A stretch of DNA of 64,000 nucleotides from Actinomyces trachealis (GTDB lineage: Bacteria; Actinomycetota; Actinomycetes; Actinomycetales; Actinomycetaceae): contig NZ_CP065027.1 of the NCBI RefSeq assembly GCF_015711475.1, positions 1,364,001 to 1,428,000 on the forward strand, given 5' to 3'. Below are positions 1-64,000 of the stretch, piece by piece (position 1 is the first letter of the stretch; each line of letters opens with the position of its first letter). Made by a program: the position numbers and the translations under genes. The notes beneath the pieces were generated by a model. The model had not been told where the DNA came from, did no database searches, and saw only the letters and a list, made by a program, of their open reading frames with translations.

Positions 1-1
1 G

Positions 2-109
2 CAGCTGCAAGGTGCCTTAGGCACGGAGGGCCTGGTGCTGCCGCCGCAGATCAGGCATGTGCTGGACGAGGTCACCGCGCCAGAACTGGGTTATCCCGAG
101 CGGTATTAA
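2..109 (+). CDS. C-terminal end of an unidentified protein (cut by window edge)
   Basis: An open frame enters from the left edge and stops at TAA 107-109, giving the last 35 residues of a protein. The tail ends in ELGYPERY. No motif in this short piece identifies a family. It is convergent with the next gene on the minus strand. Confidence 0.55.
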   Translation, partial: QLQGALGTEGLVLPPQIRHVLDEVTAPELGYPERY

Positions 110-190
110 ACCCATCGTGCAGAATCCACAGTGCTACCCGCTGTGGCTGCCCACTGGCTGTGCACCTCGGAATTCCCTCACGAAGAGTGC

Positions 191-493
191 TTAGTCCGCA
201 TCTTCGTCCTCATCGAAGTCCTCGTACTCGCCGTCATCGTCAAAGTCGTCGTCAAAGTCGTCGTCAAAGTCCTCGGCGTCATCCGCCTCGCCGTCGTCCT
301 CGAGAGTGTCAAAAGGTAGCTCGATGCCGTAGGCGGTGAACAGGGCGTCATCGTAGGTGAAGAAAGCGTCCTGGAGGGCATTCTCGGTGGCCACGACCAC
401 CGGGGAGAGTTCGTCCCCCGTGGCCGCTGCATCAAGATGCGCCTCAAAGGCGGCGATGAGTCGGTTGAGCGCGGACCGCGGGTCGTTCGTCAT
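191..493 (-). CDS. Small acidic protein with Asp/Phe-rich tail
   Basis: 100-residue protein starting MTNDPRSALNRLI. The first 60 residues look like a compact helical domain. From about residue 63 the chain is almost entirely Asp and Glu with regularly spaced Phe (FDDD units). No signal peptide or membrane segment is visible. Actinobacteria carry similar short acidic proteins of unknown role, sometimes annotated as primosomal protein, but nothing here supports a function. The tail is encoded by an imperfect 12-bp repeat. A strong hairpin separates it from the upstream oxidoreductase gene, so it probably has its own promoter. Confidence 0.7.
   Translation of the reverse strand: MTNDPRSALNRLIAAFEAHLDAAATGDELSPVVVATENALQDAFFTYDDALFTAYGIELPFDTLEDDGEADDAEDFDDDFDDDFDDDGEYEDFDEDEDAD
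241..270. repeat. 12-bp tandem repeat coding the Asp/Phe tail
   Basis: The unit CAAAGTCGTCGT occurs twice exactly (241-252 and 253-264) and begins a third time (265-270) before diverging. On the minus strand it encodes the FDDD repeat of the acidic protein. Such in-frame repeats can change copy number by slippage without breaking the frame. Confidence 0.7.
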
Positions 494-548
494 GGCACCA
501 GCCTAACTGTTTGGAGCCGACCTGCGTCACAAGAGTCTCGGAAGAAAG

Positions 549-587
549 TTGCGGTGGCCCCTGACCACTGACCAGGGGCCACCGCAA
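549..587 (-). terminator. Intrinsic terminator of the oxidoreductase gene
   Basis: Perfect 15-bp inverted repeat (549-563 with 573-587) and a 9-base loop, just past the stop of the minus-strand gene at 611. On the minus strand the stem is followed by CTTTCTTCC, a modest pyrimidine tract. Confidence 0.75.
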
Positions 588-610
588 CCGGACGCTCTTT
601 GCGCGCTACC

Positions 611-1705
611 TCAGTTTTTCAGGCCGAGGGTCTGCGCGACGGAGGAGGAGAACAGGTCCTCACCCTTGATGCGGGAGGTCTCTTCCGCACCCACCACCAC
701 ACGTACGCCGCCGCGCATGACTTGCGAGGCGCCGCCGTTGGGGCCCAGGGGCAGCACTACGAGCTCCGGCTGCGGGCTGTAGGCGGCGCTGGCGGGACGG
801 CCCTGGATGATGTCGGTGATGTTCCGGGCGACAATGGCGGCGTGGGCACGGGCGGCGTCAGCACGCTTGGTCTCGCGCACGTCCGTGATGTCACCGATCG
901 CCCACACACCGGGGTGGTCAACCACGCGCAGGTGGTCGTCGACGCGGATGGTGCCGTCGTAGTGACGGATCTCCTCGTAGTCGTCTCCCAGGAAGCCGGT
1001 CGCGGCGCTGGCGCCGTAGGCACGGAACCATAAGTCCGCCTCCAGGCGGCGCCCGCCCGTGGTCGACATGCGGAAGGGCGAGAGCACGCCCGGGTCCACC
1101 GGCGGAAGGGAGGCCAGGCGCTCACCGGTGATGACCTCGACGCCGCGCTGCTCCAGCTGGAAGGTGATTGCGGCGCGCAGCTCGGGCTTGTAGTCCTTGT
1201 TCGGCAGGATCTGCTCGCCCTTCTCCACAAGGATGACCTTGATGTCCGGGAAGGCTGAGGTGATCTCCCCCACCAGCTCGATACCCACGTCCCCGGCTCC
1301 TGCGACCAGGACGGTCTTGGCCTGTTCCAGGCCCACATGACCGCGCTCGATCCTGGCCTTGGCGATGACGGAGGAGGACTCCATGTGCTTGGCCGGGAAG
1401 GGGTAGGCGGTGCCGGTGGCCAGGACGAGCTGGTCGGCCTCGATCTCCTGGCCGCCTGAGACCTGGACCGTCGTGCCGCGCACGGCCAGGGCCGTGCCGT
1501 GGACCACGCGCCCGCGGGCCAGGAGGTGGTCGTAGGGCATGAAGATCTTCTCGGCCCACTCGCGGTCCACTACCGCGCGCAGGGCGGCGGCGTGGTTGAC
1601 GAAGGTGTCCTTCTGCTCGACGAGCGTGACCTCGGCGATGTCGTCGAGTGCCTTGGCAATGGTGATACCGCCGTATCCGCCGCCGACGATGGTGACGCGA
1701 ACCAT
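611..1705 (-). CDS. NAD(P)/FAD-dependent oxidoreductase, NDH-2/AIF-like
   Basis: 364-residue pyridine-nucleotide-disulfide-type oxidoreductase. The FAD-binding Rossmann motif IVGGGYGG is at residues 5-12, a second nucleotide-binding motif VAGAGDVGIELVG lies mid-protein, and the C-terminal FAD motif is GVWAIGDITDV. No CxxxxC redox pair is present, so it is not a thioredoxin or lipoamide reductase. The layout fits type II NADH dehydrogenases and AIF/FSP1-like quinone reductases. I chose the ATG at 1705, right before the Rossmann motif and preceded by AGAGGA; the longer open frame to 1798 would add an unlikely basic leader. There is no clear C-terminal membrane anchor. The electron acceptor cannot be read from sequence. 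Confidence 0.82.
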   Translation of the reverse strand: MVRVTIVGGGYGGITIAKALDDIAEVTLVEQKDTFVNHAAALRAVVDREWAEKIFMPYDHLLARGRVVHGTALAVRGTTVQVSGGQEIEADQLVLATGTAYPFPAKHMESSSVIAKARIERGHVGLEQAKTVLVAGAGDVGIELVGEITSAFPDIKVILVEKGEQILPNKDYKPELRAAITFQLEQRGVEVITGERLASLPPVDPGVLSPFRMSTTGGRRLEADLWFRAYGASAATGFLGDDYEEIRHYDGTIRVDDHLRVVDHPGVWAIGDITDVRETKRADAARAHAAIVARNITDIIQGRPASAAYSPQPELVVLPLGPNGGASQVMRGGVRVVVGAEETSRIKGEDLFSSSVAQTLGLKN

Positions 1706-1984
1706 GGAGTCCTCTTCTTCCGTTCGGGTGGTGAGGGCAGCGTATCGCTTCCCTCCCTTCCGACACATCCCGTATGGGTCATGAGACCTACATCCCACCT
1801 TGCGCTATGGTGAGCACCACACCGCAGTGCCCCTCCTCTGCCCGCCTGACAAGGACGATCCGCTCATGCTCTCCTCCCGCATCACCAGTGCCGGGCAGCG
1901 TCCACGCCCGGCCCCCGCACGAGGTTGGGGCGGCTCAGCATCCTCCTCGTGGCCAGGGCTGTGACTTGGGGTCTGGCCACGTGC

Positions 1985-4060
1985 TCAGGACAGCCCCCGC
2001 CGCTCCAGCAGGGGCTCTAGACGTGGGTCACGGCCCCGGAAGGCCCGGAAGGAGACCAGCGGATCACGTGAGTCTCCGCGCGAGAGGAACTCGCGGCGGA
2101 AGCGCTCGCCGGCCTCACGGTTGAGCCCCAGGTCCCCTTCACGCGCCCCCTGGCCGTCGGTGCGGAACCACTGGGTGGCGTCGGCGTCCATGACCTCGCT
2201 CCAGATATAGGCGTAGTAGGCCCCGCAGTAGCCGCCGGCGAAGATGTGCTCGAAGTAGGTGGTGCGGTAGCGCGGAGGCACCATGGCGTCGTCGATGCCG
2301 ACTGCGGCCAGCGCCTCGTGCTCGAAGACCTCCACCTCCTTGGGATCGGTCGGCACCTGCTCGGGGCCGAGGGTGTGCCAGGCCTGGTCCAGCAGCGCAG
2401 CGCCCAGGTACTCGGTGGTGGCGTAGCCCTGCCCGAAGGAGCCCTGGCTGCGCAGCCGTTCGATGAGCTCACCCGGCATCGGCTCGCCGGTGTCCACGTG
2501 GATGGCGTAGGAGGCCAGGACCTGGGGGTGCAGGGCCCAGGACTCGTTGACCTGGCTAGGGAACTCCACGATGTCGCGCGGCACGTTGGTCCCCGAGGCG
2601 CTGGGCCAGCGGGTGTCGGCGAACAGGCCGTGGAGGGCGTGGCCGAACTCATGGAAGGCGGTGATGACGTTGTCCCAGGTCAGCAGCGTGGGGCCCGAGG
2701 CTGGCTTGGCAATGTTGAGGCAGTTGATGATCACAGGCTTGTTGCCAGTCACGTGCCCCTGGTTGACCAGGGCGTCCATCCAGGCCCCGCCCTGCTTGCC
2801 GGTGCGGGCGTAGTAGTCGGCGACGAACAGGCCGAGCACCGGGGCCTGGGCGCCTGCCTCACGATCAGCCTGGCTCAGGGCCGCAGGGTCGCGCACCTCC
2901 CACACGCGCATGTCCGGGTCATACATGTGCACGGCCAGGTCCGCCCGCTCGTGGAAGGTGATGCCGTAGAGCCGGTTCGCCGCATAGAAGACGCCCTTGT
3001 CCACCACGTTGCCCAGCTCCAGGTAGGGGGCGAGGACGGCGTCGTCGATGCCGAAGCGTTCCTTGCGCTCGGCCTCCTCGTAGCGCGGCCAGTCCGCAGG
3101 GCCGAAGACCTCGTCGGCCCCCGTGGCAGGGTCGGCGGCCATGCGGGCGGCGTAGACCTCGGCGTCGCGACGGGCGTTGGCCATGGCCGGGGGCACCAGG
3201 CGCTTCAGCATCTGGGTGACCGCCTGCGTGGTGCCGGCAGCCGACTCTGCAGCGATGGTGGCGGCGTGGTGGTCGAAGCCGAGTAGCCGGGCACGTTCAG
3301 CCCGCAGGGCCACCTCGCGCAGGATGAGGGCGCGGGTGTCCGTCTGCCCCGCCAGCCCGCGGCTCATGGCCTTGGTCAGAAGCGCGACGCGGTCGGCGTG
3401 GCGCTCCAGCCCAGCCAGCGCCGGGGTGGCGGTGAAGTTGGCGACCCCGGCCTCGTGCATGGCCTTGGCGATCAGCGTGCCCACGCGCGTGGCAAGCGCG
3501 GTCAGCTCGGCGTTGATCTCGCGCAGGCGCTTGGCCGCCGGGCCAGTCAGCGCCACGCCCTCGCGCTCGAAGGCCTCCACCGCGAGCCGGATGTAGCGGG
3601 CGGTTTGCTCGTCGATCTCCTCGCCGTCGGCGTCCACCGGGGTGTGTCCAGCTTCGTGGGCCGCGATGACGAGCTCGTTGAGCGCCTTGAAGCGCCGGTA
3701 CAGGCGCGGGTCAAGGTCGTGAGCGTCGTTGTGGGCGGCCAGTTCAGGGGCCAGGCGCTCCTTCAGCTCGTCAAGTTCAGGCGAGTCGGTGGCTGAGGTC
3801 AGCGCGTACAGGACCGTCAGCGCGCGCTCAAGCAGGTCACCGGACAGCTCCAGGGCGGCCACGGTATTGGCCACGGTCGGCTCGGCGGGGTCGGTGGCCA
3901 CGACCTCCCACTGCGCGCGCTGGCGCGCCATACCCACGCGTACAGCGGGCTCGATGTCCGCCGTGCGCACCGCAGCGAAATCAGGCAGGCCCAGGTCCAG
4001 CTTCCAGGGGGTGGCGAAGGGGCTGGAGTCGGGCAGCTGTGGGAGGTTGGTCTCACTCAT
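1985..4060 (-). CDS. dcp: M3 family metallopeptidase, peptidyl-dipeptidase Dcp
   Basis: 691-residue zinc peptidase of the oligopeptidase A/Dcp family, close to the usual length of about 680. The zinc site FHEFGHALHGLFA (HExxH) is near residue 466, followed by the conserved PRDIVEFPSQ segment and a tyrosine-rich stretch ending YAYIWSEV. The C-terminus ends LEPLLERRGL, as in Dcp. There is no signal peptide, so it should be cytoplasmic and remove dipeptides from the C-termini of peptides. I took the ATG at 4060 (MSETNLPQLP) rather than the upstream in-frame ATG at 4207, because the intervening 49 residues are basic and unlike the family. It is a single gene; the neighbours give no pathway. Confidence 0.93.
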   Translation of the reverse strand: MSETNLPQLPDSSPFATPWKLDLGLPDFAAVRTADIEPAVRVGMARQRAQWEVVATDPAEPTVANTVAALELSGDLLERALTVLYALTSATDSPELDELKERLAPELAAHNDAHDLDPRLYRRFKALNELVIAAHEAGHTPVDADGEEIDEQTARYIRLAVEAFEREGVALTGPAAKRLREINAELTALATRVGTLIAKAMHEAGVANFTATPALAGLERHADRVALLTKAMSRGLAGQTDTRALILREVALRAERARLLGFDHHAATIAAESAAGTTQAVTQMLKRLVPPAMANARRDAEVYAARMAADPATGADEVFGPADWPRYEEAERKERFGIDDAVLAPYLELGNVVDKGVFYAANRLYGITFHERADLAVHMYDPDMRVWEVRDPAALSQADREAGAQAPVLGLFVADYYARTGKQGGAWMDALVNQGHVTGNKPVIINCLNIAKPASGPTLLTWDNVITAFHEFGHALHGLFADTRWPSASGTNVPRDIVEFPSQVNESWALHPQVLASYAIHVDTGEPMPGELIERLRSQGSFGQGYATTEYLGAALLDQAWHTLGPEQVPTDPKEVEVFEHEALAAVGIDDAMVPPRYRTTYFEHIFAGGYCGAYYAYIWSEVMDADATQWFRTDGQGAREGDLGLNREAGERFRREFLSRGDSRDPLVSFRAFRGRDPRLEPLLERRGLS

Positions 4061-4215
4061 GGGCCCATCGTGCCACGGCACCCACGCCTTGTTCTTCACA
4101 AGGAGCGTCTTTTCATAAGCTTTGTCCCATCTTGTTCCAGCCTGGTCGGGCCACCCGCGCCTGCGAGGCAGATCCCGTCGCATGAGGGCTCCTGCCTCGG
4201 GCCGCATAAGGAATC

Positions 4216-4269
4216 CGCATCAGGAGTGGGGTGAGCCGGTCACTACCGGCTCACCCCACTCCTGATGCG
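4216..4269. terminator. Long perfect hairpin, terminator of the ABC operon
   Basis: A 25-bp perfect inverted repeat (4216-4240 with 4245-4269) around a 4-base loop, immediately past the stop of the ABC ATPase gene at 4295. There is no strong T-run. It most likely ends the minus-strand ABC transcript and insulates it from dcp. Confidence 0.8.
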
Positions 4270-4294
4270 CTCCAGATCGCTCCAGCGGCCCTTA

Positions 4295-4927
4295 TTACTG
4301 ACGCACCAGGTTACGGTTCTTCAGTCGGAAGACGACATCCGCCTTCTTCGACAACTGGGGCGAATGGGTCACCACAATGACGCACTTATCCTGCTCATGG
4401 GCGAGGCGTTTCAGGATCTCAATCATTTCCCCGGCTGTCTTGCCGTCCAAGTTGCCGGTCGGCTCGTCAGCCAAAATGACGGGCGACTTCGAGGCGAGGG
4501 CACGAGCAATAGCCACGCGCTGCTGTTGCCCGCCGGAGAGCTTCATGACATTTCGCTTTGCTTCACCCTCGGACAGGCCTAACTCAAGGAGCGAGTCAAT
4601 CTTCGCCTTCGGGTCAACCAGCTTCACGTTCTCCAACGGCGTGAGGTAGTCGATAAGGTTGTAGTTCTGAAAAACCAACGAGACATTGTGCTGACGATGG
4701 TAGGCATACCCCCGCTCTGCCACATCCTCGCCATCGAGGAGGACCTTGCCTTGGGACGGCGCATCGAGGCCGGCAAGCAGGCCGAGGAGTGTGGACTTGC
4801 CTGCACCAGAATTTCCGATGATGGCGTAAAACTTGCCCGATTCAAATTCGGCGTTAACACCGTTCAACACGCTCTTCTTCATATCCTGGTAAATGAAGCC
4901 GAGCTTTTCGAGTTTCAGAGTGGTCAC
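4295..4927 (-). CDS. ABC transporter ATP-binding protein (MacB/LolD type)
   Basis: 210-residue ATPase subunit. Walker [10 protein letters not shown] is near residue 38, the signature motif is [15 protein letters not shown], Walker [14 protein letters not shown] follows, and the H-loop is VTHS. This combination is typical of ATPases that pair with MacB/FtsX-type permeases. It is the last gene of a three-gene operon with two such permeases. The start is GTG at 4927, preceded by AGGAAGG. Base composition is clearly lower in GC than the flanking dcp and GNAT genes, and Lys and Asn are frequent, which suggests acquisition from a lower-GC relative or a firmicute. Substrate unknown; S. pneumoniae Vex and bacteriocin or peptide exporters have a similar subunit set. 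Confidence 0.92.
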
Positions 4928-4968
4928 GACAATCCTTCCTAAAATGTCAAATGTACATGTGGGAGCGC

Positions 4969-6135
4969 TTAGCTCATCTTGGCCAGAATTTGTTTCGGCT
5001 GTAGCCGCAGGATCGGGGTCATCGCGATCAGCAGTGAAACCACCACAATTGCGAGCACTGCCACGAACGAGAATGCGGCTGCCGCAACAAGCACGCCTAG
5101 TGACACGCTCACGTCGCCAACCACGCCGGTGCTGACAGTACCCAGCACATAGCTGGAGATAAAGTACCCGACGACTTCACTGATAACGAGACCAACGAAG
5201 AAGCTGGGGATCGTCAGCATCAATAACTCAGCAACAAACTGGGCGAATAGGCGCCGTTTAGAGTGACCGATCGACAACAGGACGCCGACCTCATGAATAC
5301 GTGAACGGGTCCAGAAAGCCAGAACGAACACAAGGATAGCTGCGCCTGCAGCAAGCACCGCCCACAGGAGGCGTGAGATCAGCGTGGTCAGACCGGCCAC
5401 GGAGTCAAGAACACCCGCCACGGCCGAGGTATTGTCCTTCAGCTCTAAACCCTCCGCGAGCTTCGCCTTGGCTTCCTTCATCGCCACATCCAGGTGATCA
5501 CGCGAGTCTGTGTAGAACGCGGCGGTACTGACAGCGTCTTTCCCGGCGAGCTGTTGAGCACTTTTCAAATCCGTATAGATCGGCGTCTCTTGCCCACGTT
5601 GCGCGTTTTCAGTGGTCTTGTAGATTCCCACTACGTTGAGCTTGACGGTCTCTTCATTCTTCGTCAGTGTCATTTCGTCACCAACTTTTAGTTTATGCAA
5701 AGCTGCATCAGAATCGGAGAGAACCGCACCCCTACCATCGCGAAGCTTGGCAACGGCGTCGTTAACGCCCTCCGTCAGCTCGACCTCCTTTTTCTCGAAG
5801 GCTTGAAGCTGAGAAAGGTCGCTGACTCCCATCACCGATTGGAAGTTGCCATCCGCATCCTCCGCCGAGGATAGGAACGTGAAGTTATGGCTGACCACGT
5901 GCGGGGTCGAGAGCAACGAATCAGCGGCATCCTGGTTGAAATCACCAGCCGGGGAAGTCACCGTAAAACCGGGCCTGATCTGGTTCTCGGCAGCGTTAGT
6001 GACCGCGCTCAGGGTGCTCGTGATAACTCCTTGCAACACAAACACAGCCGAAATCAGCGTGATGATGAGAGCAAGGACGAGGCTCTTCGTGCGTCGCCGA
6101 GTGATGGCGAGGCGTGCTTGTTGCCAGAACGTCAT
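4969..6135 (-). CDS. FtsX/MacB-type ABC permease, second of two
   Basis: 388-residue permease. One N-terminal membrane helix (about residues 17-40) is followed by a large extracytoplasmic domain (about 45-255). Three C-terminal helices start near LLWAVLAAGAAILVFVLAFW and contain the FtsX-like motif GVLLSIGHSKRRLFAQFVAE. This is the MacB topology with one half of a permease dimer. It begins 3 bases after the stop of the preceding permease gene and is followed by the ATPase gene after a 41-base gap, so the three are co-transcribed. GC content is low, as in the whole operon. Confidence 0.9.
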   Translation of the reverse strand: MTFWQQARLAITRRRTKSLVLALIITLISAVFVLQGVITSTLSAVTNAAENQIRPGFTVTSPAGDFNQDAADSLLSTPHVVSHNFTFLSSAEDADGNFQSVMGVSDLSQLQAFEKKEVELTEGVNDAVAKLRDGRGAVLSDSDAALHKLKVGDEMTLTKNEETVKLNVVGIYKTTENAQRGQETPIYTDLKSAQQLAGKDAVSTAAFYTDSRDHLDVAMKEAKAKLAEGLELKDNTSAVAGVLDSVAGLTTLISRLLWAVLAAGAAILVFVLAFWTRSRIHEVGVLLSIGHSKRRLFAQFVAELLMLTIPSFFVGLVISEVVGYFISSYVLGTVSTGVVGDVSVSLGVLVAAAAFSFVAVLAIVVVSLLIAMTPILRLQPKQILAKMS

Positions 6136-6138
6136 TGA

Positions 6139-7515
6139 CTATCCAATCTGCGTAAGGAGCCGCTTGGGCTTCTTTATCAACATCGGGAAGGACGCGATGA
6201 AGGTGGCCACGATGATGAGTACGACGCCGGCAATGCCGATCGTAATGAGGTGACTTGGCTCAATGGTTACCGTCACGTGATCGATCGTCTTCTGGAAGGT
6301 TGACGTGGTGTAGTCGGAACCCAGGTTGTAGCCCCCACGTATACGTTCGGCAGCTTGAGATGATGCCCTCGACACGATGTTGTTTCCCAAAGCTTGGGCG
6401 ACCAAGTGGGCCGTACCGAATGAGGCAGCCAGCGCTAGGACAAATACTATGAGGTTCTCGGTGACGTACTGGGCGAAAATTTTCGCCTTGCTCACGCCGA
6501 CTGAAAGCAGGATTCCTGTCTCCTTGCGGCGTTCATTGAGCCATAGGAAAAGTACGAGGGCGAGCGCCGCAACTGCGAAGATGGACGTGCCAATAAAGGT
6601 GGCCCGCAGCAACGAGTTGATACCGGTCAGCGCAGCACCGACACCGCCGAACATGTCAGAATTCTTGTGGACCAGGTAGCGGTTCCAATCGAAAGGAAGA
6701 TTCCGAGCTTCCTTCATGACCTTATCAAGATCGCTGATGCTCTTCACGAAGAAGACGGCATCGTGGTAGTACTCGTTCTCCGGCGTCAAGCCAAAGAGCG
6801 AGCGAGCGGTATCGAGATCGGTAAAGACAGCGTTCTGGTAGAGTTCCGTGCGCGAAGTCGCCCTGCCGTTTCCCTCGCCAGTAAACAACCCCACGATTTC
6901 AGAATCTACGGTGGCCTTTGAGTGGAAACGATTCTCCTCGTCGTGCTCGTTAGCCTTGAACGTGACCTTGTCACCGATCTTCAAACCGTTCTTCTCGGCA
7001 AACTCCTTATGTACAAGGATTTTGTGGTGATCGTCCTCTTTAAGGTGACGGCCCTCAACGAGCGTGAACGTACCCGCGCGGAAAGCAGTATCCAGGTCAG
7101 AACGGTTGACAGGATTAATGGGCAGCGCCTTGCCGAATTGTTCCTCATTCTTCTTGGAGTAGTCATTAGCCTGTCCGGAGAGTCGGAAAATCTCTGCGTT
7201 GACCACGTCAGCGACCGCGGAGTTCAGGTTTACCACATACGACGTGACCCCCTCCAGCTTGGCAACCCGCTCAACCATCTCGCGTGTGACCGTACCGCCA
7301 CCACGCGCAGTACCCATGTTCGTCATCCGGTTGTTCTCAAGCAGGAACCCCGAAAGCAGCTGAGAGTTGAGTTTATCGCCCGTCTCGGCAACCGACTCAC
7401 GCACAGCGAATGTCGACAGAAGCAGGGTAGACGAGGTGAGGAGAACCAAAAATATGGTTAACGATTTCACCAGCTTACGAGAGGTATGAAGCCACGCTCG
7501 TCTAAGAAACGACAT
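6139..7515 (-). CDS. FtsX/MacB-type ABC permease, first of two
   Basis: 458-residue permease and first gene of the exporter operon. It has an N-terminal membrane helix (about residues 16-36), an extracytoplasmic domain of about 260 residues, and three C-terminal helices with the motif GILLSVGVSKAKIFAQYVTEN. It resembles the other permease in topology but is longer, so the pair should form a heterodimeric channel around the ATPase. ATG start at 7515 with a GGAAGG-containing stretch a few bases upstream. No adjacent two-component system or peptide gene is visible that would reveal the substrate. Confidence 0.9.
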   Translation of the reverse strand: MSFLRRAWLHTSRKLVKSLTIFLVLLTSSTLLLSTFAVRESVAETGDKLNSQLLSGFLLENNRMTNMGTARGGGTVTREMVERVAKLEGVTSYVVNLNSAVADVVNAEIFRLSGQANDYSKKNEEQFGKALPINPVNRSDLDTAFRAGTFTLVEGRHLKEDDHHKILVHKEFAEKNGLKIGDKVTFKANEHDEENRFHSKATVDSEIVGLFTGEGNGRATSRTELYQNAVFTDLDTARSLFGLTPENEYYHDAVFFVKSISDLDKVMKEARNLPFDWNRYLVHKNSDMFGGVGAALTGINSLLRATFIGTSIFAVAALALVLFLWLNERRKETGILLSVGVSKAKIFAQYVTENLIVFVLALAASFGTAHLVAQALGNNIVSRASSQAAERIRGGYNLGSDYTTSTFQKTIDHVTVTIEPSHLITIGIAGVVLIIVATFIASFPMLIKKPKRLLTQIG

Positions 7516-7906
7516 CTAGGAAGTACCTTCCACACTAGCAACACCATTGATCGGCGTCATCGTGTGGAGAGAACCTGTGAGATGACTGAAAGACGCCATA
7601 AAACTCATGCAAAAAAGAGCCATTCGCGATGTGTGGTGGAACACGTCGGCTCTCGCATCGGACGTAGGTCATTGCCCTGCCCGTCACCCGGAGACAGTAG
7701 GATCCCTGGTACGTGCGTACCACGCTCTGGCTGCCATCATGATCTGCGATATTGCCCGGTGGCAGGTGGCAGGCAGATCCGAGAACAAGCAACCCTTGAT
7801 GGGGATACGTGGTTAATGAGGTAGTTCTTGCCCACCCTGATCTGCCCACGAGGCGAAATAGGATACGGGGCCCAAGGTCCTGGAAAGAGCCTTCACGCGT
7901 ACCGCG
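7516..7906. other. Gene-free stretch upstream of the ABC operon
   Basis: About 390 bases with mixed, lower GC than the surroundings and no convincing frame on either strand. It must hold the promoter for the minus-strand ABC operon near 7520-7600, but I see no clear -35/-10 pair. The right part (7600-7850) may be residual sequence from the transfer that brought the operon. Confidence 0.4.
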
Positions 7907-9079
7907 TCAGTCCAGGTCCACGCCCAGCACCCCGGCCACATCCGGCTGAAAATAGCCCGGTCCTTTGAGGACCTTACCGTCCTCGCGGTAGACCGGCCGC
8001 CCATCAGCCCCGAGCTTGGACATGTTGGAGCGCTGGACCTCACTGAGCACGGCTGCCAGGTTGATCCCGGTCTCCAGCGCCATGCCGTAGATGACGTAGA
8101 CCAGGTCCGCCAGAGCGTCGGCCGTCTCCACCGTGTCCCGGGCGCCGTCGTCAGCGGCCACGGCCCTGGCCACCGCCGCCTCAATCTCGCTGCGCGCAGC
8201 CGGGCCGTAGACCGCGCCGACCAGCTCGCCGAACTCCTCGGCGATCAGGCTCATGCGCATGTGGAGGCTAGAGCGGTCCAGGCTCGGACCGTCCACCTGG
8301 ACCGGCAGACCGTAGACGCGGTGGAAGCACCGCACCAAGGCCTCCGGATCGTCGCCCTCACGCCGCCCCACGTCGTCGAGCGCGACCAGCGGCGTGGAGG
8401 AGCCGATTGTGTGAGCGCTGCCGTGACCACGGCCGCCAGGAGCCGACGACGTCGGCTGCGGGCCGTCCCAGGGAGCTCGCGGCTCGCGCAGGTCACCGGC
8501 GAGCAGGGAGCCGACCCACTCGTCCATGACCCGGCCGTCTTTGACCGCCACGCCGCGGCGTAGGCCCTCACGCACGAAGCCCAGGCGCCACACCGCCCGC
8601 CATGAGGCCCAGTTGGGCACCCCGTCCTCGATCCAGCACGACCAGCCCAGCCGTCGCAGAACCAGCGGCCCGTCAGGGTCGAGGACCAGGTCGACCACGG
8701 CCTCAAGCGCCCGGTGCATGGTACCGCGTCCACGGGCCTCGGGCGCGAGCCAGAAGCCGAGGTCACCACAGCCCTGCCCGCGCGAGCGGACGCCGAGCAT
8801 CCCGACCAGGGTGGCGACGTCGTCGTCCCCCACCTCGCGTATGGCCCAGGTGAACTCCTCGCCGTTCTCCCAGCCAGGTACCACGAGGTCCTTGACAAAG
8901 CTACGCGCATCGGCCTCGGTGTAGGACGAGGGCACGGTAGTCCACCGCTGGATGCCAGGGTCGCGGCAGATCTGTGCGATCCGCGACGTATCCGCCGCCC
9001 CGGGCGTGGACAGGACAAGGGCGGGCAGTGCCCGGCCCTGGTAGGTCGAGGCGGGCACAGAGATCTCGATGGGCTCCAT
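7907..9079 (-). CDS. Fusion: GNAT acetyltransferase plus MazG-like NTP pyrophosphohydrolase
   Basis: 390-residue two-domain protein. Residues 1-200 form a RimJ/RimL-type GNAT domain: LGFWLAPEARGRGTMHRALEAVV holds the acetyl-CoA loop, followed by GFVREGLRRG. After a linker rich in Pro, Gly and Ser (about 200-235), residues 240-390 resemble all-alpha NTP pyrophosphohydrolases, with AEEFGELVGA and, about 45 residues on, DALADLVYVIYG, the paired acidic motifs that bind magnesium. The tail with RSNMSKLG and DGKVLKGPGYFQP is typical of the PRA-PH/MazG-like family that includes dimeric dUTPase-like enzymes. ATG start at 9079. The frame is continuous, so the fusion is real in this sequence. The substrates of both domains are unknown; nucleotide clean-up is an inference. 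Confidence 0.82.
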   Translation of the reverse strand: MEPIEISVPASTYQGRALPALVLSTPGAADTSRIAQICRDPGIQRWTTVPSSYTEADARSFVKDLVVPGWENGEEFTWAIREVGDDDVATLVGMLGVRSRGQGCGDLGFWLAPEARGRGTMHRALEAVVDLVLDPDGPLVLRRLGWSCWIEDGVPNWASWRAVWRLGFVREGLRRGVAVKDGRVMDEWVGSLLAGDLREPRAPWDGPQPTSSAPGGRGHGSAHTIGSSTPLVALDDVGRREGDDPEALVRCFHRVYGLPVQVDGPSLDRSSLHMRMSLIAEEFGELVGAVYGPAARSEIEAAVARAVAADDGARDTVETADALADLVYVIYGMALETGINLAAVLSEVQRSNMSKLGADGRPVYREDGKVLKGPGYFQPDVAGVLGVDLD

Positions 9080-9102
9080 GGTGCCACCCTAGCGCCCGCG
9101 GC

Positions 9103-9413
9103 TCAGGCCTCCGCAGCCTGTGGTGACATCCCTGCCAGGTTATCCGAGCGCCGACCCTTGCACAGCACCATGATCACCCCTCCGAGGAGGCCATAGATCA
9201 GGGCACCAGGTGCCGAAGACGTCCGCGAACCAGCCCACGATGGGCGGGGAGACAAGCATGATGCGGCGCGCAGGCCAGGGACGCCGTCAGCTGCCGCGAT
9301 GTCCACAGGAACCGCCACGGCGCAACCCGCGCCCGCAATGACCATGCCCAGCATAGTGCCAGCCACCGCCCCCAGGCGAAGCGGAAGCTGGTGATGGTAA
9401 AGGCCCCAGACAT
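9103..9413 (-). pseudogene. Remnant of an MFS transporter C-terminus
   Basis: Three reading frames together give fragments of a polytopic transporter. One frame has MSGAFTITSFRFAWG, a second continues AVAGTMLGMVIAGAG, a third holds SPPIVGWFADVFG, and the second resumes GALIYGLLGGVIMVL before a hydrophilic tail. SPPIVGWFADVFG followed by two helices is typical of the last segment of major facilitator proteins. At least two frameshifts and the loss of most of the protein mark it as dead. It lies directly beyond the 3' end of the tRNA-Leu gene. Confidence 0.6.
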
Positions 9414-9441
9414 CCTGCCTGGCCGGGACCTTCGCTGCGGG

Positions 9442-9529
9442 TGTCCGAGGGGGGACTTGAACCCCCACGCCCGTTTAATAAGGCACTAGCACCTCAAGCT
9501 AGCGCGTCTACCTATTCCGCCACTCGGAC
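9442..9529 (-). tRNA. tRNA-Leu, anticodon GAG
   Basis: 88-nt class II tRNA. The acceptor stem GTCCGAG pairs with CTCGGAC. The anticodon arm CTAGC-TTGAGGT-GCTAG gives anticodon GAG, reading CUC/CUU. A long variable arm and the T arm GGGGG-TTCAAGT-CCCCC are present. The 3' CCA is not encoded. Leucine identity follows from the anticodon and the long variable arm. Confidence 0.96.
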
Positions 9530-9624
9530 TTGTCTCGCTGACCGGGAGGACCAGCCCCTTACAGCGGGAAAAAACCTAGCACGGGCGCTGCGGCAACACA
9601 CAATCTGGGGGCACGTGCCCTTGG

Positions 9625-10518
9625 TCACAAGGACTCTGTGCTGATCCTGGCGGCCATGGACCAGCTCCGACCCGGCTCAATCACTGGCGCGTCCTGGCAG
9701 GCTGCCGCCGTCTCCACGCACAGGAAACGCGGAAACTCGTCGGCAGCCAGATCAGTCATGCCTTTGGAGGCGGTCGACCAGGGGTTCCAGATCACCGTGG
9801 TCGGCGAGTTGACGCCCTCCACAACGACGCTGCGGGCGCTGCCAGGGTCGGTGACCCGCACGGTCTCGCTGGAGCGGTACACGCGGTCCACCGGGCCACG
9901 TACCCGCAGCGGCCCCTCCTGCTTCCGGCCAGAGACGCCATCCTCCGTGTACTCTGCGCCCTCGATGCCGGTAACCACACAGGCCGTGACATCATGAACG
10001 GCCAGGTAGGAGTGCAGTGCGGCCTCCACCAGGCGCGGCTCGGTGCCGGTGTTGCGCAGGGACAGGCTCATGGTGAGCTGCTCGCCGATCTCCACCTCGT
10101 ACATGGCTGAGATAGAGTCGTGCTCAAGAGTGAGCAACGCCCGGACGCCACCGGTAGGCGTGCTCTGCACGGTGCGCAGGTCCCAGGTCATGGTGCGGGC
10201 CCAGCCGTGCCTGGGGCGGGAGGTGCCGTTCGGGCCGACGCCGAACCACGGCAAGCAGAGCGGGACGCCACCGCGGATGCCTGTCTCACCGTCGAAAACC
10301 GCTTTGCGGGACAGGAAGAGCACCGGTTTACCGCCGCGAGGCACCCAGGAGGTCAGGTGGGCGCCAAAGAGGTACAGCTCTGCGCTGCCAGCGGGGGCAT
10401 CCACCAGGAGGCGCTGCTCACCACCCCTCCCCGGACCGAGCACGGCCGTGCGAGGTAGGGCGGCCGGGGCGTAGCCGGTGCTGCGGGGCGACGCGGCGGG
10501 GCCGTTTGAGGTGGTCAT
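9625..10518 (-). CDS. D-hexose-6-phosphate mutarotase (aldose 1-epimerase family)
   Basis: About 297 residues, in the YeaD-like branch of the aldose 1-epimerase superfamily. Visible landmarks are YLFGAHLTSWVP, GIRGGVPLCLPWFG and PRHGWAR, with the catalytic histidine, then TVIWNPWSTASKGMTDLA and FLCVETAA, with the acidic region near the C-terminus. These match proteins that interconvert alpha and beta anomers of glucose-6-phosphate. No signal peptide, so cytoplasmic. I prefer the ATG at 10518 (MTTSNGP); a GTG at 10527 in frame is possible. Divergent from the HAD-AI-2E gene with a gap of about 55 bases. Confidence 0.87.
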   Translation of the reverse strand: MTTSNGPAASPRSTGYAPAALPRTAVLGPGRGGEQRLLVDAPAGSAELYLFGAHLTSWVPRGGKPVLFLSRKAVFDGETGIRGGVPLCLPWFGVGPNGTSRPRHGWARTMTWDLRTVQSTPTGGVRALLTLEHDSISAMYEVEIGEQLTMSLSLRNTGTEPRLVEAALHSYLAVHDVTACVVTGIEGAEYTEDGVSGRKQEGPLRVRGPVDRVYRSSETVRVTDPGSARSVVVEGVNSPTTVIWNPWSTASKGMTDLAADEFPRFLCVETAAACQDAPVIEPGRSWSMAARISTESL

Positions 10519-10572
10519 GGGGCACACGCTAGTAGGCTTGGCCTGTCAAGGTGGCGCGACTGAGGAGGGAGC

Positions 10573-12666
10573 ATGAGGCTGGCCAGTCTGGGGCGTGTCC
10601 TGCGTCAACCACGTCCGGCAGCACCAACGCGTGAGCCCGCGCAGCCCCTGACGCTCTCCCCCGCACCCACGGCCGTGCTGTTTGACCTTGACGGAACCCT
10701 CACTGACTCCGCGCCCGTGATCTTGGAGACGCTGCGTGTCACCTACAAGGAGCTGGGAATGGAGGTTCCCGGAGATGAAGAGCTCATGCGTTACGTGGGG
10801 CCACCGCTGTCTGAGGGGTTCCGTCTGAATGCTGGTCTCGAGGGGGAGCGCAACGCGGAGGCGGTCAGCACCTACCGAAGCCACTACCGGCAGATCATGC
10901 ACACCGCTGAGCTCTACCCGGGGGCACGCCACCTCCTGGAGGCCCTGGAGGCTGCTGCGGTGCCCGTGGCGCTAGCCACCTCCAAGAACGAGTCCCTGGC
11001 GCGGCACATTATTGAGTCCTACGGCTTAGCTCCTTACTTCACGGTGATCGCCGGGGCTGGCGACGGTGACACAGGCGGCACCAAGTCTGAGGTGGTGCGT
11101 TCCGCGTTGGACCGCCTGTCCGCAGCCGGAGCCGACGTCAGCCACCCAGTGCACGTGGGTGACCTCGCGCATGATGTGGAGGGTGCCCGGAAACAAGGCG
11201 TAGACTGCGTAGGTGTCCTTTGGGGCTATGGCAGCCCGGAGTCGCTACAGGGAGCTGTGGCGCTTGCGGAGACTCCTTCCGAGCTGGCTGTGCTCCTGGG
11301 GGTCGGGCATTCCGCGCGGGTCGAGCACGGCGTCCGAGGAGGCACTTTAGGGCGTGTCAGTTCCGGTATCTCAGGACTTGGATCAAGTCTCTTAACCGGG
11401 CTGGCCGAGGTGGAGCGCGTGTGGCAGGAGAACCGGCGTGTAGGCGCGCGGCACTATCTGGTAGGCCACCAAACCGACACCAACCAGGACACGGAGTACG
11501 CTGCGCGTTTCCCCCTGCAGGAGACTGCACCGCCGTCGCCCGGACGGGTGCTGGACACACTGCCCACCTGGCTGGTGCGCGGCGGTCTGGGCGCCTGGCT
11601 GACGATCGGCCTGGTAATTGCCATCGGTATGGTCTTCTTTGCGACCTCCAAGATCGTGCCCGTGTTTGTGGGCCTGTTCATCGCCCTGGTGATGACCTCG
11701 ATCCTGAACCCGCTTACATCGCTATTGTCACGATTCCTGCCGCGTTACCCGGCGGCGGTCCTGTCCCTGCTGATTGCCTTAGGTGGACTCTCCGGGCTGG
11801 TTTTCTACGTGGTGAACTCAGTGGTGAACCAGTGGAGTGTCCTAGCCCTTGAGCTCTCCAACGGCCTAGACACGGTTATTGCCTTCCTGGAGCACGGCCC
11901 TTTGCCCTTCCATGTGTCTCAGCAGCAGTTAAGTCATCAGCTAGCGGCTTGGCTAGAACAGGGACAGAACTACCTGCGCTCCAACGCTCCCACCCTGGCC
12001 ACGGAGGTGCTCTCCAACGCCCGGACTGTGGTAGACGTTTTCGCGGTGTTGGCCCTCGCCCTGTTCACAAGTATCTTCTTCTTGGCCTCCGGTGCACGCA
12101 TGTGGCGCTGGTTCCTGGAGGAGTTGCCGGTGCACTTGCGCGGCAAGGTACATCAGGCCGCTGGAGCGGGCTGGTACACCTTCTCCGGCTACGCCCGCGG
12201 TACCGTCCTGGTGGCTTTGACTGACGCGATCATGGCTGGCGTTTTCCTGCAGTTTGTGGGGGTGCCCCTAGCCGCGCCTCTGGCAGTGCTGGTGTTTATT
12301 GGTGCCTTCATCCCAATTATTGGTGCACCTGCCGCGATGATTATTGCGATGCTGGTGGCGCTCGCCTCTGGCGGCCTAGTAAAGGCAATTGTGGTGGGCC
12401 TGGGGGTGGCGATTATCGGTCAAATTGAGGGGCATATCCTCCAGCCCTTCATCATGGGCCGTCAGGTTTCCCTGCACCCGGTGGTAGTAATCATCGCGGT
12501 GGCGGTAGGCACCTATGCTGCTGGACTGCTGGGAGCGATCGTGGCGGTACCATTGATCAGCGTATTGTGGTCCGTTTACGCCGAGCTGCGGGTCAAGGAG
12601 CCTCCGATCAGCGGTGCGTTACCTGATTTTCGCACCTCGCGGGGAAGCACCTTGGATCAGGCCTGA
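10573..12666 (+). CDS. Fusion: HAD phosphatase plus AI-2E/PerM-family membrane protein
   Basis: 697 residues in one uninterrupted frame. Residues 34-245 are a HAD hydrolase of the phosphoglycolate phosphatase type: FDLDGTLTD (nucleophile D38, acid D40), a Ser/Thr in ALATSKNE, and HVGDLAHDVEGA. A hydrophilic linker follows (about 250-335). Residues 335-685 form an AI-2E/PerM-family protein with about eight membrane helices and the conserved FIGAFIPIIGAPAAMIIAM and EGHILQPFIMGRQVSLHP. In other actinobacteria these families are normally separate genes. The soluble N-terminus should sit in the cytoplasm. The substrate of either half is unknown. ATG start with GGAGGG just upstream. Confidence 0.85.
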   Translation: MRLASLGRVLRQPRPAAPTREPAQPLTLSPAPTAVLFDLDGTLTDSAPVILETLRVTYKELGMEVPGDEELMRYVGPPLSEGFRLNAGLEGERNAEAVSTYRSHYRQIMHTAELYPGARHLLEALEAAAVPVALATSKNESLARHIIESYGLAPYFTVIAGAGDGDTGGTKSEVVRSALDRLSAAGADVSHPVHVGDLAHDVEGARKQGVDCVGVLWGYGSPESLQGAVALAETPSELAVLLGVGHSARVEHGVRGGTLGRVSSGISGLGSSLLTGLAEVERVWQENRRVGARHYLVGHQTDTNQDTEYAARFPLQETAPPSPGRVLDTLPTWLVRGGLGAWLTIGLVIAIGMVFFATSKIVPVFVGLFIALVMTSILNPLTSLLSRFLPRYPAAVLSLLIALGGLSGLVFYVVNSVVNQWSVLALELSNGLDTVIAFLEHGPLPFHVSQQQLSHQLAAWLEQGQNYLRSNAPTLATEVLSNARTVVDVFAVLALALFTSIFFLASGARMWRWFLEELPVHLRGKVHQAAGAGWYTFSGYARGTVLVALTDAIMAGVFLQFVGVPLAAPLAVLVFIGAFIPIIGAPAAMIIAMLVALASGGLVKAIVVGLGVAIIGQIEGHILQPFIMGRQVSLHPVVVIIAVAVGTYAAGLLGAIVAVPLISVLWSVYAELRVKEPPISGALPDFRTSRGSTLDQA

Positions 12667-12740
12667 TCCTGGCTGCGTCCATATTGGTTCAACACCAGTC
12701 GCGGCTGCGGGTTGTGGTGACGCCGGAGGAGAGCTTCTAG

Positions 12741-14780
12741 TCAGTCTGCCCGGATGGCGGTGACGACATCGGCTGACTCCACGATCCCACGCACCACCAA
12801 GGCGTTGGCCCGTCGCCCTATTGCGCGGAAGCACCGCCACATGCCCGGGGCACAGATGATGTTGAGCAGTCCAGACTCGTCCTCCAGGTCTGTGCCGACG
12901 GCGGTGTGGGGCCGCTGCCGGTGAGTCGCGGGTGCCGTCGGGGACGTAGGGGACGTCGGCGGCCCGCAGCACGCTCTGCTCGCTGAGTGCCACACGCAAG
13001 TAGGCCATGGGGTGGGCACCGGTGGTGGTTCCGGTAAGTGCCAGGTCCGCGACCGTCCGCTCGGTGGCCGGCATTGGCGGCAGCCTGGGGGCTTTGGCGC
13101 CGACGACTGTGCCCGGCAACGGGGGCGCTACCCATGGCATCGACGGCGTCGCCTCCGTGGCGCTGAGCGTCTTCCCTCCGATACCCCTTGCGGGGGCGGC
13201 TCTACGCACGCCCCTGTGCTCGCTAGCCAGGGGGCCTGCCGCCCAAAGAGCCTCCCGGCATTCCAGACCGAGTGCATCCAGGGCTCCGCAGGCGGCCAAG
13301 GTGTCTCCGCTGTTTTCTCCCCCACCCCTTTGATAAGGGCCGGTCCCAGGCGCATGGCCGAGTCAGGATGGGTGTCCAGGTAGGGTCGGTGGGCCTTCAA
13401 CCAGGCAGAGGCGTAGACCAGGTAAGCGAAGGAGAAGGCGTGGGGTTCAGTGAAGCCAAAGTCAGCGAAGGCCCACAGCTCGGAAAAGATCGTCTCTACG
13501 GTGTCGGCATCGATCCCGCGAGCCGTCATGCCCTCCGGCAAGCGGGTGTGCAAGGCCTCCATCCGCTCGGTGGAGCGCTTGGCGCCCATGGCCCGGCGCA
13601 AAGCGTCGGCCTCGGCGGGGCTGAACCCGGCGACGTCCACGGCGATCTGCATGAGCTGTTCCTGAAAGAGCGGCACTCCCAAGATCTTGGCCAGAGCAGG
13701 GCGCAGGCTCTCGTGCAGGTAGATGACAGGCTCGCGCCCCAAACGGTGGCGGATGTAGGGGTTGACAGCCTTGCCTTGGATTAGGGCCGGGGCGGATGAG
13801 CGCCAACTCCACCACGATGTCGTAAAAGCAGGCGGGGCATAAGTGAGGCAAGCTGGGCGCGGGACTCCACCTGGAACACACCCACCGTGTCCACCGTCTG
13901 CAGCAGGCGGTAGACGGCGGGGTCATCCTCTGGCAGGGTATGCAGCCCCCAGGGGCGGCCAGTCTGGGCGGGGCGTAGCACGCCTCCAGGCGCTAGGTCC
14001 GGCACCGTCTCCCCACGCTGTGCCAGGCTGGTGAAGGCCAAGCGCAGGGCGGTCAGCATCCCCAGTCCCAGCAGGTCGAACTTGACCAGCCCGGCCTCCG
14101 CACAGTCATCCTTGTCCCATTGCAGGACGCTGCGTTCCTCCATGGCAGCCCAGTGCACGGGGCAGACTTCGGTGACGGACCGGTCGGCCAGCACCATGCC
14201 ACCGGAATGGACGCCCAGGTGGCGGGGCAGACGCAGCAACTGATCGGCCACCGCCAAGACCTGCGCAGCCAGCACCCCACCACCCCCAGGTAGGCGCGTG
14301 TCCCTTCCAGGTCGGTGCCAATCCGGCTGGCGGTGAGCACGTCAGCCATCCGGGAGTCGGCGGGCCGAGCGCAACGCACCGCGCCGGTGGCCAGCAGAGG
14401 CAGGTCGTAGGCTTTGGCCAGATCACTGAGGACCTGTGTAAGGGCGGCGTCAGTGAGGCCACCGTCCAGGCTGAGTTCTACTGCCAGGTCACCGGCCCTA
14501 GGAGGTCAACCAGCTGTCCCAGGCAGCGGTCGGCAGCTGGTAGATCCCAGGTGGTGGGCCGGTTAGGGTCCCCGAGGGCGCGGCGCAGGGGGCCGCGGGG
14601 ACTCCCAGTTCTCGGCCAACCTGGGCATGCTTGACGATGCCGGGCAGGCCGTCGTGGTCGGTCAGGGTTAAGGCGTCCCCCTAGGTGTGCGGCAGCGCGG
14701 ACCAAGTCGGCTGGCTCGTTGGCGCCGTCCAGGAAGGAGTAGGCGGAGTGGGCGTGCAGATCCGCGTAGCGGTGGCTCAC
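12741..14780 (-). pseudogene. dnaE2: Decayed error-prone DNA polymerase III alpha (DnaE2/ImuC)
   Basis: Pieces of DnaE2 appear in order across several frames on the minus strand. The PHP start YADLHAHSAYSFLDG is near 14770. PRHLGVHSGGMVLADRSVTEVCPVHW to LQWDKDDCAEAGLVKFDLLGLG and VGVFQVESRAQLASL lie in 13840-14240, then LALIRPGP in another frame. Next come LGVPLFQEQLMQIAVDVAGFSPAEADALRRAMG and EPHAFSFAYLVYASAWLKAH in 13350-13700, and the OB-fold end LEDESGLLNIICAPGMW with LVVRGIVESADVV near 12750-12890. Frameshifts fall near 14690, 13800, 13250 and 12950, and large parts are missing (about 2.0 kb against more than 3 kb for an intact gene). Original start probably GTG 14780. It cannot make active polymerase. 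Confidence 0.9.
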
Positions 14781-14872
14781 GCCAGTCCCAGAAGCAGGCG
14801 CTGAGAGGTGGCGGGGCCCTGAACCAGGAGAAGAAGAGGCACCCAGCCGCGCAGCACCACACCCACAAAGAT

Positions 14873-14888
14873 TCGAACATGTGTACAG
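14873..14888. promoter_or_regulatory. Possible degraded LexA box before dnaE2
   Basis: TCGAACATGTGTACAG lies about 95 bases upstream of the dead dnaE2 start. The left arm TCGAAC is intact. The right arm has three mismatches to GTTCGA. Its position fits a former SOS operator that is eroding with the gene, but a chance match is possible. Confidence 0.35.
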
Positions 14889-14992
14889 GATATGCCTGCC
14901 CACTGGTCTTAAAGCGCGAACCCTTACTGATTACCGTTACAGTGCCCCCGGCGCGCCCGCGCCCTTTCCCTAAGACACCCGGCAGGATTTCC

Positions 14993-16480
14993 ATGAGTGA
15001 AGCACCTAGCCAGGACCGGTTGAACCGGTCGCTGCGCACCCGCCACCTGAACATGATCGCCATCGGTGGTGCGATCGGCACCGGCCTGTTCGTTGCCTCC
15101 GGAGCCACTATCTCTACCGCAGGCCCCGGAGGTGCTGTCGTCGCTTACGCCCTTACCGGCCTGATGGTGTGGCTGATCATGCAGTCCCTGGGCGAGATGG
15201 CCGCTTTCCTTCCGGTGTCCGGCTCCTTTGGTGAGTACGGGCGCCGCTTTGTATCTCCCTCCTTCGGCTTCGCGATGGGCTGGAACTACTGGTTTAACTG
15301 GGCCATCACCGTGGCCGCTGAACTGGCCGCCGCAGCCCTGGTCATGAAGTACTGGTTTCCCGACACACCCTCCTACGTGTGGTCAGGCCTGTTCCTGGCG
15401 ATCCTGTTCGGAATCAACGCCCTCTCCACGCGCGCCTACGGCGAGAGCGAGTTCTGGTTCGCGGCCATCAAGGTCATCACGGTCATCGTCTTCCTGATCC
15501 TGGGCCTGACCATGATCGTCGGCATCCTGGGTGACGCACCCGGCACCGCCAACTGGACCAACGGTGAAGCCCCCTTCAAGGGCGGCTTCGAAGGAATCTT
15601 CCTGGTCATACTGGTGGCCGGCTACTCCTTCCAGGGCACTGAGCTGATCGGCGTGGCCGCTGGTGAGGCCGAGGACCCGGGTAAGAACATCCCCCGCGCC
15701 ATCCGCACGATCTTCTGGCGCATCCTGCTGTTCTACATCGGCGCCATCATCGTGATCGGCTTCCTGATCCCCTACGCCGACCCCAACCTGCTCAACTCCG
15801 CTGAGGACAACATCTCCGTCAGCCCCTTCACGTTGGTCTTCAAGAAGGCCGGCATCCTGGGCGCAGCCTCGCTGATGAACGCGGTGATCCTGACCTCCGT
15901 GCTCTCCGCCGGCACCTCCGGCCTTTACGCCTCCACCCGCATGCTCTTCGCCCTGGCGGAGAACGGTCACGCCCCCGCCTTCCTGACCAGGCTCTCCCGC
16001 CACCAGGTGCCCATGAACGCCCTCATGGCGACCACGCTGGTGGGCTTAGCTGCCTTTATCACCTCCATCGTCGGCGACGGCAAGGCCTACGAGTTCTTGC
16101 TGACGATCTCCGCACTCGCGGGTTTCAGCACCTGGATCGGCATCTCCTGGTCGCACTACAAGTTCCGCCAGGCCCTGGCAGCCCAGGACATCAGCCTGAA
16201 GGTGCTGCCCTACAAGGCTAGCTTCTTTCCGGCTGGCGCAATCATCGCCCTAGTAGCGTGCATCGCGATCGTCATCGGCCAGGCCTACGGCCCAATCAAG
16301 GACGGGGCTTCCGTCACCGAGCTGGCCCTGCCCTTTATCGGCATTCCGTTCTTCCTGGCACTGTGGATCGGCCACAAGCTGATCACTGGATCCAAGCCGG
16401 TTGACCCCGCCACAGCGGACTTGTCCAGCCACACGGACCTTGCTGCCGAACCGGAGGCACTGTCAGCCCCGGAGGCCTGA
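14993..16480 (+). CDS. Amino acid permease, lysine-specific permease-like (LysP/AAT family)
   Basis: 495-residue APC-superfamily permease with about 12 membrane helices. The N-terminal LNRSLRTRHLNMIAIGGAIG and the GTGLFVASG motif are hallmarks of the amino acid transporter (AAT) family, as are PGKNIPRAIRTIFWRILLFY and SAGTSGLYASTRMLFALAENG. Spacing and sequence resemble LysP, but substrate choice inside this family is hard to read, so lysine is a tentative call. I chose the ATG at 14993 with AGGA eight bases upstream; the open frame extends far upstream into the dead dnaE2 region and that part is not coding. A hairpin terminator follows. The gene sits inside the block that separates dnaE2 from imuA'-imuB. 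Confidence 0.88.
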   Translation: MSEAPSQDRLNRSLRTRHLNMIAIGGAIGTGLFVASGATISTAGPGGAVVAYALTGLMVWLIMQSLGEMAAFLPVSGSFGEYGRRFVSPSFGFAMGWNYWFNWAITVAAELAAAALVMKYWFPDTPSYVWSGLFLAILFGINALSTRAYGESEFWFAAIKVITVIVFLILGLTMIVGILGDAPGTANWTNGEAPFKGGFEGIFLVILVAGYSFQGTELIGVAAGEAEDPGKNIPRAIRTIFWRILLFYIGAIIVIGFLIPYADPNLLNSAEDNISVSPFTLVFKKAGILGAASLMNAVILTSVLSAGTSGLYASTRMLFALAENGHAPAFLTRLSRHQVPMNALMATTLVGLAAFITSIVGDGKAYEFLLTISALAGFSTWIGISWSHYKFRQALAAQDISLKVLPYKASFFPAGAIIALVACIAIVIGQAYGPIKDGASVTELALPFIGIPFFLALWIGHKLITGSKPVDPATADLSSHTDLAAEPEALSAPEA

Positions 16481-16497
16481 CCTAGCGCTTGGCGCGA

Positions 16498-16540
16498 ACG
16501 GGTGAGGGGTAACCAAGTGGTTGCCACTCACCCGTATTTC
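16498..16540 (+). terminator. Intrinsic terminator of the permease gene
   Basis: An 18-base arm (16498-16515) pairs with 16518-16535, with a few mismatches in the middle and ACGGGTGAG/CTCACCCGT at the base. It is followed by the T-rich stretch ATTTCTATT. Confidence 0.75.
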
Positions 16541-16735
16541 TATTGGCTCCGACCCCACGCATCCATTCAACAGGCAAATTACGGCCAGACACGCTACCGT
16601 GTCTTACGCGTCGCAGCGGCACGCTCGATCAAAGCCCCCTCCCCTACCTACCCCTGACCGCCACGCTTAAGGTCGCGACCTGCCGCCTCGCTGCGGCGTC
16701 TGACCTGCACAGACAGCTCGTAGATTGGATCGCAC

Positions 16736-17626
16736 GTGCAACGCCGAGACTTCATGCTCATGCTCGCGGCCGGAACCGTGGGCGCGTTATCCACCCAAAC
16801 CCTCACAGCGGTTGCGGAAACCGCTGCCCCCACACCGTACCCAACCCCACTGCCTCCAGGCAGGTCCACCTTGGCACAGAAGGTCGTCCAACCCCCCACT
16901 GTCAAGGCAGCAGCTCAACCGAATCCAGCGCCCACCCGCAACCCGCTCTGGCTGCAGGACGGCCCTCCAAACCTGCCCGACCCCCAGCCCTTGGATGACC
17001 TGCTCACCGGACTGCCTGAGAAGGTCGGTAACTCGGTAGCGATCACCATCGACGACGGCGCCTCCACGGAGGTGGTGGACGCCCTGCTGGACTTCTCCCA
17101 AGTCTCTGGGGTCCGCCTGACATTCTTTGTCACCTCCTGCTACTCCAGCTGGACCGACTGCCGCACGAAGCTGCTTTCCCTGGTGGAGTCCGGCCAGGTG
17201 CAGCTAGCCAATCACACGGTCAACCACGAGGACCTGACCTCCTTGAGTGAGCAGGATGTCGTCCGGGAAGTGGAGGGCTGCGAGAAGTTCTTGCGGAACA
17301 CCTACGGGCTGACTGGCGCGCCATTCATCCGGCCTCCCTATGGAGCGCGCGACGAGTGGACTGACGCGGTGTGCGCCAAGCTGGGCTACACCACCCCCAC
17401 CATGTGGTATGGGACCTTTGGGGACCACCGCATCCTGACACCGGAGGAGCTGCTGGCGGAGGCACGCAATTGGCTCCTGGCTCAGCACATCGTGATCGGC
17501 CACGCCAACCTGCCCACCATCACACATACCTTCGGTGGCCTGGTCGAGATCCTGCGGGAGCGCTCCTTGCAAACGGTAACCCTGGATGACGTGTTCTTTA
17601 GCCCTGGTCACGACCGCCACGTGTGA
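16736..17626 (+). CDS. Secreted polysaccharide deacetylase, tandem copy 1
   Basis: 296 residues. N-terminal export signal MQRRDFMLMLAAGTVGALS carries a twin-arginine-like RRDF. A Pro-rich linker follows, then a NodB-homology domain from about residue 95. Metal and catalytic motifs are present: TIDDG (motif 1), NHTVNH (H-x3-H, motif 2), RPPYG (motif 3), with HANLP near the end. It should remove acetyl groups from cell-wall or surface glycans. GTG start at 16736; this choice is supported by the second copy, which begins with the same upstream bases and the same first residues. About 61 percent of the catalytic domain matches copy 2 by eye. Copy 1 has no cysteine for lipid attachment. Confidence 0.88.
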   Translation: MQRRDFMLMLAAGTVGALSTQTLTAVAETAAPTPYPTPLPPGRSTLAQKVVQPPTVKAAAQPNPAPTRNPLWLQDGPPNLPDPQPLDDLLTGLPEKVGNSVAITIDDGASTEVVDALLDFSQVSGVRLTFFVTSCYSSWTDCRTKLLSLVESGQVQLANHTVNHEDLTSLSEQDVVREVEGCEKFLRNTYGLTGAPFIRPPYGARDEWTDAVCAKLGYTTPTMWYGTFGDHRILTPEELLAEARNWLLAQHIVIGHANLPTITHTFGGLVEILRERSLQTVTLDDVFFSPGHDRHV

Positions 17627-17742
17627 CCTCTAGGCCCAGCCTACCGGCACCGAATTGTGTCTTGTTTTCCTCCCACAGGAGGAAGTGCAGCAGTAGGTTT
17701 ACGCGCACGATCTGGGCAGTTTCTCCAACGATTGGATCACAC

Positions 17743-18609
17743 GTGCAACGCCGGGACTTCATGCTCTTGTTAGCCGCTGGCACGGCAGGCGCCCTGTCGT
17801 CCTGCTCCACCAGCAGCTCCACCTCTGGCGCAGCGACCCCACAAGCTGATTCACCGTCTCCGGTGACGACGCCGTCGCCAAGCCCATCACCATCCCCGAC
17901 TCCATCACCGACCCCCACCCGAGGCCCCCTGTGGCTGCAAGATGGTCCACCGGCTCTTCCTACGCCGCAGGAACTTGATGGCGTGTTCACCGGTCTGCCA
18001 GAGGCAGTAGGCAACACGGTGGCGATCACCATCGACGACGGCGCCGACGCCTCAGTGGTGGACGCCTATCTGGACTTCGCCAAAGCCTCGGGGGTACGAC
18101 TCACCTTCTTTGTGACCTCCTCCTACCCAGGATGGGAGGCCTGCAAGGACAAGATGCGACCGCTGGTTGAGTCTGGGCAAGTGCAGCTGGGCAACCACAC
18201 GGTCACGCACGCGGGCCTGACCAGTCTTAGTGAGGCTGGGATCATCGAGGAGTTGTCCGGCTGCGAGACCTTCTTGAACCAGACCTATGGAGTCACCGGC
18301 GCGCCCTTCGTCCGTCCTCCCTACGGTTACCGGAGCCGCTGGACGGACTCGGTGTGCGCCAAGCTCGGTTATACCGCTCCCACCATGTGGTATGGCTCCT
18401 TCGGGGACTCCGGATTGCTGACGGAGGAGGTGCTGCTGGGTGAGGCGCGCAAGTGGCTACTGGCGCAGCACGTCGTAATTGGGCACGCTAATTTCCCGAC
18501 CGTCACGCACCTGTATGGGCAGATCATTGAGATTTTGCGTGAGCGGAGCCTGCTGACGGCAACGTTGGATGACGTGTTCTTCGGTCCTGGTCACAACCGG
18601 CAGGCCTAA
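17743..18609 (+). CDS. Polysaccharide deacetylase lipoprotein, tandem copy 2
   Basis: 288 residues, a recent paralogue of the gene just upstream. The signal MQRRDFMLLLAAGTAGALSSC ends in a lipobox-like LSSC, so this copy is probably a lipoprotein. A Ser/Thr/Pro-rich spacer with SPSP repeats (about residues 35-65) leads to the NodB domain with TIDDG, NHTVTH, RPPYG and the final HANFP. The frame is open from 17623, but the GTG at 17743 gives the same first residues as copy 1. The bases before both starts are nearly identical (GATTGGATC, one variant base, CACGTGCAACGCCG), so the duplication included the upstream sequence. Confidence 0.88.
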   Translation: MQRRDFMLLLAAGTAGALSSCSTSSSTSGAATPQADSPSPVTTPSPSPSPSPTPSPTPTRGPLWLQDGPPALPTPQELDGVFTGLPEAVGNTVAITIDDGADASVVDAYLDFAKASGVRLTFFVTSSYPGWEACKDKMRPLVESGQVQLGNHTVTHAGLTSLSEAGIIEELSGCETFLNQTYGVTGAPFVRPPYGYRSRWTDSVCAKLGYTAPTMWYGSFGDSGLLTEEVLLGEARKWLLAQHVVIGHANFPTVTHLYGQIIEILRERSLLTATLDDVFFGPGHNRQA

Positions 18610-18672
18610 CTAGGCAGAGCTAATCAAGACTAAGCAAATGGTCCAGCTGCCCGCAAGCAGTGGTACAGGGAC

Positions 18673-19458
18673 CTACCCGGGAGTGTGAACCCCGAGGTGG
18701 GTCAGCAGCAGGTAGGCCAGCAAGGCCAGCCCCCAGGAACTGAAGGAGCCGATCAGGAACTCCTCTGCCTTGGCCCCTGCCGGGGCTTGGCGCGCGCCAG
18801 CAACAGGAGTCCCCTGGGCGTGAGCCTTGGGGACGTCTGCACTGATCTCTGGGAAGCGGATCACGCCTTTGGCAGCAACCACTGCGGCGATCGCTGCCGG
18901 GGCGGCGCTGAAAGCCAGCACCAGCACCAGCAGGCGTTCAAGGGTGCCGATCCAACGCCCTCCGCCTAACAAAGCCCCAACAAGCTCGCGTCGCAGCGTC
19001 CCGTTACTCTCCAGGTTTGCTGGCCGCACCAGCTGCAGTAGCGCTGCGACGACGTCGTTGGACGGGTCAGTTAGGAGCAGCACGGAACCGACCAGAGCGC
19101 AAGCGATGACGGTCCGTGAGGCGCTAGCTGGCTCCATGAAGGCAACTGCGGCAACGAGCGCCACAAATGCCATGGCACGCCACACTGCTGCCTTAGCGCG
19201 AGCTTCTGCACCGACCCGGGTAGCTAGCAGGCCCCAGATGATCCACAACAACGGTGCCAGAAGCACCAGCACCAATCGCAGGCTCAGCCCCAGGTGCAGG
19301 AACTTGAAACCCGCCAAGGGCCCCAGGAGCACCACAAGCATCGCGACCGTGATGCCTGTCCGCCTGCGCGCCCGAGCACCGCGCCAGTGGAAGAGCTCAC
19401 AGAGGAGCCTCGGCACGGTGGCGACCACGCCCACCAGCAACAGCAGCAATCCACTCAT
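18673..19458 (-). CDS. Integral membrane protein paired with SatD
   Basis: 261 residues with about six or seven hydrophobic helices: two at the N-terminus, several between residues 55 and 135, one near 170-190 and one at the C-terminus (SSWGLALLAYLLLTHLGV). Its start overlaps the satD stop by four bases (ATGA), so the two are translated together. SatD proteins are often followed by a membrane protein (DUF3307 family), and this may be its counterpart, but I cannot confirm the family by eye. Function unknown. Confidence 0.75.
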   Translation of the reverse strand: MSGLLLLLVGVVATVPRLLCELFHWRGARARRRTGITVAMLVVLLGPLAGFKFLHLGLSLRLVLVLLAPLLWIIWGLLATRVGAEARAKAAVWRAMAFVALVAAVAFMEPASASRTVIACALVGSVLLLTDPSNDVVAALLQLVRPANLESNGTLRRELVGALLGGGRWIGTLERLLVLVLAFSAAPAAIAAVVAAKGVIRFPEISADVPKAHAQGTPVAGARQAPAGAKAEEFLIGSFSSWGLALLAYLLLTHLGVHTPG

Positions 19459-20180
19459 CGGGCTTTCCTTCGCATACGACGGCTGACCGGGAGCGCCGCC
19501 TCGACTGGTCCAAGCACAGCCAGCTGCTTTTGTGCTTGCAGCAGGCCAGCAGCACTGCCCCGAGCCAGGTCAGAGACTGCCGCTTGCGTGACCCCCTCAC
19601 GCCGGGCCGCCTGCGCCTGGGTGGCCCCCATCAGCAGGTGCGCCACGAGGCGACGTGGTCTGTTTGCCATGCGATCCACTGCCTGATCACGCAGCACCAG
19701 GAAGGCGTTTACTAGGGCCTCATCTGGCAAGGATTGTGCGACATCGGCAGCGGCATCAGCATCGTCGTCTGCTTGCTGTGCAGCCACGCGGAAGCGGGCG
19801 CGCACAAAACCAAGTCCGGCGTCCTGCGCTCCGTGTGCGGCGTCAATCGCCTCACGGGCAGCCCACCAGGCTGAGCCGTCCTGGATGGCTCCGGCAGCCT
19901 TCTTTCCCACTGTGCGCACCTGTCCCGCACCGATACCGAAGCGCAGGGCCAGGCCTTCTGATAGCAGCAGGTTGGTGAGCAAGGTCAAGGAGAGTGCCGC
20001 CTCCAGGTTGGAGGCAAGTGCTTGGAACTCATCCCCAACGGTGGGGTAAGGCTCCTGTACCAGGTTCAGGCCGGTGGCAGCCTGCTGGAGCACGTTTTCG
20101 AACTCACGTTGCGCCCCCGCACGATCCGGGAGAGCGCGAGAGGCAATGATGTCTGCGATCACCGCGTACGACATGGACAT
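19455..20180 (-). CDS. SatD family protein with C-terminal helix-turn-helix
   Basis: 241 residues beginning MSMSYAVIADIIASRALPDR, the conserved SatD start (IxADIxxSR). GDEFQALA and LRFGIGAGQ follow; these resemble the core of a nucleotide cyclase-like or GGDEF-type fold. From about residue 178 a helix-turn-helix is visible (GATQAQAARREGVTQAAVSDLARG). The family was named after a streptococcal acid-tolerance locus, but its activity is not established. The 5' end is unusual: a 16-bp perfect palindrome overlaps the start codon, and two matching inverted repeats lie upstream, so this protein may regulate its own gene and the divergent PAP2 gene. No clear ribosome-binding site, so the transcript may be leaderless. 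Confidence 0.82.
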   Translation of the reverse strand: MSMSYAVIADIIASRALPDRAGAQREFENVLQQAATGLNLVQEPYPTVGDEFQALASNLEAALSLTLLTNLLLSEGLALRFGIGAGQVRTVGKKAAGAIQDGSAWWAAREAIDAAHGAQDAGLGFVRARFRVAAQQADDDADAAADVAQSLPDEALVNAFLVLRDQAVDRMANRPRRLVAHLLMGATQAQAARREGVTQAAVSDLARGSAAGLLQAQKQLAVLGPVEAALPVSRRMRRKAR

Positions 20181-20277
20181 ACTTAAGTATGTAGCTTGTA
20201 ATGACGAGAATACAAGTTTCCACTCAAGACACGCTCGTTGAAAACAAACTCAAACCTTGTGTTCGCATAAATACAAG
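20177..20277. promoter_or_regulatory. Palindrome plus two equal inverted repeats in the satD-PAP2 promoter region
   Basis: ACATACTTAAGTATGT (20177-20192) is a perfect 16-bp palindrome over the satD start. CTTGTA-N10-TACAAG (20195-20216) and CTTGTG-N10-TACAAG (20256-20277) have the same arm sequence and spacing and lie 61 bp apart. The AT-rich region separates satD (minus) and the PAP2 gene (plus). The arrangement looks like paired repressor operators. Confidence 0.6.
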
Positions 20278-20305
20278 TTGAGCACTTATCTCCTAGTCTA
20301 TAAGC

Positions 20306-21064
20306 GTGCCAGACAGCCCCCAGCCTCCAAGGCGACAGTCCCCCAGCCCCCACAAAAGCAGTCCGTCCGATGCGGCAGTACCTGCGCATGCGGGCCGCCG
20401 CCCCGCGCAAGCAGCAGCCTCAACCTCTATTCGGATGGCCTTGACCTGGCCCGCATTGCTTGGGGTGCTCACCTTCCTGGGCCTCTCTTTGGGCCTGCGC
20501 TTGCCCACCACCACCAGCAGTTTTGACCAAGAGATACATCGCGCAACAGTCTCCTGGCGGCCCCCAACCCTCACTCCATTGGTCAGCGCTGTGACGAGCC
20601 TGGGCTCCCCCATAGGCCTAGCCTTACTCACCTGCCTGGCGGCCGCCTGGTGGGCCATGAGGAGAGGCTGGCGACCCGCCGCATTCACTTTGTGCACGAT
20701 GCTTGGCGCCTCTCTGTTGTCTTATGGGCTCAAACTTCTCTTTGCCTGGCCACGCCCACCGCTAGCAAACCTGCTGGGCACGCCGGAGAACAACTACTCC
20801 TTCCCATCGGGACACTCCTTGGGCACAGCAGCCTTCACCACCACTCTGCTCTGCCTGGCAGTCCTAGAACCCCTCTCTGCGCGCCACAAAACCGTGGCGG
20901 TGGCATGCTGCGTCGCACTGCCAGTATTCGTGGGCCTGTCCCGCATCTACCTGGGTTATCACTGGCCCACCGACGTGCTGGCGGGGTGGGCCTTGGGGAT
21001 TGCCTGGCCCTGCCTGGCCTTGCTGGTGACAACGTCCTGGCAGCAGCGCCAGCCCGCCAAATGA
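20306..21064 (+). CDS. PAP2 family membrane phosphatase
   Basis: 252 residues. The phosphatase signature is complete: KLLFAWPRP (KxxxxxxRP), PSGHS, and SRIYLGYHWPTD (SRxxxxxHxxxD). Six membrane helices are spaced as in bacterial PAP2 lipid phosphatases. Likely substrates are phosphatidic acid or undecaprenyl diphosphate, with the active site outside the membrane. The GTG start at 20306 gives a hydrophilic N-terminus of about 43 residues; an ATG at residue 44 is an alternative. It is divergent from satD and shares the repeat-bearing promoter region. Its 3' end lies 20 bases from the end of the dead imuB on the other strand. Confidence 0.88.
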   Translation: MPDSPQPPRRQSPSPHKSSPSDAAVPAHAGRRPAQAAASTSIRMALTWPALLGVLTFLGLSLGLRLPTTTSSFDQEIHRATVSWRPPTLTPLVSAVTSLGSPIGLALLTCLAAAWWAMRRGWRPAAFTLCTMLGASLLSYGLKLLFAWPRPPLANLLGTPENNYSFPSGHSLGTAAFTTTLLCLAVLEPLSARHKTVAVACCVALPVFVGLSRIYLGYHWPTDVLAGWALGIAWPCLALLVTTSWQQRQPAK

Positions 21065-21083
21065 GCCGTCCCCAGCCTCAGAT

Positions 21084-22334
21084 TCAGTCATAGCGACCCT
21101 CCAGCCACCACCTTCCTTCTCGCACCAGCAGCAATCCCTGCCCACTGCGCGTGACAACTTGCAGGTAGGCGCGCCGGTGAGCCCCGCCAGGACGCCACCA
21201 TCCCTCGCTGACCGGCCAAGGCCCCACCCAGAAAACCAACCTCCTGCTCGCCAGCGTTAGGTCCTTTCTTCAATCCGCAGCACCTTGGGCACACCATCCA
21301 GTTGCCCATGGATGTCAACGCCTAGGTCCTGCCCGTCGGGGCCCTCCAAGTGGGCGGGCGCCGGGATGGACAGGACGACGGCGAGAGATGGTGCTGGCAG
21401 CACACCGCATCAGCTCTGAGGCAACTGAGCCACTTTGGGCCGCGATTGCGTGCCAGCCAGCGCCTCACCCTAGGGCAGCAGGTACACCCGCCCGCGCGGG
21501 TCCCAGCCAGCCTCCACCACTGGCCGGAGAACAGACCCCGGACCTACCCGGGCCTCAACCCGCTCCACGGCCCGGCTGGCGCCCATGCGCCCCTGGCCGG
21601 GACTACAGCCCCCTCTGCTCCGTCCTGGCCGGGTGCAGGTCCAAGGCGGCGAGGTTAAGACGCACCAACGGGGAGGCTGGCCCTTCTCCCCCGCCTGACA
21701 GCCAACCTTCCAGCTGCCAACGGACCCGGTTGGTCACGTCTGACGGCGTCGGCACACCGTCCAGGACCCAGCTGCGGCTGTGCTCCAAGCCGTTCTCGCA
21801 GACGGCCTGCACCTGCAGGCGTCCGGCAGCCAGTCCCCGCCGCAAGAGCAGCTCGCACAGAGATTCCGCCAAGGACCGGGAGGTGAAGGCAGCCCGGTCT
21901 GAGCGTTCCACCGGTGGGTCCAGCTCACACTCGACCTGTGCGTCAGGGGCGGGACGCTGCCGGGAGGGGGAGCACGCTTCCTTACCGGAGGCGAGCAGGT
22001 GCAAAAGCAAACCGGTGAAGCCAAAACGGGCCGTCACGTCCCGGCCGGGCAGTGCCGCTAAGTCACCTAGACGGCGTAGCCCCAGGCGGGAGAAGGTCTC
22101 TATGAGAGTCTTGGCCTCCTGGCGCACCTGCCTGGTGGTCAAAGCTGCTCATGGGCCAGGGGGCCAAGAACTCGACTGCCTCCCCAACGGGCACTGGCAC
22201 TCCACGTCTTGCTGCCAGCACAGCCCCCAGCAGCGACTCAGCTACGCCTACCTGCCCCTCAACCCCGGTGCGCTCGGTGACTGCCTCAGTTGTGCGGGCC
22301 GCCAGCAGGTGCCCGCACAGAGGAAGCAACAGTC
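21084..22334 (-). pseudogene. imuB: Decayed imuB (Y-family polymerase-like, SOS mutagenesis)
   Basis: Fragments of actinobacterial ImuB occur in order on the minus strand in different frames: VGVAESLLGAVLAARRG and VEFLAPWPMSSF near 22150-22260. Next is FSRLGLRRLGDLAALPGRDVTARFG in 22020-22110, then the central block to 21603. The C-terminal signature VVTRSGQGLLLVREK is near 21130, and the expected ending LEGRYD is in another frame with TGA at 21084-21086. The N-terminal catalytic palm appears to be missing between this and imuA'. Several frameshifts are needed to join the pieces. The left boundary with imuA' is approximate. Confidence 0.85.
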
Positions 22335-22928
22335 AGGGAGACGACAAGACAGTCTGGCACCCCCTGCGAGCTGACGACCAAGGAATGGGCGCCTTCCCAA
22401 GGGCCGTCGGTGGAGGAGGCAAGCCTCACGGTCGCGCACCCGCGCCAGCAGGGAGCGGCGTTCTCGTGCTCGCAGGCGTGAGGCAGCAGAAGCGGTGACC
22501 AGCAGGACGTCTACGCCGTCAAGCAGCGCCCCTAGGACCGGCAGCAGATGTGCTCCAGTGCGCTCCCCCGTGGAGACGTAGACCACCCGGCTCAGGTCCA
22601 GCCCTAGCTCGACGGCGGCGCACCAGCCCAGGTCCTCACCACCCAGGACCGCACACCAGCCGTCGCCTTGGATTTTGGCGGTCAGTGCCAGCAGTACGGT
22701 GCTGGAGTCGACTATCCGGGTCACGCCTACTGGTAGCTGCGCCAATGTGGTGCCGTCGTCAGCGGCGGGGTCCGTCAGAGGCGCTGACAGGCTGCGTTCC
22801 CGCATCGAACGCAGGCCTGTGCACTCCTCCGCGTGCGCCAGTGCCGCGCGGGCAAGCGTGAGGCGGTTGGTGACATCTGCCGTAACCACCTTCCCCGCGG
22901 AGGAACGTTCCCCAGCCACGTTGAGCAC
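22335..22928 (-). pseudogene. Decayed imuA' (RecA/SulA-like accessory of SOS mutagenesis)
   Basis: The frame from GTG 22928 reads about 165 residues of an ImuA'-like protein (LTLARAALAHAEECTG, GVTRIVDSSTVLLALTA, GWCAVLGGEDLGWCAAVELGLDLSRVVYV, ALLDGVDVLLVTASAASRLRARER). Near 22420 it shifts into a nonsense Arg/Leu-rich tail. The original C-terminus is only partly visible in other frames. It is the first gene of the former imuA'-imuB-dnaE2 cassette and still has a full LexA box in front of it. The Walker-like region is not well preserved. Confidence 0.78.
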
Positions 22929-22942
22929 CCCAAAGACACTTA

Positions 22943-22958
22943 TCGAACATTTGTTCGA
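22943..22958 (-). promoter_or_regulatory. LexA box (SOS operator)
   Basis: TCGAACATTTGTTCGA matches the actinobacterial LexA consensus TCGAAC-N4-GTTCGA at all 12 arm positions. It ends 15 bases before the imuA' start at 22928, where a repressor would block the promoter. The downstream genes are pseudogenes. Confidence 0.88.
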
Positions 22959-23117
22959 CTAGGGTAGCGTCACCCCCGACACGTCCAAGTACACATCCGC
23001 CCCAGCCTCGTCGCCGCGCATGGTCTTATGGCTTCCCCAGCAAGCACACATGGTCACTGGGGGTTAGCGCGTCTACAGTTGGTTTATTACCTAGTTCGAA
23101 GACTTCTGGAGGTCACT

Positions 23118-23693
23118 GTGCCCAAGCTGAGTCGGCCGCGCCACCCTTTCCCCTACGACCTCCTGCCCACCCTTCCGACTTTCACCTTGATTTCCCCTGA
23201 CCTGCGTGAGGGCGAGCGTGTGGCTGACTACTTCACCGCCCTGCACGAGAACATTTCCCCAGCACTGAGCTGGAGTGGTTTCCCAGAGGGCACGCAGTCC
23301 TTCGTGGTCTCCTGCATCGACCCGGACGCGCCGACGCCGTCGGGCTGGTGGCACTGGACGGTGGTGGACCTGGACGCCTCCACTACCTTTTTGGCACAGG
23401 GCGCCGGTGCGAGTGACCTGATGTTGGACGGGGCGGCTTTCCACGTGCGCAATGACTCCGGTGTGCACGGCTGGTCAGGCCCCTACCCACCCGCGGACGA
23501 CGGCGATCACCGCTACGTCTTTGCGGTGCACGCCCTAAATGTGGAGACCCTGGGCCTGGATGATGATGCCAGCCCTGGGACGGTGGCTTTCCACGTCTCT
23601 ATGCACGCGATCGCACGGGCGCTGCTGACCGTAACCTACTCGGTGAGCAGTGGACAGGGTGCTGAGGAGACGGCGTTGGAGCCGCTGCGGTGA
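23118..23693 (+). CDS. YbhB/YbcL family PEBP-like protein
   Basis: 191 residues. The phosphatidylethanolamine-binding-protein fold is indicated by ENISPALSWSGFPEGTQSFVV, CIDPDAPTPSGWWHWTVVDL, the central WSGPYPPADDGDHRYVFAVHAL and the final FHVSMHAIARALLTVTY. These proteins bind small anionic ligands; bacterial members have no firm function. I used GTG 23118 (MPKLSRPRHPF), preceded by GGAGG at good distance; the frame is open upstream to 23028 but lacks a ribosome-binding site. The stop overlaps the SDR start by four bases (GTGA), so the two form an operon. Confidence 0.86.
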   Translation: MPKLSRPRHPFPYDLLPTLPTFTLISPDLREGERVADYFTALHENISPALSWSGFPEGTQSFVVSCIDPDAPTPSGWWHWTVVDLDASTTFLAQGAGASDLMLDGAAFHVRNDSGVHGWSGPYPPADDGDHRYVFAVHALNVETLGLDDDASPGTVAFHVSMHAIARALLTVTYSVSSGQGAEETALEPLR

Positions 23694-24508
23694 GCACTTC
23701 CCACGCTGGCACCCATACCCGCCGTACTGCATCCCGTTCCAAGCCAAAATCCTCCAAGCGCCCCTTGGCGCTGGTAACCGGCGCCACCAGCGGCCTGGGC
23801 CTGGCCATCTCCCGGGACTTGGCGCACGACCACGACCTGATACTCATTGCCCGCACCGCCAAGGACCTAGATGAGTTGGCTAGCGTCCTGGGCGAGGAGT
23901 CCAAAGCGCAGGTGACAGTCCTGGCCGCTGACCTGACCGACGACGCCGCCACCGCCAAGGCAGTTGCGGCCCTGGAGCTGGAGCGTTTAAACGTGCTGGT
24001 GCACTGTGCAGGTGTGGAGTCGCTAGGGTCTGTGGCGGAGATTGACTCGGCTGAGTGGCATGAGGTCATGAACCTCAATGTGATCGCTCCGGCGCTCCTA
24101 ACGCGCCTGCTGCTGCCCCAACTGCGGGCGGCAAAGGGCCTGGTGGTGCTGGTGAACTCTGGTGCCGGTCAGCACCCCTTCGCAGGCCAGGTGGCCTACT
24201 GCACCTCCAAGCACGCCCTACGCGCTCTGGCTGACTGTCTGCGCATGGAGGAGCGGGGACAGGTGCGGGTGACCAGCATCTTCCCGGGCCGCATTGACAC
24301 CCCCATGCAGCGTCGGATCCACAAGCAGATGCTCCAGGTAACTCGGACGGACACTGGAAAATCTGCGCGGGGTGGACGCGGGAACGGTTACCGCCCGGAG
24401 GACCACATGACCCCCACCTCGGTGGCGGCAACCGTGCGCCTGGCGGTGGATCTGCCGGTTGACGCCGCTGTGGAGGAGCTGACAGTCCGACCCAGCGAGC
24501 TGACCTGA
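23690..24508 (+). CDS. SDR family oxidoreductase
   Basis: 272 residues. Classical short-chain dehydrogenase: cofactor motif TGATSGLGLAISRDL near residue 29, HCAGVES, VLVNSGAG with the catalytic serine, and YCTSKHALRAL (YxxxK). The C-terminal part has FPGRIDTPM. An N-terminal extension of about 20 basic residues precedes the Rossmann fold if the GTG at 23690 is the start. That start overlaps the PEBP stop, which favours it. Substrate not predictable. Confidence 0.86.
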   Translation: MSTSHAGTHTRRTASRSKPKSSKRPLALVTGATSGLGLAISRDLAHDHDLILIARTAKDLDELASVLGEESKAQVTVLAADLTDDAATAKAVAALELERLNVLVHCAGVESLGSVAEIDSAEWHEVMNLNVIAPALLTRLLLPQLRAAKGLVVLVNSGAGQHPFAGQVAYCTSKHALRALADCLRMEERGQVRVTSIFPGRIDTPMQRRIHKQMLQVTRTDTGKSARGGRGNGYRPEDHMTPTSVAATVRLAVDLPVDAAVEELTVRPSELT

Positions 24509-24543
24509 AGCTGGTAGGGCCTAGCCGATTCTGACGCTCGACG

Positions 24544-25011
24544 TTAGCTGCCACCTGCGAAGCCTAGGGTTCTCCAGGCCTCGTACAAGCCGATGGCGGC
24601 AGAGTTGGCCAGGTTCAGGGAGCGGTTGCCTGGGACCATAGGGATACGCACCAGGTCGGTGACACGCTCGTGAACCATGATCTCCTCGGGCAGCCCAGTG
24701 GGCTCTGGCCCAAAGAGCAAGGCGTCACCGTCACGCCAGTCCACCTGCGTGTAGAGGCGCGTGGTGCGTGAGGTGAAGGCAAAGACCCGTCCGGGCAGCT
24801 GCTCCAAACACTCGCCCCAGGTCTGGTGCACGCGGGTGTTGGCTAGGTCGTGATAATCCAGGCCAGCGCGGCGCAGCTTGGCGTCATCCATGTCGAACAG
24901 CGGGTCCACCAGGTGAAGCACAGAGCCGGTATTGGCGCTCAGGCGGATGGCGGCGCCGGAGTTTCCGGGGATGCGAGGCTCAAAGAAGACAATGTGCAGC
25001 ACGGATGCCAT
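24544..25011 (-). CDS. trmL: tRNA (cytidine(34)-2'-O)-methyltransferase
   Basis: 155 residues, the normal length of TrmL, a minimal SPOUT methyltransferase. Characteristic features are HIVFFEPRIPGNSGAAIRL at the N-terminus, LLFGPEPTGLPEE (motif 2) and RIPMVPGNRSLNLANSAAIGLYEA (motif 3, which forms the trefoil knot). It should methylate the wobble base of tRNA-Leu isoacceptors. ATG 25011 fits the family start; the frame is open to 25107 but that leader is Gly-rich and unlike TrmL. Convergent with the SDR gene and divergent from the MFS operon. Confidence 0.9.
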   Translation of the reverse strand: MASVLHIVFFEPRIPGNSGAAIRLSANTGSVLHLVDPLFDMDDAKLRRAGLDYHDLANTRVHQTWGECLEQLPGRVFAFTSRTTRLYTQVDWRDGDALLFGPEPTGLPEEIMVHERVTDLVRIPMVPGNRSLNLANSAAIGLYEAWRTLGFAGGS

Positions 25012-25103
25012 TGTGGCACCGAGTCGGCCACCTCCCTGACCGCCATAACCGTCGCCGTGGCCACAGCCCCAGCAGTTCCCGAGACTCACCCACCACACGC
25101 TAT

Positions 25104-25129
25104 TCAAACGTTTGACTCGTTGCTATACT
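25104..25129 (+). promoter_or_regulatory. LacI-type operator and -10 element of the MFS-PfkB-PI-PLC operon
   Basis: TCAAACGTTTGA (25104-25115) is a perfect 12-bp palindrome with central CG, typical of LacI/GalR operators. TATACT (25124-25129) is a good -10 element. The operator overlaps the region between -35 and -10, suitable for repression by the LacI-type protein encoded at the end of the operon. The -35 is not obvious. Confidence 0.65.
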
Positions 25130-25237
25130 TGACATTCGCGTCCTGACCTCACTCCTGAGGCTCTGCCGCCAGCGCATCGCCGTGCCAGCGACCGAACGCG
25201 CCTGTCCCACCCCTTCCGTCACCAAGAAGGAGCTTCA

Positions 25238-26623
25238 ATGAAGAAGCTACTGAGTTCCTTCGGCTTCAACCCCAGGACCTTCATCCAACTGCTGTTCATA
25301 ACCGTCAACGCCCAACTGCTCTACGCCTTCTGGGACATCCGCAACACACTCCCCAAGGACTTCCCCATCGCCATGGGGGTCACGGACGCCCAAGCCGGGC
25401 GCCTTTACTCCATGCAGGGCCTGGTCATCATCCTGGGCACGATCCTGCTGGGCTGGATCGGCGACCGCTTCCAAGTCCGCACCATCATGGTGCTCACCAC
25501 CCTCGGCGTCGGCACAATCTCCCTGCTCATCTCAGTCTTCTCCCCGAACCTGTCCTTCGGTGTGCTGCTTGTCTGCTTCTTCCTCATGCTGCTGCTGAGC
25601 GAGGTGCTCTTCAAACCAGCCAACTTCAAGGCCGTGCGCACCTCCACCAGTGAGGAGCACCAGGGCGCAGCCTTCGGATTCTTCGAGTTCGGCCGCGGAT
25701 TACTCGCCTTCCTCGTCTCCCTGCTGTGGACAGCACTCATCGCCATGGGCGCCAACTCCCGCGTCATCATGCTCACCGGCTCGGCGATCGTCCTTGCCAC
25801 AGCGGTCATGGTCTTCTGGGCGGCACCGAAGAACACCCGCGTCGCCGATGAGGAGGAGACCATCAACACCTCCACCATCGATGCAATCAAGGGAATTGGA
25901 CAAGTCGTCAAACTCCCTGTCGTCTGGGTCGTCGGCCTTAACGTCTTCTGCGTCTACGGCACCTTCGTCGCCGCCGGCACGTACTTCGCCCGCTTCCTCC
26001 AGGCCGGCTACGGCTCCTCAGCCCTGGTCGCTGCGGTCTTTTCCACCGTCGTCATCGGCCTGAGGATGCTGCCCTTGGTATCCTCCGTGCTCGTGGAGAA
26101 GGTCTTCCAGTCAACCTCCCACTTCATGCGGTTCATGTCGGCGCTCCTCGTGCTCATCCTGCTCAGCGTCGCCGAGATCTTCCTGACCCACCCGGCGTCT
26201 GTCACAAGCTTCCCCGCCGGTGAGGCGCCCGAGGGAATCATCTCCAAGGGGCTGCTCATCACCCTCATGGCGCTGATGCTCATCGCCTCAGGCTGCTGCT
26301 TCATGATCCGCGGCGTCTACTACGCACCTATCGGGGAGTTCAACGTCCCACCCAAACAGTCCTCTGCCGCCATGTCCTTCGCCATCACCCTCGGGTATGT
26401 GCCCGCCCTACTAGGGCCGATCGTCTTCGGCGGGCTTATCAAGCCCTCCATCGAAGACGACGACGGCAAGATCGTCACCGAGATCCTCACCCCCACCTCT
26501 ACCCTAGGCGCGGCCTTCCTCGGCCTGGCGGCGTTGGCCGCCATCGCATTCTGCCTGTCCACAGTGCTCATCCGGCTCAAGGATCGCCAAGATCACGCCG
26601 AGCAAGCCGAGGCGCGCGCATGA
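25238..26623 (+). CDS. Major facilitator superfamily transporter
   Basis: 461 residues with 12 predicted helices. The loop 2-3 motif is GWIGDRFQVRTIM (MFS signature G-x3-D-R). A long central loop carries ADEEETINTSTIDA (about residues 205-220). The C-terminal half contains FMIRGVYYAPIGEFNVPPKQS. Overall look and length fit MFS uptake permeases for organic phosphates, sugars or nucleosides, but the subfamily is uncertain. ATG at 25238 follows AAGGAGCTT. Its stop overlaps the PfkB start (ATGA), so transport and kinase are coupled. It probably imports the substrate of the two following enzymes. Confidence 0.88.
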   Translation: MKKLLSSFGFNPRTFIQLLFITVNAQLLYAFWDIRNTLPKDFPIAMGVTDAQAGRLYSMQGLVIILGTILLGWIGDRFQVRTIMVLTTLGVGTISLLISVFSPNLSFGVLLVCFFLMLLLSEVLFKPANFKAVRTSTSEEHQGAAFGFFEFGRGLLAFLVSLLWTALIAMGANSRVIMLTGSAIVLATAVMVFWAAPKNTRVADEEETINTSTIDAIKGIGQVVKLPVVWVVGLNVFCVYGTFVAAGTYFARFLQAGYGSSALVAAVFSTVVIGLRMLPLVSSVLVEKVFQSTSHFMRFMSALLVLILLSVAEIFLTHPASVTSFPAGEAPEGIISKGLLITLMALMLIASGCCFMIRGVYYAPIGEFNVPPKQSSAAMSFAITLGYVPALLGPIVFGGLIKPSIEDDDGKIVTEILTPTSTLGAAFLGLAALAAIAFCLSTVLIRLKDRQDHAEQAEARA

Positions 26624-27585
26624 GCATCCTCACCCCTGAGCCACCCCAGCGCTTCGACACCCAGGTCATCGGGCCGGTCTGCGTAGACATCAACATCGAC
26701 GCCGAGGGCCGGGCCTCACAGGTCGTCGGCGGCGCCGCGATCTGCGCGGCAGCAGCTGCCGCCTCACTCGGGCACGAGGTAGAGGCGGTTGTGTCTCTCG
26801 CCAAGGAGGACACCGGGATGCTGTCGCGCTTGCCCGCACCCGTGCGTCACGTCGTCGCCGTCACCTCTGAGCAGACTTCCTCGATCCGCAATGTCTACGC
26901 CACCGCGGACCAGGAACGCCGCGTCTCCACCGCCCTAGCACAGGCCGACCCGATCTCGGCGCGGGACATCCCGTCCCACACGGTCTCGGTGCGCCACCTT
27001 GCCGGACTCATGGTAGGCGACTACACCCCTGACATCGTCGAGGAGCTATCGGCGCGGGGCCCCCTCGCCGTCGACATGCAGGGATTCATCCGGCAGCGTG
27101 ACCCCGCCACAGGAGAGCTCCGCTTCCGCCACCTCGTGGCCGGACAGGAGTTCTACAACCGCATACGCTTCCTCAAGGTCGATACCGCCGAGGGCGAACA
27201 CCTAACCGGCCGCAGCGACCACCACGAGATCGCCCGCGCCCTGCGAGACCTGGGCGCGTGCGAAATCATGGTGTCGAACGCTGCAGAAATCCTCATCCTC
27301 GACGACGACGGGTTCCACGCCTGCCCGCTGCGTCCACGCAGCCTGGCGGGGCGGACCGGGCGCGGTGACACAGTGTTCTCCGCCTACATCACCGAGAGAG
27401 CCAGCCACCCGGTTGACGACGCCTTACTCACAGCCTGCGCGACAGTGTCCTTGAAGATGGAGACACCCGGACCGCTCAACTGTGAGCGCGCGGACGTGGA
27501 GGACTATCTCAGCCGCTTCTACGCAGATATTCGCGACGGCGCCGGTTGCCAAAGCGTCCTGGAAGGAGTATCCCATGGGAACTAA
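26620..27585 (+). CDS. PfkB-family carbohydrate or nucleoside kinase
   Basis: 321 residues of the ribokinase/PfkB superfamily. Features: GPVCVDINIDAEG at the start, the glycine motif VVGGAAICAAAAAASLGHEV, FLKVDTAEGEHLTG, and the C-terminal anion-hole signature AGRTGRGDTVFSAY with the catalytic Asp. Members phosphorylate sugars, nucleosides or inositol; some characterised members are myo-inositol 3-kinases. The immediate coupling to a PI-PLC-like gene suggests a cyclitol or similar polyol as substrate, which is an inference. The last 11 bases overlap the start of the PI-PLC gene. Confidence 0.88.
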   Translation: MSILTPEPPQRFDTQVIGPVCVDINIDAEGRASQVVGGAAICAAAAAASLGHEVEAVVSLAKEDTGMLSRLPAPVRHVVAVTSEQTSSIRNVYATADQERRVSTALAQADPISARDIPSHTVSVRHLAGLMVGDYTPDIVEELSARGPLAVDMQGFIRQRDPATGELRFRHLVAGQEFYNRIRFLKVDTAEGEHLTGRSDHHEIARALRDLGACEIMVSNAAEILILDDDGFHACPLRPRSLAGRTGRGDTVFSAYITERASHPVDDALLTACATVSLKMETPGPLNCERADVEDYLSRFYADIRDGAGCQSVLEGVSHGN

Positions 27586-28399
27586 GTCCGTTAGCTCTCT
27601 CATCGCGTCACTGTCTGACAGCACTCCCCTGTGCTCGCTGGCCCTTCCCGGCACCCACGACACGATGACGAGCGCCTGCGAGCACCCGTACTACCAGACC
27701 CAGAGCCTATCCCTGGCCGAGCAACTGGAGCAGGGAGTACGCTTCCTTGATATCCGCCTACGCGCCTCGATGGTGGCGGCTCACCGCAAGTGGGTCAGCG
27801 ACATCACAGCCGAGTCAATCCTCAGAGAGCTGCGGGAGCATCTGGAGCGCAACCCCGGGGACGTCGTGCTGGTGAGGTTCCAGAACGCCAATGAGGCCAA
27901 GGACGACTTCGTCGAGTACGGCCACGCGCTCCTGCCCCTCATCGAAGCTAATCGCGACCTGTTCTGGAATCCCTGCACGCACGCTGGGGCCACGCGCTGG
28001 CCAGCCCTCGGCGAGGTGCGGGGCAAGGTCATCGCCTTCGAGTGCACGCCAGCAGAGTTTGGCTTGACGCGCCTCCATGGTGAGCCGTGGGCAGTTGCCT
28101 GGCACGGCAACCCGGGGATCGCCCTCCAGGACGACTGGGACGGACCTGCCGTGCAAAGCAAGCTCTCACAGATCGTTGAGTTCTATCGCGGCGGTGGAAA
28201 CCCGGAGGCACTAGTGCTCAACCACGTCAGCGCCACCAATGGGGTCCTGGGAAACCCTATCGCCTATGCCGACAAGCTCAACCCCCAGGTGCTCGCGATG
28301 CTAGGACAAGGAGGTGGCCGAGGCGTCCTCATCTTTGATTTCATCGACACCGAGATTATCGACGCCGTCTGGCGGGCGACCCTGCGGGGAGTCTCCTGA
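27575..28399 (+). CDS. Cytoplasmic phosphatidylinositol-specific phospholipase C-like protein
   Basis: 274 residues with a PI-PLC X-type TIM barrel. LALPGTHDTMT holds the first catalytic His (H28) and Asp29, VRFLDIRLR holds Asp59 and Arg61, and AAHRKW holds the second His (H70), all at the spacing seen in bacterial PI-PLC. Later LVLNHVSATNG and LIFDFIDTEI fit the end of the barrel. Bacterial PI-PLCs are normally secreted; here there is no signal peptide and the ATG at 27575 follows GGAAGGAG, inside the end of the kinase gene. That implies action on an imported small inositol phosphodiester rather than on membrane lipid, which is an inference. Confidence 0.85.
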   Translation: MGTKSVSSLIASLSDSTPLCSLALPGTHDTMTSACEHPYYQTQSLSLAEQLEQGVRFLDIRLRASMVAAHRKWVSDITAESILRELREHLERNPGDVVLVRFQNANEAKDDFVEYGHALLPLIEANRDLFWNPCTHAGATRWPALGEVRGKVIAFECTPAEFGLTRLHGEPWAVAWHGNPGIALQDDWDGPAVQSKLSQIVEFYRGGGNPEALVLNHVSATNGVLGNPIAYADKLNPQVLAMLGQGGGRGVLIFDFIDTEIIDAVWRATLRGVS

Positions 28400-28436
28400 C
28401 CAGGCAATGATGGTACGCCCGGTGCTCGGGCACGGC

Positions 28437-29402
28437 TCAAGCCGTTCGCCTGCGCACCAGGTGCGTGTCCACCTGGGCCCGGAACGCCGGGGATAAGTCA
28501 CCCTCGGCACGAAGGATCGCCCGCTCGACAGCTAGTTCAGCCACGCCACGGGAGTTGCGGTCCACGGAAGTGAACTCGAAGGCCGCCGAACTCGCGATGC
28601 GGGAGTTGTCAAAGCCAACGAGGCGGATGTCGTCTGGGACGAAAAGCCGCTTGCGTGTGAGCGCCGCCATGACACCGAGCGCGCACTGGTCGTTGTAACA
28701 GACCGCCGCCCCTGCGGTGAGCGGCCCCTCGGCCAGGACTGAGCGCATTGCGGCCCATCCGGCGTCCACGGTCGCGCCTGAGGGGACCACCCGGACCTGG
28801 GCGGAGCTTCCGCTCATCGCCTGCAGGAAGGACTGGCGGCGGTAGCGGGCCGAAGCGGTGGGACCGCCGTCAAAGCAGAGCACCTGCGTTTCGTCGGCAA
28901 GCAGCTCGGCCACCTGCGCCATCCCACTGTCATTGTTGGAGACGATCAGGTCAGCGTCAGGTACAGGAGAGACCTGGCCGATGACGACTGCCGGGATACC
29001 AATACTTTTCAGGTGCTTGGTCGGCACAGATCCAGGGTCGACGACGATGACGGCCTGGGCCCGGAGCTGCGTGACGCGCCCCAGGGCTGCTGCGCCGTCG
29101 CCAGTAGCGGTGTCTTCCATCATGACCAGCCAGCCGCGTGCCTCGGCGGCGGCGGTGATATCCCGGCTGTAGGCGACGTGAAGTTCCTGGCCGATGTCTC
29201 CCACGAGCCCGATGATGCGGGGCTTGGTGGTGCTCAGGAGGGACCCGGCCAGGTCAGTGCGGTAGCCCTGGTCGGCCGCCTCCTGGGCGACCTTCTTCCT
29301 GACGGCAGACGAGATGCGGTCCGATCCTCTCAGCGCCAGGGAGACTGTGGACACTGAAACTCCGAGAGTCTCGGCGATATCACGCATTGTGACCCTGGAC
29401 AT
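28437..29402 (-). CDS. LacI family transcriptional regulator
   Basis: 321 residues. N-terminal HTH TMRDIAETLGVSVSTVSLALRG with the hinge region, followed by a periplasmic-binding-protein-like ligand domain (IIGLVGDIGQELHVAYSRDI, AAVCYNDQCALGVMAAL, LVGFDNSRIAS). ATG 29402 is preceded by GGGAGG; the in-frame ATG at 29423 is less likely. It is convergent with the MFS-PfkB-PI-PLC operon and 37 bases from its end, and a LacI-type palindrome lies in that operon's promoter, so it is probably its repressor, released by the imported compound or a product. Confidence 0.92.
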   Translation of the reverse strand: MSRVTMRDIAETLGVSVSTVSLALRGSDRISSAVRKKVAQEAADQGYRTDLAGSLLSTTKPRIIGLVGDIGQELHVAYSRDITAAAEARGWLVMMEDTATGDGAAALGRVTQLRAQAVIVVDPGSVPTKHLKSIGIPAVVIGQVSPVPDADLIVSNNDSGMAQVAELLADETQVLCFDGGPTASARYRRQSFLQAMSGSSAQVRVVPSGATVDAGWAAMRSVLAEGPLTAGAAVCYNDQCALGVMAALTRKRLFVPDDIRLVGFDNSRIASSAAFEFTSVDRNSRGVAELAVERAILRAEGDLSPAFRAQVDTHLVRRRTA

Positions 29403-29566
29403 GCACCGCCTCCCATCCTGCACCCAGCTAACCCGTACGCCGGGCTCTTGCTCATAACGATCCTAGAGGTACCTCACCAGGAAGTATCGGGCATCCTCCG
29501 CCCGTTCGGACAAGGTACAGCTCCCCGGACCAGTTATGACCGGTCTCCCAGAGGTACGCCCTCCCC

Positions 29567-32269
29567 TCACCTAGCCAGGTTCCGCAGCACGTACTGCAGG
29601 ATGCCGCCGTTGCGGAAGTAGTCTGCCTCTCCAGGGGTGTCAATGCGCAACACCGCATCGAACTCCACCACGGTGCCGTCAACCTTGGCGGCGTGCACCT
29701 TCAGGGTGCTGGGGGTCACGCCGTCATTGAGGGCAGTCAGGCCGGAAACGTGGAAGGTCTCCGTGCCGTCTAGGCCCAGCGAGGCAGCAGACTCCCCTGA
29801 GGGGAACTGCAACGGCACCACCCCCATACCGATCAGGTTGGAGCGGTGAATGCGCTCAAAAGACTCAGCGATCACTGCCTTGACGCCCAGCAGGGCCGTG
29901 CCCTTGGCCGCCCAATCGCGCGAGGAGCCGGAGCCGTACTCCTTGCCACCGAGTACCACCAGCGGCACCCCGGCAGCCTGGTAGGCCTGGGAGGCGTCGA
30001 AAATCGTCTCCTGCTCGCCGGTCAAGAAGTTGCGGGTGTAGCCGCCCTCCACGCCGTCGAGCAGCTGGTTACGCAGGCGGATATTTGCGAAGGTGCCGCG
30101 GATCATGACCTCGTGGTTACCGCGCCGTGAGCCGTAGGAGTTGAAGTCCTTGCGCTCCACCCCATGCTCGGCCAAGTAGCGGCCCGCCGGGGAGTTAGGC
30201 TTGATAGCTCCGGCCGGAGAGATGTGGTCGGTGGTTACGGAGTCGCCCAGCAGGGCCAGCACGCGCGCCCCCTCGATGTCTGCGACGGGGGTCAGCTCCA
30301 TGGTCAGGCCCTCAAAGAAGGGGGCCTTGCGCACGTAGGTGGAGTCCTGGTCCCAGGCAAAGGTCTTCCCCTCCGGGGTATCCAGGCCGCGCCAGCGCTC
30401 ATCGCCGGTGAAGACGTCCGCGTAGTCGTGCGTGTACATTTCGCGGTCAATCGTCGCGTCTATGACGGACTGCACCTCGGTGGGGTCAGGCCAAATATCC
30501 GCCAGGAACACATCCTTTCCTTCCGCGTCCTGCCCCAGCGGCTGGCGGGAGAAGTCAAAGTCCATGGTCCCAGCCAGGGCGTAGGCGATGACCAGCGGCG
30601 GGGAGGCCAGGTAGTTCATCTTGACGTCAGGGTTGATGCGCCCCTCAAAGTTCCGGTTACCGGAGAGTACGGAGACCACGGCGAGGTCTGCGTCATTGAC
30701 GACGGCGGAAACCTCTGCGGGCAGCGGCCCGGAGTTGCCGATGCAGGTGGCGCAGCCGTAGCCGACCACGTTGAAGCCCAGCTCGTTGAGCGCGGGCCAT
30801 AGCCCGGCCTTCTCGTAGTAGTCGGTGACCACCTGGCTACCTGGCGCCGTGGAAGTCTTGACCCAGGGCTTGCTCCTGAGCCCCTTGGCGACGGCGTTGC
30901 GCGCCAGGATGCCTGCGGCCACCATCACCGAGGGGTTGGAGGTATTCGTGCAGGAGGTGATCGAGGCGATGGCGACGTGTCCGTGATCCAGCGTGGTGGC
31001 GGTGCCGTCGGCCAAGGTGACTGGTGTGGGCTTGTGAGCCTCACTGGCGTAGGCGGGAAGGGCCTGCTCGAAGGTCTGCTTGGCGGCGGACAGATCGATG
31101 CGGTCCTGGGGGCGCTTGGGTCCAGCGATGGAGGGAACCACGGTAGACAGGTCCAGCTCCAGGTACTCGGAGAAGACGGGCTCGCGCTTGGGGTCGTGCC
31201 ACATGCCCTGGGCTTTGGTGTACTCCTCCACCAGGCGGACGTTCTCCTCGCTGCGGCCGGTCAGGCGCAGGTAGTCCAGGGTGACGTCGTCGATGGGGAA
31301 GATCGCGGCGGTGGAGCCGAACTCGGGGCTCATGTTGCCGATGGTGGCGCGGTTAGCTAGCGGCACGGCGGCAACGCCCTCACCGTAGAACTCCACGAAC
31401 TTGCCCACCACACCGTGCTTGCGGAGCATCTGGGTGATGGTCAAGACGACGTCGGTGGCGGTGGCCCCGGCGGGAATGGCGCCGGTGAGTTTGAAGCCCA
31501 CCACGCGGGGAATCAGCATGGAAACGGGTTGGCCGAGCATGGCAGCCTCCGCCTCGATGCCGCCCACCCCCCAGCCGAGCACGCCTAGACCGTTGACCAT
31601 GGTGGTGTGGGAGTCGGTGCCCACGCAGGTGTCCGGGTAGGCCTGGGTGAGAGTTCCGCCGTCGGCTCCGGCCACCTGCCGGGTGAAGACGGTGCGGGCC
31701 AGGTACTCGATGTTGACCTGGTGGACGATGCCGGTGCCCGGCGGCACCACACGGAAGTTGTCCAGCGCCCCCTGACCCCAGCGCAGGAACTGGTAGCGCT
31801 CAGCGTTGCGCTCGTACTCGCGCTCCTTGTTGGTCTCCAGGGAGGAGGGTAGGCCGAAGGAGTCGATCTGCACGGAGTGGTCAATGACCATCTCGGCGGG
31901 GGCGAGTGGGTTGATGACCTCGGGGTTGCCGCCCAGTTCGGCGACAGCCTCACGCATGGTGGCTAGGTCCACAATGCAGGGCACGCCGGTGAAGTCCTGC
32001 ATGACCACGCGGGCGGGGGTGAACTGGATCTCGGTGTCCGGCTCAGTCTGGGGGTCCCAGGTGGCTAAGGCGCGCACATGGTCGGCGGTGACGTTAGCGC
32101 CGTCCTCAGTGCGCAGGAGATTCTCGGCGAGCACCTTGAGGCTGTAGGGCAGGCGCTCCAGGCCGACTACAGCGTCTAGGCGGAAGATCTCGTAAGCACG
32201 ACCGTCAACGTCGAGGGTGGTGCGGGCGGCAAAGGTGTCGAGGCTGGTCAAGGTGTCGCTCCTGTCCAT
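29567..32269 (-). CDS. acnA: Aconitate hydratase A
   Basis: 900 residues, the normal AcnA size. Converts citrate to isocitrate in the TCA cycle using a 4Fe-4S cluster. Cluster and active-site elements are visible: [30 protein letters not shown] (first cysteine), [12 protein letters not shown] (other cysteines) and [16 protein letters not shown] (swivel-domain Ser/Arg). I used ATG 32269 ([10 protein letters not shown]); the frame is open upstream into the methyltransferase 3' region without a ribosome-binding site. No TCA genes adjoin it; the upstream gene is on the same strand with a 139-base gap. Confidence 0.97.
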
Positions 32270-32408
32270 TCGGGTGCGATTGGAACCTTGGTACCACTGC
32301 GGCACCGGTCCTGGGGTCACGTTATCCGACAACCTGTCACAGTGCGTCAACACGGCGACGAAACTTTCAGATTCTCCTGGGTTTTCCGCCTTTCCCTCCC
32401 CGCGCCGC

Positions 32409-33821
32409 TCAGGCGCGTTCCAACACGGCGATCGTCTCAAAATGGTGCGTGTGGGGGAACATGTCCAGGGCGCTCATGGCGACCAAGCGGTAGGCGCCAC
32501 ACAGGAAGGTGCCTAAGTCGCGGGCCAACGAGGCTGGGTCGCAGGCCACCATAACGACTCGCTGCGGTTCCAGGGCGCAGACAGCTGCTACAGCTTCCCG
32601 GCCCGCACCGGCGCGCGGCGGATCTAGGACGACGACGTCGGCCCGCTGCTGACCGTTGCCGAATGCCTCACCGACCCCGGCCACGGAGCGGGCGCTGACC
32701 CGGCCTGCAAACAAGTGCGCTCCGGTATGCGAGTGTAAGAGGCGGCGAGCGTCACGCACGGCGGTCTGGGCGCCCTCGATGCTGCGGACCTCGCCGGTCA
32801 GCAGAGTCAAGGGCAGGGTGAACAGCCCTGCACCCGAGTAAAGCTCCAAGACCTTCAACCCAGTGTCCTCCTGGAGTGCTTCGGTCTGGCTGGTGGAGCC
32901 AGCAGCGGTGGGCTCAGGGCTCAAGGCGGCACGCACCACGCGGTCCACCAGCACGGTGGGAGCATCGCGGTGCACCTGCCAGAAGCTGTCCGCATGCAGG
33001 CTGTAGCGCAGCTGGCCCAATCCCAAACCACTAGCATCCACCACCTCCTCCACCCGGCGTCGGGTGGTGGGGCGCCCTTGCGCATTCATCACTTGCTGCC
33101 CCACCAGCACCAGCGGCTCTCCAGCACTGGGGGCGACGGCGCGCAGCGTGTCCCCGGGCGTCAGGCCGCGGCGCCAGACGGCCCGTTCCGTCAACCCGAG
33201 CTCCTGAATCTCGCGGACGGCCAATGGCAAGGAGTGCAGGGGCAGAACCTCGCCGGAACGGAAGCCGTGCATCCCCAACTGCCCGTCTGCGGTGGCCGCT
33301 AAGCCGACGCGGGTACGCGTGGCGGTTCCAGCGTGAGCGCGCACCTGAGAGCTGTCACTGGCCTCAGCAGCCTGCTCACTGGGCATGGCCTCCACCGCGA
33401 TGCTGCCGCCTTTGGCCTCGGGCAGGGCGGCTACAGCGTCGACCACCTTCTGCCCGCCAATGCGGCGCAGGCAGTCGGCCAAGACCCAGCGTTTCCAGGT
33501 GCGTTGGGCAGGAAGCGCCACGTGGCTGAGTTCACCACCGCCTACTCCCCCAGCGCCAGCCTGTGCCCAGGCTGGGCGGACGCGGTCGGGTGAGGCTACG
33601 AGCACCTCGGTGGTCTCAGCCCGCCAGGAGCGGGCACCGCGTTCGGTGAGGCGCGCACATACGGTCTCCCCGGGCAGGGCGTGGCGCACGAAGACCACAG
33701 GCCCGGTGGGGTCGTCCTTTAGGCGGGAGACACAGTGGCCACCGTGGGCGGGCGCGCCAACGTTGAGGATGAGCTCCTCGACTTGGCTGTCGGCCGCTGC
33801 GGGCGTCTGCTGCTCAGACAC
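32409..33821 (-). CDS. Class I SAM-dependent RNA methyltransferase with TRAM domain (TrmA/RumA family)
   Basis: 470 residues. A TRAM RNA-binding domain (about 12-75: [11 protein letters not shown] and GETVCARL) precedes the methyltransferase fold. The SAM motif is [15 protein letters not shown]; the catalytic region is [14 protein letters not shown] followed by [15 protein letters not shown], with the nucleophilic cysteine. The family makes 5-methyluridine in rRNA or tRNA. GTG 33821 with AAGGGA upstream overlaps the end of the APC permease gene by 8 bases. Counterparts lie next to the same permease in mycobacteria (Rv2689c-Rv2690c). Confidence 0.9.
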
Positions 33822-35937
33822 GAGGTCGTCCCTTCTTAAGGTCCTTGAGGTTGTCGATCTTGGCCTCGGTCGCCGCACGGGTGGTGGCGCGGCGGTCCTT
33901 AGACGCCAGTCGCATGGCGTCGTCTGCATGGGCTATGCCCTTGACTTCTTGGGCCGGGTTGATACGCATACCTGCACGCCGGTAGGTGTGGTCGGGGGCA
34001 CCCAGGAGCCACGGCACGGAGGCCACCACGACGCCGGGTGTGAAAAGCAGGGCGGTCTTAAGGCGGAGGGCCATCTGGTTGTGCAGGGGTTGTTCCCACC
34101 AGTGCGCCACCAGGTACTCGGGCAGGAAAACCACCACCAGGTCGCGGGGGGACTCGCGGCGCACGGATCGCACGTAAGAGACCACAGGACGGATCACGTC
34201 ACGGAACGGTGAGTCTAGGACTGTCAGTGGAACTGCCAGGTCGGCCTCCTCCCACTCGTGGAGCACGCGCTCGGTGCCGCCGTCGCCAATATCAACGGTG
34301 ACCGCCTCAATGGAGGTGGGGTGGGTGGACTGGGCGTAGCTGAGCGCCCGCAGGGTGGGTTGGTGCAAGCGTGAGGCCAGGACGATGGCGTGCACGTGGG
34401 CGGGCAGCAGGCGGGCTTCACCGAGGTCCGCCACGGCCAGCTCTTCACTGACGCGCCGGTAGTGGCGGCGGATGGAACTCATGACCACGTAGAGGACTGC
34501 CATGACCAACAAGGTGATCCAGGCTCCGCGAGTCACCTTGGTCACCAGGACGATCAGGAGTACTAGGCCGGTGCCGACCACACCTATGGAGTTAATAATG
34601 CGAGAGCGGCGCATACGGTTGCGATTGCGAGAGTCGGTGGCCAGAGCCAGTTCACGGCTCCAGTGGCGCACCATGCCGATCTGGGAGAGCGTGAAGGAGA
34701 TGAACACCCCAATGATGTAGAGCTGGATTAGCCGGTTGGTCTCCGCCTGGAATCCCAGGATGAAGGCGATGGCACCTAACCACAACACGATGATGCCGTT
34801 GGAGTAGGCCAGGCGGTCACCCCGCTGGGTGAGCTGGCGGGGCAGGAGTTCGTCGCGCCCCAGGACGCTGGCCAGCACGGGAAAACCGTTGAAGGCGGTA
34901 TTGGCGGCCAGGACCAGGATCAGGCCGGTCACCACGGTGACCAGGTAGAACATGGGCAGGAAGCCGGAGAAGACCGTACGGGCGATCTGGCCGATCACCG
35001 GGTCCTGGTGGTAACTCTCCCCCAGGGGCACACCGTTGCTGAGCAGATTGGTCTCCGGATCCTCCACCATGTGCACACCGGTGGCGCCAGCTAGGTGCAC
35101 CACGCTCATGAGCATCGCCGTGGCGATTGCCCCTAGCAGCAGCAACGTGGTGGCAGCATTCTTGGACTTGGGGTGCTTGAAGCTGGGCACGCCATTGGAA
35201 ATCGCCTCCACGCCGGTCAGGGCCGCGCAGCCGGAGGAGAAGGCACGCAGGATCAGAAAGGCGCCAGCCAGGCCGGTCAGCCCCGACTCCCAGCCCGTCG
35301 TCGGGACAATCTCGTAGGCGGCAGACGCCGCCTGCCCCAAGGTCCCGGTCACTTCTTGCACCAGCCCGGCAACAGCCATCACCCCTATGGCCAGCATGTA
35401 GATGTAGGTAGGGATGGCGAAGGCCCCGCCGGATTCGCGGGCTCCGCGCAGGTTCAGGACCGCCAGGAGAGTGACGATGCCCACGGCAATCCACACCTTG
35501 TAGGGCGCTAAGGACGGGACTGCGGCTACCAGGTAGGAGGAACCGGAGGAGATTGAGACCGCCACAGTAAGCACATAGTCCACCAGCAGCGCAGAGGCCA
35601 CCACTAGGCCCGCACGCTCACCGAGATTGGTGGTGACTACCTCGTAGTCGCCACCGCCGGAGGGGTAGGCGTGGACAGTTTGCCGGTAGGAGGCCACCAC
35701 GACGACGAGCACACCGACGACTGCCAGGGCGATCCAGGGCGCCAGGGCGGTGGCCGCGACCCCGGCCACCGCCAGGGTGACCAGCACCTCGTCAGGGGCG
35801 TACCCGACGGATGACAGGGCGTCGGAAGCGAAGACCGGCAAGGCGATCCGTTTGGGCAGGAGTGTCTGTCCGAGCGCTGCGCTCGGCACGGGACGCCCTA
35901 CCAGCAGCCGTTTGAGGCTATCTGCGAAGTCACGCAC
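33814..35937 (-). CDS. APC-family permease, KimA-like potassium transporter candidate
   Basis: About 707 residues. The signature LLPKRIALPVFASDALSSVGYAPDE, 12 membrane helices and a long cytoplasmic C-terminal domain (from about 540) match the APC branch that contains Bacillus KimA (YdaO), a high-affinity potassium importer. The gene is divergent from two TrkA genes, which supports a potassium role; many databases still call it an amino acid permease. The start is uncertain: the frame is open to ATG 35994, only 2 bases from the divergent trkA start. I prefer GTG 35937 (VRDFADSLKRLL), which gives the family-typical N-terminus. GTG 35970 is also possible. Confidence 0.85.
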   Translation of the reverse strand: MRDFADSLKRLLVGRPVPSAALGQTLLPKRIALPVFASDALSSVGYAPDEVLVTLAVAGVAATALAPWIALAVVGVLVVVVASYRQTVHAYPSGGGDYEVVTTNLGERAGLVVASALLVDYVLTVAVSISSGSSYLVAAVPSLAPYKVWIAVGIVTLLAVLNLRGARESGGAFAIPTYIYMLAIGVMAVAGLVQEVTGTLGQAASAAYEIVPTTGWESGLTGLAGAFLILRAFSSGCAALTGVEAISNGVPSFKHPKSKNAATTLLLLGAIATAMLMSVVHLAGATGVHMVEDPETNLLSNGVPLGESYHQDPVIGQIARTVFSGFLPMFYLVTVVTGLILVLAANTAFNGFPVLASVLGRDELLPRQLTQRGDRLAYSNGIIVLWLGAIAFILGFQAETNRLIQLYIIGVFISFTLSQIGMVRHWSRELALATDSRNRNRMRRSRIINSIGVVGTGLVLLIVLVTKVTRGAWITLLVMAVLYVVMSSIRRHYRRVSEELAVADLGEARLLPAHVHAIVLASRLHQPTLRALSYAQSTHPTSIEAVTVDIGDGGTERVLHEWEEADLAVPLTVLDSPFRDVIRPVVSYVRSVRRESPRDLVVVFLPEYLVAHWWEQPLHNQMALRLKTALLFTPGVVVASVPWLLGAPDHTYRRAGMRINPAQEVKGIAHADDAMRLASKDRRATTRAATEAKIDNLKDLKKGRPRV

Positions 35938-35996
35938 GAGAGGAGATGCTACGTCTGCTCTATCGGCCACGCATAGGTGGGGGTACGGTTGCATCC

Positions 35997-36662
35997 GTGC
36001 ACTTCATCATTATGGGGTGCGGTCGCGTGGGGGCCTCCATGGCCACGCAGCTTGACCGCATGGGCCACTCGGTGGCCGTCATTGACCTGAACGCTGACTC
36101 CTTCCGCCGCCTGCCACCAGCATTTTCTGGCCGAAAGATCAAAGGTATCGGTTTCGACCAGGACGCTCTTGAGCAGGCTGGCATTGATGAGGCTTACGCC
36201 TTTGCCGCCGTCTCCAATGGTGACAACTCCAACATCGTCTCTGCCCGGGTGGCGCGAGAGACCTTTGGTGTGGAGCGAGTGGTGGCACGCATCTATGACG
36301 CCCGGCGCGCTGACGTCTACGAGCGCCTAGGTATCCCCACGGTGGCTACGGTCCGCCAGACCGCCGAGCAGATGATGCGGCGGATGCTGCCCTCTGGCTC
36401 CGCCCGGGAGTTCGACGACGTTTCCGGTGCGGTCACCCTGGTTCAGCCCGATGTGGCTCCGGCCTGGGTGGGCACCTCCGTGAACTTTCTACAGGACCGC
36501 TCCGGCGCGCGGGTCGCCTGGATCTCCCGGGGCTCCTCCGCCTTTGTGCCCACCGGTAGCACCCTGATCCAGGAGCACGACCGCCTGCATGTGGCAGTGC
36601 TATCCGAAAAGGTCAGCTCGGTGCAGCGCACCCTGTCCCGCCCGCCCGCCAAGGAGGCCTGA
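35997..36662 (+). CDS. TrkA family potassium uptake regulatory protein, first of two
   Basis: 221 residues. Rossmann-type RCK domain FIIMGCGRVGASMATQL (GxGxxG with Asp49-type acidic residue in AVIDLN), then a TrkA_C domain from about residue 140. It is a soluble NAD(H) or nucleotide-sensing gate for potassium channels, like mycobacterial CeoB. GTG start at 35997 with TACGGT about 8 bases upstream as a possible -10, so translation may be leaderless. Followed after two bases by the second TrkA gene. Confidence 0.92.
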   Translation: MHFIIMGCGRVGASMATQLDRMGHSVAVIDLNADSFRRLPPAFSGRKIKGIGFDQDALEQAGIDEAYAFAAVSNGDNSNIVSARVARETFGVERVVARIYDARRADVYERLGIPTVATVRQTAEQMMRRMLPSGSAREFDDVSGAVTLVQPDVAPAWVGTSVNFLQDRSGARVAWISRGSSAFVPTGSTLIQEHDRLHVAVLSEKVSSVQRTLSRPPAKEA

Positions 36663-36664
36663 GC

Positions 36665-37420
36665 ATGCGGATCATCATTGCCGGAGCAGGTTCTGTGGGC
36701 CGTTCTATCGCCAGCGAACTCATCAGCCACGGTCACGAGGTAACCCTGCTGGACCGCTCCGCAGAGGCCATGCGCATCGCCTCCGTGCCAGACGCGGACT
36801 GGCACCTGGCGGACGCCTGTGACGTGGACGCCCTGGAGGAGGCTGGCGCCGCAGACTGCGACGTCGTGGTGGCCGCCACTGGTGATGACAAAGCCAACTT
36901 GGTGATCTCCCTGCTCGCCAAAACCGAGTACGGGGTGCCACGCACCGTGGCGCGTGTGAACAACCCCAAGAATGAGTGGCTTTTTGACGACACTTGGGGC
37001 GTGGACGTAGCCGTGTCCACCCCGCGCATCATGACGGCGCTGGTGGAGGAGGCGGTCAGTGTTGGTTCACTGGTCTCGGTTTTCACCTTCCACCAGTCGG
37101 GCGCCTCCATGCACGAGCTGACGCTGGCGCCTGATTCGCCGGTGATCGGCGAGCTGATCTCCTCGGTGGAACTGCCGCCGCACACGGTGATTGCTGCGAT
37201 CCTGCGCGACTACCGGCCTATCAACCCTGATGAGCACGAGCGTTTTGAGCGGGGGGACGAGATCCTCTTCCTTACCGCCCAGGAGGGTGCCGACCAGCTG
37301 GCGGAGATCCCCGCATTGTTCAGCACGCAGGACCTGCCGGTGGTTCCGGCCCGGGCTGACACTGTGCCTGGCGCGTCTTCCGGCCAGGTCAGTGCTGCTC
37401 AACCTCCGGCACAGGCCTGA
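36665..37420 (+). CDS. TrkA family potassium uptake regulatory protein, second of two
   Basis: 251 residues. N-terminal RCK motif IIIAGAGSVGRSIASEL, NPKNEWLFDDTWGVDVAVSTPRIM, and a C-terminal TrkA_C domain (about 140-220) ending in a short Pro/Ala-rich tail. Equivalent to mycobacterial CeoC. Co-transcribed with the first TrkA and probably works with it on the same channel. Its last 32 bases overlap the 3' end of the convergent DUF3159 gene. Confidence 0.92.
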   Translation: MRIIIAGAGSVGRSIASELISHGHEVTLLDRSAEAMRIASVPDADWHLADACDVDALEEAGAADCDVVVAATGDDKANLVISLLAKTEYGVPRTVARVNNPKNEWLFDDTWGVDVAVSTPRIMTALVEEAVSVGSLVSVFTFHQSGASMHELTLAPDSPVIGELISSVELPPHTVIAAILRDYRPINPDEHERFERGDEILFLTAQEGADQLAEIPALFSTQDLPVVPARADTVPGASSGQVSAAQPPAQA

Positions 37421-38198
37421 TCACCAGCCACACAAACCACAGAGTCAGTGCGAACAGTGGCAGCCCCAGGGCTAGGCGGGCGATACCCAGAGCCCCGAGG
37501 GTCTGTTCCCCTGCCAGGTACAAGGGGAGTTCCACCACCAAGCGCAGCGCGAACATGGCTGCCAGGATGGTGGTGCCCAGGTAGTAGCGGCGCCGCTCGC
37601 CGCGTTGCGTGGGGTTTTTACGCCAGGTGAACCACGTAGCAGCCGCCTTGTGCTCGGCGTCAACGTCCGCAGCATCAGTGGCCTTGACAGCATCCGCAAA
37701 GGCGACGGCGTCATCCTGCGTCGCCTTAGCCTCCGCGCCCGCTTTCGTCAGCTCCCCTGAGGCCCGGTGCCACAGCTCCATGAGTACGCCAACCAGGGGA
37801 AATCCCAGTAGGAGTGACAAAAGGCAGGCACTGAGCCAGACGGCGTTGATGATCAGGCCGGTGGCGTAGAAGTTCACGGCCTCGCCGCTGCGCCAGGCCC
37901 ACAGGGCTGACAGGCCAGCTAGGGCGGCGCCGCCGAAAACCTGGGTCAGGTTTTGGCGCTGGACCAACCGCGCCACCATGGCGATACCGCTCACGGCCAG
38001 TGAAGCCACCAGTGCTGGCACAAGTGCCTTTGGTCGTACAGCCAGAACCAGGATGAAGACGAGGGTCGGGGTCATGGACTCCACAACCCCACGCCAGCCG
38101 CCTACCGCAGCAGCGACGTCGAAGCGCTCTGAGTCGATGGCGCCTAGGCCGGTGCGGCTGGCGGATACGGGAGCGCTGTTCTTCCGGGTCTCAGTCAT
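37389..38198 (-). CDS. DUF3159 family membrane protein
   Basis: 269 residues with about five membrane helices. The first block is TPTLVFILVLAVRPKALVPALVASLAVSG, the second QVFGGAALAGLSALWAWRSGEA, then INAVWLSACLLSLLLGFPLVG. The conserved GGWRGVVES and FYATG are typical of DUF3159. Compared with the family it carries an extra hydrophilic segment rich in Ala and Asp (about residues 150-190). Same place in the cluster as Rv2693c. Its start overlaps the OB-fold gene stop (ATGA). Function unknown. Confidence 0.87.
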   Translation of the reverse strand: MTETRKNSAPVSASRTGLGAIDSERFDVAAAVGGWRGVVESMTPTLVFILVLAVRPKALVPALVASLAVSGIAMVARLVQRQNLTQVFGGAALAGLSALWAWRSGEAVNFYATGLIINAVWLSACLLSLLLGFPLVGVLMELWHRASGELTKAGAEAKATQDDAVAFADAVKATDAADVDAEHKAAATWFTWRKNPTQRGERRRYYLGTTILAAMFALRLVVELPLYLAGEQTLGALGIARLALGLPLFALTLWFVWLVIRPVPEVEQH

Positions 38199-38569
38199 TG
38201 GCCTGGTCCTAGCAGCTCGTAGGCGGGGTTGTAGATGATGGGGCGGGAGCGCCCTGCGGTGACCATGCCTTCTGTAATGAGGTGCGCACCCGGGACCACC
38301 CCGGCGATGTCACGCCGCCCCAGCCAGATAAGGTCCACCGCACCGGTGCCGTCGTAAAGCCGGGCCACCAGCACTGGTTTGGCGGAGGCGGGGCGGTGCG
38401 TGACCGCCTGCAGCACACCAGAGACGCGCACGCGGCTCCTGGGCTCGATCTGGTCCAGGTGTATGGTGCCGCGGCGGCAGGCGTCAGCCGCCTCAGTACG
38501 GGCAGTCAAGTCCTCACGGCTGGGGCTCAGCCGTTTGAAGAAGCCCCCCAGGCGGCACAGAACGCTCAT
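38195..38569 (-). CDS. OB-fold nucleic acid-binding domain protein
   Basis: 124 residues. The OB-fold is visible as RVRVSGVLQAVTHRP, PVLVARLYDGTGAVDLIWLGRRDIAGVVPGAHLITEGMV, ending YNPAYELL. Small single-domain proteins like this sit between DUF3710 and DUF3159 genes in actinobacteria (as Rv2694c). Starts and stops overlap both neighbours by four bases, so it is within one tight operon. Its nucleic acid target is unknown. Confidence 0.87.
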   Translation of the reverse strand: MSVLCRLGGFFKRLSPSREDLTARTEAADACRRGTIHLDQIEPRSRVRVSGVLQAVTHRPASAKPVLVARLYDGTGAVDLIWLGRRDIAGVVPGAHLITEGMVTAGRSRPIIYNPAYELLGPGQ

Positions 38570-39270
38570 CGCACCTCAGCGATAGTTGGGCCGGGGGCCA
38601 GCGGATCGAGCCCGGGTAGGTCCTCCGCCTCGGGGCCAGGCGCCTGACCGGGGGCGTGGATGGGCAGCGCCTCGCGAGGGGGGCGCGGCACCTCGTCGCG
38701 GTGCACCACGATCCCTGAGAGGACCTCCTCAAGTGTCTTGGCCGCTTCCTTGGAGGTGGCGGCGGGGCCCAGGAAGTCAGCGCGCAGCAGCCAGCGTGGA
38801 CCGTCCAGGCCAACTAGGCGTAGGTCGTGCTTGGCACGCTTACCAGACTGGTCCACTGCGATGACGACGGTCTTGAGTTCCCGTCCAAAGCTGCCATCCT
38901 CAACGGTGACGTCTCCGCCTTGGTCGGTGATCATGGTGGTGAGTTCCTGGCGCACCTCATCCCACAGGGATTCGGAGCGGGGTGCGGCCATAACCCTCAG
39001 GCTCATGAGGGAGCCGCCGAGCACCAGAGAGACGGCGGCGATGTCCGCGCCTGGGTGGGGAGCTTCGAAACGCAACTGCATGCCGTCCACCACGGGGATG
39101 CGCAGAGAGCCTAGGTCGATGCGAGTGACATCGTCGTCAGGCAGGTTGCGTGAGTCCCAGGGGCCCTTCACAGTGCCGTCTGTCGAGGTGCCCTGCTCGT
39201 CCTTGTCTTCCACCTTGTCCTTTGCGGTGGCGTCGGCGTCTTTGTCGCGACGGAGGGAGAATAGTGCCAT
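38566..39270 (-). CDS. DUF3710 family protein
   Basis: 234 residues. A charged N-terminal region (about 1-40) precedes the DUF3710 domain: RIDLGSLRIPVVDGMQLRFE, LMAAPRSESLWDEVRQEL (written here as in the family pattern; the protein has LRVMAAPRSESLW), VVIAVDQSGKRAKHDLRLVGLDGPRWLLRADFLG, and EVLSGIVVHRDEVPRPPREALPI. Soluble, no signal peptide. Equivalent to Rv2696c, where dut is the next gene; here the next gene upstream is DUF4193. Function unknown. Confidence 0.87.
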   Translation of the reverse strand: MALFSLRRDKDADATAKDKVEDKDEQGTSTDGTVKGPWDSRNLPDDDVTRIDLGSLRIPVVDGMQLRFEAPHPGADIAAVSLVLGGSLMSLRVMAAPRSESLWDEVRQELTTMITDQGGDVTVEDGSFGRELKTVVIAVDQSGKRAKHDLRLVGLDGPRWLLRADFLGPAATSKEAAKTLEEVLSGIVVHRDEVPRPPREALPIHAPGQAPGPEAEDLPGLDPLAPGPTIAEVR

Positions 39271-39344
39271 GGCTGGGCCTCTTTCGGTGGGAACGGCGGT
39301 GGCGGCCCGGAGTTACCGAGCGCCAGACTTGCACGGTGCTGGTG

Positions 39345-39650
39345 TCAGCCAGCGCAGTCGGTGCAGACGGCCAGGCCGGTGCTGTCGTCAACGTACGCCA
39401 GCTGGCTGCGGTGGTGCACCAGGAAGCACTCAGAACAGGTGAACTCGTCCTCCAGTTGAGGCACGACGCGCACAGAAAGCTCCTCACGGGAGAGGTCGGC
39501 GCCGGGGAGCTCAAAGCCCTCAGCCACCTCGTTCTCGTCCTCCTCGATCGCAGCAGAGGACTGGTCCTTTTGGCGCGCTGTCAACTCTTCGAGCGAATCA
39601 GCCTCAGGCTCGTCGTCATTCTTGCGCGGGGCGTCATAATCGGTAGCCAT
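39345..39650 (-). CDS. DUF4193 family protein with zinc-ribbon
   Basis: 101 residues. MATDYDAPRKNDDE and the end CSECFLVHHRSQLAYVDDSTG are typical of DUF4193; the two CxxC pairs (FTCSEC and VCTDC) should bind zinc or iron. The middle is acidic. Equivalent to Rv2699c. Starts a minus-strand transcript, divergent from sepH. Confidence 0.9.
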   Translation of the reverse strand: MATDYDAPRKNDDEPEADSLEELTARQKDQSSAAIEEDENEVAEGFELPGADLSREELSVRVVPQLEDEFTCSECFLVHHRSQLAYVDDSTGLAVCTDCAG

Positions 39651-39945
39651 TGCCTCGTCACTCTCTATGCTGGATCGCTCTCGGGCAGCACCATGAACCA
39701 GGGCACAGTCACGCCCGTCCGATAAGGGCAGCCGGATACTAGCACTTGCCCACCCGTAGGAGAAGAGAGAGTTTCACGACCGTGTCCAGGTCATATTCAT
39801 AGGCCCCCGGGCGCGCAGTCCTGCAGCGGAGCACACAGGGCCTGGAGGTGGCCTAATCTGGGGTCTTTCTAGCGGGGCACACCGGGAAGCCTCCCCCAAA
39901 TAACGATCGGTAGATGGCAGTCTTGCGCTTGAAGGAGGCAATCAC

Positions 39946-41223
39946 ATGATTGATCTGGAGCTGCTGGGAGCGAACGGCGACGCCATCGTCATGACCGACC
40001 CTAAGGGGCAGCGCTACAAGCTCATCATCGATGACGCCCTGCGTGCTGCTGTGCGGCGTGACCGTCCGGCAGCCTTGGACTCCCCCAGCACCGCTGAGAC
40101 GGGCAAGGCCCTTACGCCCCGCGAAATCCAGACCCTGTTGCGCTCTGGTGCCACAGCGGAAGAGGTTGCTGCCACTACTGGTCTTTCTATTGAGCATGTG
40201 CACCGATTTGAGGGGCCGGTGCTGGCGGAACGCAGCTGGGCGGTGGACCAGGCGCGGGCCTGCCGCATTGGCTGGGAGAAAGACTCGCCGGTTCTAGGTG
40301 AACTGGTGGTTGACCGTTTGGCCACGCGTGGTGTCGGCCCGGAGATGCTTGAGTGGGACGCGGTGCGTGAAGGCCGTGCTCCCTGGGAGGTGCTGCTGAC
40401 CTTCGTGCAAGGTGCGGAGGAAAAGCAGGCCCGCTGGGTGCTGGACTTGTCCTCGCGTGCGGTCACCGCCCTAGATGATGAGGCGCGCTGGCTGACTGAG
40501 GCGGCTAGTGCTGTGCGCCGCCCGGCTGTGTTTGACCAGGACTCTCGGGCACGTGGGGCCTCCGCGCAGGGCGGTCACGGCGTTGGGGTTGGCATGGGTT
40601 CGCGCTCGGTTCCACCTGCTTCACCGTTGTCTCCGGCGGACCCTCCTTCGGTAGAGACGGCGGACGCAGCACCCAGCACAATTGAGGCTGCCTCGCGGCA
40701 GGTTGGCAGCCTCCCCCCGACCCGACCGACGGCACCCCCAGAATCCACCGATGCATTACTGGCCGACCTGGCCGCCAGCCGGGGCATGCGGGTGCAACCA
40801 AGAGTTCCCGAGGAGTCAGGGGCGATGCCGGTGGTCAGCGAACAGGAGACTGCTGCTGCCCGTCAGGAGGATGTGACGCAGGCTGCCGAGGTGGTCTCTA
40901 TTGCCGACCGCAGGCGGGTGAACCCGGTCCCTCCGACGGGAAACCATCCAGCTGGCACACGTCTACCGGCACGCGAGGATGACGAGACGGTGGCCTCGCC
41001 GCTAGTGGCTCAGGCGCTGCAGGAGTCTCCGACCAAAGAGACTGAGCAGGTGCTCAGCCGACAGGAGGAACTGCCGGACACCCCTCCGGACCCGGCGAAG
41101 GCCTCCGCCAAGGCGGCTGCTCAGGGTCCTGCGGCTGGTTCTACTGCCAGTAGGTCTAAGCGTCGCAACCGGCGTTCTGTGCCTTCATGGGACGAGATTG
41201 TCTTCGGCGCCAAGCCCGAGTAA
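39946..41223 (+). CDS. sepH: Septation protein SepH
   Basis: 425 residues. The N-terminal DUF3071 domain (about 1-175) reads MIDLELLGANGDAIVMTDPKGQRYKLIID, then an HTH-like stretch LTPREIQTLLRSGATAEEVAATTGLSIEHVHRFEGPVLAER. The rest is a long disordered region rich in Pro, Ala, Ser and Glu, ending in a conserved basic motif RSKRRNRRSVPSWDEIVFG. SepH binds FtsZ and promotes filament assembly during division in actinobacteria. ATG 39946 has GAAGGAGG upstream. Single gene. Confidence 0.92.
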   Translation: MIDLELLGANGDAIVMTDPKGQRYKLIIDDALRAAVRRDRPAALDSPSTAETGKALTPREIQTLLRSGATAEEVAATTGLSIEHVHRFEGPVLAERSWAVDQARACRIGWEKDSPVLGELVVDRLATRGVGPEMLEWDAVREGRAPWEVLLTFVQGAEEKQARWVLDLSSRAVTALDDEARWLTEAASAVRRPAVFDQDSRARGASAQGGHGVGVGMGSRSVPPASPLSPADPPSVETADAAPSTIEAASRQVGSLPPTRPTAPPESTDALLADLAASRGMRVQPRVPEESGAMPVVSEQETAAARQEDVTQAAEVVSIADRRRVNPVPPTGNHPAGTRLPAREDDETVASPLVAQALQESPTKETEQVLSRQEELPDTPPDPAKASAKAAAQGPAAGSTASRSKRRNRRSVPSWDEIVFGAKPE

Positions 41224-41321
41224 CGGGTTCTCCTTGACCAAAATCAGTTGCTTTCACTATCGGGACCGGTCCGCGCACTGTATCTCAGAAGACTGAGGGC
41301 CTAGGTAGGTGACCGCCTGAG

Positions 41322-42617
41322 CTAAGCGATGGTGCGCAGCAGCGGGATCTCCATCTCCGCAGGGGTGAAAGAGCCGTGCACGCCGGGTAGGGCCATCGCT
41401 TGGGCACTGTGCACGCGGCTGTCCACCACCACCCAGTTCTCCGCTAGTGCGACGACGACGTCACCAACAACTTCCTGGGCGCGCCTTCCCAGGGGCCCCA
41501 AGTGCTCGGCAGCCTGGGCTTGAGTGCCGATCCACAGTGCCCGCTCCCCCAGCTCGCTGCGCCAGCGCTCAGCGACGGCGGCTGCGTCCTCGCTGCTCCC
41601 GTTGGGCACGTACAAGTGCAGGCAGCGGGGCTCTCCAGCGATGGCGGCCACGCCCTCGGCTAGTGGGGGCGTGTGCGCGACGTCGATACAGTGGCCGGGG
41701 TTGGTGTCAATCATGCCGTGGTCGGCGGTGAGCAGCAGGCGGGTGCCGCGTGGGACGCGGCGGAGAAGTTCGTCAAGCACACGGTCTAGGCGCTCTAGTT
41801 GGGTGAGCCATTCCTGGCTGGTCCAGCCGTGCTGGTGGCCGGTGTGGTCAAGCTCACCGACGTAGAGATAGACTAGGGGTATGCCTTCGCGCAGGGCGCG
41901 AGCGGCGGCTCCGGCACGGTCCTCCATGCGGTCTGTGCCTCGGTGGTGGGCACCACGCAAGGCCGCCTTGGTGAGGCCGGAGCCGGAGAAACGGGCGGGA
42001 CTGACGGCCACAGCCAGCGGAACGGTGGCGGCGTCCTTATTGGCGCGGGCGGCAGATGGGGCACGTTGCAGGCGCTCAAAGATCGTGGGCACGTTCTGCC
42101 AGCCCTGTGGGTCCAGGGCAGTGTGCTCCCAGGAGATCAGGCCAAGCAGCTGCTCCGGACTAGGCTCGGTCTGGGCGGTTAGCCTGGGACGCTTGCCTGG
42201 ATGCAGGACGGTGTAACCGACCATGCCGGTGGTGCCAGGCAGGGCGCCGGTGCCGAGGCTGGTGATGGCTGCGGCAGTGGTTGAGGGGCGACATGTTTGG
42301 GCGGCAGGGCCTGGTTGGCCACCTAGCTCAGCGTTCTCCGCCTCACCAAGGAGGCGGCGCAAGGTGGGAGCGTGACCGCGCCGCTCGCGCAGCTGGGTCA
42401 GGCCTAGTCCGTCAACGAGGAGCAGGACGGCACCGGGGGTGGCGTCAGCTTCAGGCATGAGTCCTAGCGCTGTGGCGCAGCCGGTGGCCTCCGCCTGTGA
42501 GAGCGCAGTGGCAGCGGTTAAAGGGTCAAGGGCGGGTTCAACTAGCTGTAGCCCAGTGGCGACAGCGGTGGCGCCGAGCAACTCGCGCAGGTGCGGCACA
42601 GCGCCGTCCGGGCTCAC
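41322..42617 (-). CDS. Alkaline phosphatase family protein (nucleotide pyrophosphatase/phosphodiesterase type)
   Basis: 431 residues. The metal-binding nucleophile region is VLLLVDGLGLTQL, followed by CRPSTTAAAITSLGTGALPGTTGMVGY with the nucleophilic Thr. LVYLYVGELDHTGHQHG and LLLTADHGMI with conserved Asp/His complete the binuclear site, and HCIDVAH is near the end. No signal peptide, so it acts in the cytoplasm or is exported by an unknown route. GTG 42617 overlaps the DUF5998 stop, so the pair is coupled. Substrate unknown. Confidence 0.87.
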   Translation of the reverse strand: MSPDGAVPHLRELLGATAVATGLQLVEPALDPLTAATALSQAEATGCATALGLMPEADATPGAVLLLVDGLGLTQLRERRGHAPTLRRLLGEAENAELGGQPGPAAQTCRPSTTAAAITSLGTGALPGTTGMVGYTVLHPGKRPRLTAQTEPSPEQLLGLISWEHTALDPQGWQNVPTIFERLQRAPSAARANKDAATVPLAVAVSPARFSGSGLTKAALRGAHHRGTDRMEDRAGAAARALREGIPLVYLYVGELDHTGHQHGWTSQEWLTQLERLDRVLDELLRRVPRGTRLLLTADHGMIDTNPGHCIDVAHTPPLAEGVAAIAGEPRCLHLYVPNGSSEDAAAVAERWRSELGERALWIGTQAQAAEHLGPLGRRAQEVVGDVVVALAENWVVVDSRVHSAQAMALPGVHGSFTPAEMEIPLLRTIA

Positions 42618-43276
42618 AGTCTGGCCCCGGCTGCTTGGGCGGTGACGCGCGAAAGGGCCCGCGCAAAGGCTTCAGCCTTGGCTAGGGCGTCGATACCTTC
42701 CACGCCTGCGGCCACGCGCATGACGATGTCATCTGGGACAGAGACTCCGGTCAGGCCGTGGTCGGCCTGGCAGTTGGGGTCGGGGCAGCCTGCAGGCTCA
42801 AAGTCCATCCGGCGCACGGCACCCCAGGCGGCAGCGATGGTCATCTCAGTAAGCTGGCCGCCGTTCTTATCAGCGTCGCGCATGGCCCTGCTGATGGAAA
42901 CTGAGTGGATGCGGGAGACGGACACGGCCTCACTGGTGGCGACGGCGCCGAGGTGCCCACCTTCCCCGGGGACATCGTCGACATGCACGATAACGAGCCG
43001 GGTGGTGGTGAGGGCCAGGACTGTGAGGTGGCGATGGACAGCATCCTCGATGGTGGTCTCTGACTGGACCAGGCTGGCTTGGAGGGCCTCGCCTGCGAGC
43101 ACCATGCCCAGGGTGTCTAGGACCAGGTCGGGGTAGAAGGCGGCGCGCCGCACCTCCTGAGAGAAGATGCCCCAGGCTATTGAACCCTGCTGGGAGCAGG
43201 GTGTGCTTGCTGCGCCGTCCTTGGCTTGCACCTTGGCGGACTTAGATGCCTTGCCTTCGCCTGTTGCTTTCACCAT
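42614..43276 (-). CDS. DUF5998 family protein
   Basis: 220 residues. SQEVRRAAFYPDLVLDTLGMVLAGE, TTRLVIVHVDDVPGE and CPDPNCQADHGLTG are typical of this actinobacterial family, which usually lies beside an alkaline phosphatase-like gene as here. The CxxxxC (CPDPNC) could bind a metal. An extra Lys/Ala-rich N-terminus precedes the domain. Function unknown. Confidence 0.83.
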   Translation of the reverse strand: MVKATGEGKASKSAKVQAKDGAASTPCSQQGSIAWGIFSQEVRRAAFYPDLVLDTLGMVLAGEALQASLVQSETTIEDAVHRHLTVLALTTTRLVIVHVDDVPGEGGHLGAVATSEAVSVSRIHSVSISRAMRDADKNGGQLTEMTIAAAWGAVRRMDFEPAGCPDPNCQADHGLTGVSVPDDIVMRVAAGVEGIDALAKAEAFARALSRVTAQAAGARL

Positions 43277-43405
43277 GCAGACATTGTGCCACCAGGCTAT
43301 GACACGCTCAGCTGTCGCCTTAACACGGCAGACACCCCCCGGTCAGCCCAGTCACCCGGGGGTGTCGCTGCCCGCCACTGAGCTGCAAGCCGCGAGAATG
43401 CCCCC

Positions 43406-45940
43406 ATGTCGCAAAAGTCCACGACCGCCGCCCCGCCACCCGTAGACGGTGAGATCGTCGAGCAGGACCTGTCCACCGAGATGCGCAACTCCTACCTGGA
43501 GTACGCCTACTCGGTCATCTACGCCCGCGCCCTGCCGGACGCCCGCGACGGCCTCAAGCCCGTCCAACGGCGCATCCTCTTCCAGATGGACCGCATGGGG
43601 CTGCGGCCGGACAAGCCCCATGTGAAGTCCTCCCGCGTCGTCGGCGACGTCATGGGCCGCCTGCACCCCCACGGCGACGTCGCCATCTACGAGGCCCTGG
43701 TCCGCCTGGCCCAACCCTTCACCCTGCGCCTGCCGCTCGTCGACGGTCACGGCAACTTCGGTTCCCTCGACGACGGCCCGGCCGCCTCCCGCTACACCGA
43801 GGCCCGCCTGGCCGCCCCCGCCCTGGCGCTGACCGCGGACATCGACGAGGACACCGTCGACTTCTCCCCCAACTACGACTACACGCTCACCGAGCCCGAC
43901 GTCCTGCCCGCCGCCTTCCCCAACCTCCTGGTCAACGGCACCTACGGCATCGCCGTCGGCATGGCCACCAATATGCCGCCCCACAACCTGGTGGAGGTGG
44001 TGGCCGCTGCCCGGCACCTGATTTCCCACCCGCAGGCCACACTTGAGGACCTGATGGCATTCGTGCCCGGCCCGGACCTGCCCACCGGCGGCATGATCGT
44101 GGGGCTCGACGGCGTGCGCGAGGCCTACCGCACCGGTCGCGGCGTCTTTAAGACCCGTGCCACTGCGCGCATTGAGAACGTCACCGCCCGCAAGAAGGGC
44201 ATCGTGGTCACCGAGCTGCCCTACCTGGTGGGTCCCGAGAAGGTCATCGCCAAGATCAAGGAGGCTGTCTCCGCCAAGAAGCTCCAAGGCATCACCGACG
44301 TCGCCGACCTCACCGACCGTAAGAACGGCACCCGCCTAGTGATCGGCGTCAAAAACGGTTACAACCCAGAGGCCGTGCTCGCTCAGCTCTACAAGTACAC
44401 GCCCTTGGAAGACTCCTTCGGTATCAACAACGTGTGCCTGGTGGACGGGCGGCCCTCCACCCTGGGCCTGCGCGATCTGCTGGACGTATTTGTCCGCCAC
44501 CGTTTGGTGGTCGTGGAGCGCCGTACCCGCTTCCGCCTGGGCAAACGCAAGGAGCGTCAGCACCTAGTGGCAGGCCTGTTGGTGGCCATCGTCAACATTG
44601 ACGAGGTCATTCAGTTGATCCGCTCCTCGGAGGACGCCGCCACCGCCCGCACCCGGCTCATGCAGGTTTTTGACCTCACCGACCCGCAAGTCACCTACAT
44701 CCTGGAGTTGCAGCTGCGGCGCCTGACCAAGTTCTCCGTGATCGAGTTGGAGAAGGAACATGAGGAGCTGGCCAAGGAGATCACTGAGCTGGAGGCGATT
44801 CTAACCGACGATACCCTGCTGCGCCGTGTAGTCTCCGGTGAGCTAGCTGAGGTGGCGGAGCGCTTTGGCACACCGCGCCGCACCGTGCTGTTGGAAGCTC
44901 CTGGGGCTAGTGCTGGAGCCCTGGTCGATAACCTTGGTGCGCCGACTGGGGCTGGTGCTGGAGCCTCCCAGGCGGCTCTGCAGGCAGCGGTGACAGCGAT
45001 GGCCAGTGCCACGGACGTCCCCCTGACCATTCCCGACACCCCCTGCCGGGTGCTGCTGTCCGCCACCAGCCTACTTGCTCGCACCACCGGGGACGAGCCG
45101 GTCCCGCGCACCGGCTCACGCCAGTCCCATGACGCGCTGGTGAGCCAGGTGCCCGCCACCGCGCGCGGCCAGGTTGGGGCAGTTACCGACGCGGGACGCC
45201 TCGTGCGCCTGGACGTGGTGCAGATGCCTGAGGTGCCGCGTCTTGAGGGTGCGCCGTCACTGGCTGGCGGCACGCCTGCAGGCCTGCTGGTGGATCTGGC
45301 GCCTGGGGAGAAAGTTGTTGGCATAGTGCCGATTGGCGACGGCGTAACCACACCGGTCACCCTGGCCACTGAGCAAGGTGTCATCAAGCGGGTCAAGCCT
45401 GGGGACGAACCCGCACGCGGAGACTCCTGGGAGATCATCTCCCTGGCCGACGGCGACCACCTGATCTTCGCAGGCACCTCCGCTGACACTGACCTCCTGG
45501 TGCTTGTTACCAGTGACGCCCAGCTGCTGCGCTTCGAGGCTGCCAAGGTACGTCCACAGGGCCGTGCCGCTGGTGGCATGGCAGGCATTGCCCTGCACGA
45601 GGGGGCGCGGGTGATCGCGGCAGCCAGCGTGCCAGATGAGCTGCTAGCGGAGGCCGTCGTCGTGACTGTGGCGGCATCTGAAGGGGCGCTGCCAGGCATG
45701 AACTCAGGCTCCGTGAAGGTAAGTCCGCTGGACCGCTACCCGGCCAAGGGGCGGGCCACTGGTGGCGTGCGGGCACAGCGCTTCTTGCGGGGGGAGGATG
45801 AGCTGGTGCTCGCCTGGGTTGGCGTCGGCCCGGCGCGGGCCGTGGGCGCTGACGGTCAGGGTGTGAAGCTACCGCCAGTGGACGAGCGCCGCGACGGTTC
45901 TGGAACGCCGCTCAGCGCCCCGGTGGCCGCGATCGGCTAA
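43406..45940 (+). CDS. parC: DNA topoisomerase IV subunit A (second type II topoisomerase A subunit)
   Basis: 844 residues. The breakage-reunion domain begins [32 protein letters not shown]; the catalytic tyrosine is Y130 in [11 protein letters not shown], with [21 protein letters not shown] before it. The C-terminal part (from about 500) is a beta-pinwheel with repeated GxTR/K-like elements, but I see no GyrA box (QRRGGKG), which favours ParC over GyrA. The partner ParE is encoded nearby on the opposite strand. ATG 43406. A GC-rich hairpin lies in the 129-base gap to the divergent DUF5998 gene. Confidence 0.92.
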
Positions 45941-45991
45941 GCCGGTCCGCACAGCGCGGCGTTCAAAGAGCCTCCGCACCGATCTTGATGG

Positions 45992-46014
45992 CAAAAAGCC
46001 CCGATTTCAGGGGC
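45992..46014 (-). terminator. Intrinsic terminator of the parE-GNAT operon
   Basis: On the minus strand GCCCCTGAAATCGGGGC forms a short GC hairpin followed directly by TTTTT. It lies 35 bases past the GNAT stop at 46049. Confidence 0.85.
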
Positions 46015-46048
46015 AAGCGACCGCTCTCGGTGAACAGGGAGATGGGGA

Positions 46049-47113
46049 TCAGACATCCATGCCGTAGAGAATGGTGCCGCGAGTCGGCTGGTAGCCGAGG
46101 GCTTCGTACAGGTCAGCCGCGCCCGTGGGGTTGTCGGAGTCGACGCCGGCCGCCGCGTAGTCCATGCCGTCCGCCGCGTAGGCGCGCATGGCCGCCGCCA
46201 GCAGCGCCCGGCCCACGTCCCGTCCCCGGTAGTCCGCCAGGACCCCCAGCATGTCGGTGTAGCCCTCCCGCCAGCCCAGCGCTTCCCAGTCCTGCTCGAA
46301 ACGCGCCGAGCGCAGGTACCCGGCCACGCGGGCCCGGTCCCCGGAACGGTCCATCACCACGAAGCACCAGGCGGGCTCCACGTGGGTGCGCCCCGCCGCC
46401 CATTCCTCGGGGCTGAGCCGCAGCGCCCGACCGGATTCCCCCCGGGACTCAAGGGTCGCCGCGTTGTGGGCGCGCAGCACGGCGTCGTCGATCTCCGGCG
46501 TCCACGGCTCAACCGACAGGAAGGCCCCCAGCTCCACCTGCGGCATCTCCAGTGACAGGGGCCGCCGCAGCTCCTGGTACCAGCGCAGCGGGCGCAGCCC
46601 CATAGTCTCCAGGTGGCTCTTCATGCGCTCGTCGTCAGCCAGTACGGTGGTGACGATGTGCCCCGGCCCGGGCTCTCCCACTCCCCCGGTCCGGGCGGCC
46701 CGTTCCAGGCCGATCAGGTGGCGGGCCCGCTCCGCTTGCCAGCGCAGCAGGGCCCGCCCGATTCCCTGGTCGCGCCAGGACGGGTCCACCACACCGGTCA
46801 TGGAGGCGTACACCTCCTCGCCAGGGCGCAGCCGCACCAGACCGAAGCCACGCATGACTCCCTCCGCGTCCCACCCGGCGACGCCCGCGTAGCTGGGGTC
46901 CATGAAGTACTCGGCGGTCTCTGCCTCGCTGGTGCGGTACGGGGGGTTGTCCACCGCCTCGGCCCGGGCGATCAGCGCCGCCAGCGCGGGGTTGTCCTGC
47001 GCGAACAGAGGCCGCCACCGCAGGATGTTGGGCATGGTGGAGCGCGGGCCGGACCGCAGCAGGGACCACAGCCCGGTCCCGGCGTGGTGCTCGGTGCCGT
47101 AGAAGGGGACCAT
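46049..47113 (-). CDS. GNAT family N-acetyltransferase with tandem domains
   Basis: 354 residues with two GNAT folds. The first (about 30-190) has VDPSWRDQGIGRALLRWQ; the second (about 200-354) has VLADYRGRDVGRALLAAAMRAYAADG and SDNPTGAADLYEALGYQPTRGT. Both contain the acetyl-CoA loop (R/Q-x-x-G-x-G/A type). Tandem GNATs include mycothiol synthase, but identity is not evident. The start at 47113 overlaps the parE stop (ATGA); ATG 47035 (MPNILRWRPLF) is an alternative that removes 26 residues. It shares a terminator and presumably a transcript with parE. Confidence 0.86.
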   Translation of the reverse strand: MVPFYGTEHHAGTGLWSLLRSGPRSTMPNILRWRPLFAQDNPALAALIARAEAVDNPPYRTSEAETAEYFMDPSYAGVAGWDAEGVMRGFGLVRLRPGEEVYASMTGVVDPSWRDQGIGRALLRWQAERARHLIGLERAARTGGVGEPGPGHIVTTVLADDERMKSHLETMGLRPLRWYQELRRPLSLEMPQVELGAFLSVEPWTPEIDDAVLRAHNAATLESRGESGRALRLSPEEWAAGRTHVEPAWCFVVMDRSGDRARVAGYLRSARFEQDWEALGWREGYTDMLGVLADYRGRDVGRALLAAAMRAYAADGMDYAAAGVDSDNPTGAADLYEALGYQPTRGTILYGMDV

Positions 47114-49368
47114 CAGGCGTCAATCCGTTCGCGGTCCACCTTCTCCGCGCCCTGCACGATGAAGGCCCGGCGGGGCTCCACGGCGGAGCCCATCAGCAGC
47201 TCAAAGACATTTTCCGCCTCAGCGAGCATGGCCTCGTCGGCCAGGGTGATCCGCCGCAGCGTACGGTGCTCCGGCTCCATGGTGGTCTCCGCCAACTGGT
47301 GGGCATCCATCTCGCCTAGGCCCTTGTAACGTTGCGGCTCCTTGAAGCTGCGCCCCTGCTTCTCCAGGCGCCGCAAGGTGCGCACCAACTCGTCGTCGGA
47401 GTAGGTGTAAATGATCTCCTTCTTGCGCCGTCCCTGAGCACTGACCTCCACTCGGTGCAGCGGGGGCACGGCAGCATAGACGCGCCCGGCCTCGATCATG
47501 GGCCGCATGTAGCGGAAGAAGAGGGTCAGCAGCAGGGTACGGATGTGGGCACCGTCCACGTCAGCGTCGGTCATGAGGATGACCTTGCCGTAGCGGGCCT
47601 GGGACAGGTCGAAGGTGCGCCCGCTGCCTGCCCCCACGACCTGGATGATGGCCGAGCACTCGGCGTTGTGCAGCATGTCGGCCTGGGAGGCCTTTTGCAC
47701 GTTGAGGATTTTGCCGCGGATCGGCAGGAGCGCCTGGAATTCGGAGCTGCGGGCGTTCTTAGCGGTGCCCAGCGCGGAGTCGCCCTCCACGATGAACAAC
47801 TCAGAGGCGGCGACGTCGTCGCTGCGGCAGTCGGCGAGCTTGGCGGGCAGGGTGGAGGTCTCCAGGGCCGTCTTGCGACGGGTGATCTCCTTGTGCATGC
47901 GGGCGCTGACTCGCGCCCGCATCTCCCCCACGATCTTCTCCTGCAGGGCCCGGGACTGGGTCTTAAGGTCACGCTTGGAGGACGTGAGCACAGCGGTAAG
48001 TTCACGCTCCACGACCTTAGCCACGATGTTGCGCACGGGGGCGGTGCCCAGCACCTCCTTGGTCTGCCCTTCAAATTGTGGCTCGGGCACGCGCACGGTG
48101 ACGACGGCGGTCAGCCCCGCCAGGATGTCATCCTTCTCGATCTTGCCGTCGCGGACGGTGATCTTCAGGGCGCGGGCGTTGGCGTCGATCTGCTTGCGCA
48201 GCACCTTGGTCAGGGCCTGCTCGAAGCCGGTCAGGTGAGTGCCACCCATGGGGGTGGCAATGATGTTGACGAAGGAACGTTCGGTGGTGTCGTAGCCGAT
48301 CCCCCAGCGCAGGGCGATGTCCACGCCGCAGGTGCGATCCACCTCCACGGGACGTAGGTGCCCGCTGCGTTTGTCGAGCTGCTGGACGGTCTCGGTGAAG
48401 GTGCCTTCGCCGGTGAGCCGGAAGGTATCGGTCACGGAGGCGTCGGTGGCCAGGAAGTCCACAAAGTCGGCGGTGCCACCTTTAGCTTGGAACACCTCGA
48501 CGCCGTCCTCGGCGCCGGTGTCGAACAGGTCTCCGGGGGCCTCGGTGGCATTCTTGGCGCTCGCGCGCAGGGTGGCATCCTCAGGCGCCCCTTGCCCCGC
48601 CATGGCGGCGTGGGGCAGGACGGCGGCGACGGCCTGTGGATCACGCTCGTCACGCAGGGTGAGGGTCAGGCCGGGCACCAGGAAGGAGGTTTGGCGCAGG
48701 CGCGCGCGCAGGGCGGCGGCGTCATACTGCTCAGGATTGGGGAATATCTGGGGATCAGCCCAGTAGCGCACGCGGGTGCCGGTGACGCCGCGTTTAACCT
48801 TGCCGGTGACACGCAGCTCCGTGGCCTTGGTGTACTCCGCAAAGGGGGCGGCCAGGCTGGGACCGGCGGAAGGGTCGGTGAAGACGCCGGGCACGCCGCG
48901 CCGAAAACTCATGGCATAGGTTTTGCCGCCACGGTCCACCTCCACGTCCATGCGGGCCGCCAGGGCGTTGACCACAGAAGCCCCCACCCCGTGTAGGCCA
49001 CCGGCCGCACCGTAGGACCCGCCGCCGAACTTTCCGCCCGCGTGGAGCTTGGTGTAGACGAGTTCCACGCCGGTCAGGCCGCTGGAAGGCTCCACGTCCA
49101 CGGGCACGCCGCGGCCGTTGTCCCGTACCTCGATGGAGCCGTCCGCGTGGACAGTGACTTCGATCTTGGTGGCATGGCCTTCTAGGGCCTCATCCACGGC
49201 GTTGTCCACGATCTCCCATACGCAGTGCATGAGGCCGCGCTGGTCGGTGGAGCCTATGTACATGCCGGGGCGCTTGCGCACAGCCTCAAGCCCCTCTAGC
49301 ACGGACAGGTGCCGAGCGGAGTAGTCGCTGGGGCTGGCGGCAGGTGTGGCGGTGGAGCTTATGGACAC
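47113..49368 (-). CDS. parE: DNA topoisomerase IV subunit B
   Basis: 751 residues. The GHKL ATPase starts LEAVRKRPGMYIGST, with EIVDNAVDEALEG, VRDNGRGVPV and GGLHGVGASVVNALA. The TOPRIM domain has LFIVEGDSALGTAKNARSSEFQALLPIRGKILN and MTDADVDGAHIRTLLLTLFFRYM; the C-terminus carries YKGLGEMDAHQLAETTM. Between the ATPase and transducer parts there is an insertion rich in Ala, Asp and Gly (about residues 250-295) that is not typical. GTG 49368. Works with ParC (43406) in decatenation. Confidence 0.92.
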   Translation of the reverse strand: MSISSTATPAASPSDYSARHLSVLEGLEAVRKRPGMYIGSTDQRGLMHCVWEIVDNAVDEALEGHATKIEVTVHADGSIEVRDNGRGVPVDVEPSSGLTGVELVYTKLHAGGKFGGGSYGAAGGLHGVGASVVNALAARMDVEVDRGGKTYAMSFRRGVPGVFTDPSAGPSLAAPFAEYTKATELRVTGKVKRGVTGTRVRYWADPQIFPNPEQYDAAALRARLRQTSFLVPGLTLTLRDERDPQAVAAVLPHAAMAGQGAPEDATLRASAKNATEAPGDLFDTGAEDGVEVFQAKGGTADFVDFLATDASVTDTFRLTGEGTFTETVQQLDKRSGHLRPVEVDRTCGVDIALRWGIGYDTTERSFVNIIATPMGGTHLTGFEQALTKVLRKQIDANARALKITVRDGKIEKDDILAGLTAVVTVRVPEPQFEGQTKEVLGTAPVRNIVAKVVERELTAVLTSSKRDLKTQSRALQEKIVGEMRARVSARMHKEITRRKTALETSTLPAKLADCRSDDVAASELFIVEGDSALGTAKNARSSEFQALLPIRGKILNVQKASQADMLHNAECSAIIQVVGAGSGRTFDLSQARYGKVILMTDADVDGAHIRTLLLTLFFRYMRPMIEAGRVYAAVPPLHRVEVSAQGRRKKEIIYTYSDDELVRTLRRLEKQGRSFKEPQRYKGLGEMDAHQLAETTMEPEHRTLRRITLADEAMLAEAENVFELLMGSAVEPRRAFIVQGAEKVDRERIDA

Positions 49369-49534
49369 GGTTGCAACCTAGCGGATTGGCGCACTGACAC
49401 TGCTTTCCCGCGCCGAAGGGACGCTGTGGCCTGCGTCCAGCAGCACCGTTCACCGTCGGCAAATGCGCTGCGCCTGGGGCGGAATGGTGGCCTGATGAAG
49501 GGCAGCGATCCGGTGCGCATGGTGTGATCGAGTC

Positions 49535-49798
49535 ATGAGCACGACTATCCCCGCCGTCACCGAATCGGTGACCACCACGTCTGTGTCCACCCTCCCCTCC
49601 CCCACCTCCCACACCAAGCGCCCCCTGACCACCGCTGACCGTTGTGACACCTGCGGCGCCCAGGCTTACTTCCGGGTGGTCCTGGCCTCCGGTGAATTGC
49701 TCTTCTGCGCCCACCACGGCCGCAAGAACGCTGCTGCCCTGGAGCGCGTGGCCCTGTTCATCCAGGATGAGAGCGCTCGTCTCATACAGGAGAGTTGA
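49535..49798 (+). CDS. DUF7455 small zinc-ribbon protein
   Basis: 87 residues. After a Ser/Thr-rich leader comes LTTADRCDTCGAQAYFRVVL and LLFCAHHGRKNAAAL, a CxxC...CxHH putative zinc site. It lies between parE and rpoD, as in other actinobacteria. ATG 49535; a hairpin terminator follows. Function unknown. Confidence 0.88.
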   Translation: MSTTIPAVTESVTTTSVSTLPSPTSHTKRPLTTADRCDTCGAQAYFRVVLASGELLFCAHHGRKNAAALERVALFIQDESARLIQES

Positions 49799-49835
49799 TC
49801 AAGGCCCTTCCTCACGCAGAGGCCTTGGCGCCAAG

Positions 49836-49873
49836 GCGCCCTGACGCTTCAGTAGCATCAGGGCGCGCTCTTT
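49836..49873 (+). terminator. Intrinsic terminator of the DUF7455 gene
   Basis: GCGCCCTGACGC (49836-49847) pairs with GCATCAGGGCGC (49855-49866) apart from one GT wobble, with a 7-base loop, followed by GCTCTTTG. Confidence 0.8.
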
Positions 49874-50414
49874 GTATGGATGGATTGGTCAGGCGCTTGC
49901 TTTGGTGGCTTGGATGCCCTAGCCCGGGAAGCTGCTCTGTGAGACGGAACGCCCAGGCAGGTAGAAAGACCGGTCTTGAATGCCATCTCGATCGTCGTGT
50001 CGTCGATTGCCTTCCAAGGGTCCTACCCCAGCGGGTGCGTATCGACAAGCTCATCACGAGAGGTCCGTAGGTGTGAGGCCAGCTACCTCTGCCGTATCAG
50101 TTACTGAAGACGGCGTGGCCTGGAGCACTCATTTCTTGGAGCTGGAGCAGGCAGCCACCATGAGGGGCAGCCCAGCCTAACAGCAGGCGTGGCCCCACCT
50201 CCTTCACACGCCATCGTGCCTCCGGTAGCTCTGAGCTGAAACGGCGGCCCGTGAGCGGTCATAGCTGACGCGTAGGTGTAGGCAGAGGCCTGGTCCACCA
50301 GCGCAGCAGGACGACGTCGGCTGCACGCGGCAGCGGGATACCGAACATGTCTAAGACCGTTAGCTGGGGAAGACGTCTGCGATATCCAGGGACAGATGAG
50401 GCCCGGCTGGCGAC
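49874..50414. other. Gene-free stretch between DUF7455 and rpoD
   Basis: About 540 bases without a convincing gene. Short open frames on both strands (for example 50101-50418 on the minus strand) have biased composition and no recognisable motif. It lies beyond the 3' end of rpoD, so no rpoD promoter is expected. It may be worn gene debris or an RNA; I can name nothing. Confidence 0.4.
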
Positions 50415-52094
50415 TCAATCCAGGTAGTCGCGCAGGACCTGGCTGCGCGAGGGGTGGCGCAGCTTGCTCATGGTCTTGGACTCGATCTGGCGGATGCGCT
50501 CACGGGTGACGCCGTAGACCTTGCCGATCTCGTCCAGGGTTTTGGGCTGCCCGTCGGTGAGGCCGAAGCGCATGGATACCACGCCTGCTTCACGCTCGGA
50601 GAGCGTGTCCAGCACGGCGTGCAGCTGCTCCTGCAACAGGGTGAAGGAGACAGCATCGGCGGGCACCACGGCCTCAGAGTCCTCAATGAGGTCACCGAAC
50701 TCACTGTCACCGTCCTCACCGAGCGGCGTGTGCAGGCTGATGGGTTCACGCCCGTACTTCTGCACCTCAATGACCTTCTCCGGGGTCATGTCCAGCTCCA
50801 CGGCCAGCTCCTCCGGGGTGGGCTCACGGCCCAGGTCCTGGAGCATCTGGCGCTGCACGCGGGCCAGCTTGTTGATGACCTCCACCATATGCACGGGGAT
50901 ACGGATGGTGCGGGCCTGGTCCGCCATGGCGCGGGTGATGGCCTGGCGGATCCACCAGGTGGCGTAGGTGGAGAACTTGAAGCCCTTGGTGTAGTCGAAC
51001 TTCTCCACCGCGCGGATCAGGCCCAAGTTACCTTCCTGGATCAGGTCCAGGAACAGCATGCCGCGGCCGGTGTAGCGCTTGGCCAGGGAGACGACCAGGC
51101 GCAGGTTGGCCTCCAGCAGGTGGTTCTTGGCGCGTTGACCGTCCTGCGCCACCCAGTGCAGTTCACGGCGGTAGCGGGCCTCAAGCTCATTGCCCTCAGT
51201 ACCTAGAAGATGCTCAGCATACATGCCAGCCTCGATGCGCTTGGCAAGCTCCACCTCCTCAGCGGCGTTGAGCAGCGCAACCTTACCGATCTGCTTGAGG
51301 TAGTCCTTGACCGGGTCGGCGGTGGCACCGGCGGTGACCACTTTCTGCGCGGGCTCGTCAGCCTCATCGGAGTCGGAAACTGTGAAGCCGCCGTCCTTGT
51401 CCTTCTCCGAGTTCTTGCGGCGCTTACCACCCTTGCGGGCAGCCTCTTTCTCCGCCTGCTCGCGGCGGATCCGCTCCAGGTCACCGGTGAGGGCGGCGAT
51501 AGATGGTTCCATCTTGATGCCCTTGATGACCCAACCACGGAAGACGTAGCCGTTCTCAGTAAGGAAGTCGCGGGCAACCATAGGGGCGGAGTCACCCAGC
51601 ACGAAGCGCGGAACAGGCCCATGTCCGTAGGGGGCCAGGACAATGGGCTCCTCCAATGTGCCGTGGCCAGCGATCTCCAGGTTCTCCACGATGGTGCGGG
51701 AGCGGACGTACAGGGTGGCGCCGGGTGCCAGACGCACCCCCTTAAGGGCAGCAGGGTTGTTGAAAGGCTTGCGCTTGGTCCCGTCGCCTTCTTCCTCCAG
51801 GGTGACGTCCAGGTAGTAGTCGCGCTTTTCTACAGGGAGCTCAGACTCAGGGTCCCCCTCCGTGGAGCCGTCATCTGAGTCCTCGTTAGAGTCTTCGTCG
51901 TCATCGTCGTTATCTTCGACATATTCGTCGCTGGAGACCTCGTCGTCCTCGTCAAGGTCGTCGTCGAGATCCTTATCCAGATCCCTATCCAGGTCCTCGT
52001 CCAGGTCAATGTCGTCATCCTCATGCTCCTCCTCGGGGATATCGTCCACGGGGGCAGTCTTGCTACGCTTCCGCTGAGCGGTGGAAGAAGCCAC
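50415..52094 (-). CDS. rpoD: Principal RNA polymerase sigma factor with unusual N-terminal region
   Basis: 559 residues. Region 1.2 [29 protein letters not shown] starts near residue 265; region 2 has [56 protein letters not shown]; region 3 follows; region 4 ends with [31 protein letters not shown]. This is the housekeeping sigma (SigA/HrdB). Residues 17-86 are a Glu/Asp-rich tract. Residues 89-196 do not look like any sigma region: [36 protein letters not shown] and [10 protein letters not shown] resemble the start of a parallel beta-helix domain. I chose GTG 52094 with AAAGGA six bases upstream; ATG 52118 and 52166 are also in frame. Confidence 0.94.
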
Positions 52095-52239
52095 GGAGTT
52101 CCTTTCACGGGAGGACATGCGGTCGGGGTCGCCAAAGCGACGCCATGCTGGCAACCGTCGGATCATACCGTTTATTCCCTCGCGACATTTACCGCGCTCA
52201 GCGACAACCCACGGACGTGTTCTCCGTTACTGTGCTCCC

Positions 52240-53403
52240 ATGGCAGAGCTTCCAGCACGCCTGGGATCGATCATCCCCTTGGTCGACGCCAGGATCCTCC
52301 AGGCCCTTGAGTCCCGCCGCCAGCGCTGGACCCACCTGGCCTCCGCGACAGACGAGCTCATTAGCGCCGCCACCGCCCTTACGTCCGGTGGGAAACGCCT
52401 CCGGGCTGTGCTCGCCAGCGTAGGCTACGCCTCCCTCAACCACCGCTCGGCTGACGAGAACCGCCGCGCTCGCTTCATGACTTCCCCACAGGTCATTTCC
52501 CTTGGTGCCGCCTTGGAGCTCTACCAGGCCAGTGCCCTGATCCACGACGACGTCATCGATGATGCTCCCACCAGGCGCGGCCAACCCGCCACGCACATCC
52601 ACCTGGCTAACCTCCACCAGGACTCCGGCTGGCTCGGGACGGCTCACAGCTTCGGACGCTCCGGTGCCCTCCTGCTGGGGGACTTAATGCTCTCGGCCGC
52701 CATGGAGATCATGGATGAGGCCGCCCAGGTGGTTGCTGACTCTAACCCCAGTTGCGCTCACGAGGCGCGTGCAGCATTCAACGCCATGACGGCGGAGGTG
52801 GCCGTGGGTCAGTACCTGGACCTGCGGGCTGAGGTGCTGCCGCTTCCCGCTCTCTCAGAGGATCCGATGACAGCGGGGCTGCGCATGGAACGTCAAGCCT
52901 TGACCGTCATCATTCACAAGTCCGCCCGCTACTCCGTGACGCACCCGCTGGTGATTGGCGCTTTGCTGTCTGGTGCGATCCCCTACTCCCCTGCACTGTC
53001 CGCACTGTCCCGCTTCGGTGAGGAGCTGGGGGTCGCCTTCCAGCTGCGCGACGACGAGTTGGGGGTCTTCGGGGACCCAAAGGTCACCGGGAAGCCAGCG
53101 GGCGGTGACCTAGTGGAGGGCAAACGCACCGTCCTACTGGCGCAGGCTTGGCGCCGCACTGACGACGCCGGTCGCGAGCTCCTGCGCACAGTCCTAGGTA
53201 ACTCCGAGGCGACGGAAGCTCAGGTCACTTCCGCGACAGAGCTCATTGAGCAGTGTGGCGCACGTGAGGAGTTGGAGGAGCGAATCACCGATCTGACCGC
53301 TGCCGCGCTACGGACCCTGGACGGATTGCGTTTCGCCCTGCACCCTGCGGCCGACGAGGACCTGCGGGCCCTGACTGGTCTGCTAGCCGACCGGCGCGCA
53401 TAG
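52240..53403 (+). CDS. Polyprenyl diphosphate synthase
   Basis: 387 residues of the trans-isoprenyl diphosphate synthase family. LTSGGKRLRAVL precedes the first Asp-rich motif DDVIDDAPTRRGQPA; the second is FQLRDDELGVFGDPKVTGKPAGGDLVEGKRTVL. It condenses isopentenyl diphosphate with an allylic primer; product length is not readable. ATG 52240 is just after a possible promoter in the gap to rpoD, which is divergent. In mycobacteria the orthologue idsA2 also lies near the pknL-aroG region, as here. Confidence 0.93.
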   Translation: MAELPARLGSIIPLVDARILQALESRRQRWTHLASATDELISAATALTSGGKRLRAVLASVGYASLNHRSADENRRARFMTSPQVISLGAALELYQASALIHDDVIDDAPTRRGQPATHIHLANLHQDSGWLGTAHSFGRSGALLLGDLMLSAAMEIMDEAAQVVADSNPSCAHEARAAFNAMTAEVAVGQYLDLRAEVLPLPALSEDPMTAGLRMERQALTVIIHKSARYSVTHPLVIGALLSGAIPYSPALSALSRFGEELGVAFQLRDDELGVFGDPKVTGKPAGGDLVEGKRTVLLAQAWRRTDDAGRELLRTVLGNSEATEAQVTSATELIEQCGAREELEERITDLTAAALRTLDGLRFALHPAADEDLRALTGLLADRRA

Positions 53404-53456
53404 GGCAGCCTCCCCGGTTGGCTGGAGAGCGCCGTAAAGACCTTTAGACTGAGGTT

Positions 53457-55607
53457 GTGGCCCAGGACCCTCTCATCGGACGTGTAGTCGACTCCCGGTA
53501 CAAGGTTGTCGACCGCGTGGCCCGTGGCGGCATGGCCACCGTCTACCGCGCCCAGGACAGGCGTCTGGACCGCATCGTGGCGCTGAAGGTCATGCACGCC
53601 CACCTGGCGGAGTCCAGCGACTTTGTCTCCCGTTTCCGGCGCGAGGCACGGGCCGCAGCTCGACTGTCGAACCCAGGCGTGGTGGCTGTTTTTGACCAAG
53701 GCAGCTTGGACGGCGTCGCCTACCTGGTCATGGAGTACGTGGAGGGACCCACACTGCGGAACCTGGTTGCTGCTGGGCCGTTGTCTGTCTCCGAGGCCCT
53801 GGACCTCACCACGCAGGTGCTGCGTCCCCTGGGAGCCGCGCACCGCGCTGGCCTGGTGCACCGGGACATCAAACCAGAGAACGTGCTGCTGCCAGCCGAT
53901 GGATCGGTCGCCAAGGTCGCTGACTTCGGCTTGGCGCGCGCAGTCACGGAGACCACCCAGACCACCACCGGTAACGTGCTGGGCACGGTCGCCTACCTAG
54001 CTCCTGAACTCATCACCAACGGTGACTCAAGCCCCCGGGCTGACGTTTTCTCTGTGGGAGTCATGCTCTACGAGATGCTCACCGGGGTGCAGCCCTTCCG
54101 GGGTGAAACCCCCATCCATATTGCCTTCCGCAACGTGCATGAGGATGTGCCTACTCCCTCAGCCCTGATCCCTGGGCTGCCAGACTCCGTGGATCAGCTG
54201 GTGGCGACACTGACGGCGCGTGATCCACAAACGCGCCCATCCACCGCCGACGCCGCCGCCCTGCAAGTACGTTCTACGCTGGAAGCGCTCAAGCCGGAGG
54301 AGCTCTCTGTGCGCCGCCCTGGCGGGCTCGTGCCGGTGGATAACTACAGCTCAGACCTGGTGGGACGCGCCCGTGCACTGCCTAAACTGACCAGTGACAA
54401 GCCCCTCCCCGAGGGGGATTCTCCCGTGGATCCGTCTCTCAACGCCGTCCAGGCCACCGACGCCAGCAAGGACTCAGAGGTGGAGTTTCCGGTGGGACGC
54501 CGCACGGTGTCACTGCCAGTTGGGTCAATTGGTCCCTTGGGCACCACCCGTTTGGAGACGCCCCAGCATGGGCACACGAGTGTACTGCCGACTGGCCAGC
54601 GGACCGGACGCGTTGGCGCACCCATCCAGGCGCCACCAGCCCGCCCAGGGCAGCCGGGCCAACCATTCCCGCCGGAGGACACCCTTGCTGCGCTGGCACC
54701 CCCCCGGCGGCGCACGGTGCTTGGGCTCGGTGCGCTAGGTGTGCTAGGCCTGAGCGGTGGCGGCGTAGGCTGGTACTTCCTAGCGGGCCCAGGACGGCGG
54801 GTGAATGTCCCTGACATCGCTGGGATGTCCGCCGAGGAAGCTGAGCGGCGAGTCACTGACGCTGAGCTCAAGTGGAAGCGTGCGGAAGACGTCTTCTCTG
54901 ACACGGTTGGGGCAGGCGTGGTCATCTCCACCAGCCCCGAGCCTGGCCGCCTGCTCCCGCCTGGCACGGAGCTAACGGTTGTGGTTTCCAAGGGCATTGA
55001 GCAGGTGACAGTGCCGGAGATCGTAGGCAAGACCAAGGATGAGGCCACCAGGCTGTTGGGCGCCGCGAAACTCCGTCTGGGCGCCGTCACGGAGGAGTAT
55101 TCGCACACTGTGGTTTCCGGTCAAATCGTCTCCTGCAACCCGACGGCAGGCGCTACAGTGAACCACTCGTCCTCCGTGTCTGTGGTGGTCTCCAAGGGCA
55201 AACGCCCCGCCACGGTTCCTGACGTTGTCGGTATGACCAAAACGGAGGCGGAGCAGGCTTTCAAGGACGCAAACCTCAAGATGGGTGCTGTGCAGGAGAC
55301 CTACTCAGACACCGTGGAGGTCGGCAAGGTCATCTCCTCCAGCCCCTCTGCTGACGCCGCGAATGTCTACGCGGGTGACACCGTTGATCTGGTTGTCTCC
55401 AAGGGGCAGCAGATGGTCACTGTCCCCGACGTCTCCTCCATGAATGAGCAGCAGGCCAAAACTACGCTTGAGCAGGCGGGCTTCAAGGTGCAGGTGCAGA
55501 AGGTGCGCCGCCCCTTCTTGACCTTCAAGGACATTGAGGGCACGGAGCCAGCTACTGGCACAAGCGTCAAGTACGGCTCGAACGTCACCCTGAAGGTGTA
55601 CGACTGA
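53457..55607 (+). CDS. Ser/Thr protein kinase with four PASTA domains (PknL-like)
   Basis: 716 residues. The kinase domain (about 14-275) has GGMATVYRA, ALKVM, LVHRDIKPENVLL, VADFGLARA and YLAPELI, all catalytic parts intact. A Pro/Gly-rich juxtamembrane stretch leads to one membrane helix (about 420-440). Outside the membrane are four PASTA repeats of about 65 residues each, starting NVPDIAGM, VTVPEIVGK, ATVPDVVGM and VTVPDVSSM. PASTA domains sense peptidoglycan or lipid II fragments, so it should control wall growth and division. GTG start at 53457. Neighbour order polyprenyl synthase - kinase - aroG matches the PknL locus of M. tuberculosis. Confidence 0.94.
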   Translation: MAQDPLIGRVVDSRYKVVDRVARGGMATVYRAQDRRLDRIVALKVMHAHLAESSDFVSRFRREARAAARLSNPGVVAVFDQGSLDGVAYLVMEYVEGPTLRNLVAAGPLSVSEALDLTTQVLRPLGAAHRAGLVHRDIKPENVLLPADGSVAKVADFGLARAVTETTQTTTGNVLGTVAYLAPELITNGDSSPRADVFSVGVMLYEMLTGVQPFRGETPIHIAFRNVHEDVPTPSALIPGLPDSVDQLVATLTARDPQTRPSTADAAALQVRSTLEALKPEELSVRRPGGLVPVDNYSSDLVGRARALPKLTSDKPLPEGDSPVDPSLNAVQATDASKDSEVEFPVGRRTVSLPVGSIGPLGTTRLETPQHGHTSVLPTGQRTGRVGAPIQAPPARPGQPGQPFPPEDTLAALAPPRRRTVLGLGALGVLGLSGGGVGWYFLAGPGRRVNVPDIAGMSAEEAERRVTDAELKWKRAEDVFSDTVGAGVVISTSPEPGRLLPPGTELTVVVSKGIEQVTVPEIVGKTKDEATRLLGAAKLRLGAVTEEYSHTVVSGQIVSCNPTAGATVNHSSSVSVVVSKGKRPATVPDVVGMTKTEAEQAFKDANLKMGAVQETYSDTVEVGKVISSSPSADAANVYAGDTVDLVVSKGQQMVTVPDVSSMNEQQAKTTLEQAGFKVQVQKVRRPFLTFKDIEGTEPATGTSVKYGSNVTLKVYD

Positions 55608-55678
55608 CTGGAGGCGGTAAGGCACACGCCTGGTGGAGTGGAACACGTGCCCGACCGGTCAGGTCCGGCAGGCTTCGG

Positions 55679-57019
55679 TCACCGGCTGAGCATTTCCGCG
55701 ACCTCGAAGGCCATCTCCAGGGACTGCTGGTGGTTCAGCCGCGGGTCCACAAGGGTTTCGTAGCGCTGGGCCAGGGCAGCCTCGTCAATGTGTTCACCGC
55801 CCCCCAGGCACTCAGTGACGTCGTCGCCGGTGAGTTCCACGTGGATGCCGCCGGGATGTGTGCCAGCCTCGCGGTGAACGCTAAAGAAGCCACGTACCTC
55901 CTCCATGATGGTGTCGAAGTGGCGGGTCTTATAGCCGTTGTCTGCGGTGATGGTGTTGCCGTGCATGGGGTCGGTAACCCAGGAGACCGGACGTCCGTCG
56001 GCCTTGACAGCCTCGACCAGCGGCGGCAGCACCTCGCGAATGCGGTTGGCACCCATACGGGTGATGAGGGTCAGACGTCCGGCCTCACCACCCGGGTTAA
56101 GGTGTTCCACCAGCTCTAGGACCTCGTCAACGGTGGTATCGGGGCCGATCTTCACGCCGACGGGGTTGTCGACGCCTTCCAGGAGGGCCACGTGCGCGTC
56201 CTTGGGGCCGCGAGTGCGTTCCCCCACCCAGAGCAGGTGGGCGGAGGTGTTGTAGAGGTGCCCGGAGCGGGAGTCTTCCCGGATCATGGCGTCCTCGTAC
56301 TCAAGCAGCAGGGCCTCGTGAGCGGCGTAGAAGTCCACCTGACGCAGGGCATCAAAGTCGACTCCAGCGGCGGCCATGAAGCGCATGGCGCGGTCGATCT
56401 CATCCGCGAAGGCCTCGAAGCGCTTATAGGCAGGGTTGGCGGTGAATCCGCGGTTCCAGGAGTGGACTTCGCGCAGGTCGGCGTATCCACCCATGGTGAA
56501 GGAGCGGATCAGGTTGAGGGTGGTGCCGGAACGCAGGTAGGCCTCTAGCATGCGTGCGGGGTCGGGGGTGCGGGCCTCGGGGGTGAAGGCGTGGTCGTTT
56601 ACGGAGTCGCCCCGGTAGGAGGGCAGGGTGACGCCGTCGCGGGTCTCCGTGTCGCTGCTGCGGGGCTTGGCGTACTGGCCTGCCATGCGGCCGATTTTGA
56701 CGACGGGCATGGAGGCGCCGTAAGTGAGGACGGCGGCCATCTGCAGGATGGTCTGGAGCTTGAGGCGGATGCTGTTGGCGGTGTTGTCCACGAAGGACTC
56801 GGCACAGTCCCCGCCCATGAGGGCGAACGCTTCTCCGCGCTCCACTTTGGCCATGGCCTGACGCAGGGCATCGACCTCACCAGCGAAGACGAGCGGCGGG
56901 CGGGTGCGTAGGTCTGCGGCGACGGCGGCGAGCGCGTCGGCGTCGGGGTACCCGGGCTGCTGAGCGGCGTTGCGAGTGCGCCAGCTGGGGGTGGAATGGG
57001 GCGTCGAAAGCTCGTTCAT
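55679..57019 (-). CDS. aroG: Class II 3-deoxy-7-phosphoheptulonate synthase
   Basis: 446 residues, the length of class II (plant-type) DAHP synthases. The metal-binding cysteine region is ALMGGDCAESF; RMAGQYAKPRSSDTE and the core YNTSAHLLWVGERTR with SWVTDPMHGNT and HPGGIHVELTGDDVTECLGG are typical. It condenses phosphoenolpyruvate with erythrose 4-phosphate at the entry to aromatic amino acid synthesis. ATG 57019, with GTG 57022 just before it. Convergent with the kinase gene. Confidence 0.96.
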   Translation of the reverse strand: MNELSTPHSTPSWRTRNAAQQPGYPDADALAAVAADLRTRPPLVFAGEVDALRQAMAKVERGEAFALMGGDCAESFVDNTANSIRLKLQTILQMAAVLTYGASMPVVKIGRMAGQYAKPRSSDTETRDGVTLPSYRGDSVNDHAFTPEARTPDPARMLEAYLRSGTTLNLIRSFTMGGYADLREVHSWNRGFTANPAYKRFEAFADEIDRAMRFMAAAGVDFDALRQVDFYAAHEALLLEYEDAMIREDSRSGHLYNTSAHLLWVGERTRGPKDAHVALLEGVDNPVGVKIGPDTTVDEVLELVEHLNPGGEAGRLTLITRMGANRIREVLPPLVEAVKADGRPVSWVTDPMHGNTITADNGYKTRHFDTIMEEVRGFFSVHREAGTHPGGIHVELTGDDVTECLGGGEHIDEAALAQRYETLVDPRLNHQQSLEMAFEVAEMLSR

Positions 57020-57176
57020 CACGGCAGCAGCATAGGCATGTGTGTGACCGGGCCCCGCCGGTACGCAGTATGCGGACGGCGGGGGCCACGGTGCTTGAGG
57101 CGGCCGGGCTGCTGGCTGCCGATGGGAGGTCAGCGGGGCCAGCTGCTTAGTGACCGGTTAAGTTGACTCGACTGGC

Positions 57177-58406
57177 TCAGTGTTCGGGGATGGTCTCCGC
57201 GGGGGCGACGTCCTGACCGAGTTCGGCCATGAGGCTGGTGAACCAGTCCTGGGTGATGTCGAAGGGCTTGCCTCCAGCGATGCGCGGGAAGGGGATGGCG
57301 GTGAGGGCGTCACCGTTGTCCTCATCGTGGCCGATGACGCCAGGCTCGCCGCGCAGGGCGCAGTCTACGGCCAGGTCGCACATCTGCTTGATGAGGTCCA
57401 GGTCCTCCTGGTTGGCGGCGGCAGCACGCGAGTAGTAGCCGGACTTCTGCACCATGACCTTCTCGGCGCCAATCAGCTGGGCGAACTGCTTGGCGAACCA
57501 CTGACCGGGGTTGATGGTGTCCAGCTTGACGTGACCGAAGGGGTCACGCTGGACCTCCTGGCCTGCGGCCTCCATCTCGGCGATGATCTCGGGTACGCCC
57601 GCTCCCTCGGACAGGAAGATGTTGACGTTGCCCTGCTCATCCATGATGGCCTTGAGGCGCTTAGCCTCGGCGGCCAGGTCCAGCTTCATCTCGGGCAGGA
57701 AGACGGCGTGCACGTCCCAGCGCTCCTTGGCCAGGCCCAGGGAGGGTGCCCACTGTTTGGTGCTGAGCAGCTCGTGGTAGCGGCGGGCGGTCTCGGCGGT
57801 GAGGTAGCCGCAGTTGCGGCCCATGCACTCGTGGACGATCAGCATGCGAGGGTTGGAGCGGTGCTCGCCGATCACGTTGAAGGCAAAGCCCGCGCCCTGT
57901 TCGGCGGCGGTCCAGGCGCCCAGGGACTGGCGGATCGGCACGACGTCGTTGTCAATGGTCTTGGGCAGGCCGACGACGGTGAGTTCGTAGTCGTTCTCGT
58001 GCAGGTAGGCGGCCAGGTCAGCGGCGGTGGTGTTGGTGTCGTCACCACCGATGGTGTGCAGGACGTCAACGCCGTCCTTACGCAGCTGCTCGGCGGCGAA
58101 CTCCAGGGGGTTAACGCCCTCCTTGACCAGGCCACGCTCCACCAGGTTCTTGGCGTTGGTGAGCTTGACGCGGGAGTTGCCGATCGGGGAGCCGCCGAAC
58201 TCGCGCAGCAGGCCAGCGTTCTTGCGGGCCCCCTCGTCGATGACGATGTAGTTGCCGGTGAGCAGGCCGTGGTAGCCGTACTGGTAGGCGATGATCTCAA
58301 CCTCGGGGGCCACCTCGGTGTAGCGCTCGATCAGGTCGCCGACAGCGGCGGACAGGCAGGGGGCGAAACCGCCCGCAGTGAGCAGGGCGACGCGACGGAT
58401 CGTCAT
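57177..58406 (-). CDS. pfp: Pyrophosphate-dependent 6-phosphofructokinase
   Basis: 409 residues. LLTAGGFAPCLSAAVGDLIERY at the start, GGDDTNTTAADLAAYL (the second Asp after GGD is the feature of PPi-using enzymes, against GGDGS in ATP types), GLPKTIDNDVVPI with the conserved Lys, and MGRNCGYLT. It should interconvert fructose-6-phosphate and fructose-1,6-bisphosphate reversibly with pyrophosphate, as in Actinomyces and Propionibacterium. ATG 58406 with AAAGG upstream; the frame to 58445 is not needed. Single gene. Confidence 0.93.
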   Translation of the reverse strand: MTIRRVALLTAGGFAPCLSAAVGDLIERYTEVAPEVEIIAYQYGYHGLLTGNYIVIDEGARKNAGLLREFGGSPIGNSRVKLTNAKNLVERGLVKEGVNPLEFAAEQLRKDGVDVLHTIGGDDTNTTAADLAAYLHENDYELTVVGLPKTIDNDVVPIRQSLGAWTAAEQGAGFAFNVIGEHRSNPRMLIVHECMGRNCGYLTAETARRYHELLSTKQWAPSLGLAKERWDVHAVFLPEMKLDLAAEAKRLKAIMDEQGNVNIFLSEGAGVPEIIAEMEAAGQEVQRDPFGHVKLDTINPGQWFAKQFAQLIGAEKVMVQKSGYYSRAAAANQEDLDLIKQMCDLAVDCALRGEPGVIGHDEDNGDALTAIPFPRIAGGKPFDITQDWFTSLMAELGQDVAPAETIPEH

Positions 58407-58502
58407 CGTGAACCTTTCGGTGTTGGGGAAGCTTGTCACCCCCAATCCTAGCGGGGTGCACTGACACGACCTATCAGACCATCGGCCCCAGCGGGCTGGG
58501 GC

Positions 58503-58976
58503 TCAGACCAGCCCCGCCACCAGCCAGGCGGCCGTGAGCAGGTAGACGGCGGCGTAGGCGCTGTGCACGGGCAGGTTCAGGCGCACGAAGCGTTGCACCA
58601 CCTGGTCGGGCACGTCCTGAGGTCCGCCTTCTGCCAAGTGCTCCAAGCGGGCGAAGCCGGAGAAGCGGTGGAACATGTACCACAGGGGCATAGCCAGAAC
58701 AGCCAAGACCTGCGCACCTAGGGGTAGGTGAGAGAAGTTCAGGGCCAGGCTGACCCCGGCTACGAGGACCTGCCCCAGCACCCAGGCGGCGTACTTGGTG
58801 CTCACCTTCTCATCTTTGTGGAAGGGCAGGAGGAGCTGTTGGAGTTCCGGGCGACGCCCGTGGCTGAGGGTGTGGTTGAAGAAGGACCCCATGGTGACCA
58901 CGTAGGAGATCATGAAGCCTGCCAGTACGGCGGTGTAGACGATGTTCAGGCCGTAGAAGAAGACGCGGATAAGCAT
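58503..58976 (-). CDS. Small integral membrane protein, possibly DUF1772-like
   Basis: 157 residues with four membrane helices: residues 2-29, 65-85, 87-103 and 135-157. A soluble loop with Phe-Asn-His-Thr and Gly-Arg-Arg-Pro (about 30-60) lies between the first two. Length and layout resemble DUF1772 (anthrone oxygenase-like) proteins, but the match by eye is weak. ATG 58976. Same orientation as pfp downstream and plsC upstream. Function unknown. Confidence 0.75.
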   Translation of the reverse strand: MLIRVFFYGLNIVYTAVLAGFMISYVVTMGSFFNHTLSHGRRPELQQLLLPFHKDEKVSTKYAAWVLGQVLVAGVSLALNFSHLPLGAQVLAVLAMPLWYMFHRFSGFARLEHLAEGGPQDVPDQVVQRFVRLNLPVHSAYAAVYLLTAAWLVAGLV

Positions 58977-59105
58977 GAGCCTTAGGCTAGCGCTTGCACC
59001 AAGCAGGCTTGTTGAGACCGAGCGAAACAGGCTCCAACACTTCTATCCCCCTCGGTACTTGACAAGGTCAAACTAGAGGCAGCAGATGGACTCAACCACC
59101 AAAAT

Positions 59106-59126
59106 GACGCACCTTAAGGTGCCTCA
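59106..59126 (-). terminator. Possible weak terminator of the acyltransferase gene
   Basis: GCACCTTAAGGTGC (59109-59122) is a perfect palindrome at the stop of the PlsC gene. On the minus strand it is followed by GTCATTTT. The stem is only five pairs, so efficiency is doubtful. Confidence 0.35.
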
Positions 59127-59996
59127 GGGTTTAGGGTCAGCCGCCTCAGCGCCTTCCGCCTCCGGGTCCGACGCCGTGTCCTCCTCCTGGGGCGGCTCGG
59201 GGACCTCCACCTCGGGGGCGGGGCGGCCGCCGGGAGCCTCCACCACGGGGGCGGCGGGGCGGCGGCTGCGCTGTTCGGCGAGCATCTGCTCGGTGACCTC
59301 CGCCGCGGTCTTGTGCTCGGCGTCCATGGCCTTTTTCACGTCCGCGGCGTACAGGTCCACATACTCCTGGCCAGACAGGGACATGAGAGAGTACATGATC
59401 TCGTCGGTGATGGAGCGCAGCACGAAACGGTCGTTCTCCAGCCCCTGGTAGCGGGAGAAGTCCAGGGCCCTGCCCACCACGATCCCCACCCGGTGCCGGG
59501 TGGAAGGCAACACCTGGCCGATCGGCTGGGCCAGGTTGGAACCGATCATGGCCACCGGCACCACCGGGGCCCCCGTAGCCAAGGCGATCCGCGCCACCCC
59601 GGTCTTCCCCCGGTAAAGGCGCCCGTCAGGGCTACGCGTGCCCTCCGGGTAGATGCCGAACAGCTCCCCGGAGTGCAGGCGATCAATCCCCGCCTGGATA
59701 GCGGCCATAGACGCTTTACCACCAGAACGGTCCACCGGGATCGTACCCACCGCGGTCATGAAGCGCTTCACGGCCCAACCCTTGACACCCTTACCGGTGA
59801 AGTAGTCGGACTTCCCGATGAAGGCAACCTCACGGTCGATCAGCAGCGGCAGGAAAAAGGAGTCAATGACGGCCAGGTGGTTGGACGCTAAGATCGCGGC
59901 TCCTGTGACGGGAATGTTCTCCTCACCACGGATCCAGGGCTGGTACAGAAGTTCCAGACCCGGACCGGCCACAACCTTCATCGCACGGTATGCCAC
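59124..59996 (-). CDS. 1-acyl-sn-glycerol-3-phosphate acyltransferase (PlsC) family protein
   Basis: 290 residues. The acyltransferase motifs are NHLAVIDSFF (H-x4-D), VGTIPVDRSGGKAS, and GIYPEGTRSPDGRLYRG. The C-terminal 60 residues are a Pro/Ala/Glu-rich disordered tail after AEQRSRRPAAP. It should acylate lysophosphatidate or a related lipid at the inner membrane face. GTG 59996 is preceded by AGGAGG six bases away. Divergent from the nuclease gene. Confidence 0.92.
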   Translation of the reverse strand: MAYRAMKVVAGPGLELLYQPWIRGEENIPVTGAAILASNHLAVIDSFFLPLLIDREVAFIGKSDYFTGKGVKGWAVKRFMTAVGTIPVDRSGGKASMAAIQAGIDRLHSGELFGIYPEGTRSPDGRLYRGKTGVARIALATGAPVVPVAMIGSNLAQPIGQVLPSTRHRVGIVVGRALDFSRYQGLENDRFVLRSITDEIMYSLMSLSGQEYVDLYAADVKKAMDAEHKTAAEVTEQMLAEQRSRRPAAPVVEAPGGRPAPEVEVPEPPQEEDTASDPEAEGAEAADPKP

Positions 59997-60058
59997 GGGT
60001 CCTCCTGCTAGGGACTGCGCCTGACCTTTCAGACGCCTCCTCAGTCTAGCCTTCTACT

Positions 60059-61729
60059 GTGTCCTTCCAACCGTCCTTCGCCGACATGGGCACTCCTCTA
60101 TCTGAAGTCACCTTCGTGGTCGTGGACCTAGAGACCACCGGCGGCATGCCTGGCGCCAAGGCGATCACAGAGATCGGGGCGGTGCGGGTCCGGGGCAGGC
60201 AGGTGCTCAGCGAAATGGGCACGCTCGTGAACCCCGGCGTGGCCGTACCCGCGCAGATCACCCTGCTCACCGGCATCACCAACGCCATGGTCGCCACCGC
60301 TCCCCCGGTCCGGGACGCCCTGAGCAGCTTCCTGAACTGGGCGCGTCTGCACGAGGAAGCCACGGCGTTGGTGGCCCACAACGCCCGCTTTGACGTCGGC
60401 CACCTGCGTGGGGCCGCCCAGGCCCTGGGACTGGAGTGGCCCGCGCCCATCGTTGTGGACACTCTGGCGCTGGCCCGCCGAGTCTGGGACCGCAGCCAGG
60501 TGCCCAACCACCGCCTCGGGACCCTGGCCGCCCACGTCGGCGCCAGCACCTCCCCCACCCACCGCGCCTTGGACGACGCCCGCGCCACCGTGGACGTGTT
60601 GCACGCCGCCCTGGAAGCCCTGGCCGGACTGGGGGTGACCCATGTGGAGGACCTGACCACCGCCCAGGACCGGGTCCCCGCCCAGCTGCGCACCAAGACC
60701 CGGCTGGCTGACGGCCTGCCCAGCACCCCGGGCGTCTACCAGTTCCTCTCCCCCGACGGCCAGGTCCTGTACGTGGGCAGCGCCACGGACCTACGACGGC
60801 GGGTGCGCTCCTACTTCAACGCCGCTGAGACCCGCTCCCACGTGCGCCGGATGCTCCGGGTGGCCCAGCAGGTGCGGGTGGTGGAGTGCCCCACCCTGAT
60901 CGAGGCGCGGGTACGGGAGCTGCGGCAGATTGACGAGCTGGACCCGCCTGCCAACCGCCGTTCCCGCTCCCCTCGGCGTCGCCCCTGGCTGGCCCTGGCC
61001 CCCGGCCCGCACCCCCGCCTGCGGCTGACCACTGTGCCGGAGACGGCCCAGCTCGGGGAGGTAGTAGGCCCCTTCTCTTCCCGCTCCCGGGGCGCCGCCG
61101 CCCTGCGGGCCGCCGAGTCAGTGCTGCGCCTGGAGCCCTGGGACGGCAGCGGCACCGCCCTACCGCCACCCGGCCAGCAGGATGCAGGCCCCCGGCTGAG
61201 CGCGGCCGCAGCCCTGGAGCAGGCCCGCCGGGCGCTGGCCGACGAGCCGGACCTGGTAGCCACGCCCCTGCTGGAGCGGATCCGCGCCCTGGCGGCCGCG
61301 CAACGCTACGAGGAGGCAGGCGCCTGGACCGACCGTCTGCGCGCCTTCCTGCGGGCCGCCGAGCGGGCGCAGCGGGCTCGCCCCCTGCTGGCCTGCCCGC
61401 ACCTGATCGCGGCGCGCCGTTTGGAGGCCGGCGGCTGGGAGCTGGTCTGTGTGCGCTGGGGGCGGCTGGCTGGTTCAGCTACCTCCCCACCGGGAGCCGA
61501 CCCGCGCCCCATGGTGGCAGCCCTGCGCTCCACCGCCCAAATGGTGGCGCGCCCGGAGCGGATCGGCGTGCAGACCAGTGTGGAGGAGACGCTGCTGCTG
61601 GCGGACTGGGTGCTCAGCGAGGGCACACGCCTGGTGGAGCTGGAAGGGCCGGGAGGTGACGACTCCGTGCTCTCCAGCCCGGTCGCCGGGGCCGCCCGCC
61701 ACCAGGAGGTGCTGCGCTCAGACCGTTGA
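60059..61729 (+). CDS. DEDD exonuclease / GIY-YIG nuclease fusion (UvrC-like)
   Basis: 556 residues. Residues 15-180 form a DnaQ-type DEDDh 3'-5' exonuclease: FVVVDLETTGG (DxE), VAHNARFDVGHL, and HRALDDARATVDVL (H-x4-D). Residues 220-310 are a GIY-YIG nuclease: PGVYQFLSPDGQVLYVGSATDLRRRV. The C-terminal part is a degenerate UvrC-like region. This domain order is a known actinobacterial family (M. tuberculosis Rv2191) linked to DNA repair. GTG 60059. Arg-rich segment near residues 298-312. Confidence 0.92.
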   Translation: MSFQPSFADMGTPLSEVTFVVVDLETTGGMPGAKAITEIGAVRVRGRQVLSEMGTLVNPGVAVPAQITLLTGITNAMVATAPPVRDALSSFLNWARLHEEATALVAHNARFDVGHLRGAAQALGLEWPAPIVVDTLALARRVWDRSQVPNHRLGTLAAHVGASTSPTHRALDDARATVDVLHAALEALAGLGVTHVEDLTTAQDRVPAQLRTKTRLADGLPSTPGVYQFLSPDGQVLYVGSATDLRRRVRSYFNAAETRSHVRRMLRVAQQVRVVECPTLIEARVRELRQIDELDPPANRRSRSPRRRPWLALAPGPHPRLRLTTVPETAQLGEVVGPFSSRSRGAAALRAAESVLRLEPWDGSGTALPPPGQQDAGPRLSAAAALEQARRALADEPDLVATPLLERIRALAAAQRYEEAGAWTDRLRAFLRAAERAQRARPLLACPHLIAARRLEAGGWELVCVRWGRLAGSATSPPGADPRPMVAALRSTAQMVARPERIGVQTSVEETLLLADWVLSEGTRLVELEGPGGDDSVLSSPVAGAARHQEVLRSDR

Positions 61730-61763
61730 GCCACCAGCCCCTACGGCGTCGGGAGCCTATCCC

Positions 61764-62186
61764 TCAGGCGCTGCGGCGGCGCAGGACACCGGCAACAGCC
61801 TCCTGCAGGCTCATGGGGTCCAGAGGCCGGGGAACGACGGCGTCGGCGCGCGCCCAAGTGGCCAGCCAGCCGTCCTGCGGGCGGGCGGTCAGCAGCACCA
61901 CCGGGGGACGCTGGCCCTGGGAGGTGAGCAGCTCGTGCGCTAGGCCCATGCCGCCCAGCTTCTTGGCCTCAGCGTCCAGAACCAGAGCAGCAAAAGGCTT
62001 CTTGTTATCCCTCTCGCGGTCAGCGATGGCCAGGCGGACGCCCTCAGCAGTGGCGCACTCAGTCCAGTTGACCAGCGGCAAGCCCTTGGCCGGTCGGCGG
62101 CCAACGCCGTTAATCACCTGCTCACGCACAGTCGAGTCGTCTGCAAAAACGAGCAGTTCAAAGCTCTCGGCGGCCTGGTCGGTCAT
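61764..62186 (-). CDS. Response-regulator receiver-like protein
   Basis: 140 residues. The chain reads like a CheY fold: ELLVFADDSTVREQVINGV, AALVLDAEAKKLGGMGLAHEL (phosphoacceptor region with Asp), PPVVLLTARPQDGW, and ADAVVPRPLDPMSLQEAV. The conserved Lys before the last helix is replaced by Arg (PRPLDP), so phosphorylation-dependent signalling is uncertain. There is no output domain. ATG 62186 follows GGAGGAACC. Divergent from sodA. Confidence 0.75.
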   Translation of the reverse strand: MTDQAAESFELLVFADDSTVREQVINGVGRRPAKGLPLVNWTECATAEGVRLAIADRERDNKKPFAALVLDAEAKKLGGMGLAHELLTSQGQRPPVVLLTARPQDGWLATWARADAVVPRPLDPMSLQEAVAGVLRRRSA

Positions 62187-62329
62187 GGTTCCTCCGTATG
62201 GCGTAGGGCAGCGACTGGTGACAGTGTAACGGCCCGGGTTCACGCTCTAAGCGAGCTAAACCGTGGGTACAAGGTCCCATTGGGGCGACTATCCTGGTCT
62301 GGTCGCATTACCCGTCCAGAAAGGCAGAT

Positions 62330-62953
62330 ATGAGCACCTACACGCTCCCCGAGCTCCCCTACGATTACGCCGCCCTGGAGCCGCACATCTCCGGGCGCAT
62401 CATGGAACTCCACCATGACAAGCACCACGCCGCCTACGTCGCCGGGGCCAACGCCGCCCTTGAGGCCCTGGCTGCGGCCCGTGAGGCTGGCGACCTGGGG
62501 GCCATCAACCTGTGGGAGAAGAACCTGGCCTTCAACCTCGGCGGACACACCAACCACTCCGTGTTCTGGAAGAACCTCTCCCCTAACGGCGGCGGCGAGC
62601 CTGAGGGCGAGTTGGCCGCGGCCATCAAAGACTCCTTCGGCAGCTTTGACCAATTCAAGGCCCACTTCACCGCCACCGCCATGGGTATCCAGGGATCCGG
62701 CTGGGCTGTCCTGGCCTACGACTCCTTGTCCGGAGGACTGGTTGTCTTCCAGCTCTTCGACCAGCAGGGCAACGTGCCGGTGGGCACGATCCCGCTGTTC
62801 ATGGTGGACATGTGGGAGCACGCCTTCTACCTGGACTACCTGAACGTTAAGGCCGACTATGTCAAGGCCATCTGGAACATCGCCAACTGGGCGGATGTCT
62901 CTGAACGCCTGACCGACGCCGTCGCCCGCACGCAGGGCCTGATCCTGCGCTGA
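62330..62953 (+). CDS. sodA: Superoxide dismutase (Mn/Fe)
   Basis: 207 residues. [33 protein letters not shown] supplies the first His ligands, [11 protein letters not shown] the next, and [15 protein letters not shown] the Asp and last His. It converts superoxide to oxygen and hydrogen peroxide in the cytoplasm. The start MSTYTLPEL at 62330 has a GAAAGG upstream. A very strong hairpin follows. Whether Mn or Fe is used cannot be read with certainty. Confidence 0.97.
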
Positions 62954-62973
62954 GCTCCCGCCGCGCGCTAGCA

Positions 62974-63020
62974 AAGGTTGTGGCCCCGGAACCGTTGGGT
63001 TCCGGGGCCACAACCTTCTT
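62974..63020. terminator. Bidirectional terminator between sodA and the FKBP gene
   Basis: A perfect 20-bp inverted repeat (62974-62993 with 62998-63017) with a 4-base loop, followed by CTT. Placed between two convergent genes, so it probably serves both. Confidence 0.88.
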
Positions 63021-63044
63021 AAGATGTGCAGCCGCATGCGACTC

Positions 63045-63995
63045 TCAGCCCATGCGCTCCAGGTCGATGACGCGAGCCATCGCGGACGTTTCCGAGTTGG
63101 CATCGCCAGGGATCAGGGCCACCACACGTGAGCCGACCGGGACCCCAACAAAGCCCTTGATGATCTCATCCGTGCCCGCAGAGATGGTCTGGGGCCGGTT
63201 CTCGTCCCAGGTGGAGTAGGTCTCCTTGTTGTCCCAGCTGGTGCCGTAGGACTGGGTGACGACATTTGACGTCTCTGTGATGGCCTCACCGGTACCGCGC
63301 GCCAGCACAAAGAACTCATTTTGGGTGGGTTCAGCAGCGCCTTCATTGACGGAGATGGTGGCCGGTCCGCCCAGGTCACCGCTGACGGTTAGGCCGCGGT
63401 CAGCTATCTGCTGGGCGCCCTCCACGGTAGCGTCCTTGGTGCTGGAGTTGAGGTCGGCCACGGATTCAGTTCCCACGACGTCAACCACGAACACGAGTGT
63501 GCCAGTTGGGAAACCGCTGGCCTCATCCGTGCCGTAGGCGTACTGGGCGGGGATGGACATCATGAGGCGGTCACCCTCGTGGGAGCCGGGCAGGGCGCAG
63601 CGCCATCCGGTGATCACGCCGTCCACTGTGAATGAGGCCTTGCGTCCGAAAGCGAAGGAGGACTCGAAAGCCTTCTCGCCGTCCCACTGCCATCCGATGT
63701 AGTCCACGGTGACGGTGGCATCCTTGGCAACCTCAGCGCCCTCGCCAACCTTGAGAGTCTTGACGGTGAGGTTACTGGGCGCCTTCTCACCGGACCACTT
63801 AATGGTCGGCTCTGTGCCGTAATCGCCGGTGATAGTGGGCAGTGCGGAGGAGTCCTTGTCAATCGTGAGCGTTGCGCAGTCCACGTTCTTCGCAACCGGG
63901 ATTTTCTTGGGTTCTTCCTTCTCCTTGGCACAGCCGGTCAGGCCAAGCGTGGTGACGATGACCAGGACAGCCAGGATTCTCGGAGTGCGGCGCAC
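63045..63995 (-). CDS. FKBP-type peptidyl-prolyl isomerase lipoprotein
   Basis: 316 residues. The signal MRRTPRILAVLVIVTTLGLTGC ends in a good lipobox (LTGC), so it is anchored outside the membrane. The first FKBP domain (about 75-180) reads VTVDYIGWQWDGEKAFESSF, GVITGWRCALPGSHEGDRLMMSIPAQYAYG and FVVDVVG. The second half (about 200-316) looks like a degenerate second FKBP-like domain (VVTQSYGTSWDNKETYSTW, IIKGFVGVPVGSRVVALIP). It should assist folding of exported proteins. GTG 63995 near the window edge. Confidence 0.9.
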   Translation of the reverse strand: MRRTPRILAVLVIVTTLGLTGCAKEKEEPKKIPVAKNVDCATLTIDKDSSALPTITGDYGTEPTIKWSGEKAPSNLTVKTLKVGEGAEVAKDATVTVDYIGWQWDGEKAFESSFAFGRKASFTVDGVITGWRCALPGSHEGDRLMMSIPAQYAYGTDEASGFPTGTLVFVVDVVGTESVADLNSSTKDATVEGAQQIADRGLTVSGDLGGPATISVNEGAAEPTQNEFFVLARGTGEAITETSNVVTQSYGTSWDNKETYSTWDENRPQTISAGTDEIIKGFVGVPVGSRVVALIPGDANSETSAMARVIDLERMG

Positions 63996-64000
63996 GGGTA

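Follow-up and report, generated by a model that had tools for sequence, protein, structure and literature searches.

The 64,000-nucleotide stretch of Actinomyces trachealis DNA analyzed here (the window) contains what is probably a regulated operon that imports an inositol phosphodiester, cleaves it with a cytoplasmic PI-PLC, and passes the inositol on to iol catabolism. The combination of an importer, a cytoplasmic PI-PLC, and inositol metabolism is strongly supported because the genes co-occur in relatives, inositol monophosphatase (IMPase) and iol genes are found as neighbors, the kinase retains a TM0415-like site, and all 11 carrier genomes have iolB and iolG. What can be read from the DNA is which protein families and residues are present, that the gene neighborhood is conserved, and that the genome has iol genes. 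From these we infer the substrate, the products, the direction of transport, the phosphate donor and direction of the kinase, and repression. In this reading, the operon would supply the first steps of myo-inositol breakdown. The transporter would bring in an inositol phosphodiester in soluble form, for which glycerophosphoinositol from deacylated lipids is the likeliest candidate. In the cytoplasm, the PI-PLC would split off glycerol, leaving inositol 1,2-cyclic phosphate, and would then convert the latter to inositol 1-phosphate. The kinase would interconvert inositol 1-phosphate and inositol using the PPi/Pi couple, where relatives use an IMPase, and iol enzymes encoded elsewhere in the genome would degrade the freed inositol. 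A preliminary description of this DNA had proposed uptake, internal cleavage, and phosphorylation of inositol; its importer, cytoplasmic PI-PLC, and link to inositol metabolism hold up, whereas its forward kinase fits poorly and glycerophosphoinositol is a candidate substrate only. No description of such a system was found among the matches listed from the open-licence PMC literature.

Operon organization and predicted regulation

The three plus-strand genes overlap exactly as first described. The gene for the MFS transporter (25238..26623, PF07690), the predicted importer of the PI-PLC substrate, shares an ATGA at 26620-26623 with the gene for a PfkB/ribokinase-family kinase (26620..27585, PF00294), which in turn overlaps the PI-PLC gene (27575..28399) by 11 bases at 27575-27585. 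Pfam scores are 67.7 bits for MFS_1 and 42 for PfkB, and the PI-PLC-X score of the third protein is 22.9, slightly below the cut-off of 23.1. On the minus strand lies a LacI-family regulator (28437..29402), the predicted local repressor, with LacI (PF00356) and Peripla_BP_3 (PF13377) domains. Scans found no sigma-70 promoter and no terminator exceeding chance.

The preliminary description had also placed a likely LacI operator in the promoter, and this is borne out. The probable operator is the palindrome TCAAACGTTTGA (25104-25115). The 2.53 Mb genome has no second exact copy of it, where base composition alone predicts 0.024 copies; three more sites are present at one mismatch. The palindrome extends to a 16-mer, ATTCAAACGTTTGACT, which we surveyed in 28/31 relatives' loci (without L029, L048, and L051) using the two best CG-centered palindromes per locus. 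The identical 16-mer lies 5' of the MFS gene in four of these 28 (L035, L043, L044, and L050) and a near variant in six (L022, L023, L024, L027, L033, and L037). No matching operator was seen among the two best palindromes of L028, L031, L034, and L038, where a LacI gene is present. A LacI homologue (32-84% identity) is close to the MFS/PI-PLC pair in 17/20 actinobacterial loci. With a LacI helix-turn-helix, a periplasmic-binding-like domain, and a CG-centered palindromic operator, the regulator has the hallmarks of a LacI-family repressor; it is predicted to bind DNA and would repress the operon from a single operator. Given the conserved gene set and the expected operator count, we exclude chance as an explanation of this arrangement.

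A PI-PLC-type enzyme without a signal-like N-terminus

The 274 aa third protein is judged to be a PI-PLC-type phosphodiesterase from a phmmer search of PDB chains and its predicted structure. The search matches Listeria PI-PLC (E 1.5e-31), the closest solved relative in both sequence and structure comparison, and the predicted structure has the TIM-barrel fold of bacterial calcium-independent PI-PLC. In B. cereus PI-PLC, catalysis depends on H32, R69, H82, and D274, and the inositol pocket is formed by K115, R163, D198, and Y200. Both catalytic histidines noted previously (H28 and H70) align with H32 and H82; together with R61 and D255, which align with R69 and D274, they are invariant across 28 subfamily sequences. 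D29 and D186 are also kept, corresponding to B. cereus D33 and D198. A comparison of the pocket with that of B. cereus, as the preliminary description had suggested, gave a mixed result: the catalytic residues and D198 are kept, whereas K115, R163, and Y200 are replaced by Q103, C157, and W188. Therefore, the pocket differs from that of B. cereus PI-PLC. The pocket set varies within the group, as the Listeria enzyme has a lysine aligned at K115 and a non-arginine residue at R163. The subfamily has invariant features of its own across the 28 sequences, namely the motif NANExKDD, W188, and H177.

The N-terminus bears no resemblance to a signal peptide, in agreement with the initial observation. 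Ahead of the PGTH motif, 0/58 PI-PLC family proteins show a hydrophobic stretch resembling a signal peptide, compared with 21/51 distant homologues, and in all 58 the motif is preceded by 15-30 residues. This count left out P0014, which has no motif, and P0060. The latter, 37% identical and on neither list, has a hydrophobic stretch at its start. The membrane-inserting tryptophans of B. cereus PI-PLC, W47 and W242, are absent as well, with W47 unaligned and W242 replaced by L225; thus, neither the signal peptide nor the interfacial tryptophans of a secreted, membrane-acting PI-PLC were found.

The MFS transporter

Comparison of the transporter with NCBIfam subfamilies listed three families, the best being TIGR00897 at 31.6 bits, far below its cut-off of 375. 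A sequence search of PDB chains gave no match. The structure model has moderate confidence (pLDDT 78.4), and a fold comparison placed OCT1 and SLC37A4 on top, which reflects general MFS likeness and does not discriminate. We therefore rejected substrate assignment from sequence or structure. The locus draws attention to a conserved family of transporters with no assigned substrate.

Gene context in relatives and inositol catabolism

A search for conserved co-occurrence, proposed in the preliminary description, clearly ties the transporter to the PI-PLC. Each is present in 11/151 family genomes (E <= 1e-40 for the MFS protein), the same 11, and in a second scan an MFS homologue adjoins the PI-PLC in 31/31 loci, as degenerate pieces in L029. 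The two sets overlap in nine loci, and the second scan was built on two peptide patterns, so it misses relatives that lack them. The MFS/PI-PLC pair is constant, LacI is frequent in actinobacterial loci, and the kinase is beside the pair in 9/31. An IMPase gene is adjacent in 15/31, PF00459 being confirmed in the five of these that were scanned; the L052 copy has stops in its frame. Kinase and phosphatase never occur together beside the pair, and seven loci have neither, although a phosphatase could be missed in L047, whose contig stops within the PI-PLC, and in the short L024 and L025. This mutual exclusion gives a Fisher value of 6e-4 over the 31 loci and ~0.08 when hand-collapsed to genus-like groups. 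The labels change only twice (kinase) and five times (phosphatase) on the PI-PLC tree; therefore, few independent events lie behind it.

The Bacillus-type iol pathway starts from free inositol, and in several relatives the pair lies near its genes. In L032, the pair lies among iolD, iolC, iolB, an IMPase gene, and a phosphate-ester-type transporter, with an iolA-type dehydrogenase, an iolG-like gene, and a sugar-binding protein also around it. L041 and L042 likewise have iol genes near the pair, and L048 and L051 have an iolA-like gene there. Genes of inositol catabolism surround the pair in one Vibrio and two Pasteurellaceae loci. Physical linkage of this kind is seen in relatives only. In the window's own genome, iolB, iolC, and iolD occur together, all above cut-offs, as is iolG, and iolB (at 609812) is ~780 kb from the operon (~1389100-1393400); no operator sites with up to one mismatch were found near these iol genes. 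Among the family genomes, iolB exceeds its cut-off in 11/11 carriers versus 51/140 non-carriers (Fisher 3e-5, uncorrected for kinship), and at 62/151 overall it is common anyway. The search for iolG covered carriers alone and found it in 11/11. A search of the genome for inositol phosphate synthase (PF07994) gave no match, an absence that is not firm, as the control missed Corynebacterium glutamicum, which has such a gene.

A TM0415-related kinase

The kinase matches TM0415 chains in the PDB (E 3e-32). This Thermotoga maritima protein is reported to be a PPi-dependent myo-inositol 1-kinase, assayed forward with PPi, that makes Ins(1)P with a Km for inositol of 12 mM; its gene sits in an inositol gene cluster, F221 occludes the ATP pocket, and the true acceptor is suspected to be other than inositol (PMC5931981). 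All seven mapped acceptor-site positions are identical here: D23, N91, Q154, and R158 (TM0415 D11, N78, Q141, and R145) and I89, S103, and L130 (I76, S89, and L116). Based on this site, we rejected an unrelated nucleoside or sugar as the acceptor of the kinase. The RXGRGD motif is present as RTGRGD, and four of the PPi-signature residues described there are kept as K186, R245, R248, and M280 (K171, R229, R232, and M266). The fifth, F221, is L237 here and leucine in 9/9 relatives, and T204 is a serine. The mapped residues are the same in these nine relatives except for L130S and S219T in L047. Since F221 is replaced, we file the kinase as TM0415-related, a predicted PPi-linked myo-inositol/inositol 1-phosphate phosphotransferase. 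At E <= 1e-30, 4/151 family genomes carry it, all beside the PI-PLC, and at E <= 1e-25 the window's own genome is the sole carrier among 396 sampled genomes of the phylum.

The kinase had been proposed to phosphorylate inositol. The TM0415-like binding site supports a link to inositol, but phosphorylation makes little sense ahead of iol enzymes, which require inositol in free form. Since many relatives carry a phosphatase at the same position, the kinase may work in reverse. We regard as doubtful the full version of this idea, in which inositol 1-phosphate and Pi would give inositol and PPi, and the PPi would be spent by the genome's PPi-phosphofructokinase. Each of the four family genomes with the kinase also encodes one or two IMPase-family proteins elsewhere, so a reverse kinase is less needed. 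A word search of PMC5931981 turned up no assay of TM0415 in the reverse direction. A precedent in kind is the PPi-forming acetate kinase of Entamoeba. If true, a bond that relatives waste through a phosphatase would be saved as PPi, placing a ribokinase-family kinase in energy-saving catabolism and giving TM0415-type enzymes a physiological role. The pyrophosphate--fructose-6-phosphate 1-phosphotransferase lies outside the operon (57177..58403, minus strand), with the NF005121 equivalog at 721.8 bits (cut-off 395) and GGDDT and PKTIDND motifs; it is tied to the operon by the PPi hypothesis alone.

Alternative explanations

A forward kinase, making inositol 1-phosphate from inositol with PPi or ATP, would trap inositol or serve biosynthesis and turn the operon from catabolism to salvage. 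We consider this quite possible, although we lean against it. It is the direction in which TM0415 was assayed, and salvage could matter if the PF07994 result is taken at face value. The iol genes of all 11 carriers nevertheless call for free inositol, a phosphatase takes the kinase's place in 15/31 loci, and the Km of TM0415 for inositol is as high as 12 mM. Moreover, PI synthesis in actinobacteria uses Ins(3)P rather than the Ins(1)P ascribed to TM0415. The substrate might also be another soluble phosphodiester, such as a glycosyl-phosphoinositol, an inositol-sphingolipid head group, or inositol phosphate on another alcohol. The changed pocket and the subfamily's own invariants leave some room for this, but we think it the less likely option in view of the retained catalytic residues, D29, and D186, and since phosphatidylinositol yields no simpler soluble product than glycerophosphoinositol.

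Two further readings appear highly improbable. The PI-PLC could be exported in an uncommon way and attack host or microbial membranes, its neighbors merely using the products; the Listeria enzyme, its nearest solved relative, is indeed secreted. Against this stand the short N-termini free of signal-like stretches, the missing tryptophans, and the constant MFS partner, and we rejected a secreted phospholipase on the N-termini and gene context. Equally improbable is that the transporter exports cyclic inositol phosphate or another product of a PI-PLC acting on the cell's own phosphatidylinositol. The direction of transport cannot be read from sequence, but the Pasteurellaceae and Vibrio loci and the accompanying iolB and iolG argue against this reading.

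Comparison with known systems

The enzyme shares its fold and catalytic residues with the calcium-independent PI-PLCs of Listeria and B. cereus but differs in its N-terminus, interfacial tryptophans, pocket, and constant MFS partner. The kinase shares with TM0415 the mapped acceptor residues, most of the PPi signature, and an inositol-linked gene setting, but differs at F221 and T204 and in its operon with a PI-PLC and an MFS gene. Compared with the Bacillus-type iol pathway (iolB, iolC, iolD, and iolG matches), a phosphodiester front end is added. Yeast Git1 transports glycerophosphoinositol, and GlpQ/UgpQ cleave glycerophosphodiesters after uptake; these systems share the use of deacylated phospholipid head groups. 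GlpQ, however, frees glycerol 3-phosphate, while the PI-PLC would free glycerol and a cyclic inositol phosphate. If the proposed import and cleavage route is correct, PI-PLC, known from bacteria as a secreted enzyme that attacks membranes, would serve several bacterial phyla inside the cell to obtain nutrients, and a route for using inositol lipids after deacylation would be defined. The operon would also provide a physiological setting in which the role of TM0415-type PPi kinases could be tested. Many of the carriers live in mouths, guts, or animals.

A conserved MFS and PI-PLC pair within a regulated operon

Reading the window sequence bore out the four genes and overlaps of the preliminary description. 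The MFS gene begins at 25238 (+) and the kinase gene at 26620 (+), within an ATGA; the PI-PLC gene follows at 27575 (+), overlapping the kinase gene by 11 bases, and the LacI gene runs in the opposite direction from 29402 (-). The palindrome TCAAACGTTTGA at 25104-25115 is a putative operator, and no second exact copy occurs in the 2.53 Mb genome. Among 28 relatives' loci, the 16-base site is found identical before the MFS gene in 4 and as a near variant in 6; within this set, the LacI-bearing loci L028, L031, L034, and L038 showed no matching site among the two best CG-centred palindromes of each. Two adjacent reading frames at 21603-22928 (-) may be fragments of a DNA repair region of the ImuA/ImuB type.

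The module is real, conserved, and regulated. Its most probable function is uptake and cleavage of a soluble inositol phosphodiester, a substrate that is inferred. Its constituent gene families are already known; the combination was not found in the open-licence literature, among the matches listed.

PI-PLC is present in 11 of 151 Actinomycetaceae genomes, and the same 11 carry the MFS protein at E <= 1e-40. We performed a second scan using one genome per species and two peptide patterns taken from a 28-sequence alignment, which gave 31 loci. The two counts are not independent, as 9 of these loci lie on contigs matching in length those of hits among the 151 genomes. An MFS homologue adjoins PI-PLC in 31/31 loci (as degenerate pieces only in L029), and the kinase accompanies them in 9. 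The MFS is better conserved than PI-PLC, with 58-93% identity in 28 of 31 loci, compared with 42-80% for PI-PLC across the scan. The MFS homologue of L048 and L051 is 31-32% identical and lies downstream of PI-PLC. The window PI-PLC shares 80-81% identity with that of Actinomyces timonensis, which suggests an Actinomyces-like genome.

The degenerate MFS pieces of L029, a Propionibacteriaceae MAG, lie at 9195-9665, beside a PI-PLC match without an internal stop. In Actinomyces ruminis (L033, 10001-10806), the PI-PLC match is split in two in different frames, by either a broken gene or a sequencing error. The L044 PI-PLC sits at zero branch length beside Varibaculum cambriense in the tree; its label, Tissierella sp. 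Marseille-P2918, is probably a mislabelling of a genome that belongs in Actinomycetaceae. In Selenomonadaceae loci L045 (10818-13733), L046, and L049, a gene for a ~970-residue protein adjoins the pair, with purple-acid-phosphatase, metallophosphoesterase, and laminin-G-like domains in L045. Several kb off are a second copy, related to the first, and a GlpT/UhpT-like transporter; the protein is possibly an outer part of the MFS-PI-PLC route.

Inositol gene context

An inositol monophosphatase (IMPase) gene adjoins the pair in 15 of the 31 loci, and PF00459 was confirmed in all five proteins scanned (L030, L031, L032, L035, and L051). The match in Aggregatibacter actinomycetemcomitans SL7469 (L052, 7849-8550) contains stop codons. 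In Aggregatibacter kilianii (L032), one side of the pair carries iolD, an iolC-DUF2090 fusion, an RpiR regulator, iolB, IMPase, and a PgtP/UhpC/GlpT-like transporter; after the pair come a methylmalonate-semialdehyde-dehydrogenase-type iolA, an iolG-like dehydrogenase, and a sugar-binding protein. Inositol catabolism (iol) genes are also near the pair in L041 and L042, as is an iolA-like gene in L048 and L051.

Across the family, iolB exceeds the cut-off in 62/151 genomes: 11/11 PI-PLC carriers versus 51/140 non-carriers, with kinship ignored. A search covering carriers found iolG over the cut-off in 11/11. In the window's own genome, iolC, iolB, and iolD cluster at about 608-613 kb, far from the operon. 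A search for inositol phosphate synthase gave no match in this genome, although its control also missed C. glutamicum, which has the gene. Beside the iol genes, at about 600-606 kb (L085, 1948-8110), ABC transporter genes accompany a protein matching macrolactam cyclase NF033561 at 91.6 bits, below the cut-off of 300, perhaps a lasso-peptide-like cluster.

Kinase or phosphatase

The nearest solved structures to the kinase are chains of TM0415 from Thermotoga maritima (E 3e-32). PMC5931981 places its gene within an inositol gene cluster and describes PPi, not ATP or ADP, as phosphoryl donor, inositol 1-phosphate as product, and a Km of 12 mM for inositol; the real acceptor may be a different compound. 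The window kinase is identical at 7/7 mapped acceptor-site positions and retains K171, R229, R232, and M266, whereas F221 is replaced by leucine and T204 by serine. Mapped residues agree in 9/9 relatives, with two extra changes in L047.

The module's most interesting question is which way the kinase runs. No locus was found to carry both kinase and phosphatase (kinase 9, phosphatase 15, both 0, neither 7), with a Fisher value of 6e-4 on 31 loci but about 0.08 on genus-like groups. On the tree, the kinase label requires two changes and the phosphatase label five. Inositol 1-phosphate, the isomer released by PI-PLC, would be the substrate of both enzymes. Since iol enzymes require inositol in its free form, the kinase is most simply read as a stand-in for the phosphatase that would run Ins(1)P + Pi -> inositol + PPi. 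The PPi could then be consumed by the PPi-phosphofructokinase encoded in the same window (57177-58403, -; NF005121, 721.8 bits), about 29 kb from the operon; another PFK-family protein of this genome bears an ATP-type GGDGS motif. The Entamoeba PPi-acetate kinase, described in PMC5931981 as mainly PPi-forming and the presumed source of PPi for PPi-phosphofructokinase, is a precedent in kind. Counting against a reverse kinase are an IMPase-family gene elsewhere in the window's genome and the energetics, as the reaction is uphill by roughly 10 kJ/mol at standard state and requires low PPi.

At E <= 1e-30, the kinase occurs in 4/151 family genomes, each time adjoining PI-PLC. At E <= 1e-25, the window's own genome is alone among 396 sampled across the phylum; outside this sample, homologues are numerous at 40-46% identity.
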